Part shown: one piece after another, positions 1 through 44,889 of the stretch | Numbering within the stretch: position 1 is the stretch's first letter | How the letters are laid out: the number at the start of each line of letters is the position of its first letter | Made by a program: the position numbers and the translations under genes | Assembly: GCA_031289855.1 (NCBI GenBank) | Contig: JAITOR010000009.1 | Coordinates: forward strand, 1-44,889 | DNA length: 44,889 nt | From: Rickettsiales bacterium | GTDB lineage: Bacteria > Pseudomonadota > Alphaproteobacteria > Rickettsiales > UBA1997 | Direction of reading: 5' to 3' | Notes under the pieces: model-generated | Seen by the model: the letters and a program-made list of their open reading frames with translations, nothing else | The model's database searches: none | What the model was told of the DNA's origin: nothing

Positions 1-207
1 TTTATTTATTGCCATAAAATTAAGATATTATTATAATATAATTATTATTAACCATATAATAAAAAAAAGCAAATAAATATTAAAAAAGGTGAAGAAAATA
101 TGTAAAATCAAAGTATGATGGGACATTTAGTTGTTTTTTAAATAAATAATAATTTTACTTTTTAAAAAATATTTGTAGTATAAGTATACAAATAATTGTT
201 TAATTTT

Positions 208-756
208 ATGGATACAATATATATCAAAACACAAGATTTAATGGAAAAGGCATTGGTCGCTTTTAAAAAAGACTTAAATAGTGTATCAACTGGTCGTGCA
301 ACACCGAATTTAATTGATGCGGTTAGAGTTGATAATTATGGAAATTTTGTGCCGATAAGCCAAGTGGCAAGTGTATCAATTCCTGACCCTGCAACAATAT
401 CAATACAGCCGTGGGATAAAAATTTAACAAAATTAATAGAAAAAGCAATAATTGAAGCAAATTTAGGGTTTAATCCTCAAAGTGATGGTTATAATATTAG
501 AATAAATGTGCCAAAACTATCGGAGGAAAGACGAAAAGAATTGGTGAAAATAATCAAAAAATATGCAGAAGATAAAAAAATTTCTGTTAGAAATGATAGG
601 AGAGATGCATTGGATGAGGTGAAAAAACAAAAAGAAACATTGTCTGAAGATGAAGTTAAAAGATTTAGTGATAAAATACAAAAATTAACAGATGACTATA
701 CAAGCAAAATTGATAACTTAGCGGGAGAAAAAGAAAAAGATATTATGCAAGTTTAA
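208..756 (+). CDS. frr: Ribosome recycling factor
   Basis: Typical RRF sequence (LNSVSTGRATPNLIDAVRVDNYG, SIQPWDK, RNDRRDALDEVKK). The ATG at 208 (MDTIYIKT) is preferred over the TTG at 196 used by the ORF track. Confidence 0.97.
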   Translation: MDTIYIKTQDLMEKALVAFKKDLNSVSTGRATPNLIDAVRVDNYGNFVPISQVASVSIPDPATISIQPWDKNLTKLIEKAIIEANLGFNPQSDGYNIRINVPKLSEERRKELVKIIKKYAEDKKISVRNDRRDALDEVKKQKETLSEDEVKRFSDKIQKLTDDYTSKIDNLAGEKEKDIMQV

Positions 757-758
757 TG

Positions 759-1880
759 TTAAATTTGTAATTTTTCTCTAATTTTATCCTTGAACCATTT
801 TTTATAAATTTCGTCATATTTTCCATCTTTTTTAATGGCATCTAAACTGCTATTAATTTTAAGTAACAAATCTTTATTGATTTTATTTACCGCAAATCCA
901 TATTCTATTTTTTCCAGTTCTTTGTCAATAATTTTTAAACTTTTGGAATAATAGTTGTTTATGAGGAATTCACCTACAATTTTTTCATCAATAATTGCAT
1001 CGATTTTACCTTCGGCCAATTCTTTGTATTGTTCCTTTATTTTTGTATACTTAACAATGTTGATATTTTTCATTTTTGCTAAATATTCATCAGCATAACT
1101 TCCGGCAATTACACCAACTCTTCTATATGATAAATCATTTTCATCTTTTATTGTTATATTTCTTACACTAATAAATATAACAAGCGAAGTTTCTAAATAT
1201 GGGATGGAATAAGATATTATATTGCTTTTGCTTTTTGAAACAATTAATTTTCCAGATATAAACGGAACTTTATTTGCTATAAGATAAGGAAATGACATTT
1301 TTTGTTTTGTTTCCACAAAACCGACATCTTTATATTTTGCATTTGTTGCAATTGTTTTTATCAAATCTATTTCAAAACCAACAAGTTTTTCCTCTTTGCT
1401 TTTGTATGAAAATGGAAAGACATCATTATTCGCACCAGCCAATAGTATTCCATCCTCTTCTTTTTTTTCATCAAAAACAAGCGGTTCAAACTCTGGAAAT
1501 TCTTCGGGATCTATTTTTATTGATTCTTGTTGGGCTGTTGATGTGGTATCATCTAACAATGTTTGTGGTATTGCTGGTAATATTTCTGGCACACTTGGAA
1601 TTTCCGTCTCTAATGTTGGAGCATCAATGGACAATGTTTTTGTTTCCGTCGTCGTCGTAATAGGTAGCGTTTCAGATTGTTGTTCTGTTATTGTGGTTTC
1701 TGCTGGTTTTGTTTCCGTTGGTGGCACATTTTCTATTGTTGATGCTTCAGTTGTCACAATTTTTGTTGGTGTTTCTATTGTTAATGTCTTTTGTTCTGTA
1801 GTTGGCACTTCAGTTATTTTTTCTTGTGTTGCAAAAGACAAATTCATTAAAATTAAAAAATAAACAAAATACTTATTCAT
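759..1880 (-). CDS. Secreted SBP_bac_3-like protein with long Thr/Glu/Pro-rich N-terminal stalk
   Basis: Signal peptide, then ~110 aa of T/E/P-rich low complexity, then a SBP_bac_3-like domain (LVGFEIDLIKTIA, VGVIAGSYADEYL, GKIDAIIDEK). Confidence 0.75.
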   Translation of the reverse strand: MNKYFVYFLILMNLSFATQEKITEVPTTEQKTLTIETPTKIVTTEASTIENVPPTETKPAETTITEQQSETLPITTTTETKTLSIDAPTLETEIPSVPEILPAIPQTLLDDTTSTAQQESIKIDPEEFPEFEPLVFDEKKEEDGILLAGANNDVFPFSYKSKEEKLVGFEIDLIKTIATNAKYKDVGFVETKQKMSFPYLIANKVPFISGKLIVSKSKSNIISYSIPYLETSLVIFISVRNITIKDENDLSYRRVGVIAGSYADEYLAKMKNINIVKYTKIKEQYKELAEGKIDAIIDEKIVGEFLINNYYSKSLKIIDKELEKIEYGFAVNKINKDLLLKINSSLDAIKKDGKYDEIYKKWFKDKIREKLQI

Positions 1881-1946
1881 AATAAGAATATAGCGGATAA
1901 AAATTAAAAAACAACTTAATTATTAAAGGCATTTAATAGGAAAATT

Positions 1947-2588
1947 TTAAATGGTGAATTCTATAATTTTTTTCTTCAAAACTTTCTTCAATGTATCTTT
2001 TAAAACTTGAAATTCAACGTCATTTCCTATCCAAATATCATTTCTTGAAAAATTATATTTTTTCAATTCTTCATCATTAAAAACACTATTCCAAAATTTA
2101 AAAGCAATATTTTTTTTCAAATTTTTATCAAAATTTTGTTTTTTTTTGTAAAAGTTATTTTTTATTATGTCCATAGCATCCAAAAAATCTAAAATATAAG
2201 CATCAACCCTTTCATTCTTTGTTGTGATGTCCAAAGGAGTATCATTGCCCCATTGCAACCAAGGATACACATCTCTTGTGAAATGTTCAAACGGTTGTTC
2301 CTTATGTGAAAAATATTCATATCTGTTCTTATTTATCAAATCATTTTTTATGGTATAACCGGATTTATTTATAACAAATCCATTTTGCTGGCTTTCATCG
2401 TAAACAAAATTGTAATCGGTTTGTCCATTTAAATTGTGTTGATTTGTGGGATTTATATTTGATAATACGGCTACAAAAAATTTTTGTCTATTGTATTCTT
2501 TGTTTGTATTTGGAATAAAAAAATAAAAAATTACAATCACAGCAAAAAGAATGACAACGCCACCAAAAATATAAATTTTTTGTTTCAT
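1947..2588 (-). CDS. Hypothetical membrane-anchored protein
   Basis: 213-aa ORF with N-terminal TM helix; no family recognised. Confidence 0.6.
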   Translation of the reverse strand: MKQKIYIFGGVVILFAVIVIFYFFIPNTNKEYNRQKFFVAVLSNINPTNQHNLNGQTDYNFVYDESQQNGFVINKSGYTIKNDLINKNRYEYFSHKEQPFEHFTRDVYPWLQWGNDTPLDITTKNERVDAYILDFLDAMDIIKNNFYKKKQNFDKNLKKNIAFKFWNSVFNDEELKKYNFSRNDIWIGNDVEFQVLKDTLKKVLKKKIIEFTI

Positions 2589-2590
2589 GT

Positions 2591-2962
2591 TTATTGTTTG
2601 TTTTTTTTGTAAAAATTAGTTGCAGAATCCACTAAATCTAAAAAAATCAATGAAAGTGCAGATATTATTTTTGTTGATATTATAGCACAAATTCCATAAA
2701 AAAAATATGACAAATACTTTAACAACGAATACGAATAAGAGCAATATTTCACTGCGGCACATGAAGTAAAAGGATAAAAAAAGGTATTTTCAAATAAACC
2801 AAAAATAAAATATACCATAAGGCAAGCAATTTCTATTAACATTAAGGTTTTCCAAAAAATTTTAGACCATTTTAACAAAAAAACACTAGACTCATTGCTA
2901 TCTATAAATTTATTTATATTTTTTTTTATATTAGAAAATATATTTTTAATATTCATGTTCAA
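2591..2962 (-). CDS. Hypothetical small membrane protein
   Basis: 123-aa ORF with two hydrophobic segments, directly upstream of the previous gene on the same strand. Confidence 0.5.
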   Translation of the reverse strand: MNMNIKNIFSNIKKNINKFIDSNESSVFLLKWSKIFWKTLMLIEIACLMVYFIFGLFENTFFYPFTSCAAVKYCSYSYSLLKYLSYFFYGICAIISTKIISALSLIFLDLVDSATNFYKKNKQ

Positions 2963-3014
2963 CTTACCTCTTTAATAGTTAAGTATAGTATATTGTTTTT
3001 ATTTTACAAATTAA

Positions 3015-3884
3015 TTATTTAATAACTTTTTTCTTTTCTTTAAAAATACTTACTAAATTGTAATTAAACTCAGCACAAAATATAAAAATCATAGACATTA
3101 TATTAAAAAAGAATAATGTAATAATAATTCCAGCAAAACTTCCATACACAGCATTATTATTACCTATATGTTGCCAATAAAAAGACAATCCTTTCCCAGT
3201 CATCACCCAAGAAAAAATTGCCAACAAACTTCCATAAATCGTATCTTTTAGGCTCATTTTTTTTACTGACGGCATAACATAATATATAAATTCTATAAAA
3301 ATGAATAAAAACAAAAACAATAAAAGCGGTTTTAACAAAAAATATATTTCATCTATATGAAAATTTATTGGAATAATGTTGTCGATAAATACCATAATTG
3401 GAGGTAAAATTATGGTAGTAAAAATCATAGAAATAATAAAAAGCACCATAAATAAAAAGAGTAAAATGCTTTTAATTCTGCCTTTGATATATGATGTGGT
3501 TTTTCTAATTCTATAGGCTCTATTCAAAATTGCTGTTATTGATTGCACTAACGATGATGCTGACCATATTAAAGTTATTGATGCAATTGAGATTATGCTT
3601 CCAGTTTTTGCATTTATAACATTATCTATAACTGGAAAAATTGTTTTTGCAATTTCTTTTGGTAAATTTTCCTGCATGACTTGTAAAAGTTTTATACCTA
3701 TTTCCGTGCTACCGAAATAACTAACAAATAACATAAAAAAAATTAAAAATGGAAATATTGTAAATAATAGAGTAAATGACATGTATCCCGCATTTTCAAT
3801 TCCATTATGCAGATTGAAACTCCATATAGTTTTGTATACAGTTCTCCACAATTTAATTAAAATTTTTTTATATTTAAATTTCAT
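3015..3884 (-). CDS. YihY/BrkB (UPF0761) family membrane protein
   Basis: AGYMSFTLLFTIFPFLIFF, WSASSLVQSITAILNRAYRI, YGSFAGIIITLFFFNIMSMIFIFCAEFN are characteristic of the family. Confidence 0.9.
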   Translation of the reverse strand: MKFKYKKILIKLWRTVYKTIWSFNLHNGIENAGYMSFTLLFTIFPFLIFFMLFVSYFGSTEIGIKLLQVMQENLPKEIAKTIFPVIDNVINAKTGSIISIASITLIWSASSLVQSITAILNRAYRIRKTTSYIKGRIKSILLFLFMVLFIISMIFTTIILPPIMVFIDNIIPINFHIDEIYFLLKPLLLFLFLFIFIEFIYYVMPSVKKMSLKDTIYGSLLAIFSWVMTGKGLSFYWQHIGNNNAVYGSFAGIIITLFFFNIMSMIFIFCAEFNYNLVSIFKEKKKVIK

Positions 3885-5227
3885 ATTTTTATATTTTTTA
3901 TTGTTCTAATTCTTGTTAAAAAATCTCCTCTGCTACTTCCATTTCCTAAATTTAAATCATTAATGGTAACTTTTGCGGCAAAATATTCATTTTCAGCATC
4001 CACATAACTCCAAATTGAATTTATAACATAAGGTTCTCCATTGACTTCTCCCACATATAACATTATATGTCCTGTCATATATAATAAAGTTGCGCCAGGA
4101 ATTGTTTTGTCAAATATAATGTTATCAATTTTTTCTTCTCTTGTGACATTAGCATTAATCAAGTTAATTCCAACCTCTGATTGTTTATATGAATTTCTTG
4201 GTAAAAATATACCAAATGCTCTGTAAATTTGCATAATAAATCCAGAACAATCTTGTTCGTCAAAATTTCCACCCCATCCATAGGGAGAATTTATAAAATT
4301 AAAAGCCATTTGTAAAGAATTTTTTGATGTATAGGGCATATAACCTATATTTAAATCAGTATTTTTAACATACATTTCCTTAAAGTGTAGTAACCCATTA
4401 TAATTTCTGATAGGCATTAGAATTGAAGTCCATGTTTTATTGCTTTTTTTACCAAGGGCAAAGCGATTTCCAGTTTCAACAAGTGCATAATAAGAAAAAT
4501 CATTCATTTTTTCATAAACTGAGGTCTTATGCTTAATTATCATGGCAAATTTATTAGATTTTTCTTGTTCTTTTTCCAACGCTCTAAATGTTTTACGACT
4601 TGTGATTGCGATATCTTCAACTTTTACCCACCCAGTCGTATAAAAAGTTTTTATAAAATACCATCTTTCATCAGTGCTTCGCCATAATATAATTGCGAGT
4701 TCATTTACATTTAATGATGTTAGAATGTTTCTATCAAAATATTTATTACTACCATTTCTAACGAAGACTCTATCACTGGGAACATATTTTTGCATAGTTC
4801 GTTTTGTTATTACACCAAATGCCTTGTATTGATTTATGTCAACTTCATCTAACCCAATTTTATAATCAATTTCATTTTTTTCCTCATCTGTAATTATATT
4901 GCCATCTTCATCATATAATTCCTTTGCATTGATAAATTTTCTCATTTCCAATATTGAATCTTTTATGTTATCATTATCATGAATATATGGATATTCTGCA
5001 AGTTTTTGTCTGCCGAATTTTACATCCAAAGCATAATTCATTTTTTTTATTTGTTTTGCATTCATTATAATTTTATCAGGTGTTTTTAATCTTTTTAACC
5101 AAAATGGAGATGTTGTCATTTCGGTAGATACATTGGGGGATAATAAGGATAAACGATTTTTTTTGTTTACAACAGATTGCGAACATCCAATTAAAATAGA
5201 TAAAATTAAAATTAAAACTTTTTTCAT
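3881..5227 (-). CDS. Lipoprotein with SH3-type region and C-terminal NlpC/P60 peptidase domain
   Basis: Lipobox-like LILSILIGCSQS; catalytic region DCSGFIMQIYRAFGIFLPRNSYKQS ... GHIMLYVG. Overlaps the next gene by 4 nt. Confidence 0.88.
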   Translation of the reverse strand: MKKVLILILSILIGCSQSVVNKKNRLSLLSPNVSTEMTTSPFWLKRLKTPDKIIMNAKQIKKMNYALDVKFGRQKLAEYPYIHDNDNIKDSILEMRKFINAKELYDEDGNIITDEEKNEIDYKIGLDEVDINQYKAFGVITKRTMQKYVPSDRVFVRNGSNKYFDRNILTSLNVNELAIILWRSTDERWYFIKTFYTTGWVKVEDIAITSRKTFRALEKEQEKSNKFAMIIKHKTSVYEKMNDFSYYALVETGNRFALGKKSNKTWTSILMPIRNYNGLLHFKEMYVKNTDLNIGYMPYTSKNSLQMAFNFINSPYGWGGNFDEQDCSGFIMQIYRAFGIFLPRNSYKQSEVGINLINANVTREEKIDNIIFDKTIPGATLLYMTGHIMLYVGEVNGEPYVINSIWSYVDAENEYFAAKVTINDLNLGNGSSRGDFLTRIRTIKNIKI

Positions 5228-5302
5228 AATATTATTATTGAGTTTAATATAAAAAAATATTAAATCAATTTTATTTATAAATTGTTTATTAATTCATTGA
5301 TG

Positions 5303-6340
5303 TTATTTTTTTAACATTTTTTTTATAATCGCTAATATTAAAACACTCCACACACACAACATAAACATCACATCTGTTGTTATTTTTGTTGCATTTTTTG
5401 TTGCATTTTCCTTATTCTCCATCTGAAGAAGCGTTTTTAAAAGTAATAATTGATAACTTTTGTTACATTCCATTAACATTCTTTCGTAAAATTCAGTTTT
5501 TTTCGCATAATACCAAAATTCATCGGATCCAAAATTTTTTCCAAAAAGAAGAGTGTTTTTATATATAGAATAACCAGAAGGTTTATTTACGAAATGCACT
5601 ATTATTGGATTTTTATATTCATTTTCAATATAATTTTTTGTAAAATTTGGATGCACTTCTGATATTTTTGTTTTATCAACAAGATCCAACATATCATATC
5701 TTAAAGGTAATAATTTAAATTTATTTGTCGAAAAAACGATATTCAAAGCATCTTGGTCTGGATACTTTAACTTTTTACCATATTTTTTTCCAGTCATTAT
5801 AAGTTTGTTTGTTATATCATCTTCAATCCACTTTTTGGTATTTATAAGTAATACACCACTATTGAAATAATAATCTGTTTTTGACAATTGTAAAAATTTT
5901 TCATTTTCTTCCATTTCTTCTAAAGGAAATCCAATATCAAGTATTCCTCCTACAGCATAATTTTCCAAATTTTCATTATATAATTTATTTATATCATCCA
6001 CAACTAACGTGTCATTATCTAAATATATCAATTTATCAATATTTGTTTTTTCTTTGAAAGGGAATAAAAATCTTGTCCATGCATCCAAATATCCTCTCCA
6101 TGTATTGCAACCTTCAAATGTCTTTTCCAGGTGTTCTTGTGGAATATTTATAAATTCGACTTTAAATTGTCCTTTAAATTTTTCCAACGATTTTAACACT
6201 AAATTTTTATCAAAATCATTTACGCCGGTTTCGAGTATATAAAAATTAACAAAAGATTTTGTGTGACTAAGCACACTATACATCGAAACCGTCGTTTCCG
6301 CTATTAATTTTTCAATAGTTGCATAATAAATATTTATCAT
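5303..6340 (-). CDS. Glycosyltransferase family 8 protein with C-terminal TM helix
   Basis: GT8 hallmarks: DKLIYLDNDTLVVDDI, YFNSGVLLINTKKW, PDQDALN. Confidence 0.88.
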   Translation of the reverse strand: MINIYYATIEKLIAETTVSMYSVLSHTKSFVNFYILETGVNDFDKNLVLKSLEKFKGQFKVEFINIPQEHLEKTFEGCNTWRGYLDAWTRFLFPFKEKTNIDKLIYLDNDTLVVDDINKLYNENLENYAVGGILDIGFPLEEMEENEKFLQLSKTDYYFNSGVLLINTKKWIEDDITNKLIMTGKKYGKKLKYPDQDALNIVFSTNKFKLLPLRYDMLDLVDKTKISEVHPNFTKNYIENEYKNPIIVHFVNKPSGYSIYKNTLLFGKNFGSDEFWYYAKKTEFYERMLMECNKSYQLLLLKTLLQMENKENATKNATKITTDVMFMLCVWSVLILAIIKKMLKK

Positions 6341-7173
6341 TTTTTCCTCCTATCTTTACCATCATAAATTGCTGATATTCTTGCTTTGCCGATATTTTTT
6401 TTATTTGCAAAATATATAAGCATTTCCGGACTTTGTATATTTTTGTCTAATTTTTCTTTAAAGGCGTAAATTGTTATTTCATATTCATGTTTTTTACCAT
6501 CGGTTATACAGGGGCCGCCGTAATTTTTTTCACCATAAATATTAGGTAAAACTACGGTTCCAAAAGGTAGACCATTGCCTATAATGTTTTTGTTCATTCC
6601 GGTTGGTATTGTATTTTCCTTTATTTGTGACATGTTATACAACACCCAATGATACCAACCATTGGTTTTGTCTTTCATTATAATTGCAAAATATTCAGTT
6701 TTTTTTGGTTGATTCCACCATGTTAAATTTGGTGAAATATTTTCACCTTCACAATCAAATCCATCATAAAATTGTGAATTTAAAATGATTTTTCTCTCTT
6801 TGTAAAATTCTTTGCTATATAATGTAAATTTTGTGCCAGAGTTTCTAATTCTTTTAATGAATGCCTTATCTTCTTCCGAATGAACTTTAACGGGACCTTC
6901 AATTTCTGTGGAGATTTCTTCTTTTGTGGAATCAGTTTTATTGCTTTTAATTAATGATAATTTATTTATTAAAGAGTTTTCTTCCTCTTGTTTCTTTTTC
7001 TTTTCTAATCTTTTCTCTTTTTTTGTGCTTTTCTTCTTCTTTTTTGGCGTTTTTTTTATTGCTGCATCCGTTGGTTTTAACATGGAATTTGCATCTAATG
7101 GAACGGATACGTCCTCAGCAAATGCCGACGTAATTGCAAATAAAAATAAAAATAAAAATTTCATATACCTCAT
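6337..7173 (-). CDS. YbhB/YbcL family (PEBP-like) protein, exported, with Lys-rich N-terminal linker
   Basis: FDCEGENISPNLTWWN, YFAIIMKDKTN-GWYHWVLYNM, YGGPCITDGKKHEYEITIYAF. Confidence 0.88.
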   Translation of the reverse strand: MRYMKFLFLFLFAITSAFAEDVSVPLDANSMLKPTDAAIKKTPKKKKKSTKKEKRLEKKKKQEEENSLINKLSLIKSNKTDSTKEEISTEIEGPVKVHSEEDKAFIKRIRNSGTKFTLYSKEFYKERKIILNSQFYDGFDCEGENISPNLTWWNQPKKTEYFAIIMKDKTNGWYHWVLYNMSQIKENTIPTGMNKNIIGNGLPFGTVVLPNIYGEKNYGGPCITDGKKHEYEITIYAFKEKLDKNIQSPEMLIYFANKKNIGKARISAIYDGKDRRKK

Positions 7174-7272
7174 TTATTTTGTAAATTTGTCATAAAGCAT
7201 GAGCAGAATTAGATATATTATCATAGCCCAAATAATATGAGACATTTTTATACTTGTTCCAAGAAAACCCAT
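7174..7272 (-). CDS. Candidate 32-aa small membrane protein (MGFLGTSIKMSHIIWAMIIYLILLMLYDKFTK)
   Basis: Not in the ORF track. ATG starts 4 nt after the stop of the 7277-7756 gene and its TAA abuts the ATG of the PEBP gene; contains one TM helix. Confidence 0.5.
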   Translation of the reverse strand: MGFLGTSIKMSHIIWAMIIYLILLMLYDKFTK

Positions 7273-7276
7273 AAAA

Positions 7277-7756
7277 TTACCAAAAATAATTAAATAAAAT
7301 ACTGATTAATATAAGGGAAACTACAGGTAAAACAACCTTTTCAAATGGAAAATGTGGTTTTCCATTTTTTTCTTTTATGTGAGAATAAAGTTTTAACGTT
7401 CCAATTAAGATTCCTGTTCCAATGGCTATTGCACCAAGAAATTCATATCTTGGTTTATCTTTTAAATATAACGGAAAAATTGAACCACCATACCAAATTA
7501 GATAAGTAAGCACTTTTACCCATTGTTTTTTAATATTTTTTTTCTCTAACCAAGAAATTGTCCATCTTGACAAAACAAAAAGGAAGGCACCAATCCATAC
7601 ACCCAATGCTGTTTCACTGACACCTAAATTTCTAGCAATACCCAATCCGCTTGCTATGGCAATAGCACATACAGCACATGGAAGTGGAGCAGCTGAAACA
7701 CTTGAAATAAAAAATAGCATAAATAATAAATAATTTTGTTTTTTTAAATTAAACAA
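7277..7756 (-). CDS. Hypothetical membrane protein with N-terminal PCAVC motif
   Basis: 159 aa, signal-like N-terminus, CAVCAIAIASGLGIARNLGVSETALGVWIGA, several TM segments. Confidence 0.65.
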   Translation of the reverse strand: MFNLKKQNYLLFMLFFISSVSAAPLPCAVCAIAIASGLGIARNLGVSETALGVWIGAFLFVLSRWTISWLEKKNIKKQWVKVLTYLIWYGGSIFPLYLKDKPRYEFLGAIAIGTGILIGTLKLYSHIKEKNGKPHFPFEKVVLPVVSLILISILFNYFW

Positions 7757-7786
7757 TTATTTTATAATAAATCAAATAAATATTTT

Positions 7787-8926
7787 ATGTATAAATTATT
7801 GAGTTTTATTTCCATATATATATTGAGTATTATTAATTTTGCGATACTCTTATTACCTTTGATTATAATTTTTGTGCCCATTATGTTTGCGGGAATTCCT
7901 TTGGAAAAAAAAAGTATAATTTCAATAGTCCTTCTGATATTTTTGTTCATCAATCTAATGGTTGTATTGGCTTTAATTTTTGATTTAATGTGCGGTTTTA
8001 CCACAAAGGCATACATAAAAAATACAATTCACTATTTAAAAATAAAAAATTATGAATTGCTTACAAAGGACTTTGAAGAATTAAAATTGCAGTTTAAGAT
8101 GCCAAAAGTTGAGTTGAGGGTTTCTAATTCAGAAGAGATAAATGCTTTTGCTGTTGGGAGTTTTCACAAAAAATACATTGTAATTACAAAAGGGCTTGTG
8201 TCCACTTATTTGATGGCAAACAAAGGTAAATTACCAGTTTTTTTATTGAATATGAGATGTATAATGGGACATGAAATGTCGCATTTAATTAACAAGGATT
8301 ATATGCCAGCAATTTTATTGCAATTAAATCAATCTGCCACTCTTTTTGTGTCAAATTTATTGGTAAGTATTTTGAATATGTTCCTGGGGCTTGTGCAGTA
8401 TATTCCGTTTATTGGAAAAACTTTGGCCTATTTAATTGTTTATTTTTATAAAGGAATTAAAATGATTATAAATGCTTTTCATAAATATGTTATTTTTGCT
8501 TTTTATAAGTTTTTACAATTAAAAATAAGCAGAACAAATGAATACAGATGTGACATGCAATCATCGATTGCTTGTGGAGGAAGGGCAATGGCTGCAACAC
8601 TTGCGGAATTGGGAGATAGTGGTTATACAACGATATTTTCAACGCATCCAAGCACAAAAAGTAGGATAAAACATGTGATGGATGTGCAGAGAAATGGAAA
8701 TTTAATTTCTCCTGCTGGAAAGAATTTTTTAATCAATACAATCGTAATTTTATTTGTTTTATTTGTTCCGCTTATACTGTGGTATTTTGTGGATATGAAT
8801 GGTTTAATGCGAAATTACCAAACAATACTTATGAATCTTGGAAATAGATATAGAAATACCAAAGATTCGTTGATGAGATTTTTGGAAAAGGTAAAAGCAG
8901 CAATTATTAGTGTAAAAGAACAATAA
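7787..8926 (+). CDS. M48 family zinc metalloprotease (HtpX-like)
   Basis: HEXXH in MGHEMSHLINKD, downstream NEYRCDMQSS, THPSTKSRI; N-terminal TM helices. Confidence 0.92.
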   Translation: MYKLLSFISIYILSIINFAILLLPLIIIFVPIMFAGIPLEKKSIISIVLLIFLFINLMVVLALIFDLMCGFTTKAYIKNTIHYLKIKNYELLTKDFEELKLQFKMPKVELRVSNSEEINAFAVGSFHKKYIVITKGLVSTYLMANKGKLPVFLLNMRCIMGHEMSHLINKDYMPAILLQLNQSATLFVSNLLVSILNMFLGLVQYIPFIGKTLAYLIVYFYKGIKMIINAFHKYVIFAFYKFLQLKISRTNEYRCDMQSSIACGGRAMAATLAELGDSGYTTIFSTHPSTKSRIKHVMDVQRNGNLISPAGKNFLINTIVILFVLFVPLILWYFVDMNGLMRNYQTILMNLGNRYRNTKDSLMRFLEKVKAAIISVKEQ

Positions 8927-9061
8927 TTTATCATGAGAATATTAGTTGGGAGTGGGAAAAAATGGTTTTTACATTTATGCATCTTTAATAAGATAAAACA
9001 TTTTAAAAAGAAGTATAAAATTTATTTGACATATTAAATTTTTTTTTTAATATAAAACTAT

Positions 9062-9137
<76 letters not shown>

Positions 9138-9203
9138 TTCTTAAAATAAATATCAATTTAGATTTATCTTCTGGGGCTTATCAATATTTGCAATTAGTTA
9201 TAT

Positions 9204-9237
9204 AAAAAATACACCATTTTATTATAATGATGTATTT
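9204..9237 (-). terminator. Rho-independent terminator of the HU gene
   Basis: On the - strand AAATACATCATT-loop-AATGGTGTATTT (one G.U) followed by T-run. Confidence 0.6.
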
Positions 9238-9257
9238 ATTATTAAAAGAAACAAAAA

Positions 9258-9557
9258 TTATTTCTTTTTTGCAGGTGTTTTAACGGATTCTTTTACTGAT
9301 TTTCCTAAAACAACTTTTACTTTTTTACCAGCAGGAACTTTAACTACTGCTCCAGTTCTTGGGTTTTTAGCATTTCTTGCTTTTGTTTCTACTATTTTAA
9401 AGCTCAAGAAACCAATTAAAGAAACTTCGTTTCCCTTTTTTAAAGATTCAGTTACCACATCAGTAAATGAATCTATAATAGATTGAATAGCAATCTTAGT
9501 TGCTCCTGTTTTTTTAGCAACCGCTTCAACTATTTCATTTTTAAATAATGTTGTCAT
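9258..9557 (-). CDS. HU family DNA-binding protein
   Basis: MTTLFKNEIVEAVAKKTG ... VSLIGFLSFKIVETKARNAKNPRTGAVVKVPAGKKVKVVLGK. Start re-assigned to the internal Met. Confidence 0.93.
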   Translation of the reverse strand: MTTLFKNEIVEAVAKKTGATKIAIQSIIDSFTDVVTESLKKGNEVSLIGFLSFKIVETKARNAKNPRTGAVVKVPAGKKVKVVLGKSVKESVKTPAKKK

Positions 9558-9741
9558 TACACAATACCTTTTATTAAACATATTTAGTGTAATAAAGCAA
9601 AATAAATATGTCAAATTAATATGACATTTTATGAACGATACATTGGGTGGAGTGTTTTTTAATAATAAATATCAAAAGCAAATATCATTTGACATTTATA
9701 AAAATGCAACATTTCTTAATTATATTATATAATATTTTTTT

Positions 9742-9770
9742 TTGACTTATTGCAAAATATAGTTTATAAT
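9742..9770 (+). promoter_or_regulatory. Sigma70-like promoter upstream of the small ORF/giant gene pair
   Basis: TTGACT - 17 nt - TATAAT. Confidence 0.65.
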
Positions 9771-9797
9771 ACATTCATATAATTATTAATTTTTAAA

Positions 9798-10007
9798 ATG
9801 GCAACAAAGAATAACCCGAAAAATAAAGGTTTAGCAGGCAATAAAAAATTCTTTAATGGTAAAGAATTGGAGCCTGTAAAATATGATGGAACTTATTTAG
9901 GACATGGAAAATACTTATCCGCTAAATATGCAAAGACAACTGATTTAGTTTTTGATGCAAATGATGTTCCTGTTAAATGGGACGCTATTCCTTTAACGAC
10001 TAATTAA
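9798..10007 (+). CDS. Hypothetical 69-aa protein preceding the giant gene
   Basis: ORF with strong upstream promoter; ends 19 nt before the giant ORF. Confidence 0.6.
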   Translation: MATKNNPKNKGLAGNKKFFNGKELEPVKYDGTYLGHGKYLSAKYAKTTDLVFDANDVPVKWDAIPLTTN

Positions 10008-10026
10008 TTTATTTTAAGAATGTTAT

Positions 10027-13000
10027 ATGAGCAAACGAAATATTAGAAAAATGATTTTAAAAAATACAATTACTTGTATTGGTTTTGCTTTTATAACTTC
10101 TTTTAATGCAAATGCATTAATATCTGGATTGAGTGGTGGTTCTTCCGGAAATACATTTTGTTCTGATTTAATTTTTGCTAATCGTGCAATTGGTGATTGG
10201 AAAGTTGATGATACTGGAAATAATTTTGTATATGCGGCAGCAGGTAGTGAAGTCTTGTTAACCAGGCAAGTAAATAGTGCATGCAATAGTTTGGCGGCCG
10301 TGGGTCAAACTCTTGAAATACAGGAAGAAACCATAAGAAATGTGGTGCCGTTGGCAAAAATAACAAATAAATCTGCTTCTGATAATAAATGTGATGTAAC
10401 TTATCATATGCCTTTGAAAGAGGAAGGTGTGGATGAGGGCATTGCGGTAAATGGAACGAGTATATTGTTAAATCCTGTTGGTAAATTAAGATTTCCGGAT
10501 GCAAATTCAGTAAATTCAAATACTTGTAGTTACAAAAGTTGTGATGCCTTAACTGTTGAGGAAATTAGAGCAATATATTATCATGAAAAAAAATCAAATG
10601 AAGAAAAATTTGAAGAATTTTTTAAAAGTTATAATGGTACGGGTACAATTATAACACCTAAATATGTAAAATATTGTGAACCAAAGAAATGTACTGCATA
10701 CAATAATCGTGTTTGTACCAATGCTACTCCTGATAATGCGAAAGATTTGTATTGTCATGATATGCAAAATCCAAATTTATTTAAATGGCTGTATGTTTCT
10801 GGAAAATCAGCAACAGAGGCAAAGTTGGATAAAGACGGAAAGCAAGTGTATCATTGTAAATTACATCAGTGTAAAAGAAATGATGCTATATCCACATTTT
10901 GTCCTACAAATTTTGACATTTTTTACAATTATACAAACATGAATTTAGCGGTAACCGATAGTTTTGGCATATCAATGTCATATGACAAATTATATGAGAG
11001 GGATATTTTGTTAAACAATAACTTTAATGCGATTTCACAAAAAGAGCTTTATTGTAGTCCGGCTCCTTCAAATGATGAAAATTGTAAAATTCCAAGAATT
11101 ATAGAAATAAAGGAACTTTCTTGTGGAACCAAGGACACATGTTCAACTTTAATGAATAATAGCAATACTTGCGACAAATATACTGGTATGGATAATAGCA
11201 TCACTTCTTCTACTGATTTTGATTCAATCAAGCAATCTTTTTCATTGCAAGGAGCGGCTTTTGTTGCTGCATATGATAAATGTATAAATGATAATGTGTG
11301 TGAAAATGGGGATTCCGTTTGTATAAATGTTAGAAATGAAAATTGTATATCTGATAAAAAAACTTGTGTTTTTACCACCGATTGTGGATTGTCGATTAAA
11401 AAAAATGTTGAACCTTGTTTGAGTGCAATTGCACAAATATCAGAGCCAAATTCAGTATCCGCTTTCTTCTCTCCATTACCGCATCCAAGAGCAATAGAAT
11501 TAGTGTGTGAAATAGATGGAAAAAGCATTGAAAATTGTAGTGTAAATGATAGCAATGTAATTACTTGTACCGTTACGAATGCAGTGGGTGTAAAAAATAA
11601 GTATGGTGCTTATTATACAAATAATGATGAATCTGATCAGGTATCTAGCGCTCTTACTCTTGAATACAAAAAATGTATAGAAGTTGGTGGAAAGCACAAA
11701 ACTATTTTAAAGAGAAGTTTATTTGGACAATTGGATTCTCCATTACCCCCAACAACAAAAGTGTGGGATAAGGTGGCAGCATGGGCGATAATTGCTGCTT
11801 CACTTGGAACTGCCACTTCTTCTTGTATGCCTGAAGATAATTTTACTGGTAATTATGAAACTTATACTCATAGATTGAATGGTAATAGAGCAAATTTTTA
11901 TAGTAATGCAAAAGATGGTTATAATCCTGAATCTCAAATGTTTTGTGGTAGCGAAGAAGATTTTCAAAAAAGATATGAAGCATATGAATCCAGAAGATAT
12001 CTTTGTGATGACTATCAAAGTGTGTTGAGTAATAATTATTCAAAACATTATGATTCCGGTTGGAGTGCCACATATGTTTCTGGCACCAGACGTACGGCAC
12101 CAATGATGGTGGGAATATGTAGTCCTCTATCTACTGACAATGCTCCCACCGCCAGTGGTTCCACCTATACATGTGGAAATGGTAAAAATTATTGTAATTT
12201 TTTTGATTGGGATAGTTATTATATAAAAGAGGAACCAGAAATAACTTGGAGCACAGAAAAACCAATTGTAACCAATGCAAATGTTAAGGCTTGTATGAGA
12301 TTTCAATCTTTGGCAGATTGGTCTCTTTGCGGTACTAGAACCACAAGAGTTGATTGTGGTATTGGGTTGTGTGAGTTTCAATATAGAGGTAAGGATAGAT
12401 GCTCGGATTTATCGCTCAATGTGTTAGAAAATTCAAATGGATGTGTTTTAGGACATGTTGGTGGAAGTTGTGTTCAAAATGTTTCAAATTCAGGTGGAAC
12501 TCATAAATTTAGATTTAGGTTAGTGAGAGGAGAAAATAGTCGTTTATATGTATTTTTGGACAGAACAACTTCCACTTGTGTTGGAAGAAATACAACATAT
12601 TTAGTGCAAAGTAGTAGTGAAATTGATAATTTAAGAGATATAGAAGATATATATGGGACATGTATTGTTACTGGTGGAATTGAGGTAAACCCGCATTTTA
12701 ATAATAAATTTGAAAGAACACAAATATATTGTAGAGACAGATTGACCGAGAGAACACAAATGAATCTTTGTGCTGATAGTGAAAATAATGCTAATGGTAC
12801 TGGTTGCGAAGGAGATGTAAATACTAACCAAAAGAGAACGTTCAATATGTCAGATTTTTATAGCAATAATCCAATTGGAGTGATTCTTGGAGATTGCAAA
12901 TCAAGCAGTGAAATGAATGTATTTGGTGATGGTAATGAAGGAAAAGTTGCCCAGAGAAAAACGTGTAAAGTTCTTTTATATAAAAGATCTCCAGATGAGA

Positions 13001-16000
13001 GCAACGAAAATTTTTCTGATTTACATGAGCAGAAAAATCTTTTTGGAAAAAATTTTAAAGGAAGATTAACTGCACTTAGTTTGTATGATGATAATAGTTT
13101 AAGCGACAATAATTGTGATGGAAAAATTACCGATGAAGATGTTTTTGGTGAATATTTATTTAAAAATCTTAATTGCGGTTATATGTTTGGTAATGATTAC
13201 AAAATTTTGCCACAAAATGATGGCGAAAATGGTATGGGTGGAAATGTTGTATATAGTTTTGTTGAGCCAGAAGATTGGTGTAAAAAGAAAACTGAATATG
13301 TGAAAGACGAAAATTCAACTCCATTTGATGAAAGGTTTGGGGCAACAGAAAAGGATTATCCTGATGGCAATGGTAGAAATCATTCCTTCCTAATAAATAG
13401 AAAATGTTCGAACTTATTGATGCATAAGAGTGTCGATGTTGATCCAATACTTAATCCGGAAGAAAATCATAAAGCTTCGGAGTGGTTACCTATAGATGTG
13501 GTTCAATATGCCGGCAACAACCAATTACAGGGCAATATTATGGAAAATTCACAATGTACTATAAATTCCGTTGAGAATTGTCGTGGATATTATAATGAAA
13601 AATATTATGAATCTGGTGGAGTGGATAGTTTTGTAAAGGAATCGCAAGGTATACCTTTACCTCTTCCAGTATCACCAAGTGTATATTGGAGATATGCAAT
13701 TAAAGAAAATATGCCCGATTTATTTTTGCCTATAATACAAATTTCGCAATATAAAAAAACTGGAACAAACAATTATTATAATTTTGTAGTTGGTGGAAAA
13801 AATCAATATGTGGATTTCTTTGAACCTTCAATAAAATTGGTGTTTGGTATATCTGATGCCTATGCTTCAATACTTTTTAATAAAAGTGATGTAACGGGAA
13901 ATATATCAACAATATATGTTGCTGGTAGTTCAAGTGAAAATATATCTGTTGGTTATAAATTTAAAAAGTTTGGTCAAATTTACCCTCAATCAAAAGGTTT
14001 AGCGTGTTTGGTGCAACTTTCTACTGATGGTTCGGAACAACAAATAGGTTGTTTAGATAGAGGAACACCAAATATAAATAATTTTATATTGGTGAGAGAC
14101 ACGGATGGGTATGTGCAGACAAGACCTTGGGTGCGAGCCTTTTTTCATAATGGAAACAATCTTTCTGTAACTGGAAACGTTGTGGGAGGTTTGAGGGCAT
14201 ATTTTTTAAAAAATAATTTGTCAATGTCTGATACCGCAGCATTAAAACAATTGATTTTTACAAATTATTCGAGAGTTGATAATACAACGTATTCGGATTG
14301 TTCAAGTTTGCCCACAATAAAAAATGAATATGCTTATTTAAATACAATAGATAATCCTCAAAAAACTTGTAAAGAATTGGAAGAAAAAATTAAAGCTGGA
14401 ATGGGTGAATATACACATTTAAATGGTGAAAATTATGCATATGAGAGTGGTTATCCCATATATATTTCATCTTCCTATTGCAGTAAAGTTCATTATGATT
14501 GTGTCAATTTTACAAAAGAAGAACAGGTGGAAAATGCTAAATCACCAAGAGATGAAAATTATTTGTCTATTTTAAATGCTAAAATAAGAAATTGTGAGTC
14601 ACAGATTGAAACCTATTGTAAAAAAACCAGCGGCAATGAAAGAACAATTCAATTGGATGAAAATAAGACAAACGGCACATTAACAAGGATAAAAGAAAAC
14701 TATCTTTTAAATACAAGCGCAAATGAAATGTGTGTAACAACTGGTTTTGAGAGGTATTTTAAAGGTGGGGTCAATGCATCTAGTGTGAAGGCGGTAAAAT
14801 TGCAATACTATTATCCTGAATTGGAAGGCATTGGAAAATGTATATTAACTAATGAAAGTAAAGGAAATCCAGCATGCAGAATAAGTGATTATTATACATA
14901 TTGTGAATATAAAGAAGGTATAGAAGATTCAACATGTAATCCATTGGTTGATGTAGCGCCAACACAAGATGATATGGAGGATTTAGGAGTATCTTCTTTG
15001 CCAAATACTTATTTTTGCAGACTTTCTGTCAAAAATTGTGTTAAAAGGGTATCTTGTGATTGTAATGAGAATGGAAATGGTGGTATAAGTAGATGTATTG
15101 ATTTGCCAGAGCAGTGTTTTAAGGGTGGTAGTAATTTGTATAAAACTCTATATAAGGGGGCTTTGAAAGATGTTACGGAAGATATAGCACGAGAACCAAG
15201 TTGCAATTGTCAACTTGTAAGTGAAGATGCTTTGGATGGAGTGGTGGTAAATTCAAACCAAGAGTTAAGAAATCCAACACCAAGAGAATTTGGTTTATGT
15301 GCCCCTTTGCAGGATTTAGATTTTTGTGAACCAGTGAAATATTATAACGAAGATAGAATTTATTTAGATGGAAATGCTGGTCAGCCATTATCATGGTTAA
15401 AAAACAATTCTCCTGGAAATTTATGGAGGACAAATCAAAAGGTTGAGGGAAGATATTATTCTGTTGATGATTTAGGACATGCTGAATTTAGTAAATCTAA
15501 TGTTTGTAAAGAAGATATTGGAAATGGAAATGTAAGTGATGAAGATTGGAATAAGAATTTTTGTTTGAATGGAGAGTATTCATATCATGAGATAACTGGT
15601 GCAGAATGTATTAAAGGCACTGATAAATGTATTACCAGTATACTTCATTCTGGAAGTTGTGGTGGTTTTTGGAAGAATAAAATTTATGGAGAGGAGGGTG
15701 ATGAAGACGCAAGAAAGGTTATACCTTTGGCCACTTGCACTTATTTTAAAACTTGTGCTCCAGGTGATAAAGGATGCTCCATTACTGGTAAAATGCCATG
15801 CGCGAAAGATAATGAAGGTTGTTCGCCTTATCCAGTATTTTTAATGATGGATAATACACAATGTGAAAGATATACATGTCCTGATGTTCGTGAAAATGAA
15901 GTTTTTATAGAAGATGAGGACGAAATAGCAGATTATAGTGAAAGTGAAGAATTAAAGGATATGACGGCCGATAGAAGAGGACAAAAACATGGTTATGCGA

Positions 16001-19000
16001 CTTGGATTAAATATAAGAAAGGAACCGATTTGTATGATTGTGAAAATGGTGGAAATTGTGCTTTTGAGATTAATGAAGCAAGAAATTCTGTTGCCACAAC
16101 AAAAGTTGGAGAAGATGGAATAGCCGATGAAGAATTAGAAGCCAACAATTCAACCACAAAATATTCTAATGTTAGGACGGGTGTTGAAAATGGAAAAGGT
16201 GATGATTTGGAAGAAAGATACGCCAATGCATGTGTGCAAGGTTTTGCGCCTGCCGGTTCTAATTTATTTTTGAGAGAATTTAATGCTGCTAATGCATTTG
16301 TTGGGATAAATGATAAATTTTCTCTTGATACTTCAAAACCTGTAAACATGATACCATACATGGTAGAACAAGATAAATTTATGAGATCTGCGCTTGGTTA
16401 TGATGTTGGGTATTATTTTTATTCAAGAGACAAAACGAAAAACGATAGCAAAATAATAAATTATAACAATTTTGTTGCTTTAACTGGATGGTCAGCATTA
16501 GAACACTTGCCAATTAGAAGTTGTAATCAGGTGGGGGAATGGATGTCTCCATATGACATATACAATATACATGGTGTGGCTGGGTATTATAGAAAGAGTG
16601 GTATTTTTGAAAATGGTGTAATTGCGGAAACTTGTGTAGGTGATTTTAAAACTTGTAAATCCGCTTGTTTAGAGACAAAAGAGAGAATAACTGATGCCAC
16701 ACCTGATATTTGTGCTAATGCTTGTATGGAACCATTTAGTAATTGTATTGCTAATGCTTGTCAGTCTAATTACACAACTTGTACGAATTCTTGCGATGCT
16801 ATAACTTCGAGTAATGAAGAAAGTGAGGATGAAGATGGGGAAGATGAGGAGGATGAGGAAGATGGTGATACACAAACTTCGGCATCAAGTAATCAAAGTT
16901 GTCAAGATCAATGTATGGTTGCAAAAAATAGTTGTACTAATACTTCACTTTCTGCAAATCTTAATTTACAAAATTTGGATAAATTTCCACAATATTTAGG
17001 AAATTATTGCGAAAGATTGTATTGTCCGGGCTATGATGATGGCGATGTTGGGTTGTTATCAATAGAAAAGTGTGATCCAACAAATACAAATATAAATAAT
17101 AAAAATAAAGATAATTGTTCTATGTTGTCAGATGATAAAATAGAATTCACTATTCCAAGTTCCCAAAGCAGTGGAAATGAAACTGTTAGATATAGTTTAT
17201 ATTATTCTAATGAAAAAAATTATGACAATTATCCACTTGGTTTATATGAAGCGGTAAATTTACTTTCATTCCCAGCATCTAATCAACCAGAAAATTATAT
17301 TGATTTAGGTCCATCTGATCCTGGAGCACAAAATACGAATGTTTTGTTTGAAGAATATAGGAATAATGGTTACAAAACTCCAAAAATTCCTTTGGAATTC
17401 GACACAAGAATAAACAATGTAATGAATAATAAAAATACCATTTGGAGACATACTGGTGGAGCAATTTGGGCTGAAACACCAACCCCTAGAAATAATGATG
17501 TGATCTCATATCAAATTCAAGGAAAATGTATTGAAGAAAGAAAATTTTATGCCGAAAATACATTATTCTTTGCTGGTTTTGAGCCGCAATTTAATAATGT
17601 AATGCAAAATTTAGGAGTTAGTACAGATAATGTTTATACTGAATATGGAGTAAATCATACCAATGTATCGAAATTTTTAAGTTCAATGAAAACAACGCCA
17701 AAAGGAAATTACATAATAACAAATCCCGAAATATCCTCTTTCTTTAAAGACCCAATGTCAGCAAATACTCAACCAACTAGAAGTTGTGGCAAATGGGGAC
17801 AATGGAGTGCAATTAAAAATGGTTGTTTAAGTGTTTGTGAGGCTTTGGATCCGTTTAGAACGACATTTAAAGATACAAACAAAAACGGATTCTTGGAAAA
17901 TTGGGAAATTACGGAAATATTTTCAAAACCAAGATACAATAGTATTGAAAATTGGTGGAGAAATGGGTTATGGGCTGAAATAAGGCAAGAAGAGGGTTGG
18001 ATAGAAAAATCTGATGGAACCATTTGTAAGGAGTCTTCTACATGCACATGTGATAAAGGTGGTGATGGAAGTTGTGATGATATAACTTTTTATAGGGGAT
18101 GGGGTGATTATGTAACAAAAATGCAAATGGTCACAAGATCTGGTTATATACAAAAATGGTCAGGTGAAATTTGTGAAAAAGGAAAACCTAATTGCACTTG
18201 TGATATCGGAAAACTTCGTAACAATGGATCAGTTGCTTGTCAAATGGGTGATATTGTTTATAATAATGATAGTTGTGATGTTGATCCTGGAAATGATTGT
18301 TCTAATATTGCTGGAAATACTTGGAGCAGAATTAATGGTGATGATATGATTTTAAACAATAATATAAGGACATATAATGGCAATAGATATGGCGATAGAT
18401 ATACTGGTGGTGCAAAATGGGGAAGATCTTTGGGTGGTTTAACCATAACTAACATTATTATTAGAGATGGTAGAAATGAAACATATGTGGCAGATGAAGA
18501 TGATAAAATTTATATAAAAGGAACTTGTTTTTCATTGGTGGGTAAAAAAATAGTGGAAAATAGCAAATGGGTGGAAGGCTTTCCAACAGATGGTGCACTT
18601 TTTGTGCAAAGTGGCGATAAAAACAATGTTTTTGAGGGTGCTCCTCATAGAGAGTGTTTGGCTGATGGAACTTGGGGTCCCGTTATTGATCCATGTATAA
18701 ACTTCACAACTTGTGTGGATTTTAAAATTACAAGCAAAAACATGTTACAGTATATGATAGATACTGAGCCTCAAAATAATACACCTTTAACTATGGATGC
18801 AAAAAATCGCGTAAATATTGATGTTAAAGGCGTTATATCGCATACACAATTTGATTTTCAATTAAAAAGTGATGAAACGGAAGATGTAAAAACCATTGGA
18901 ACGCTTGAAGGTGGTAAATTGAATTATTCTGATATATTGACTGCTCAAAGAACAAACGTACCAACTCTACCAGTGGAAATTAATTGTTCTCAAGCAAGTT

Positions 19001-22000
19001 CATCGTTTGTGGATACAATAGGATATAATACATCTAATATAGCAACCATAAATGTGAACAACAACTCTGTAAATACACCTTCAACTAATGAAATAGCAGC
19101 AGCAAAAACAATAACTCCTAAAATTGGAAGACTTTGTAATGTGGCGACTGGTGATTGGGAGCCCGGTTATAATAAATTTGAATGTAGAATGAAATCTTGT
19201 GGTGATATTGCTTATTCGGTTGGTACTGGTGATGATAGAATTGTCATAGTTGATTACAAGGCGATAGCAACTAATGATAATATAGGAATAAGTGGAACAA
19301 CTAATCCAAGAAGTATTGGTAAAGTTATAAATAAAATTGAAGGTTTATTTTACCCAAAAAATTCTGGTTATACAGGATCAGTTGAATTTGGTAATTTTGC
19401 GGATCCTAATAAACAAGTTTTCAAAAATTACGAGTTTAAAGCACAATGCCCCGAAGGTTACAAATATTGTGAATTACATTCAACGAATGGCAATATTATT
19501 TGTAATGGGGATAGCGGTGTTCCTCAAGATATGGAGACTCAGATAACTTTCACTTGTGAGTTGGAACAAGATAGTCCGTCGGCACAAGCGATATGGAAAC
19601 GAAAGGGTGAATGTGTGGCTCAATATTGTATTTGGCAAAATGACTTTGGTTCTGGAACCTATACATCGAATGCAATAGGCACAAGTTTACCTTGGAAGCA
19701 AAAACAAATGATAATGCCTTATGCGAAAGATAATACAACGTATGTGGGCGGTTTAAATGCTGTGGGTGGTTTGCCGGCTTTAAATTCTAGATATATGCCA
19801 GTTAGTAGTGATACTTCTATTGCGGATAGAGATGTGAAGAAAAATTCAAAAACTTACACACAACCTCAATATAATTATAGTTACAATATATCCAATAAAA
19901 AGACATCCGCTGTTGTGACAACACCTAATGTAAATGTAAAGCAAAATTTAAGAGCACTTTTGACGAGAAAAACTATTTTGGAAAATAATAGCAGTGGTCT
20001 ACCATTTGAAAGTTTGGGTATATATAGCCCATCGGTTACAATTTATAAAAATTTTATGGCTAATGTAAATAAAAAATATATTTTTTCTCAGTCAGCAAAA
20101 AAATATAGTACGGCGGTTAGCACTGTAAGTATAGAAAATGATACAACCACTGATAGCAAGACACTTTTAAATTATATTACTGGTGTGGAGGCTAATATCG
20201 ATTTCTTTATTGGTGATTCTTTTACTTCAACAATAAATGATCCCATTTCCAAAACAGCACTTGAGGATTTAGAAAAATTAGGAAAAGTAACTGTGGGAAC
20301 TGAGATAAGAATGGATGCTTATTGTGTAAGAAAAGTGGGAAGATACTATCCAAAAGATAACAAAATAATCGCCAAATGCAATCCTCCAACAAGTGGTGGT
20401 TTGGTTGGGAGATGGGAAGTTAATACTGACACAAACGCAAAGTGCAAAAAAGTTTGTGATTTATCAAAATTACCTTTTGATCACACTGGAATTTGGTGGA
20501 GAAGACAAGTTACAGATAATATTGCAACTGCTACTATGGGTGGAAGTGGCCAAAAGATTGGAAATTCGGTTAATTATCCGGGTATTGTGCCAGTTTTTGT
20601 TAAGGATAAAGTTTCTGCTAATATTAAAGATTACAGAAAAGATCTTACAGATAAAGCAATATCAGCCTCTAAACCTAATATAGCAGATTGTACTTCAGCA
20701 GATTGTGTTACCGCTAGAAAAAAATTAGAAAATTTTGTATTTAATAACATTACTCTTAAAGTTACTTCTAAAAGTATATATAATGAAGATAGGGAACCAG
20801 TTGTCAATGACGGATTTCAAACTGGTGCATATGGAACAAAAAGTAGATATGTGGAGTCGGGTGGTGTGGTTATTGGATATTGTGATGATACAAGAATGCT
20901 TACAGGAGATAATGTTGAATTCACATGTAGTGAAATGAGTGATGGTAGTATGAAATGGACGACAGAAAAACCCGCAGATTGTAAAACATATTCAAAAACT
21001 TCATTAGAGGGAATACCGGCCAATATTAGTCTTTGGTTACGAGTTACTGGAGACGACGACGGCTCTCAGGATGATGCAAGGGTAGATATTTCTGATAGAT
21101 ATAGTGCCACTACAAACATTTTTTATGTTAATTCCAATCATGATAAACTTCTTGTTGGTGATGTAAAATATGGTGCTTCTAATCTTGCAACAACCGACGC
21201 TACTAATTATGGTAGTACGGGTTCATCATCGTTTGGTACTTATTCGAGATTGGGGGTACAAAAAGCATGTAAAATATCTGTTGTTGCCGCCGGAGCAAGT
21301 GGATTATGTAAAACGGATGCTTTGACAGCGAATAGATATAGGGCAACTGCTCTTAACAGTGATCATTATGATGCCGTTTACACAAATAGTAGTAATTCAA
21401 CTAAATTAGCTTCTTTTTTAAACTCTACTACTGCGGCTCCTTTTACAAAGGGTGAAGGTTTATTGTATACTCAGTTTACTAATCGTGATAATGGTTCTAG
21501 TGGTTATGGTTTTGGTGGTTTTTTTGAAGTAAATCCTGTTTATACGGATACTACCGCTTACAATATGTATACTTGTGATGCCAGTGAAATAGAATATGGA
21601 GGTGATTTGGTGGATGTTTTTCTTAATGGCAATGATCGTTTTTCTGGTAAAAGAAGTGCTAAATGGTTTACGGCCAATAGTGTTGTTATTGCTAAATGTG
21701 GAGGTAAAACTGAAAATGATATGAAAAATGAAGGATGGGGTGTTCTTTTCAAATGTAACGCTAACGGAACATGGACAAGAACAAATAACTGTGCTAAAGA
21801 TAATTTGTATTATTGTGATAATGAAAGCGATAATGTATCACACGAGTCAGCGAAGAATTATAGCGGAGTTTGTTATGATGGTAATAGAAGTGAGACTTTA
21901 AATTTTAGAAGTCCTGCGAAAGAAAGAGTTTATATTGGTTTTCCAAAAATAATTGGAAATTGTGGAAGATGGAATAGAGATGCGGGTGCTTGTAATAAAC

Positions 22001-22221
22001 CAGTTTCTGCTTGCTTGGTGGCAAAAATAACTTGTGATATATCAGAAGGCTATAAAAAGAAGATTGAAAAGATAAATGGTAATGGATGGGCTAGCACTGG
22101 TGTTGGAGGAATATATTATTGGCAAGATTGCAGTAAAGTAGCAGATGATTATACTTGTAAATATTCGCAACAAGATAATTATGGTACTTGGGTTGATAGT
22201 ATTCCAGAGGGTATATTTTAA
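10027..22221 (+). CDS. Giant (4064 aa) Cys-rich predicted secreted/surface protein
   Basis: Single uninterrupted ORF; signal-peptide-like N-terminus (MILKNTITCIGFAFITSFNANA); Cys-rich throughout with recurring C..G.W..C motifs. Confidence 0.93.
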   Translation: MSKRNIRKMILKNTITCIGFAFITSFNANALISGLSGGSSGNTFCSDLIFANRAIGDWKVDDTGNNFVYAAAGSEVLLTRQVNSACNSLAAVGQTLEIQEETIRNVVPLAKITNKSASDNKCDVTYHMPLKEEGVDEGIAVNGTSILLNPVGKLRFPDANSVNSNTCSYKSCDALTVEEIRAIYYHEKKSNEEKFEEFFKSYNGTGTIITPKYVKYCEPKKCTAYNNRVCTNATPDNAKDLYCHDMQNPNLFKWLYVSGKSATEAKLDKDGKQVYHCKLHQCKRNDAISTFCPTNFDIFYNYTNMNLAVTDSFGISMSYDKLYERDILLNNNFNAISQKELYCSPAPSNDENCKIPRIIEIKELSCGTKDTCSTLMNNSNTCDKYTGMDNSITSSTDFDSIKQSFSLQGAAFVAAYDKCINDNVCENGDSVCINVRNENCISDKKTCVFTTDCGLSIKKNVEPCLSAIAQISEPNSVSAFFSPLPHPRAIELVCEIDGKSIENCSVNDSNVITCTVTNAVGVKNKYGAYYTNNDESDQVSSALTLEYKKCIEVGGKHKTILKRSLFGQLDSPLPPTTKVWDKVAAWAIIAASLGTATSSCMPEDNFTGNYETYTHRLNGNRANFYSNAKDGYNPESQMFCGSEEDFQKRYEAYESRRYLCDDYQSVLSNNYSKHYDSGWSATYVSGTRRTAPMMVGICSPLSTDNAPTASGSTYTCGNGKNYCNFFDWDSYYIKEEPEITWSTEKPIVTNANVKACMRFQSLADWSLCGTRTTRVDCGIGLCEFQYRGKDRCSDLSLNVLENSNGCVLGHVGGSCVQNVSNSGGTHKFRFRLVRGENSRLYVFLDRTTSTCVGRNTTYLVQSSSEIDNLRDIEDIYGTCIVTGGIEVNPHFNNKFERTQIYCRDRLTERTQMNLCADSENNANGTGCEGDVNTNQKRTFNMSDFYSNNPIGVILGDCKSSSEMNVFGDGNEGKVAQRKTCKVLLYKRSPDESNENFSDLHEQKNLFGKNFKGRLTALSLYDDNSLSDNNCDGKITDEDVFGEYLFKNLNCGYMFGNDYKILPQNDGENGMGGNVVYSFVEPEDWCKKKTEYVKDENSTPFDERFGATEKDYPDGNGRNHSFLINRKCSNLLMHKSVDVDPILNPEENHKASEWLPIDVVQYAGNNQLQGNIMENSQCTINSVENCRGYYNEKYYESGGVDSFVKESQGIPLPLPVSPSVYWRYAIKENMPDLFLPIIQISQYKKTGTNNYYNFVVGGKNQYVDFFEPSIKLVFGISDAYASILFNKSDVTGNISTIYVAGSSSENISVGYKFKKFGQIYPQSKGLACLVQLSTDGSEQQIGCLDRGTPNINNFILVRDTDGYVQTRPWVRAFFHNGNNLSVTGNVVGGLRAYFLKNNLSMSDTAALKQLIFTNYSRVDNTTYSDCSSLPTIKNEYAYLNTIDNPQKTCKELEEKIKAGMGEYTHLNGENYAYESGYPIYISSSYCSKVHYDCVNFTKEEQVENAKSPRDENYLSILNAKIRNCESQIETYCKKTSGNERTIQLDENKTNGTLTRIKENYLLNTSANEMCVTTGFERYFKGGVNASSVKAVKLQYYYPELEGIGKCILTNESKGNPACRISDYYTYCEYKEGIEDSTCNPLVDVAPTQDDMEDLGVSSLPNTYFCRLSVKNCVKRVSCDCNENGNGGISRCIDLPEQCFKGGSNLYKTLYKGALKDVTEDIAREPSCNCQLVSEDALDGVVVNSNQELRNPTPREFGLCAPLQDLDFCEPVKYYNEDRIYLDGNAGQPLSWLKNNSPGNLWRTNQKVEGRYYSVDDLGHAEFSKSNVCKEDIGNGNVSDEDWNKNFCLNGEYSYHEITGAECIKGTDKCITSILHSGSCGGFWKNKIYGEEGDEDARKVIPLATCTYFKTCAPGDKGCSITGKMPCAKDNEGCSPYPVFLMMDNTQCERYTCPDVRENEVFIEDEDEIADYSESEELKDMTADRRGQKHGYATWIKYKKGTDLYDCENGGNCAFEINEARNSVATTKVGEDGIADEELEANNSTTKYSNVRTGVENGKGDDLEERYANACVQGFAPAGSNLFLREFNAANAFVGINDKFSLDTSKPVNMIPYMVEQDKFMRSALGYDVGYYFYSRDKTKNDSKIINYNNFVALTGWSALEHLPIRSCNQVGEWMSPYDIYNIHGVAGYYRKSGIFENGVIAETCVGDFKTCKSACLETKERITDATPDICANACMEPFSNCIANACQSNYTTCTNSCDAITSSNEESEDEDGEDEEDEEDGDTQTSASSNQSCQDQCMVAKNSCTNTSLSANLNLQNLDKFPQYLGNYCERLYCPGYDDGDVGLLSIEKCDPTNTNINNKNKDNCSMLSDDKIEFTIPSSQSSGNETVRYSLYYSNEKNYDNYPLGLYEAVNLLSFPASNQPENYIDLGPSDPGAQNTNVLFEEYRNNGYKTPKIPLEFDTRINNVMNNKNTIWRHTGGAIWAETPTPRNNDVISYQIQGKCIEERKFYAENTLFFAGFEPQFNNVMQNLGVSTDNVYTEYGVNHTNVSKFLSSMKTTPKGNYIITNPEISSFFKDPMSANTQPTRSCGKWGQWSAIKNGCLSVCEALDPFRTTFKDTNKNGFLENWEITEIFSKPRYNSIENWWRNGLWAEIRQEEGWIEKSDGTICKESSTCTCDKGGDGSCDDITFYRGWGDYVTKMQMVTRSGYIQKWSGEICEKGKPNCTCDIGKLRNNGSVACQMGDIVYNNDSCDVDPGNDCSNIAGNTWSRINGDDMILNNNIRTYNGNRYGDRYTGGAKWGRSLGGLTITNIIIRDGRNETYVADEDDKIYIKGTCFSLVGKKIVENSKWVEGFPTDGALFVQSGDKNNVFEGAPHRECLADGTWGPVIDPCINFTTCVDFKITSKNMLQYMIDTEPQNNTPLTMDAKNRVNIDVKGVISHTQFDFQLKSDETEDVKTIGTLEGGKLNYSDILTAQRTNVPTLPVEINCSQASSSFVDTIGYNTSNIATINVNNNSVNTPSTNEIAAAKTITPKIGRLCNVATGDWEPGYNKFECRMKSCGDIAYSVGTGDDRIVIVDYKAIATNDNIGISGTTNPRSIGKVINKIEGLFYPKNSGYTGSVEFGNFADPNKQVFKNYEFKAQCPEGYKYCELHSTNGNIICNGDSGVPQDMETQITFTCELEQDSPSAQAIWKRKGECVAQYCIWQNDFGSGTYTSNAIGTSLPWKQKQMIMPYAKDNTTYVGGLNAVGGLPALNSRYMPVSSDTSIADRDVKKNSKTYTQPQYNYSYNISNKKTSAVVTTPNVNVKQNLRALLTRKTILENNSSGLPFESLGIYSPSVTIYKNFMANVNKKYIFSQSAKKYSTAVSTVSIENDTTTDSKTLLNYITGVEANIDFFIGDSFTSTINDPISKTALEDLEKLGKVTVGTEIRMDAYCVRKVGRYYPKDNKIIAKCNPPTSGGLVGRWEVNTDTNAKCKKVCDLSKLPFDHTGIWWRRQVTDNIATATMGGSGQKIGNSVNYPGIVPVFVKDKVSANIKDYRKDLTDKAISASKPNIADCTSADCVTARKKLENFVFNNITLKVTSKSIYNEDREPVVNDGFQTGAYGTKSRYVESGGVVIGYCDDTRMLTGDNVEFTCSEMSDGSMKWTTEKPADCKTYSKTSLEGIPANISLWLRVTGDDDGSQDDARVDISDRYSATTNIFYVNSNHDKLLVGDVKYGASNLATTDATNYGSTGSSSFGTYSRLGVQKACKISVVAAGASGLCKTDALTANRYRATALNSDHYDAVYTNSSNSTKLASFLNSTTAAPFTKGEGLLYTQFTNRDNGSSGYGFGGFFEVNPVYTDTTAYNMYTCDASEIEYGGDLVDVFLNGNDRFSGKRSAKWFTANSVVIAKCGGKTENDMKNEGWGVLFKCNANGTWTRTNNCAKDNLYYCDNESDNVSHESAKNYSGVCYDGNRSETLNFRSPAKERVYIGFPKIIGNCGRWNRDAGACNKPVSACLVAKITCDISEGYKKKIEKINGNGWASTGVGGIYYWQDCSKVADDYTCKYSQQDNYGTWVDSIPEGIF

Positions 22222-22558
22222 TTTTTATTTTTTCCCCCTTTCCTCTCCAATTTTTTTGTCTAATTACCCTTCTCTTGATGGAGAGAATAGTTATTTATTT
22301 GCTCTCTATTTTGATACTTATCCTTTGTAGTTATCATCATTTTTTGTATATCCTATAATTATTCCTCTTTTGTGGAGGGTCAAAATCCAATGAAGTTGGT
22401 TTTTTTGAAAGGACTCTCCATTGTTTATTTTTTTTCATTATTTACACTTTGTCATCTTCTTGAGAGGTGGTCAAATTGTAGAGTCATTTGAGGAAAAAAA
22501 TTATTAAAAAAAAATGAAAACAGGTCGAAAAAGAATGTAGAATAAAAAATTTTTCCTA

Positions 22559-23032
22559 TTATACCCCTCTGCCTCCATTCTCTCTTGATTTAGTTGGTGT
22601 TCCTATTGTTTTTACCATTTCAATCGCCTTATCTTTTGAAAGTCCTCTTGCTCTTAACTTTTCAATAATGACCTCCATTTCATCATTTTCAATATTTATT
22701 GCTTCAACCACATCATTTGATAATTGTGCCTTTAAATCTTCTCTAAGTTCTTTATTTTTATTCCTAAACACTGGGGCATCATCATCTTCCTCATCCTCTT
22801 TTTTTACAATCTTTAATATTTTTTTAACTTTTTCCTCTATATCATCATCTTTTCTAATCTCTTCCATCTCATGTTTTACAGATTTTTTACTTTTATCATC
22901 AAAATTTTCATCTTTAATCCCCCTTAACAAATCACTTTCATCCTCTTCTTTTATATCAAAAACATTCTTTTTGGCATTAATCAAGGCATTGGAAATATTA
23001 CTTTTAGGGGCTCTCGTAGAATTGTTTGGCAC
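22559..23032 (-). CDS. Hypothetical acidic/charged protein
   Basis: 157 aa, immediately downstream of tpiA on the same strand; C-terminal helical LRARGLSKDKAIEMVKTIG. Confidence 0.6.
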   Translation of the reverse strand: MPNNSTRAPKSNISNALINAKKNVFDIKEEDESDLLRGIKDENFDDKSKKSVKHEMEEIRKDDDIEEKVKKILKIVKKEDEEDDDAPVFRNKNKELREDLKAQLSNDVVEAINIENDEMEVIIEKLRARGLSKDKAIEMVKTIGTPTKSRENGGRGV

Positions 23033-23788
23033 CTAAAAACTTCCTTTTACAATATTAAAGAAATCAGATCCCTTTAAACTCGCGCCACCAACTAATACAC
23101 CATCTACATTTTTTAAATGCAAAATTTCATTGGCATTATCAGGTTTTACAGAGCCACCATATAGAACTTTTAAATCTTGTTTTTTAACTACACTTTTAAT
23201 ATGTCCACAAACCTCATCAACCTCAGCAGTTGTTGCAACTTTACCTGTGCCAATTGCCCACACAGGTTCATAAGCCACCACAACTTTATTTAAATCCAAA
23301 CCAGCAGTGGTCTTCAAAACTTGTTCACCCACTACTTCAAGATGCTTTTTTGCTTCTCTTACTGATAAATCTTCACCTACACAAATTACAGGTGTAATAT
23401 TGTGTGCCAAAGCGCCAGCAGATTTTTTGTTAATGGTTTCATCAGTTTCACCTTGAAATTGTCGTCTTTCACTATGGCCTGTTAATGTATATTTGCAACC
23501 AAATTCATTCAAAAACAAAGGGCTTGTATTACCGGTAAATGCGCCTTTTTCTGTCTCATGCACGTCTTCAGCACCAATATTTACTTTAAAATTATTAGTT
23601 TCTTTATTATATTCAGTGGCTTTGGCAATAGCATATTCAATATACAAATCAGGCACGCATATTAAAATATCAACGGGTGATTTTGTATTGTTTTCACTTT
23701 CTTTTGCTGCAACAGCAAAATCTTTGAACCATTGGTCAATAGCACTCTTTGAACCATTCATTTTCCAATTACCAGATATAAAAGACAT
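23033..23788 (-). CDS. tpiA: Triosephosphate isomerase
   Basis: SGNWKMNGS, LTGHSERRQF, VVAYEPVWAIGTGKVA, LYGGSVKPDNA. Confidence 0.97.
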   Translation of the reverse strand: MSFISGNWKMNGSKSAIDQWFKDFAVAAKESENNTKSPVDILICVPDLYIEYAIAKATEYNKETNNFKVNIGAEDVHETEKGAFTGNTSPLFLNEFGCKYTLTGHSERRQFQGETDETINKKSAGALAHNITPVICVGEDLSVREAKKHLEVVGEQVLKTTAGLDLNKVVVAYEPVWAIGTGKVATTAEVDEVCGHIKSVVKKQDLKVLYGGSVKPDNANEILHLKNVDGVLVGGASLKGSDFFNIVKGSF

Positions 23789-23888
23789 AAGTAAATAACA
23801 TTATTAATATAATTGTATCATATAATATTAATATTTATTTTACAAATTTATTTTATCTTTTTTAATATAATTTCTCGTCCATGTTTTT

Positions 23889-24908
23889 TTAACTTACAAC
23901 ATTAAACTCTGGAATTTCCACCACCCCATTTTCTTTAACGATTTTAATGCTTTTTATCAAAATATCCTGTTTTATTGTGGATAGTTTTTGCAAGGAATTG
24001 GTGTTGGTCATAGCCGCAATTCTAAGTGTTAAACAATTATTGGTTATGCCAGTAAAAAATACACTCACGGTGCTTTTATTGATTCCATAACAACTCTTTA
24101 AAGTGCTTGTAATTTCCTTCGTTATTTGCTCCATTTTATCAAAATCTTGATATTTTAATAGAATCTTTTCATCAATTTTAAAATAACTCGTTTTGTTCTT
24201 GTTTTGTATGGTCGTAATACTAAAAATAGAATTTGGAATATACATTGGAATATTTGTTTCTTTCAACAAAATTTTTGTTTGTCTCCAACTTATATATTCT
24301 ACTTTTCCTGTTATTTTTTTTTCTTCCAACACAATTTCATCACCCACGGAAAATGGCTTATCAATATAAATCACAATGCCACTAAAAATGTTCGAAAAAA
24401 TATCTTTACCGGCAAGACCAACAATCACAGAACCAAATCCACCAAATGCAAGCAATGTATTTATATTTATACCAAAATTTCCTAATATTAAAAACAACCA
24501 AATCACAAAAAGCATAATTTTAACTAATTTTTCTGTGAAATCAAGTCCACTAATATTAATTTTTTTTGTTTTTTGTAAAATATATTGTTTTTTAAATCTT
24601 GTGGCTATTTTTAATAATAATATTAAAATAACGAGATAAAACACTGAATTTATAAGTTTTGCAACATTTATGTTTGCAAGATGCATTGTTAAAATGTTTG
24701 AAAATTTTAATGCTAAACATATCCAGATAAGTGATAATAATGGCTTTTTTGCCGCAATTATAAGGCTTGTAAAAAAAACTCTTTTTCTTTTGTAAAAATA
24801 TTCAAAAAATGTGAATGAAAAATTTTTTATCAAAATATTTAGGAAAAATCCTATAAAAAATAATATTAAAAATTTTATTACCAACACCAACATTATGTCA
24901 TCATACAA
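23889..24908 (-). CDS. MscS family small-conductance mechanosensitive channel
   Basis: NTLLAFGGFGSVIVGLAGKDIFSNIFSGIVIYIDKPFSVGDEI is the MscS pore/beta-domain signature. Confidence 0.92.
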   Translation of the reverse strand: MYDDIMLVLVIKFLILFFIGFFLNILIKNFSFTFFEYFYKRKRVFFTSLIIAAKKPLLSLIWICLALKFSNILTMHLANINVAKLINSVFYLVILILLLKIATRFKKQYILQKTKKINISGLDFTEKLVKIMLFVIWLFLILGNFGININTLLAFGGFGSVIVGLAGKDIFSNIFSGIVIYIDKPFSVGDEIVLEEKKITGKVEYISWRQTKILLKETNIPMYIPNSIFSITTIQNKNKTSYFKIDEKILLKYQDFDKMEQITKEITSTLKSCYGINKSTVSVFFTGITNNCLTLRIAAMTNTNSLQKLSTIKQDILIKSIKIVKENGVVEIPEFNVVS

Positions 24909-24970
24909 TAATATTTTTAAAAGTAAATAATATTGATTTTTATTTTTATAATATTATTATAACAAGTTAT

Positions 24971-25963
24971 ATGCCTAATTACGAAGCACTGAATGTCTAT
25001 TTGAAGCAGATAACCCATATATTGGATCAGCCAGGTATTGCCGAAATTTCAATAAACGATCCAGGTGAAGCATGGGTGGAAAAAAAAGGTGATATGTTTA
25101 GAGTTGAGATGCCTGAATATACATTGAAGCATTTAAAAGCATTGGCAAGTCTTATTGCTCAGGCAACAGATCAAAAGATTAGTGAGGAAACTCCACTACT
25201 TGGTGCTACTTTACCAGGGGGACAGAGAATTCAAATTGTGATTCCACCTGCTACGGAAGCAACTTCCGTAATTTATTCCATAAGAAAACCGAGTGATTTA
25301 AAATGGTCGTTAGAGGATTATGAGAAAATGGGTTGTTTTGACTCCACATCAGCACAAGCAATCGTTGATACGAATAATATAGTGCTTTCAAGACTATTGA
25401 AGGCCGGATTGATTAAAACTTTTTTATATAAAGCAATTTTTAGTAAAAAAAATATTATTATTGCTGGTGGTACTTCAACAGGAAAAACAACATTTACCAA
25501 TGCCTGTTTGAGAGCAATTCCAAAAAGTGAAAGACTTATAAGTTGTGAGGATGCTCGAGAAATTGACTTGACCGCTTTCCCAAATAGGGTGCACTTACTT
25601 GCATCAAAGGGTGGACAAGGTAGAGCAAATGTTACGACGCAAGATTTGATTGAATGTTGCCTTCGTTTAAGACCTGAAAGAATAATAGTGGGTGAGTTGA
25701 GAGGTTCGGAAGCATTTGCCTTTTTAAGAGCCATCAACACGGGTCACCCTGGTTCTATTTCCACGCTGCATGCTGATACTCCAGCTATGGCACTTCAACA
25801 GTTAAAAATGATGGTGTTGCAGGCTGGACTTGGTATGCCACCAAAGGATATCGTTGATTACATAGAAAATGTGGTAGATATTGTGGTGCAATTAAAAAGA
25901 GGACAAAAAGGTCGAAGATTTATTAGTGAGGTTTATTTTAAAGATTACGACAGAAGCGTTTAG
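24971..25963 (+). CDS. virB11: VirB11-like type IV secretion ATPase
   Basis: Walker A GGTSTGKTT, ISCEDAREIDL, LRLRPERIIVGELRGSEAFAFLRAINTGHPGSISTLHAD. Confidence 0.94.
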   Translation: MPNYEALNVYLKQITHILDQPGIAEISINDPGEAWVEKKGDMFRVEMPEYTLKHLKALASLIAQATDQKISEETPLLGATLPGGQRIQIVIPPATEATSVIYSIRKPSDLKWSLEDYEKMGCFDSTSAQAIVDTNNIVLSRLLKAGLIKTFLYKAIFSKKNIIIAGGTSTGKTTFTNACLRAIPKSERLISCEDAREIDLTAFPNRVHLLASKGGQGRANVTTQDLIECCLRLRPERIIVGELRGSEAFAFLRAINTGHPGSISTLHADTPAMALQQLKMMVLQAGLGMPPKDIVDYIENVVDIVVQLKRGQKGRRFISEVYFKDYDRSV

Positions 25964-25991
25964 AAGTGTTTGAGCGGATATATAAATTAAT

Positions 25992-26020
25992 TTGACATTA
26001 TTTTTTTTATATTATATACT
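25992..26020 (+). promoter_or_regulatory. Consensus-like sigma70 promoter
   Basis: TTGACA - 17 nt - TATACT immediately upstream of the leader peptide/attenuator. Confidence 0.75.
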
Positions 26021-26047
26021 AAAAACATGAATTTAAAAAATGATAAT

Positions 26048-26098
26048 ATGAAAATGATTTATTTATTGAATAACAACTTATTTCATCATAGCAAGTAA
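26048..26098 (+). CDS. Candidate regulatory leader peptide MKMIYLLNNNLFHHSK
   Basis: Short ORF (also in frame with an ATG at 26027) ending at the first arm of an attenuator; contains AAT AAC AAC and CAT CAT codon runs. Confidence 0.65.
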   Translation: MKMIYLLNNNLFHHSK

Positions 26099-26169
26099 TG
26101 CTTGCTAATCATAAATCGTGGTCATATTTGACTTTGCAAGCATCTTTTAATTTAAAGATGCTTGTTTTT
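26089..26169 (+). promoter_or_regulatory. Transcription attenuator with mutually exclusive hairpins
   Basis: 1:2 TAGCAAG/CTTGCTA (26089-95/26101-107); 2:3 ATGCTTGC/GCAAGCAT (26098-105/26136-143); 3:4 CAAGCATCTTT/AAAGATGCTTG (26137-147/26154-164) followed by TTTTT. Confidence 0.78.
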
Positions 26170-26201
26170 ATTAAAAAAATTTAAAAAATACAGGAATTAA
26201 A

Positions 26202-26921
26202 ATGAAAAAATATTTATTAGTTATAATGGCATTATTAGGAATTGCTAATTTGCAGGCAAAGACTTTAAGAGTTGGAACAAATGCGACATATCCTCCTTTT
26301 GAATCTTTCAATGAAAAGGGAGAATTGGTTGGCTTTGACATAGATTTGTTAAATTCAATCGCTAAAAAATTAAATTACAAATTGGAATATATTGATTTAC
26401 CGTTTGAGGGTTTAATTCAAGAATTGGAAAGTGAAAAAGTTGATTTAGTAATTTCTTGTTTAAGTGAAACTTCCGATAGAAAAAAGAAGGTAAATTTTAG
26501 TGATGGATATATGAAAATTGGTGTTTTTGTTATAGTTAAACAAGACAATAATACAATTAAAAGTGCAAAAGATTTGAAAAAGGGTATTAAACTTGGTGTG
26601 GAAACTGGTTCTTCGCAAGTAAAATATTCTGAAGAAAACTATAAGGGCGTTGAATTAGTGTTTTTCAATAATGTAGATATTTATACTGCACTTGAAACTG
26701 GAAAAGTTGATGCAATTTTGATGGATGATATACCGGCATTAGCATACTTAAAGAGCAAAGGTAAGGGTAAACTTAAAATTGTTGGTGATAAAATAAATCC
26801 AAAAAATGCTGGTATGGCATTTAATAAGAAAAACACAGCATTGTTAAAAGAAATTAACAAAGCTTTGAAAGAAGTAAGAAGTAGCGGTGAATACAAAAAA
26901 ATATATGATAAATGGATATAG
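26202..26921 (+). CDS. Amino-acid ABC transporter substrate-binding protein (SBP_bac_3)
   Basis: Signal peptide; LRVGTNATYPPFESFNEKGELVGFDIDLLNSIAKKL ... GKVDAILMDD. Confidence 0.92.
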   Translation: MKKYLLVIMALLGIANLQAKTLRVGTNATYPPFESFNEKGELVGFDIDLLNSIAKKLNYKLEYIDLPFEGLIQELESEKVDLVISCLSETSDRKKKVNFSDGYMKIGVFVIVKQDNNTIKSAKDLKKGIKLGVETGSSQVKYSEENYKGVELVFFNNVDIYTALETGKVDAILMDDIPALAYLKSKGKGKLKIVGDKINPKNAGMAFNKKNTALLKEINKALKEVRSSGEYKKIYDKWI

Positions 26922-26948
26922 TTATTAAAATTATCTATTGGTAAGATT

Positions 26949-26995
26949 TGAAGTGTTGAAATTGTTATATTGTATCGATTCAACACTTCATTTTT
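26949..26995 (+). terminator. Rho-independent terminator after the substrate-binding protein gene
   Basis: Perfect 12-bp inverted repeat TGAAGTGTTGAA/TTCAACACTTCA followed by TTTTT. Confidence 0.75.
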
Positions 26996-27035
26996 ATCAA
27001 TCAAATAATAAATTTTTACATAAACGACTTAACAT

Positions 27036-28730
27036 TTAATGTTTAAAATCTTCCTTCAATAACATTTGTGAAAAATCCTTTCCCGGTGGCACCATTGGTG
27101 TTATATATTCATCTGCTGTTTTTACATTCAAAACAAATGCTTTTTTTGAATTTAACATGGTTTTTATCGCGTCATCAAGTTTTGATGGTTCACTAATTTC
27201 CAAACTTTCGCAACCAAAAGCCTTTGCCACGGCAGTAAAATCTGTTTGTTTTTCAAAAATAGTTTCACTAAATCGTCCTTCATACATTAATTCTTGCCAT
27301 TGCTTTACATTACCAAGCACTCCATTATTGACAATTACAACCTTCACCGGCAAATCATAATACACGGCAGTTGCTAATTCCTGTATATTCATCATAAAAC
27401 TTCCATCGCCACTAATACAAATAACTTGTGATTTAGGATAAGCCACTTGCACTCCAAGTGCAGCAGGGAGTCCAAATCCCATGGTTCCCAATCCGCCACT
27501 TGAAATAAATTGTCTCGTTCTACTAAATTCATAAAATTGTGCCGTCCACATTTGATGTTGTCCCACATCTGTGGTTATAAAATTATGTGGAATGTCTTTG
27601 GTTAAAGCACTAACTCTTTCAATCAAATATTGTGGTTTAATGATCACATCACTACTAAAATATCGCGGTCTATTTTTTTCTCTCCATTTTTTAATATCAG
27701 CCCACCAATTTGTTAAATCTAACTTTACATCATTATACTTATTAATTTCCTGTAAAATCTGTTTTGCATCTCCTACAATTTCTAAATTAACCGGCACATT
27801 TAAACCCAATATAGCTGGTTCAATATCAATGTGTATTTTTTTTGACTTTTTAGCATATTTATCAAGATTTCCAGTGGCCCTATCCGTCAATCTTGTCCCT
27901 ATAATTACAAGTAAATCGGCATTAAAAATGGCCATATTTGCTTTGTAATTTCCATGCATACCGGCAAGTCCAAGAAAATTCTTATCTTCCACCGGAAAGG
28001 CTCCAAGTCCCATAAAACTTGATACAACTGGTATGTTATTGTTGTTTACAAGTTCTTTTAATTCTGTTACGGCATCTGCAATAATTAAACCTCCACCATA
28101 ATAAATAACTGGATTCTTTGCCTCTTTTAACATTTTTATACTTTCCTTTGCCAAACCCACATAATTTCTTGGTTCCTTTTCTTTAATTCTTATGTTTGTG
28201 GTCTTTGGTGTATATTCTATTTGTTTTGCTTGTGCATCAGAAGTTACAGCAATTACTACGGGACCTGGTTTGCCCTCTTTGGCTATGTAAAATGCTTCTT
28301 TAATAACCTTGCTTATATCTTCGGCACTTTTTACCAAATAATTATATTTCGTAATACTTCTTGTAATGCCTGTAATATTCACCTCTTGAAAAGTATCAGT
28401 TCCAAGCAAAGTAGATTTTACTTGACCTGAAATTATAACAACTGGAACAGAATCCAAAAATGCATCAGCAATTCCGGTTATAGCATTTGTAATGCCAGGT
28501 CCAGATGTAAATACAGCCACTCCAACCTTGCCAGTTGCTCTGGCATAGCCTTCTGCTGCATGAATTGCTGCCTGTTCATGCCTTGTTAAATAATGCTTTA
28601 TTTTGTCTTTGTTCTTATACAATTCGTCGTAAAAATGTATAATACTACCACCGGGATATCCAAAAATCTCATTTACCCCTTGTTCCAGTAAACTATCTAT
28701 TATTATCTGCGAACCAGTTTTCACAACCAT
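27036..28730 (-). CDS. ilvB: Acetolactate synthase large subunit-like ThDP enzyme
   Basis: VNEIFGYPGGSIIHFYDEL, HEQAAIHAAEGYARATGKVGVAVFTSGPG, GDGSFMMNIQELATAVYYDLPVKVVIVNN, full length. Confidence 0.93.
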   Translation of the reverse strand: MVVKTGSQIIIDSLLEQGVNEIFGYPGGSIIHFYDELYKNKDKIKHYLTRHEQAAIHAAEGYARATGKVGVAVFTSGPGITNAITGIADAFLDSVPVVIISGQVKSTLLGTDTFQEVNITGITRSITKYNYLVKSAEDISKVIKEAFYIAKEGKPGPVVIAVTSDAQAKQIEYTPKTTNIRIKEKEPRNYVGLAKESIKMLKEAKNPVIYYGGGLIIADAVTELKELVNNNNIPVVSSFMGLGAFPVEDKNFLGLAGMHGNYKANMAIFNADLLVIIGTRLTDRATGNLDKYAKKSKKIHIDIEPAILGLNVPVNLEIVGDAKQILQEINKYNDVKLDLTNWWADIKKWREKNRPRYFSSDVIIKPQYLIERVSALTKDIPHNFITTDVGQHQMWTAQFYEFSRTRQFISSGGLGTMGFGLPAALGVQVAYPKSQVICISGDGSFMMNIQELATAVYYDLPVKVVIVNNGVLGNVKQWQELMYEGRFSETIFEKQTDFTAVAKAFGCESLEISEPSKLDDAIKTMLNSKKAFVLNVKTADEYITPMVPPGKDFSQMLLKEDFKH

Positions 28731-28757
28731 ACAAACCTTATCGATATATATGGATAT

Positions 28758-28785
28758 ATTGTAAGAAATAAATAATATTTGTCAA
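28758..28785 (-). promoter_or_regulatory. Sigma70-like promoter for ilvB
   Basis: TTGACA - 16 nt - TACAAT on the - strand. Confidence 0.6.
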
Positions 28786-28793
28786 TTAAATAA

Positions 28794-29969
28794 TTATTCA
28801 CTCCTAATTGCTTCCAATGGTCTTATGTTTGCTGCTTTCAACGATGGATATACACCTCCAATAATTCCAATGCCTACAATGGAAAAAAAACTCAATAATG
28901 CTATGCCACCATCAATTTGTATTAAATTTCCATTTGGTGAAAATGGCAAAAATGATGCAATGGCAATTTCTGATAACCCGGCAAATAAATATGAAAAAGT
29001 AATTCCAACTATTCCAGCAATAGCACATAAAGCCGTAGTTTCAATCAAAATCATCAAAAATACATCTTTTGGCATTGCACCTATACTTTTTAAAATTCCA
29101 ATTTCCTGATATCTTTCAAAAACTGACATCAATACTGTATTTAACACGCCAAACATGGCTATTAGAAAGGCAATAAACACTATTGACAACACAATAACTT
29201 TCGCACTTGATACGAGTCCCATGATAGTATTTTTAACCTGTGCCATAGATACAACCTGTACATCTGGCAATGTATATAACTTTTCCTCAAAAACATCTTG
29301 CACCACATCTTTTTTTAATCTAATGCCAAGCATCGTTATTTTTCCAGCCTTATCAAAAAGATTTTGAGCCGTTTTTAATGGTAAATATATCATTCCATCG
29401 TCCTGTGTTCCGCTCCTTTGTAGCACACCAACCACTTCATATTCATCGTTATTTATAAGCATAATGTCCCCAACTTCTCTTTGTTCCAATTCGGCCACTT
29501 CAAAACCCATAACCACTTGTTTTTTTTCATTGCTATCAAACCAATTTCCCTGTTTAAATTTAATGTATGGTTTCATTTCAGGATAAGTGACAAAGTCAAT
29601 TCCAAGATAAATCGTGGTTCCACCATTTTCTCCTTTATTTACATCAAATTCAGCGTGCATTAACATTGGAGTTGTTTTTTCCACTTCTGCATCATCATTT
29701 AAACCTGCCACCAAACTTTCCTCCAAATATCGAAGTCCAGTTCCACCTTTTAACATCAAGGTTGCAGCTTCATATGGGCAACCTTTCGCAGTGAGGGCAA
29801 TTTGAAAACCCATATTGTCAATATCATTGTTTAATGATTTTTCATAGCCGTTATTAAAACCGAGTAAAGTTACCAACACCCAAGTTGACAAAGCAATTCC
29901 AAGTATCGTAAAAATACTTCTAACTTTTCGTCTCAACAAATTTTTATAGGCAATATTAAATATATTCAT
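28794..29969 (-). CDS. ABC transporter permease (FtsX/MacB-like)
   Basis: NLLRRKVRSIFTILGIALSTWVLV, LNTVLMSVFERYQEIGILKSIGAMPKDVF, C-terminal SLKAANIRPLEAIRSE. Confidence 0.9.
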   Translation of the reverse strand: MNIFNIAYKNLLRRKVRSIFTILGIALSTWVLVTLLGFNNGYEKSLNNDIDNMGFQIALTAKGCPYEAATLMLKGGTGLRYLEESLVAGLNDDAEVEKTTPMLMHAEFDVNKGENGGTTIYLGIDFVTYPEMKPYIKFKQGNWFDSNEKKQVVMGFEVAELEQREVGDIMLINNDEYEVVGVLQRSGTQDDGMIYLPLKTAQNLFDKAGKITMLGIRLKKDVVQDVFEEKLYTLPDVQVVSMAQVKNTIMGLVSSAKVIVLSIVFIAFLIAMFGVLNTVLMSVFERYQEIGILKSIGAMPKDVFLMILIETTALCAIAGIVGITFSYLFAGLSEIAIASFLPFSPNGNLIQIDGGIALLSFFSIVGIGIIGGVYPSLKAANIRPLEAIRSE

Positions 29970-30061
29970 AAGTTATTTATACGAGTAAAATTTATATTTG
30001 TCAATTATTTTATTTTACTTTTGTACTTCCCTTTCTTTCATTTTTGCATTATAATGCAAAT

Positions 30062-30418
30062 ATGACAGATATACAAAAAACTATTTATGATATTTTAATC
30101 GAGCAAAATTCAGGTAATTTTATACAACTTAGTGGTATTTTTTCTTGCACTCCTGCAAATACAAATTTCCCACATATGGTGGTTGCTATAAAGGAAATGA
30201 AAGATATTTCAAATTTTACGGAAAGAATTTCCTCTTGCATTTTGGAAATAAAAATTTACTCCGAAGCCAATAGTAGGATTTTTATGCTAAGTATAATACA
30301 GGAAATTGAAAATTTGTTAAATATTGAGATTTTTAAAAGTATCAAAGAAATTTCAGTTAACATTGACAATGATGGAGGTATTTTATGTGGAAAAATTATT
30401 TACAATATCATAAATTAA
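30062..30418 (+). CDS. DUF3168-like (phage tail/GTA component-like) protein
   Basis: TDIQKTIYDILIEQ ... FPHMVVAI ... ILEIKIYSEANSRIFMLSIIQEIENLL resembles the DUF3168 pattern; similarity judged by eye. Confidence 0.45.
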   Translation: MTDIQKTIYDILIEQNSGNFIQLSGIFSCTPANTNFPHMVVAIKEMKDISNFTERISSCILEIKIYSEANSRIFMLSIIQEIENLLNIEIFKSIKEISVNIDNDGGILCGKIIYNIIN

Positions 30419-30493
30419 AAGGTTCTTAAAATTTCAATTTATGTTATTTTGTTTTTATATTGCTTTTTAAAATAAAAGAATTATCTTACGGAC

Positions 30494-30952
30494 ATGGGAA
30501 TTGTAGCACAAAATAGAAAGGCAAGATATGAATATGAAATATTGCAAGAATATGAGGCAGGCATTGTGTTAGTTGGAACGGAAATTAAGTCGTTAAAACA
30601 GGGCAGAGCGAATATACAAGAAGGTTATATCTCCATAGATAAAAGCGATGAGGCGTGGGCCTATAACTTAAATATACCGCCTTATAATCAAAGTTCCAAG
30701 TATCTTAATCATGATCCCACGAGAAAAAGAAAATTACTTTTAACAAAAAAGGAGATAAATAAACTATTGGGAAGCGTAAAAGAAAAAGGTCTCACAATAA
30801 TACCCCTGGTATTATACATAAATGACAAAGGCTATGCAAAGATAAAAATTGCACTTGCAAAGGGTAAAAAATTATATGACAAAAGAGAAAGTATCAAAAA
30901 AAAAGATATTGAAAGAGAAGTTCGTTATTTGGCGAAAAAGGGGAAAGTATGA
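30494..30952 (+). CDS. smpB: SsrA-binding protein SmpB
   Basis: NRKARYEYEILQEYEAGIVLVGTEIKSLKQGRANIQEGYI ... LALAKGKKLYDKRESIKKKD-like C-terminus. Confidence 0.97.
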   Translation: MGIVAQNRKARYEYEILQEYEAGIVLVGTEIKSLKQGRANIQEGYISIDKSDEAWAYNLNIPPYNQSSKYLNHDPTRKRKLLLTKKEINKLLGSVKEKGLTIIPLVLYINDKGYAKIKIALAKGKKLYDKRESIKKKDIEREVRYLAKKGKV

Positions 30953-31260
30953 CACCAAAAGAAGATGAACTGATATATGAACAAATTTCGCAATATCAAG
31001 ATATTGCAGAGGAAATGAAAACGGAAATTGAGGACAGCGAAGATATAGACTTAAAATCAAAACAAGAAATTTTGTTTCCAATGATAGATGAAATCACTAA
31101 ATTTGCCAACAAATTAGTTATAGAATATATCAAATATTTAAAAGATAAAAAAAATAAAGAAAATGCCGAAATTTTAACAGACGATTTGGAATTGATGATT
31201 GAAAAAATAGATATTTTTAAAGATAGAGTATGTGAAATATACGAATTAAACAATAAATAA
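30949..31260 (+). CDS. Hypothetical acidic protein overlapping the smpB stop
   Basis: 103-aa ORF, ATGA overlap with smpB. Confidence 0.6.
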   Translation: MTPKEDELIYEQISQYQDIAEEMKTEIEDSEDIDLKSKQEILFPMIDEITKFANKLVIEYIKYLKDKKNKENAEILTDDLELMIEKIDIFKDRVCEIYELNNK

Positions 31261-31261
31261 A

Positions 31262-32056
31262 TCAATTATTTATAATTATCGTGGTTTTTACATTTGCTTC
31301 ATCTTTTATTTTTTTATCAAAAAATACACCATTCAATGTTTCAATTATAGGAGTAAAATCATCATTATCTCCTTCAATTTCTTTTTCCATTTCAAATAAA
31401 ATTGGAAAAATCCATTCACAATATTCAAAAAATATTTCTTTTTTCATAATGTTTGTATTACTATTTGCATAACTTTCCCCTTGTTTTATAAAATTCAATA
31501 TCTCTGGATGTGTTTTTTTTATAACTCTCTTCACATAATTAAAGTTTTTCAAAGTTACTTTTATTTTTTCCGCCACCACCATATCATGATTTATGGCATC
31601 ATTTGTAACATCCAAATCAATAAACTTATTATGTTGGAAAAATCCAATATAAGGAGGATTGCCAATTTCATTATAATGTTTCCATGTCCAATATACAATT
31701 GTCATTTCTCCAAATTTTTTATTCATTATGGAAATATTATCGCCTGTATTGTCTCCAATCATATTTTTTTCCAACCAATCATTTTGTTTTATGGCTCTGC
31801 CGACATGTATTGGTGTTAAAAATGGATGTTGCCACAAAGTATATGGTTTATCATAAGATACGAATATTTTTAAATTTGGATATATGGTTCTATCGCCTCT
31901 TTTGGTGTATTTTTTCCATTTATTTATCAAAATCTTTTGCTGTAAAATTGAATTTTCTTCCTTCATGGAGTTAACTCTTTGTCTTGCAAAATAATTTTCA
32001 TTTATTTCCAAAATAGTACAAAGTAAAATAATAATTGGTATAATAATTTTTTTCAT
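31262..32056 (-). CDS. DUF4422 family putative glycosyltransferase, membrane-anchored
   Basis: LKIFVSYDKPYTLWQHPFLTPIHVGRA, IGDNTGDNISIMNKKFGEMTIVYWTWKHYNEIGNPPYIGFFQHNKF. Confidence 0.85.
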   Translation of the reverse strand: MKKIIIPIIILLCTILEINENYFARQRVNSMKEENSILQQKILINKWKKYTKRGDRTIYPNLKIFVSYDKPYTLWQHPFLTPIHVGRAIKQNDWLEKNMIGDNTGDNISIMNKKFGEMTIVYWTWKHYNEIGNPPYIGFFQHNKFIDLDVTNDAINHDMVVAEKIKVTLKNFNYVKRVIKKTHPEILNFIKQGESYANSNTNIMKKEIFFEYCEWIFPILFEMEKEIEGDNDDFTPIIETLNGVFFDKKIKDEANVKTTIIINN

Positions 32057-32057
32057 T

Positions 32058-33020
32058 TTAAAGAAACGGAGTTATTAATAATGTGGTAGTTGTTTTGACT
32101 TTTGCACCTTCTTTTATCTTTCGGTCAAAAAACATACCGTGCAATAACTCTGTTATATAAGCAATATCTCTAAGATCTCTTTTTTCTATATCAATCTTTA
32201 ATAATTCTCTTTCCAACTCAAATAAAATTGGAAAAATCCATTCACAATATTCAAAAAATACTTCTTTTTTCATAATATTTATATTACCTAATAGATAAAG
32301 ATTGTTTTGTTTTATCATTTCCAAGTAATCTTCAAATTGTTCGGGATATACTTTTTTTATAACATTTTCAATATATTGAAAATAATCAAGTTTTTGTAAT
32401 ACTGGGCTATTTTTATAGGTAGTTTTAACATCAAAACCTTCTCTTGTGGGAAATTTTTTTGGAATCACCATATCATAATTTGTGGCCTCATTTACCACAT
32501 CCAATTCAATGAGTTTTCCGTATTGAAAAAAACCAACATGTGAAGGATTTCCAATTTCCTCATAATGTTTCCATACCCAAAATACACCAGTCATTTCCCC
32601 AAATTCCCTATTCAATAGGGAGATATTTTTACCAATATTGTCAGCAATTTTAATGTTATCCTTCAGCCATTTAAGTTGTATAGCAGTATTTTTTCCTTTG
32701 CTGCTTGATGTATTATATTCCCTATCAGCAACGGCCTTACCAAGATGTATGGGTATTAAATATGGATGTTGCCATAAAGTGTAAGGTTTGTGGTAGGATA
32801 CAAAAATTTTAATATTTTTATTATGGTTTTTTAATTCTTCATCGGTCAAATTTCTCCATTTATCGAGCAAAATTACATTTTTTAACCTTTCATTATAATA
32901 GTCTGATTTCATTTCTTCAAATTTAAATACAGACTTTTTATTTCTATAGATATCAAAAAAAGCAAAAATAATAACAAAAGAAATAATTATAATGGATAAA
33001 TTTTTTTTTAAAAAGTTCAT
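32058..33020 (-). CDS. DUF4422 family putative glycosyltransferase, membrane-anchored (tandem paralog)
   Basis: IKIFVSYHKPYTLWQHPYLIPIHLGKA, NREFGEMTGVFWVWKHYEEIGNPSHVGFFQYGKL. Confidence 0.87.
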   Translation of the reverse strand: MNFLKKNLSIIIISFVIIFAFFDIYRNKKSVFKFEEMKSDYYNERLKNVILLDKWRNLTDEELKNHNKNIKIFVSYHKPYTLWQHPYLIPIHLGKAVADREYNTSSSKGKNTAIQLKWLKDNIKIADNIGKNISLLNREFGEMTGVFWVWKHYEEIGNPSHVGFFQYGKLIELDVVNEATNYDMVIPKKFPTREGFDVKTTYKNSPVLQKLDYFQYIENVIKKVYPEQFEDYLEMIKQNNLYLLGNINIMKKEVFFEYCEWIFPILFELERELLKIDIEKRDLRDIAYITELLHGMFFDRKIKEGAKVKTTTTLLITPFL

Positions 33021-33117
33021 ACTATTGATAGTATGGAGTAAAAAATATTTTTCAAATAAATAAATTGTTTTTTATATTTTATATTATAAACTAAATTCAT
33101 ACTAAAAAGTATTTTTT

Positions 33118-34650
33118 ATGAATAAATTTTTAAAAGCAGTATTTGAGACATCGTTTGGAACATTTATGTCAAGAATAAGTGGTTATTTACGGGATATTTT
33201 TATTGCAAAATATATAGGTAGTGGACTTTATTCTGATGTATTTTTTATGGCATTTAAAATTCCTAATTTTTTTAGAAAAATAACAGCAGAAGGTGCCTTG
33301 TCGTCAGCTTTTGTGCCAATATTTGTCAATGGATTGACTATGCATGGACAAAAAAAAATGTTTGCTTTTGCGAGAAATATTTTTTCAATTTTATTTTATT
33401 CTTTAATTGTTTTTACTATATTTGCTGAAATTTTTATGCCACAACTCATGACGTTATTTGCTCCAGGTTATGATGGAGAAAAAATGCAATTTGTAATTTT
33501 ATTGACAAAAATAACATTTCCATATTTAATTTTTATATCTCTTGTGGCACTGATGTCAGGAATTTTGAATAGTTATAATAAATTTCTTGTAACTTCTTTA
33601 TGTCCTGTGATACTCAATTTAAGCCTAATTTTCTTTGCTGTTGTGTCAAAAAATTTAAGTCAAGGAAAGATAGTCTTATTTTTGTCATTTGGAGTGCTTT
33701 TTTCTGGTCTATTTCAATTGCTTTACATGATATTTTTTGTGGTAAAAATGAAACTCCTATTATTTCCTGTAATTCCACATTGGAGCACTCAAACTAAACA
33801 ATTTTTTGGCAAATTTTGGCATACTTTTTTGGCCAGTGGTATAGTTCAAATAAATTCCTTCATCAGTTCGGTGGTTGCAACTCTTATACCTGGTGCCGTA
33901 TCAATGCTTTATTATAGTGACAGAGTAACGCAATTTCCATTATCATTAATTGGAACCACAATTGGAGTAAGTATTTTACCGCATTTATCAAAGGCACTTG
34001 GAAAGAGTGGTGATAATGCAGAAGCCCAACAATTGCAGGAAAGTTCATTTTTTTTGTCATTATTTTTTGGACTTCCATCGGCAATAGGATTATATATGTT
34101 GGCACAACCAATAGTTGCCTTGCTTTTTGAACGTGGGCAATTTACTACAATTGACACTGTAAATGTTGCAACTATTATTCAAATTTATTCACTATCTGTT
34201 CCATTTTATATATTTTCAAAAATATTGAATGCAATTTTTTATGCAAAAAAAGATACAAAAACACCGATGAGAATTTCACTAATAAATTTAATGATAAACG
34301 TTATTTTAAGTGTATTGTTAGTGCGAGATTATGAAACAAATGGAATTGCATTTGCAGGAGTTGTAGCGACCATCATATCAACAATTTTATTGTTTTATGC
34401 GTTGTGTAGGGATAGTTTATTTTTAATGACGGAGCAATTTAAACTTAAAGTTTTGAAAACAATTTATGCATCAATAATAATGGGTGTAACAATACTTTGC
34501 ATAAGAATTGCAATAGAAAAATTGTTGTGGGGTGATATTTGGCAACTTTTAATTGCAGGTGGAATGGGTGGGTGTATGTTTTTATTTTTATCGCAGGCAA
34601 TGGGAATTGTAAATTTATTTGAATTGGTCGATTTATTTAGGAGGAAATAA
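33118..34650 (+). CDS. murJ: Lipid II flippase MurJ
   Basis: SRISGYLRDIFIAKYIGSGLYSDVFFMAFKIPNFFRKITAEGALSSAFVPIF; 14-TM pattern; ILNAIFYAKKDTKTPMRISL. Confidence 0.96.
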   Translation: MNKFLKAVFETSFGTFMSRISGYLRDIFIAKYIGSGLYSDVFFMAFKIPNFFRKITAEGALSSAFVPIFVNGLTMHGQKKMFAFARNIFSILFYSLIVFTIFAEIFMPQLMTLFAPGYDGEKMQFVILLTKITFPYLIFISLVALMSGILNSYNKFLVTSLCPVILNLSLIFFAVVSKNLSQGKIVLFLSFGVLFSGLFQLLYMIFFVVKMKLLLFPVIPHWSTQTKQFFGKFWHTFLASGIVQINSFISSVVATLIPGAVSMLYYSDRVTQFPLSLIGTTIGVSILPHLSKALGKSGDNAEAQQLQESSFFLSLFFGLPSAIGLYMLAQPIVALLFERGQFTTIDTVNVATIIQIYSLSVPFYIFSKILNAIFYAKKDTKTPMRISLINLMINVILSVLLVRDYETNGIAFAGVVATIISTILLFYALCRDSLFLMTEQFKLKVLKTIYASIIMGVTILCIRIAIEKLLWGDIWQLLIAGGMGGCMFLFLSQAMGIVNLFELVDLFRRK

Positions 34651-35176
34651 TTATTGTTCCATCCTTTTTAACACCTTTTCTATTGTTCCAATGGTTCTTA
34701 TGGTAAAATTATGTTTTAATGAATTTTTTGACAAGATTTTTGTAAAATGTGTTTCAAATGCATTCTTTTTTTTAATGTTCCAATAAAATATATTATTCAC
34801 CATGGTTCCAATTTCATTTTCAATGTGTGGAATTTTATTAAATTCCTCCATCAAAATTTTGCCAAATTCTTCATTTGTTATGAAAATTTGAATATAAAAA
34901 TCTTTTTTATTTTCAAAAGGATTATTATTGTAAATATTTTCTATATCTTGTTTTTTTAAAGTCCACATATCTATATCGTAATCATAAAACTCTTTGAGTT
35001 TTTGTTTTATGATTTCATTTATATTTTTTTTTATTGCTTTCAAATATTATATTACCAGTTGTTAACACAGAAACAACACTCTCCAATCCCAAATTTTTAA
35101 ATATTTCACATACATCTGGCATTCTTATAAATTCTTTGCGAAAATTTACCTGTTTAATAAAAGTTGTATACAACAT
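34651..35176 (-). pseudogene. DUF1697-like gene interrupted by a frameshift at an A9 tract
   Basis: N-part MLYTTFIKQVNFRKEFIRMPDVCEIFKNLGLESVVSVLTTGNIIFESNKKKYK* and C-part ORF 34651-35043 (…IYNNNPFENKKDFYIQIFI…NFTIRTIGTIEKVLKRM) join in one frame if A9 becomes A8. Confidence 0.65.
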
Positions 35177-35946
35177 TAATACAACCTAATGGGGCCTTCT
35201 GCTTGCCCGTTTATAAATTGTTTTAAGTAGGGGTCATCGCTTTTTTCCATTTCTTTTACTCCTCCATACCAAATAATTTTGCCTCCATATAATAATGCAA
35301 TTTTATCAGCAATTTTCTTTGCTGATGCCATGTCGTGAGTAATTGTAATTGTGGTTGCTTTTACCTGCTTTGATGTTTTTATAATTAAATTATTGATGAC
35401 ATCGGACATTATAGGGTCAAGTCCGGTGGTGGGTTCATCAAAGAAAATAATTTCAGGATTAGTGCAGATTGTTCTTGCCAAACTAACTCTTTTTTGCATT
35501 CCGCCCGATAATTCACTTGGATACAAATCAGCCACATGTTCACCAAGTCCCACAATTTTTAATTTTTCAATTGCAATATTTTTTGCTTCATCTTTTTTGA
35601 CTTTTTTATTTAATAATCTAAATGCCACATTTTCCCATATTTTCAAAGAATCAAACAGCGCTCCACCTTGAAATAAATAGCCAAATTTGTCCATTAATTT
35701 ATCTTTTTCTTGCCAACTCATATGGTTTATACTCTGTCCATCCACTATAATATCTCCGTCATCGGCTTCCAATAAGGTGCAAATTGTTTTGATTAAAACT
35801 GACTTACCTGTGCCACTTCCGCCGAGTATTACCAATGATTCTTTTTCTTTTACTTCTAAATTTACACCCCTCAAAATATCTTTTTTGCCAAAAGATTTGT
35901 ATAAATTGCTAATTTTAATTTTTGTTTTCGTTGTTTCTTTTTTCAT
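35176..35946 (-). CDS. MlaF-like ABC transporter ATP-binding protein
   Basis: GGSGTGKSVLIKTI, YLFQGGALFDSLKIWENVAF, ELSGGMQKRVSLARTI, IIFFDEPTTGLDPI, C-terminal FINGQAEGPI. Confidence 0.93.
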   Translation of the reverse strand: MKKETTKTKIKISNLYKSFGKKDILRGVNLEVKEKESLVILGGSGTGKSVLIKTICTLLEADDGDIIVDGQSINHMSWQEKDKLMDKFGYLFQGGALFDSLKIWENVAFRLLNKKVKKDEAKNIAIEKLKIVGLGEHVADLYPSELSGGMQKRVSLARTICTNPEIIFFDEPTTGLDPIMSDVINNLIIKTSKQVKATTITITHDMASAKKIADKIALLYGGKIIWYGGVKEMEKSDDPYLKQFINGQAEGPIRLY

Positions 35947-35948
35947 GT

Positions 35949-36368
35949 TTAGAATGTGAATATTGATAACCCAAGTTTATCGTTTAATACTTTTTTAACA
36001 CCACCGCTTGTTAATTCAACAACGATTTCAGCGGTTACACTAACTTTCACCTCCACTAAATGTCCGCCAAATAACTTAAAATCTTCAGATGAAGCAGTTA
36101 TATGTATGTGTGGAAAACCTTTACCATCTTTTTCAGTAATATTGCCAACTAAATTTGCAATTTCATAATATCCATTATAATCTTTCTCTTGATATTGTTT
36201 TGTGGCTGGATTAAAAAAACCTAATTTTATAAATTTTGCAGAACCAATACCAGTTACGGCAGCTGTTTTGATATTTTCTTTTTCGCAAAGAATTTTTAAA
36301 TTTTCAATAACATTTGCATCTGGGTCAATTCTAACAAAAAATTTATTATCAATTTTTTTATATTCCAT
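35949..36368 (-). CDS. PPC/DUF296 domain protein
   Basis: RIDPDANVIENLKILCEKENIKTAAVTGIGSAKFIKLGFF ... PHIHITASSEDFKLFGGHLVEVKVSVTAEIVV. Confidence 0.9.
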   Translation of the reverse strand: MEYKKIDNKFFVRIDPDANVIENLKILCEKENIKTAAVTGIGSAKFIKLGFFNPATKQYQEKDYNGYYEIANLVGNITEKDGKGFPHIHITASSEDFKLFGGHLVEVKVSVTAEIVVELTSGGVKKVLNDKLGLSIFTF

Positions 36369-36496
36369 ATTAAATCACATTATTATATTGATTGAAGAAT
36401 ATATAAAAAAAATAATTTTGTCAAAATAAAAAATTATAATTTCTTTTTAAAGAAGAAAAAGTTGACAAATTATGTTTATAAAATTATAATAAAAAT

Positions 36497-36584
36497 GGGC
36501 AGATGGCTGAGTGGTCGATAGCTGCGGTCTTGAAAACCGCCGAGGCGCAAGTCTCCGGGGGTTCGAATCCCTCTCTGCCCGCCA
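36497..36584 (+). tRNA. tRNA-Ser (TGA), CCA encoded
   Basis: GGGCAGA/TCTGCCC acceptor, anticodon loop CTTGAAAA, long variable arm, GGTTCGAATCC, GCCA end. Confidence 0.95.
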
Positions 36585-36746
36585 TATTAAGTCATTAGTT
36601 TACTATATTTTTTACATACAATAGGCTTTGTGAGAGTGTGCATAAAAAGACATACATTATTTCATATATTTTGGTATTAAATATATTTGCTTTTTATCTT
36701 TTGACCACTTATTATGAAAGTTATAGTATTATAAATTATTATTTTT

Positions 36747-36899
<153 letters not shown>

Positions 36900-36919
36900 C
36901 AATTTGTTTGGAGGTTTGT

Positions 36920-37822
36920 ATGAATAAATTGTTAATAAATATCTGTTGTTGGTTTATTCCAAAAAAGAAAAACAGAAGGCATTTTAGGGAAAAATATGGA
37001 AGGGGAAAAATAGGAAAAAAAATTAATGACACAGACAACAATACCGCAAGATATTTGAAGAGGGAGTTGGAACGTTTTTTTTACAAAACCAATGTTGAGC
37101 AAATAAAATATTTAAAAATTATTGCAGTTTACCATAAACCGGCTGAATTGTTTGCCAATGATTGTATTGTTCCGGTGCATGGCGGTAGAGAATGCATGAC
37201 GAAAACAATAACCACTCGATATGGAACGACAAAAAATAATTCCACTGCACAAAAATGGCTATTGGAAAATACAATCGGGGATAACACGGGGCAAAATCTG
37301 TCAAAATTCAATCATAAGATGGGTCCGTTTACGGCATTTTATTGGGTAAGGCACAATATGGATAAAATAGATAATCCTGAATATATTGGTGTTTGTAATT
37401 ATAGTAAATTTTTTCATCATTCTATGTTGAGTGAATATTTAAATTATGATATGTGTCTTCCGAGAGAATCATTGTTTAACAAATCATTAAAAAAGCAATT
37501 TTTAAAATGTCATCCACAATCGCTTTATGATGTTGGTATGAATGCTGTTAAAAAGATTTATCCCTTTGAATTTGAAAAGGTGGAAAATTTTTTTGAATTA
37601 CAATGGGGGTATTTTAACGAAATGTTTGTTTTGAGAAGAGATTTATTCTTTGAAATTGTTGATTTTATTTCGCCCATTGCAATAGAAATGGAAAAACAAA
37701 TTTCTAACGATGAAAGGAATATTGTGTTCTTTTTAGAAAGAATTGAAGCATGGTGGCTATATAATAAAACACAAGAAGGGGTAAGTTACAAAAAATTTGA
37801 AAAAATTGATTGGTTATTATAA
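36920..37822 (+). CDS. DUF4422 family putative glycosyltransferase
   Basis: IKYLKIIAVYHKPAELFANDCIVPVHGGRE, IGDNTGQNLSKFNHKMGPFTAFYWVRHNMDKIDNPEYIGVCNYSKF. GGAGG precedes the ATG at 36920; the ORF-track start at 36851 is a TTG. Confidence 0.85.
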   Translation: MNKLLINICCWFIPKKKNRRHFREKYGRGKIGKKINDTDNNTARYLKRELERFFYKTNVEQIKYLKIIAVYHKPAELFANDCIVPVHGGRECMTKTITTRYGTTKNNSTAQKWLLENTIGDNTGQNLSKFNHKMGPFTAFYWVRHNMDKIDNPEYIGVCNYSKFFHHSMLSEYLNYDMCLPRESLFNKSLKKQFLKCHPQSLYDVGMNAVKKIYPFEFEKVENFFELQWGYFNEMFVLRRDLFFEIVDFISPIAIEMEKQISNDERNIVFFLERIEAWWLYNKTQEGVSYKKFEKIDWLL

Positions 37823-39109
37823 CATGGTTAAATTTATTCTCATTTCGTGCCTTTTCTCTTTATTGATAATGAAAATACATACTAAATTTGCATACATTTT
37901 CCATAATTTGTAGTGTTTTTTGTAATGAGTTTTTTTATTATTGATGATTTTTAATTTTTCTTCAATTTTTGACAATCTTTCATTGGTGTTTTGGCTTTCC
38001 ATATCATCGTACAACTTTTTTATTCTATAGTTTTTATCTTTGTAATTGCTATAGTTGTATCCAAAATCAATTAAAAAATTAAGCATTTCGTCCTTGTTTG
38101 GCATTAAATCTTCATTATTGTATTTAAATTTATAATCATCAAAAAAAGCCTTGACATGACGATTTACACCAATTATGGTATTATGACTCCAATTTGCTTT
38201 TAAGCGAAATGGCAAAGGATTTACACAGGCATCAATATATATGGAAGTGTTGTTTTTTAATCTATCGATAGGTATTTGAAATGCTATTTCCTCTCTTACA
38301 TAGTCTCTACATAATGCAATAACCGTGCTATTATTAGGTAAAAACACGGCCTGTTGGAGGGCTGCACCACTTACGGCCGCCAATACCTTTGCTTTTTTAC
38401 ATATTGCAATTTGTTCCATAATACTTAATTTATCTGGATAAAAAATTTTAAAACCATTTTTTTCAAAAATTCTTTCAATTTGTTTTTCGTTATAAACAAT
38501 TTTTGTGGCTTCACTATTTGGAATAAGCGGTCTTTCTTTTTCGCTTCTTGTGAAATATATCTTTTCATAATTATATTTATCAGGAACATTTTGTTTCATT
38601 TTATCAAAAATATCCACAAATTTATTATTTATATCGTTGCCTGGACCATTCCACCCAAATGATGAATCTGCTACAAACGCTTCTTTAAATTGATAAATTT
38701 TATTTTTATCTTCTATCATAATGAATTGTTCTTTTGGGACAAGTAAATATAAAAAATCTAAAAATTTTTTATTTTGATTTCCTAACAATAAAACAATTTT
38801 CATTGTCTTTAAATTTTTGTATCTATCATCAAATAAATACCACAAAAAATGACACACAGCGGGTATGATATGTCCAAATGCGCAATAACCAATGTCGCCA
38901 GATGGTATAATGACAGCGGTTTCGTTTATATAAGTTTTGTCTACATTATTGAGATCTATTCTCCTGACATCTAAACTATTTTTATTTATGAAATTTTTAT
39001 TCTTATCGCAAATCATACATTCCAATATATCTCTGCCACCCCCTCTAACAAATGCAGGACCACAACTATTGACAAATAGTTTTCTTTTGGGGTCTAATTT
39101 ATTTTTCAT
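37817..39109 (-). CDS. Glycosyltransferase family 61 (DUF563)-like protein; open frame extends upstream through the CT repeat to ~39287
   Basis: YEKIYFTRSEKERPLIPN…IERIFEKNGFKIFYPDKLSIMEQIAICKKAKVLAAVSGAALQQAVFLPNNSTVIAL is the GT61 C-terminal pattern. Confidence 0.82.
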   Translation of the reverse strand: MKNKLDPKRKLFVNSCGPAFVRGGGRDILECMICDKNKNFINKNSLDVRRIDLNNVDKTYINETAVIIPSGDIGYCAFGHIIPAVCHFLWYLFDDRYKNLKTMKIVLLLGNQNKKFLDFLYLLVPKEQFIMIEDKNKIYQFKEAFVADSSFGWNGPGNDINNKFVDIFDKMKQNVPDKYNYEKIYFTRSEKERPLIPNSEATKIVYNEKQIERIFEKNGFKIFYPDKLSIMEQIAICKKAKVLAAVSGAALQQAVFLPNNSTVIALCRDYVREEIAFQIPIDRLKNNTSIYIDACVNPLPFRLKANWSHNTIIGVNRHVKAFFDDYKFKYNNEDLMPNKDEMLNFLIDFGYNYSNYKDKNYRIKKLYDDMESQNTNERLSKIEEKLKIINNKKTHYKKHYKLWKMYANLVCIFIINKEKRHEMRINLTML

Positions 39110-39230
39110 ATTATTGACAAATAAATTTTTGTCAGTTATATAATTTGTGACTTGCTGTTGTGCCCATTCAAGGTTTGTTAGATTGGAGTTTGTTGATGTT
39201 ATCGGAAAAATAACTTCGTTTTGTTGATTA

Positions 39231-39256
39231 CTCTCTCTCTCTCTCTCTCTCTCTCT
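39231..39256 (-). repeat. (CT)13 dinucleotide tract (AG on the - strand)
   Basis: Uninterrupted CT repeat adjacent to TTGGTTGACGAA, the inverted counterpart of the 36779 tract and its flank. Confidence 0.98.
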
Positions 39257-39362
39257 TGGTTGACGAAATCTAAACTCATAAAATTTATTTTATTCTATAT
39301 GGTTTCATAATACAATGAAAAAATAAAAAGTAAAATAATTAATTTTGCACTTTATATTTTTA

Positions 39363-39391
39363 TTGACAATACAAATTCATTGTAATAAAAT
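39363..39391 (+). promoter_or_regulatory. Sigma70-like promoter of the cation efflux gene
   Basis: TTGACA - 17 nt - TAAAAT; AGGAAG 6 nt before the ATG at 39412. Confidence 0.6.
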
Positions 39392-39411
39392 GTCTAAAAA
39401 AGGAAGTTTTT

Positions 39412-40365
39412 ATGAAAAAAGAAAAACATGATGGTGGTTGCAATCATAATCACATCAATAACAATATTCATCATAGCCATACTCATACTCATGACCACAA
39501 TCATGAGATGAATGAAAAGGGTATAAAAATGTTGTATTTAGCATTTGGTATAAATATGTTTTTAAGCCTTGTGGAAATAATATCTGGAATTTTTTCCGGT
39601 AGTATTTCGTTAATTGGAGATGGTTTACATAACACAAGTGATGCTTTTTCAATTTTAATCGCAATAATTGCTTACAAAATTGGCACAAAAAAAACAAATA
39701 AAGAATACTCGTTTGGTTATAAAAGATCTGAAACGATTGGTGGTTTTATAAATTTAATTTTACTATTTATATCAGGCGGATATTTATTTTTTGAGGGGCT
39801 TATAAAGTTCTTTAATCCTGAAATTATAAAGGGTGAAGTTGTGGTAATAACTTCCATAATTGCACTTATTATAGATGTGGCAACTGCAAAAATATCTCAC
39901 CAATGTTCCGGTCATAACGCAAACATGAAAATGCTTTTCCTACATAATTTGGCTGATGCTTTGGGTAGTATTGGAGTCATAATTTCTGGTATTTTTGTTA
40001 TGTATTTTGATTGGTATTTTGTTGATGGTTTAATTGCGATTATACTTGCAATATATATGATAACACAGTCAATTTATTCTTTTTCAGGTATAGTGAGAAT
40101 TTTAATGAATGCTATGCCAGAAAATTTTGATTATAATCTTATTAAAAATTCAATATTAAAAATAAAAGGTGTAAAAAATGTTCATCATTTACATATTTGG
40201 AATATAAGTGAAAATGAATTGTCATTGGAAGGACATGTTGTGGGAGATAATTTAAAAATTGTGCCGCAAATAACAAAGATGCTTGAAAAACAATTTAGCA
40301 TACGACATGTCAATATACAGATTGAAAGTAAAAGGTGTGAAAAATACGAATGTGCCGTTGTATAA
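39412..40365 (+). CDS. Cation diffusion facilitator (CzcD/ZitB-like), His-rich N-terminus
   Basis: HNHINNNIHHSHTHTHDHNHEM, SISLIGDGLHNTSDAFSILIA, HNLADALGSIGVIISG. Confidence 0.93.
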   Translation: MKKEKHDGGCNHNHINNNIHHSHTHTHDHNHEMNEKGIKMLYLAFGINMFLSLVEIISGIFSGSISLIGDGLHNTSDAFSILIAIIAYKIGTKKTNKEYSFGYKRSETIGGFINLILLFISGGYLFFEGLIKFFNPEIIKGEVVVITSIIALIIDVATAKISHQCSGHNANMKMLFLHNLADALGSIGVIISGIFVMYFDWYFVDGLIAIILAIYMITQSIYSFSGIVRILMNAMPENFDYNLIKNSILKIKGVKNVHHLHIWNISENELSLEGHVVGDNLKIVPQITKMLEKQFSIRHVNIQIESKRCEKYECAVV

Positions 40366-41706
40366 TTATATTTTTCTTTCCACCACCACATCGTTTCCCT
40401 TGCATTTTTTTATATCCCTTCCGCAATATCTCCTACCTTCAATACATCCACTTTTATGACATGCAGGTAAAAGTAACTTTGTTAAGGTTTTAATTTGTTC
40501 TTTTTCACTATTATGTAATTTTAAATAAAATTCTCTACACAAATTGTAAATTTCCTCCTGTGCCGACCAGCATAATCGCTTTTCTTGTTCATGTATGATA
40601 GCATTTGCATCACCTTTTTTGCTATACTTCACCATAACTCCATATGGGGCAATCATTAAGGCGAGGGTTTTGTCTAATTTTTTCCATAGTTTATCATAGG
40701 ATTGCATGTATTCTAATGCCTCTTTTTCAAGTCCCAACATTGCAGGTATTGGTGGCAAATAGAAATTTCCAGTTATGGTTGGTATTCCTCGTTTTAAAGT
40801 TCTATGTCGTTGATCTTGGGCGAAAGTTGCCAACGATACTTCAATTTCACTTTGTATAACAAAAAAATTGTTATTCATAAATTCTGGTGTAAATTGTTTT
40901 AAATCCACACTATCCTTTTCTTTCGCATTGAAGTCGTAATTCACATTACTAAAAATCGTGTCCATCTTATGCAATTGTGGTTTTGTAAGTATTCCACAAT
41001 GAGAAATAAAATCTGGAGTCCAATTATCTTGCCTTTGATTTTTAAAAATATACTCTAAATTAGGTTCTTCTTTTAAAACAATCTTTTTTATTTGCTCAAA
41101 AACATCCCTCATTTCCGGATTCCAAGAGGCACGATACATCGCAGATATTGCCGATAAATTCAGGGTGTAATCAAGGGCGGTTGGCATGATGGTTGAAATA
41201 AACATCCGCATTTGCTCCTGTGCTATTTTATTGGCATTAGTTTCGATATATTCAGCATTCGCGAACGGTCGCTCCTCCTTAATCAAGGAAGTTGCTAACT
41301 CGGTTGCCTTCTCCATATTGTTTTTATAAATTTTTCTACCTTGTTTTATAAATTCAATAACTTCATCGATGGGAGAATTAGGATAGTATTTTGCAATCTT
41401 TTCCTTCAATTCATCATAGTCTGGTTTCACATACATTTTCGAAAACCTACCACTTCGTTGATCGGTATTATAAAATGGATGAGTTAAATGTAAGCCAAAA
41501 ATCGTATCGTTCACAGAAATTCCATCTATATTAAAAGTATAGTAATTGTGTTGGAAGGTTGTGTGATGACCAGTTTTAAATAAGTGATTTTCAACATCCA
41601 TTGATATTCCTAATTTTGGTACATCAGCCGAATAGCATGTTTTTGCTGCATGAGAAGTCAATTCATTTGCAGATGTCGTGCTCTTTGATATTAAAGATAC
41701 TTTCAT
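40366..41706 (-). CDS. ThyX-like (FAD-dependent thymidylate synthase family) protein, two-domain
   Basis: FKTGHHTTFQHNYYTFNIDGIS…DQRSGRFSKMY in the N-half; SEIEVSLATFAQDQRHRT in the C-half; ~450 aa. Confidence 0.75.
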   Translation of the reverse strand: MKVSLISKSTTSANELTSHAAKTCYSADVPKLGISMDVENHLFKTGHHTTFQHNYYTFNIDGISVNDTIFGLHLTHPFYNTDQRSGRFSKMYVKPDYDELKEKIAKYYPNSPIDEVIEFIKQGRKIYKNNMEKATELATSLIKEERPFANAEYIETNANKIAQEQMRMFISTIMPTALDYTLNLSAISAMYRASWNPEMRDVFEQIKKIVLKEEPNLEYIFKNQRQDNWTPDFISHCGILTKPQLHKMDTIFSNVNYDFNAKEKDSVDLKQFTPEFMNNNFFVIQSEIEVSLATFAQDQRHRTLKRGIPTITGNFYLPPIPAMLGLEKEALEYMQSYDKLWKKLDKTLALMIAPYGVMVKYSKKGDANAIIHEQEKRLCWSAQEEIYNLCREFYLKLHNSEKEQIKTLTKLLLPACHKSGCIEGRRYCGRDIKKCKGNDVVVERKI

Positions 41707-41901
41707 AAACTCATGGTATATCATTATAATAAAAAAGCAAAAAAATATAATTCATTATTTTATGCTTTTTTATGATTTACATGTCAAAAAAATTTTTCAT
41801 TTGTCCTCCTTTTTATCTTATTATACAGCATTAAAATAATTGGGGAAGTATAAAAAATAAATTTTTTGCAAAACAATCAAATACATTGTATAATCAATAA
41901 T

Positions 41902-42033
41902 ATGAAGGAAGAACTTATTGTAATTGTTACATTAATTGTATGTTGGTATATAAAAGAGCATTTTTACTTATCTTTTAAAATGTATTTAGGGATAGTGACT
42001 TGTATTTTATTTATGGCATTTCAAAAGTTTTAA
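41902..42033 (+). CDS. Candidate 43-aa small membrane protein (MKEELIVIVTLIVCWYIKEHFYLSFKMYLGIVTCILFMAFQKF)
   Basis: Not in the ORF track; preceded by TTGCAA - 17 nt - TATAAT; hydrophobic segments. Confidence 0.45.
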   Translation: MKEELIVIVTLIVCWYIKEHFYLSFKMYLGIVTCILFMAFQKF

Positions 42034-42034
42034 A

Positions 42035-42109
42035 TGGAGTGGGTGACGAGGCTTGAACTCGCGACATCCACCTTGGCAAGGTGGCGCTCTACCACTGAGC
42101 TACACCCAC
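42035..42109 (-). tRNA. tRNA-Gly (GCC), CCA encoded
   Basis: Reverse strand GTGGGTG…CACCCAC acceptor, anticodon loop TTGCCAA, GTTCAAGCC T-loop, TCCA end. Confidence 0.94.
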
Positions 42110-42216
42110 TCATTAATTTTAAGATTAATATATTAAAATAAAAAAGCAAATATTTTTATAAATCACTTGAAATAAATTTGTTAAATAAAAATAATGTTTT
42201 ATATTTGCAACATAAA

Positions 42217-42270
42217 ATGTTAAATGAAAAAAATTTGCTTATGGCTGTGATGTGTGTTTTACATATGTGA
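42217..42270 (+). CDS. Candidate Met-rich regulatory leader peptide MLNEKNLLMAVMCVLHM
   Basis: Short ORF with four Met in 17 residues, one directly before the TGA, ending just upstream of an attenuator before metG. Confidence 0.6.
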   Translation: MLNEKNLLMAVMCVLHM

Positions 42271-42272
42271 TG

Positions 42273-42330
42273 GAGGTATGCGATTTTTTTTCAATCAATC
42301 ATATCTCACAAAAGATATGATTTTTTTTTT
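42273..42330 (+). promoter_or_regulatory. Transcription attenuator upstream of metG
   Basis: Terminator AATCATATCT-CACAAA-AGATATGATT + T10 (42297-330); antiterminator GAGGTATG (42273-280) with CATATCTC (42300-307), 8 bp incl. one G.U. Confidence 0.7.
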
Positions 42331-42348
42331 AATTAAAATGGAGTAAAA

Positions 42349-44061
42349 ATGTCTGAAAAAACTTTTTTTGTAACAACACCTATATATTATGTAAGTGCTG
42401 AGCCGCATATTGGTAGTTCATATCCAACTATATTTGCCGATGTGTTGGCAAGATTTCATAAATTGGATAATTATGATGTTAAATTTTTGACAGGCACTGA
42501 TGAGCACGGACAAAAGGTAGAGCAATCAGCAAAAGATGCGGGACAAAAGCCAAAAGATTTTGTGGATGAATTGTCAATTAGGTTTAGGGAAATATTAAAA
42601 ACTCTTGATTTACAACCCACGCATTTTGATGTTTTGAATGATAATTTCATAAGAACCACAGACCCAATACATAAAAAACAAGTGCAGGATGTATGGCGAA
42701 TTTTAGTTAAAAATGATTGGATATACAGGGGGCAATATGATGGTTGGTATTGTGTAAGTGATGAGGCCTATTATACTGAAGATGAGTTAGTAAAAAATGT
42801 TGATGGAGAATGGCGAACCACATTGGGTAAAAAGGTAGAATGGAAAGTGGAGGAAAGTTATTTTTTTAGATTAAGTGAATTTCAAGAGTTGTTATTGAAT
42901 ACATACAAAAAATTTCCAGACTTAGTAAGACCAGAGGGTAAAAAAACAGAAGTTATAGCTTTTGTGAGCGGTATAAATGCTAAGGAATACGAGCAGGGTA
43001 AGGCAATTAAAAAAGACTATTTGAGAGATTTAAGCGTGTCAAGAAATAATTTTGATTGGGGTATAAAAATACCTGTTGATACGGAAAACAATGAATTGCT
43101 TGATGGTGAGGAATGGAAGAATGATATTAAAAAAGAAGATAAGCATGTGATTTATGTATGGTTAGATGCTTTATTTAATTATATCGCAGCTCTTGGTTAT
43201 TCCACCAATAATAAAGATTATCAAAAATATTGGTTAAATAGTAGTAAAAAAATAAATCTTGTGGGAAAGGATATTTTGAAATTTCATGCAGTTTATTGGC
43301 CTGCATTTTTAATTGCTTGTAATTATACTCGTGAAGAAATTAAAAAATTAAATAATCAACCATTGGAAGATTTTAAGAAATACATTCCATCAAGTGTTTT
43401 TGCTCACGGATGGCTTACAAATGAAGGACAAAAAATTTCAAAATCTTTAAATAATGGAATTTATCCAGCCAAAGAAATAGAATGGTTGCAAACAGAATTT
43501 AATATTGATAATAGCACGGCAAGGGATTATTTTAAATATTATTTATTAAATGCGGTAAAATTTGGAAATGATGGAGATTATTCGAGGGTTAAACTTGTTG
43601 AAAAAATAAATGGAGATTTGGCCAATAAAATTGGAAATTTAACAAAACGAACACTGGATTTGATATATAAAAATTTTGATAAAAAAATTCCTATTGTAAA
43701 AGATTTTGATAAAATTGTAAACGTAAAAATAGATAATTTTAGAAAACATATTGATGATATTGACATAAACGATTATGTTAATGAGTTATTGCAAATTGCG
43801 GAGCATGCTAATAAATATATAGACGAAAATAAGCCTTGGGAATTGGTGAAAAGTGATAAGGAAAAATCTAGTATTGTTTTATATAGTGTGGCGAATATAA
43901 TTTTAAAAATCGCAATTTTGCTACAACCATTTGTCCCATATCTTGCGAAGAATATACTGGAAGGATTGGGGTATGATAATATTATTGGATTTGATAAAAT
44001 TGATGATAATTTGCGTGGAAATGTAATCGAAGAGCCAAAAATTATAATACCAAGATTGTAA
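42349..44061 (+). CDS. metG: Methionyl-tRNA synthetase
   Basis: TTPIYYVSAEPHIGSSYPTIFADVLARFHKLDNYDVKFLTGTDEHGQKV, VFAHGWLTNEGQKISKSLNN (KMSKS-like). Confidence 0.97.
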   Translation: MSEKTFFVTTPIYYVSAEPHIGSSYPTIFADVLARFHKLDNYDVKFLTGTDEHGQKVEQSAKDAGQKPKDFVDELSIRFREILKTLDLQPTHFDVLNDNFIRTTDPIHKKQVQDVWRILVKNDWIYRGQYDGWYCVSDEAYYTEDELVKNVDGEWRTTLGKKVEWKVEESYFFRLSEFQELLLNTYKKFPDLVRPEGKKTEVIAFVSGINAKEYEQGKAIKKDYLRDLSVSRNNFDWGIKIPVDTENNELLDGEEWKNDIKKEDKHVIYVWLDALFNYIAALGYSTNNKDYQKYWLNSSKKINLVGKDILKFHAVYWPAFLIACNYTREEIKKLNNQPLEDFKKYIPSSVFAHGWLTNEGQKISKSLNNGIYPAKEIEWLQTEFNIDNSTARDYFKYYLLNAVKFGNDGDYSRVKLVEKINGDLANKIGNLTKRTLDLIYKNFDKKIPIVKDFDKIVNVKIDNFRKHIDDIDINDYVNELLQIAEHANKYIDENKPWELVKSDKEKSSIVLYSVANIILKIAILLQPFVPYLAKNILEGLGYDNIIGFDKIDDNLRGNVIEEPKIIIPRL

Positions 44062-44177
44062 CTCAATTAAATAAATAAAAATAATATTAATATTAATATT
44101 AATAATTAATCAAATAAACTTGCTTTTTTTTTTTTTTGTGATAATATTGATTATGTTTAATAAATTATAGGTAAATT

Positions 44178-44889
44178 ATGACAGAAATAGCGTTGACAGA
44201 AGAAGAAGAAAGAATGGCAAAAAGAGAAAAAGCTCTTGAAGATCTTCAATCTAATCATTTGTTGAATGAAGAAGAGAAGGAAGAAATGAGAAAGAGATAT
44301 TCGACAAGGCCTGAAGCGATGCTGACATTTATGAATAGGCGAGATCCCTTCACAAAAAACATAGAATTAGTAATTGTTGTTTCTGAAGGGTTTGTGCAAA
44401 CAGAAATTAAGACCTTTTCTTGTAATGAGTTTGAAAATTTACAAGATTTTCAAAATAAATTAGAACCCCTTGTTGCGGCAAATATTTATGAATGGGGAAA
44501 TATAAGATCTCTTTACGGAAATATGATGGATATTTACGAGTTTGATGCAATTTCATCTGGTTTCTCTATTGAAGAACGAAAGAGTGTGAAACTCTCTCAT
44601 CTCGAAAGTGGAGTGGTTTCTTCTCTTTTAGGGGAAGAGGTAAAAGACCTATCTGTTTCTTCAACACCATCAGCACCATCACCAACAATAATACCAACAC
44701 CAACACCAATATCAGTACTATCATCAGCAGAAGTAGCAGAATTACAAAGTTCTCTACCAATAGTAAGGTCACTACCAACTATAGAACAAATAAATGCTAC
44801 AAGTTCTATTGCCACAGATAGTAATGCTCCAATTGTATCGGAGGCAGCAAATGTTGATATATCTAAACCTGGAGATACTACAATCGCCG
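44178..44889 (+). CDS. Partial ORF, hypothetical protein with Ser/Thr/Pro-rich region, runs off the window
   Basis: Open from ATG 44178 to the window end (MTEIALTEEEERMAKREKALEDLQ…SSTPSAPSPTIIPTPTPISVLSS…). Absent from the ORF track, presumably because no stop is reached. Confidence 0.65.
   Translation, partial: MTEIALTEEEERMAKREKALEDLQSNHLLNEEEKEEMRKRYSTRPEAMLTFMNRRDPFTKNIELVIVVSEGFVQTEIKTFSCNEFENLQDFQNKLEPLVAANIYEWGNIRSLYGNMMDIYEFDAISSGFSIEERKSVKLSHLESGVVSSLLGEEVKDLSVSSTPSAPSPTIIPTPTPISVLSSAEVAELQSSLPIVRSLPTIEQINATSSIATDSNAPIVSEAANVDISKPGDTTIA

What the first reader, a model, noticed from the sequence alone, without database searches (positions are those of the whole stretch)
25992..26169. 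Leader-peptide attenuator with His-His codons upstream of an amino-acid-binding protein
Seen directly: promoter TTGACA-17-TATACT; short ORF MKMIYLLNNNLFHHSK*; then four arms with three mutually exclusive pairings (1:2 7 bp, 2:3 8 bp, 3:4 11 bp plus T-run). The geometry fits ribosome-mediated attenuation as in his/phe/trp leaders. A ribosome stalled on CAT CAT (26084-89) would mask arm 1 and favour antiterminator 2:3; one reaching the stop (26096) would mask arm 2 and favour terminator 3:4. Stalling at the earlier AAT AAC AAC run would leave arm 1 free, so His is the better sensed amino acid. Inference: the downstream SBP_bac_3 protein is a His-responsive, perhaps His-binding, importer component. 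I am not aware of such attenuators being described for reduced host-associated alphaproteobacteria.
Basis: partly seen in the sequence, partly recalled or inferred. Interest (0 to 1): 0.85.

Follow-up and report, generated by a model that had tools for sequence, protein, structure and literature searches.

The report
Histidine-codon leader-peptide attenuator before amino-acid-binding protein
Just before a gene for an amino-acid-catching protein lies a tiny gene with two histidine codons followed by an RNA on/off switch, the classic device by which a bacterium senses amino-acid shortage; it is one of about fourteen such devices in this small, probably gut-associated bacterium, each spelled with an amino acid that fits the gene it controls.

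Summary
Promoter, short ORF with CAT CAT, hairpin 1:2, antiterminator 2:3 (8 bp) and terminator 3:4 plus T-run are all present. The 1:2/2:3 arrangement arises in 4 of 20,000 shuffles. Two corrections: the leader ORF most likely begins at ATG 26027, exactly at the predicted +1 (leaderless, 23 codons); and a further helix, 26045-26062/26111-26128, encloses 1:2.

The same genome carries about 13 similar leaders, usually with AUG at +1, with codons matching the downstream gene: Leu before leuA and leuC, Arg before argG, Cys before cysE, Met before metG and metY, Ser before serA, Phe before iorA and paaK, Trp-Trp before another binding-protein paralogue. That class numbers 13 versus 0.5 +/- 0.6 in shuffled regions. 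The Trp-Trp and Arg leaders recur in the sister species.

So ribosome-mediated attenuation is very likely (about 0.9). His as the sensed amino acid is likely but not proven: an upstream Asn-Asn-Asn run is a rival, and no orthologue of this leader was found. hisD and hisG were not found, fitting a need for imported His. Ligand binding is untested.

The parts
25992..26020 (+). sigma70-type promoter TTGACA-17-TATACT; predicted +1 at 26027
   Evidence: read directly; 11/12 consensus matches
26027..26098 (+). leader ORF, probably leaderless, MNLKNDNMKMIYLLNNNLFHHSK*; shorter in-frame start at 26048
   Evidence: ATG at predicted +1 as in 11 of 14 leaders of this genome; no Shine-Dalgarno seen before 26048
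26069..26077 (+). AAT AAC AAC (Asn x3), rival regulatory codons
   Evidence: highest-scoring run of this leader
26084..26089 (+). CAT CAT, proposed regulatory His codons, abutting arm 1
   Evidence: ribosome-edge folding
26089..26095 (+). arm 1 (TAGCAAG)
   Evidence: pairs 26101-26107
26098..26107 (+). arm 2 (ATGCTTGCTA); pairs arm 1 or arm 3
26136..26148 (+). arm 3 (GCAAGCATCTTTT); pairs arm 2 (antiterminator) or arm 4 (terminator)
26153..26169 (+). arm 4 and T-run of the intrinsic terminator
26045..26062 (+). 5' strand of outer helix, inside the leader ORF
   Evidence: -13.1 kcal/mol
26111..26128 (+). 3' strand of outer helix; competes with 2:3 (would form a pseudoknot with it)
26202..26921 (+). 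regulated gene: periplasmic amino-acid-binding protein (SBP_bac_3), orphan (no permease or ATPase beside it)
   Evidence: Pfam PF00497 E 9e-43; nearest solved chains AncQR and glutamine-binding proteins

Best explanation
A ribosome-mediated transcription attenuator with a leaderless leader peptide. RNA polymerase starts at about 26027 and a ribosome initiates on the 5'-terminal AUG. When the cognate aminoacyl-tRNA (most likely His-tRNA) is scarce, the ribosome stalls on CAT CAT (26084-26089) and covers arm 1; arm 2 pairs with arm 3, the terminator cannot form, and the gene for the binding protein is transcribed, raising amino-acid uptake. When charged tRNA is plentiful, the ribosome reaches the stop at 26096 and covers arms 1 and 2; arm 3 pairs with arm 4 and transcription ends at about 26167. 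Without translation, the outer helix plus 1:2 holds arm 2 and the terminator forms. Shown here: the sequence elements, their improbability, the folding logic, and a genome-wide set of like leaders with cognate codons. Inferred: translation, termination, the response to His, and ligand specificity.
For: Elements present and improbable. With the ribosome edge at a His-codon stall, 2:3 forms with P = 1.00 in three of four edge placements before arm 4 is made (0.20 at the most downstream placement); at Ser, Lys or stop it falls to 0; with no ribosome 1:2 = 1.00 and outer helix = 0.98. Genome-wide: 13 regions have a strong promoter, AUG/GTG at +1 and a codon run, against 0.5 +/- 0.6 (max 2) in shuffles; 11 of the 13 precede amino-acid genes. 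Codons match the gene: leuA and leuC Leu, argG Arg, serA Ser, cysE Cys, a cystathionine gamma-lyase/synthase-family gene and luxS Cys, metY Met/Cys, metG Met, iorA and paaK Phe, SBP paralogues Trp-Trp and Phe/Tyr (functions). The SBP with the Trp-Trp leader has a 63%-identical orthologue in the sister species with MFVKNTYTGFFWWL*; argG has Arg leaders in both species; a sister-species NlpA-family lipoprotein gene has a Met-rich leader. All eight terminator-type leaders tested have antiterminator complementarity, p 0.002-0.055 each. hisD is absent from both genus genomes though present in several other family members searched; hisG and hisD were also missed by tblastn.
Against: No orthologue of this binding protein or of the HH leader was found, so neither the His codons nor the stems have direct covariation support. 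Only two His codons, and the Asn run scores higher by composition. The protein sequence does not identify the ligand; nearest solved relatives are Gln/Arg-type. At full length the terminator is the thermodynamic winner in every state, so the switch must be kinetic, as in classical attenuators. The genome is about 80% complete, so absent his genes are not certain.
Confidence: 0.72

Rival explanations
1. Same mechanism but the sensed amino acid is Asn (AAT AAC AAC 26069-26077), or Asn and His together, and the protein imports Asn/Gln-type ligands.
For: NNN is the most improbable run of the ORF by background composition; nearest solved relatives are AncQR and glutamine-binding proteins; only short partial matches to the asparagine synthetase domain were found in the genus.
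Against: An Asn stall ends upstream of arm 1 (26089), leaving 1:2 free to form first; P(2:3) is then 0.76 with P(1:2) 0.24 at equilibrium before arm 4 for most edge placements, against 1.00 for most His-stall placements. In argG the regulatory Arg codons lie 3 nt from arm 1, as the His codons abut it here, whereas the Asn run is 11 nt away. Asn is common in the other leaders.
Confidence: 0.15
2. A ligand-binding structured RNA (riboswitch-like) whose aptamer is the outer helix plus hairpin 1:2, with the ORF incidental.
For: Outer helix and 1:2 are stable (-20.8 kcal/mol without the terminator, z -2.8).
Against: No Rfam match of relevance. Thirteen sister leaders share the AUG-at-+1 ORF with cognate codons, not a common fold.
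Confidence: 0.04
3. Terminator of the upstream T2SSE-family gene (24971-25963) plus chance ORF; no regulation.
For: The terminator lies between the two genes and would also stop upstream transcription.
Against: A strong promoter lies between that gene and the terminator; six promoter-leader-terminator-gene cassettes with cognate leaders exist in this genome; 4/20,000 chance for the arms.
Confidence: 0.04

Closest known systems
his operon leader of enterobacteria (Rfam RF00514) and other His leader peptides
   Same: Short ORF with consecutive His codons, mutually exclusive RNA arms, intrinsic terminator before an amino-acid gene
   Different: No Rfam match; 2 His codons rather than a long run; controls an uptake protein, in a genome in which hisD/hisG were not found
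Sinorhizobium meliloti trpL/trpE(G) attenuator
   Same: Alphaproteobacterial, leaderless leader peptide whose AUG is the transcript 5' end (PMC7298713)
   Different: Trp biosynthesis there; here His codons and a transporter component, and at least a dozen such leaders in one reduced genome
His-leader attenuators of Firmicutes (PMC9413887; hisZ/hisS* in PMC2965389) and ABC-leaders
   Same: His leader peptides with attenuator/terminator hairpins; attenuation of ABC-transporter genes
   Different: Different phylum; those His leaders precede biosynthetic or hisS-family genes, with 3-5 His codons in a row in PMC9413887

Membership tests
Ribosome-mediated (leader-peptide) transcription attenuator | promoter, then short translatable ORF before the structural gene | tested here: met
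   translation itself not shown
Ribosome-mediated (leader-peptide) transcription attenuator | regulatory codons next to arm 1, stop codon between or near arms 1 and 2 | tested here: met
   CAT CAT ends at 26089, arm 1 starts 26089, stop 26096-26098 in the 1:2 loop
Ribosome-mediated (leader-peptide) transcription attenuator | mutually exclusive 1:2, 2:3 and 3:4 pairings, 3:4 an intrinsic terminator | tested here: met
Ribosome-mediated (leader-peptide) transcription attenuator | conservation of codons and compensatory stems in orthologues of this leader | tested here: inconclusive
   no orthologue found; conserved for the Trp-Trp and Arg leaders
Ribosome-mediated (leader-peptide) transcription attenuator | termination relieved by shortage of the cognate charged tRNA | not testable with these tools
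   needs RNA and reporter experiments
Rfam His_leader (RF00514) | covariance-model match above gathering score | tested here: not met
   no match
T-box or known riboswitch | Rfam match | tested here: not met
Histidine-binding protein (HisJ equivalog NF011965) | score above NCBIfam cut-off | tested here: not met
   127.8 bits against 459; belongs to the SBP_bac_3 family only

The most novel reading that the evidence does not exclude
A small Rickettsiales-labelled bacterium runs its amino-acid economy largely by leaderless leader-peptide attenuation. About 14 transcription units covering roughly eight or nine amino acids carry such leaders, including several orphan binding proteins that each carry a leader for a different amino acid. 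This includes an apparently undescribed terminator-less type in which a hairpin lies directly after the codon run (leuA, leuC, iorA, paaK, serA, sbpF and others).
Probability: 0.6. Interest if true: 0.75.

Novelty: new member of a known kind. Interest (0 to 1): 0.66.

Why it matters
Leader peptides name the amino acid that a gene answers to. If the rule holds, they give direct, testable ligand predictions for orphan binding proteins in an uncultured bacterium: His here, Trp and Phe/Tyr for two paralogues, Arg for the one in the argG operon. They also show that a strongly reduced host-associated-type genome kept or expanded fine cis-regulation where loss of regulation is usually expected. The pattern looks specific to this genus among the relatives held: no leuA leader was evident in 30 family members.

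Tried and rejected
Rfam at gathering and relaxed thresholds: only sub-threshold chance matches. DNA search of 56 relatives with the leader: only AT-rich fragments and the self-palindrome. Scan of genome contigs with the binding protein: no relative. leuA upstream regions of 30 family members: no leader peptide evident. argG upstream in a further Rickettsiales MAG (L208, 78% identical ArgG): no leader, and no binding-protein homologue. metG and iorA were not found in the sister genome, so those leaders could not be compared; sister-species leuA and cysE have no evident leader and may lie inside operons. The reverse-strand control was discarded because divergent genes share the same intergenic regions; shuffles were used instead. 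Two of the 13 regions (C3:1861, which looks like tRNA sequence, and C61:23898, tuf behind a tRNA) were judged not to be leaders.

Full report
WHAT IS THERE. The promoter is TTGACA-17-TATACT (25992-26020). The ORF ends NNNLFHHSK-stop at 26096-26098. Hairpin 1:2 is 26089-26095/26101-26107. The antiterminator 2:3 is 8 perfect pairs, 26098-26105/26136-26143. The terminator 26136-26164 with T5 folds at about -14 to -16 kcal/mol. Whole-leader folding has z = -5.1. A 2:3 helix of at least 7 bp that also overlaps a 7-bp 1:2 hairpin occurs in 4 of 20,000 dinucleotide shuffles; that criterion was chosen after seeing the sequence.

TWO CORRECTIONS. First, the in-frame ATG at 26027 lies exactly at the predicted transcription start. 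In this genome 11 of 14 leader ORFs start within 1 nt of the predicted +1, so the peptide is probably the 23-residue MNLKNDNMKMIYLLNNNLFHHSK translated from a leaderless mRNA. The same is known for Sinorhizobium trpL, whose RNA begins with the ATG (PMC7298713). Second, an outer helix 26045-26062/26111-26128 (-13.1 kcal/mol) encloses hairpin 1:2. It would be opened by a translating ribosome and would hold the leader in the terminating state when the ORF is not translated (inference).

SWITCH LOGIC. I folded only the RNA downstream of an assumed ribosome edge, with two placements of the edge per codon. For stalls with Leu, Phe or His codons in the A site, the 2:3 antiterminator forms with probability 0.99-1.00 before arm 4 is made, except 0.20 at the most downstream edge for the second His codon. 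For Ser, Lys and stop it is about 0. With no ribosome, 1:2 (1.00) and the outer helix (0.98) form. Once arm 4 is complete the terminator is the most stable in every state, so the choice must be kinetic, as in classical attenuators. Position alone does not separate His from the neighbouring single Leu and Phe codons; the His pair is the repeated rare codon there.

THE GENOME-WIDE CONTEXT. The window is contig C50 of an 890-kb, 80%-complete genome. I fetched 865 kb of it. It encodes nine SBP_bac_3 proteins by sequence search. Scanning upstream regions gave leader peptides with cognate codons: leuA MFLNSIILLLLLPVRA, leuC MFYINVISVLLLPVGAYNN, argG MIILKGLFLRRKVYK, serA MILDKIIYFSFYSSSL, cysE MIVKKIVFVCICCYG, luxS MFSKKIISVCMCCDKQ, a cystathionine gamma-lyase/synthase-family gene MFLVKKINTCCCILTKSGFLL, metY ...KCMNCCNMMSMCMLTRA, metG (in this window) MLNEKNLLMAVMCVLHM, iorA MMKYNNIFATFFFPRGDIEH, paaK ...SSFFFFFPKGNK, one SBP paralogue MIRSININSFVWWL and another MLLTNKFYFFYFLPKGE. 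Regions with a promoter of at least 10/12, AUG/GTG at +1 and a codon run number 13 against 0.5 +/- 0.6 in shuffles; two of the 13 look like tRNA-associated false positives. An SBP gene (C9:3246) lies directly downstream of argG and so probably shares its Arg leader (inference).

CONSERVATION. The sister species G001 (the MAG 'Rickettsiales bacterium Ct408_bin57') has a 63%-identical orthologue of the Trp-Trp SBP with leader MFVKNTYTGFFWWL. It also has an argG leader VLFFTRFLRDLRSR with a strong antiterminator (-17.5 kcal/mol, p = 0.002) although the nucleotide sequence has diverged, and a Met-rich leader plus terminator before an NlpA-family lipoprotein gene. All eight terminator-type leaders tested show antiterminator complementarity with p from 0.002 to 0.055. 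No leader was evident for leuA in 30 other family members, nor for argG in another Rickettsiales MAG, so the system looks restricted to the genus among genomes held.

HIS OR ASN. The His pair abuts arm 1, as the Arg pair of argG lies 3 nt from its arm 1. The genus lacks hisD and tblastn found neither hisG nor hisD in the window's genome, which fits a need for imported His, though completeness is 76-80%. Against this, AAT AAC AAC is the more improbable run, only short partial asparagine-synthetase-domain matches were found, and the protein's nearest solved relatives are Gln/Arg-type. I put His at about 0.8 given attenuation. No orthologue of this leader was found, so the codon identity lacks comparative proof.

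THE PROTEIN. It is an orphan SBP_bac_3 protein with a likely signal peptide. It keeps the family's Arg after the S-x-L-S motif and the Asp in LMDD (alignment; that these contact the ligand's carboxylate and amino groups is from general knowledge). It scores far below the HisJ equivalog cut-off. One 3TM-type permease gene over the cut-off was found in the genome, so several binding proteins may share it (inference).

KNOWN OR NEW. The mechanism is the classical leader-peptide attenuator; this is a new member of that kind. In the held library I found no paper describing such attenuators in Rickettsiales or Holosporales; the library lacks most subscription journals, including the 2004 proteobacterial survey cited as Vitreschak et al. 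The unusual part is the breadth of the system in a reduced genome, its use on orphan binding proteins, and the terminator-less leaders.

Noticed in passing
window 42217-42331: Met-rich leader ORF MLNEKNLLMAVMCVLHM (42217-42270) plus intrinsic terminator (42297-42322, T-run) before metG (42349-44061): a second attenuator in this window.
   Followed up: yes
G000 C33:2930, C55:44535, C40:13260, C1:7033, C65:7207, C62:7069, C67:18547, C23:16134: Leaders without a recognisable intrinsic terminator; a short hairpin lies directly after or within the regulatory codon run (e.g. FFFFF-CCCGAAAGGG, LLLL-GCCTGTAAGGGC). Mechanism unclear (Rho-dependent, translational or RNA stability).
   Followed up: partly
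G000 C9:1664, C61:23185, window 42217-42331, G001 C29:150-330, G000 C34:2696: Cys and Met leaders share terminator stems TCATATCT/AGATATGA (cysE, luxS, metG, G001 NlpA gene), and cysE, luxS and the cystathionine-lyase-family gene share a peptide pattern KKI..(C)n, as if paralogous leaders were re-targeted by changing codons.
   Followed up: no
G000 C40:13260 and C1:7033: Phe leaders before iorA (indolepyruvate ferredoxin oxidoreductase) and paaK (phenylacetate-CoA ligase) suggest that Phe is made from phenylacetate by reductive carboxylation.
   Followed up: no
window 36720-36830 (+) and 39232-39320 (-): Dispersed repeat: roughly ATGAAATTTATTAAATTTAACTTCGTCAACCCA(GA)9-20 with a flank often TTAAGAACTTC; 16 (GA)n tracts in the genome, most with this flank. 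Possibly phase-variable or a mobile element.
   Followed up: partly
window 10027-22221 (+): ORF of 4064 aa, a giant protein; not examined.
   Followed up: no
G000 (9 loci), G001 (3 loci), other family members (mostly none): SBP_bac_3 genes of this type are expanded in this genus but absent from nearly all of the family (3 of 73 genomes positive), opposite to hisD.
   Followed up: partly

What the first reader, a model, noticed from the sequence alone, without database searches (positions are those of the whole stretch)
39109..39279. GT61 gene is a candidate phase-variable gene: (CT)13 tract inside its 5' open frame
On the - strand an ATG at 39279 starts MSLDFVNQ(ER)n read through the (AG)13 tract. 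The GT61 frame is open upstream of its annotated Met through the same tract (…ERERESNQQNEVIFPITSTNSNLTNLEWAQQQVTNYITDKNLFVNN-MKNKLDPKRK). With 13 units the ATG frame ends quickly (…ERVINKTKLFFR*). With 12 or 15 units it fuses in frame to GT61, and with 14 units it stops at TAA. The assembled state therefore reads as OFF with ON one slip away, the classic contingency-locus arrangement.
Basis: partly seen in the sequence, partly recalled or inferred. Interest (0 to 1): 0.85.

Follow-up and report, generated by a model that had tools for sequence, protein, structure and literature searches.

The report
Genus-wide AG-repeat switches on surface-sugar genes
A stuttering AGAGAG… tract at the start of a sugar-transferase gene very probably flips that gene on and off by slipping, and it is one of about 16 such switches, mostly on surface-coat genes, in this uncultured bacterium; some of them seem to act by an unusual route in which a short leader peptide decides whether the gene's ribosome-binding site is uncovered.

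Summary
Twelve or 15 units fuse it to GT61; 13 and 14 stop early. The GT61 frame is genuine upstream of the annotated Met: those residues match a GT61 paralogue's N-terminus. It is not a lone locus. The genome has 16 (AG)>=7 tracts, most preceded by one conserved leader, in front of glycosyltransferases, sugar-modifying enzymes and outer-membrane proteins. The only other genome of the genus has 18, on GTs, an acyltransferase, OMPs and hsdS. Of 376 other genomes of the order, 15 have any (AG)>=10 tract, never more than three. Leader copies 97-100% identical over 80 nt carry 5 to 19 units, so the tract changes far faster than its flanks. MutS is absent from 70 of 73 family members. Two read-outs coexist: frame fusion (as in GT61), and leaders that in one frame end on the gene's own ATG, whose Shine-Dalgarno is folded into a hairpin; inferred: the leader ribosome opens it. 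The fusion type is textbook phase variation. The copied cassette and coupling read-out are a new variant. Switching itself was not observed.

The parts
39231..39256 (-). (AG)13 slippage tract, read as (ER)n or (RE)n
39257..39279 (-). leader start ATG and MSLDFVNQ codons; diverged copy of the leader ATGAARTTTAAYTTCGYCARCCC seen at most other tracts
39307..39334 (-). promoter-like TTTACT-16-TATTAT upstream of the leader; the tract is downstream of it, so unit number does not change promoter spacing
   Evidence: 9 of 12 consensus matches, near chance level alone; the TTKACTTTT element recurs in other copies
39110..39230 (-). spacer encoding the N-terminal extension NQQNEVIFPITSTNSNLTNLEWAQQQVTNYITDKNLFVNN, homologous to a GT61 paralogue
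   Evidence: score 69; 0 of 5000 shuffles reach it; other two frames 18 and 17
37817..39109 (-). GT61 glycosyltransferase, 430 aa from the annotated Met; no Shine-Dalgarno at this ATG
36701..36729 (+). promoter-like TTGACC-17-TAGTAT of the second cassette
   Evidence: near chance level alone
36747..36778 (+). leader MKFIKFNFVNP of the second cassette, near-identical to copies on contigs C5, C15, C44, C68
36779..36807 (+). (AG)14.5 tract of the second cassette
36893..36914 (+). predicted hairpin that pairs the Shine-Dalgarno GGAGG (36910-36914) of the downstream gene; the leader with 15 units stops 5 nt past the first base of the gene's ATG
36920..37822 (+). DUF4422 gene (putative glycosyltransferase, 300 aa, MNKLLINICCWFIPKKK...)

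Best explanation
Slipped-strand mispairing in the (AG)n tract switches the GT61 gene. Translation starts at ATG 39279. With 12 or 15 units the ribosome stays in the GT61 frame and makes a full enzyme carrying an MSLDFVNQ(ER)n head. With 13 (the assembled state) or 14 units it stops within 30 codons and the enzyme is not made, or made only weakly from ATG 39109 without its conserved N-terminus. The locus belongs to a genus-specific set of such switches on glycan and outer-membrane genes, spread as copies of a promoter-leader-tract cassette, in a lineage without MutS. Shown: tract, frames, paralogue homology of the extension, repeated cassette, unit number diverging much faster than flanks, gene classes, MutS absence. 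Inferred: actual slippage, expression from the leader ATG, effect on surface glycans. A second read-out, less certain (about 0.5), is seen at about seven loci including 36779-37822: in one frame the leader ends on the gene's ATG (ATGAATAA or ATGA), and the gene's Shine-Dalgarno lies in a hairpin that the leader ribosome would open.
For: Frames. N-terminal homology upstream of the annotated Met. Leader motif at 14 places. Upstream 80 nt differ by 0-2 bases among copies with 5, 13, 14, 16 and 19 units. Gene classes: GT61, GT8, GT11, DUF4422, FkbM and other methyltransferases, hexapeptide transferase, Opacity-type OMPs with (CT)n in the signal-peptide region; in the sister GT11, GT8, acyltransferase, OMP and hsdS, where 29 or 32 units give 432 aa and 30 give 231. 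Genus restriction. MutS_V in only 3 of 73 family members, none of them in this genus. Coupling: the leader reaches the gene start in 7 of 8 loci (P 0.018 by shuffling; one of the 7 is the GT61 fusion); Shine-Dalgarno unpaired 0.00-0.06 at six own loci against a median of 0.49 in 31 control genes (P 0.0002) and 0.00 in the sister locus L108.
Against: No read-level or strain-level length variation could be examined. The leader ATGs lack a Shine-Dalgarno. Two cassette copies have a broken leader (C2: in-frame stop; C44 copy at 12687: ATG lost), and at C44:11544 no frame reaches the gene. The open GT61 spacer alone is weak evidence (P 0.10). Coupled genes have good Shine-Dalgarnos that might work without the leader. 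Several coupled loci are paralogues, so they are not independent tests.
Confidence: 0.83

Rival explanations
1. The tract is a passive microsatellite in an untranslated leader: it drifts in length because mismatch repair is missing, and GT61 is always made from ATG 39109.
For: MutS is missing in 70 of 73 family members; leader ATGs have no Shine-Dalgarno; the GT61 Pfam domain starts well inside the 430-aa form.
Against: The other family members also lack MutS yet have no tracts. Tracts sit at 5' ends of surface genes and inside hsdS, not at random. ATG 39109 has no Shine-Dalgarno and skips a conserved N-terminal motif. In C53 and several sister loci the first in-frame ATG lies 250-310 nt past the tract, so the tract-bearing leader is the only plausible start.
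Confidence: 0.08
2. The tract tunes expression through length, not frame: it is a 5'-UTR or promoter spacer, or a purine tract acting on ribosome loading or transcription termination.
For: Most downstream genes have their own Shine-Dalgarno and ATG. A terminator-like hairpin lies in the spacer at 36840-36855, so leader translation could also act by attenuation there.
Against: The tract lies downstream of the promoter-like elements. Fusion loci have no other good start. One frame reaching the gene and the paired Shine-Dalgarno are both beyond chance. The terminator-like hairpin is missing in the C24 copy because of a 30-nt deletion.
Confidence: 0.07
3. The frame break is an assembly or sequencing error, or GT61 is a pseudogene.
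For: The genome is a 75-contig draft, about 80% complete; several contigs end inside or beside such tracts.
Against: The tract and leader recur at many loci in two species; the GT61 ORF is intact and its extension is conserved. The unit number itself may still be a consensus of a mixture.
Confidence: 0.02

Closest known systems
Phase-variable glycosyltransferase genes with intragenic repeats (Haemophilus influenzae, PMC2651432; Histophilus somni lob genes, PMC3339403)
   Same: Repeat at or near the 5' end of a surface-glycan glycosyltransferase gene; frame depends on unit number
   Different: Those are mainly longer-unit repeats in Pasteurellaceae; here AG dinucleotides in an uncultured alphaproteobacterium, set in a leader copied to many genes
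Helicobacter pylori CT-repeat outer-membrane genes (oipA/hopH, hopZ, sabA; PMC3960876)
   Same: CT dinucleotide tract in the 5' coding region of OMP genes; C10 and C55 loci here read (SL)n in the signal-peptide region
   Different: Unrelated OMP families (Opacity/OMP_b-brl type); in this genome the same repeat, in the opposite orientation, also governs enzymes
Phase-variable type I restriction hsdS
   Same: Sister genome: (AG)30 between the two halves of hsdS switches between 231 and 432 aa
   Different: Found in the sister genome only, not in this window
Translational coupling of overlapping genes by stop/start overlap (criteria in PMC3711429)
   Same: Leader stop overlaps the gene's ATG; Shine-Dalgarno predicted to be folded away
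   Different: Here the upstream ORF's frame is set by a slippage tract, so coupling would be heritable and reversible
(AG)n repeats in blood-parasitic Mycoplasma, Rhizobiales and Rickettsiales (PMC4516964)
   Same: AG dinucleotide repeats enriched in small-genome host-associated bacteria
   Different: Its gene-function analysis, as given in the abstract, rests on (AG)3; here the tracts are mostly 9 to 32 units at gene starts

Membership tests
Simple-sequence contingency (phase-variable) locus | Long perfect repeat within or just 5' of the ORF | tested here: met
Simple-sequence contingency (phase-variable) locus | Unit changes alternate in-frame and out-of-frame states | tested here: met
   12/15 in frame, 13 and 14 not
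Simple-sequence contingency (phase-variable) locus | Tract length hypervariable relative to flanks, between cells or strains | tested here: inconclusive
   Seen among paralogous copies; same-locus variation between strains or reads was not available
Simple-sequence contingency (phase-variable) locus | Set enriched for surface-modifying or restriction-modification genes | tested here: met
   (by inspection of tract-linked genes; no formal enrichment test)
Simple-sequence contingency (phase-variable) locus | Reversible high-frequency switching of expression in clones | not testable with these tools
   No reads, no culture
GT61 glycosyltransferase | Pfam Glyco_transf_61 above the curated cut-off | tested here: met
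   54 bits, cut-off 27
Translationally coupled gene pair (36747-37822 and other loci) | Upstream ORF stop overlaps or adjoins the downstream start in one repeat state | tested here: met
Translationally coupled gene pair (36747-37822 and other loci) | Downstream Shine-Dalgarno sequestered in secondary structure | tested here: met
   (prediction only)
Translationally coupled gene pair (36747-37822 and other loci) | Downstream expression depends on upstream translation | not testable with these tools
   needs a reporter assay
Translationally coupled gene pair | Applies to the GT61 locus of the finding | tested here: not met
   GT61 is a frame fusion; no Shine-Dalgarno at 39109

The most novel reading that the evidence does not exclude
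A copied promoter-leader-(AG)n cassette converts unrelated genes into switches by tract-length-gated translational coupling: the unit number decides whether a small leader ORF ends just after the tract (Shine-Dalgarno hairpin closed), inside the hairpin (possible intermediate) or on the gene's own ATG (hairpin open). The protein itself is unchanged, and the cassette plus a shared 25-residue head has been combined with many different catalytic domains.
Probability: 0.45. Interest if true: 0.75.

Novelty: new variant of a known kind. Interest (0 to 1): 0.62.

Why it matters
It predicts a large, genus-specific repertoire of surface-glycan and outer-membrane switches in an uncultured, small-genome alphaproteobacterium (probably a host-associated lineage). 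If the coupling read-out holds, it is a portable way to make any gene phase-variable without altering its protein. It also warns that gene callers and MAG assemblies will split or misstart such genes, and that long reads could read the cell-by-cell states directly.

Tried and rejected
Exact leader motif in genome contigs: nine scattered hits in unrelated phyla, judged chance; nothing from this lineage. 16S rRNA is not in the draft, so there is no name for the organism. Alphaproteobacteria is inferred from MetRS (best PDB sequence 4dlp, which I take from memory to be a Brucella enzyme) and VirB11 (the best plasmid hits listed are all Mesorhizobium, Ensifer, Neorhizobium, Brucella or Agrobacterium). 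Promoter-spacing switching was rejected because the tract lies downstream of the promoter-like elements. The open GT61 spacer alone was not accepted as proof (P 0.10) and was replaced by the homology test. MutS loss as sole cause was rejected, because relatives lacking MutS have no tracts.

Full report
OBSERVATION. The minus strand carries a perfect (AG)13 at 39231-39256. ATG 39279 reads MSLDFVNQ(ER)n; at 13 units it ends after 26 codons, at 14 after 17, at 15 (and therefore 12) it runs on to the GT61 stop, 488 codons. The GT61 gene itself scores 54 bits against Pfam Glyco_transf_61.

IS THE UPSTREAM FRAME REAL? The spacer between tract and annotated Met is open in the GT61 frame, but by shuffling that has P 0.10, so alone it proves little. 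The stronger test is homology. The 40 residues upstream of the Met include NLTNLEWAQQQVTNYITDKNLFVN, which aligns with NTTMEKWEKSQTTNYLANKDLFVN at the start of a GT61 paralogue on contig C75. The score is 69, no shuffle in 5000 reaches it, and the other two frames score 18 and 17. No ATG, GTG or TTG lies in that frame between the tract and the annotated Met (read), and the annotated Met has no Shine-Dalgarno. The full enzyme therefore needs the leader start and a tract of 3k units.

A GENOME-WIDE SET. The window's own genome (0.89 Mb, 75 contigs, about 80% complete) has 16 AG tracts of at least 7 units, and 14 places match TTCGTCAACCNAGAGAG with up to two changes, against none for the reversed pattern. 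Most are preceded by ATG-AAR-TTT-AAY-TTC-GYC-ARC-CC, i.e. MKFNF(V/A)(N/S)P(ER)n. Behind the tracts stand DUF4422 genes, a hexapeptide transferase, an FkbM methyltransferase, a gene with an isochorismatase-type domain and OMPs. Five more gene-side contig ends carry the same Shine-Dalgarno/start segment, on GT8 (two), GT11, GT61 and a methyltransferase-like gene; contigs break at the repeated cassette. In C10 and C55 the tract is read as CT, giving (SL)n in the signal-peptide region of Opacity/OMP_b-brl-type proteins; one added unit puts each in frame.

SISTER SPECIES AND RELATIVES. The only other genome of the genus has 18 tracts; several share a different leader, M(I/L/V)SQKR. Targets are GT11, GT8, a methyltransferase, an acyltransferase (ON), OMPs and an hsdS in which 29 or 32 units give 432 aa and 30 give 231. 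Across 378 genomes of the order, these two have 15 and 16 tracts of at least 10 units; 15 others have one to three; the rest none. MutS_V is found in only 3 of 73 family members and in neither genome of this genus. Loss of mismatch repair therefore looks older than the tracts: a permissive background, not the cause. Both genus genomes are incomplete drafts, but the near-complete relatives lack it too.

TRACT VERSUS FLANKS. Upstream 80 nt differ by 0-2 bases among the C5, C15, C44 (12687), C68 and C50 (36779) copies, which have 5, 13, 19, 16 and 14 units. Flanks nearly frozen and unit number scattered is what slippage predicts. This compares paralogues, not strains.

TWO READ-OUTS. (A) Fusion: GT61 here, C53 (DUF4422, no ATG of its own for about 300 nt), C15, the CT-tract OMPs, and most sister loci. 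(B) Coupling: at C50 36779, C24, C26, C46, C61, C75 and sister L108 the leader in one state stops at +1 or +5 relative to the gene's ATG (ATGA or ATGAATAA); in another it stops well upstream; in several a third state stops 13-23 nt before the ATG, inside the hairpin described next. C15 has one coupled and one fused state. The leader reaches the start in 7 of 8 loci where 4.2 are expected (P 0.018). Predicted folding pairs the Shine-Dalgarno almost completely at six own loci (unpaired 0.00-0.06) and at L108 (0.00); 31 control genes have a median of 0.49 (P 0.0002); against shuffled upstream sequence the combined P is 0.0005, carried mainly by C26, C46 and L108. At the one locus where no frame reaches the gene (C44:11544) the Shine-Dalgarno is 0.63 unpaired. 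Coupling is thus well motivated but not shown; several of these loci are paralogues.

STATE OF THE ASSEMBLY. By my count no own locus is fully ON at its assembled length; in the sister two (L110, L111) are clearly ON and two depend on which ATG is used. Fewer than one third seem ON. This may be biology or a property of consensus assembly.

COMPARISON. Repeat-driven switching of glycosyltransferases, OMPs and restriction genes is well known (PMC2651432, PMC3339403, PMC3960876; overview of phasomes PMC6321876), so the GT61 locus is a new member of that kind. What I did not find in the searched library is a cassette copied to many genes whose tract decides translational coupling; absence from these few searches is weak evidence. 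That is why I rate the whole a new variant of a known kind.

LIMITS. The genome-size pattern of the order resembles Rickettsiales, but that is a guess.

Noticed in passing
window 36779-36807 and 36920-37822: Second (AG)14.5 cassette 5' of a DUF4422 gene on the plus strand; the two tract-bearing genes converge tail to tail with a few bases of overlap (37817-37822).
   Followed up: yes
L098 5155-5214 (sister genome C18): (AG)30 inside hsdS: 29 or 32 units give a 432-aa two-domain protein, 30 units 231 aa; a likely phase-variable type I restriction specificity.
   Followed up: partly
C20, C26, C40, C44, C45, C46, C50, C55 (e.g. L151, L155, L157, L159, L161, L163, L165, L171): A similar ~25-residue head (MNKLLINICCWFIPKKKN..HFRE), mostly with the same 5' segment, is joined to GT8, GT11, GT61, DUF4422, methyltransferase-like and unknown bodies, as if heads and bodies had been exchanged.
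   Followed up: partly
window 36840-36855: Terminator-like hairpin followed by a T-rich run, inside the leader spacer between tract and gene; could give attenuation; lost by a 30-nt deletion in the C24 copy.
   Followed up: no
genome-wide, G000 and G001: Assembled tract lengths put fewer than one third of loci in the ON frame (none clearly in G000).
   Followed up: partly
73 genomes of the family: MutS_V domain missing in 70 of 73 members, although most have no long AG tracts.
   Followed up: partly
window 10027-22221: 4064-codon ORF with no Pfam match, not far from a VirB11-type ATPase gene at 24971-25963.
   Followed up: no
window 31262-33020: Two adjacent DUF4422 genes without any AG tract; a GT8 gene at 5303-6340 also has none.
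   Followed up: no
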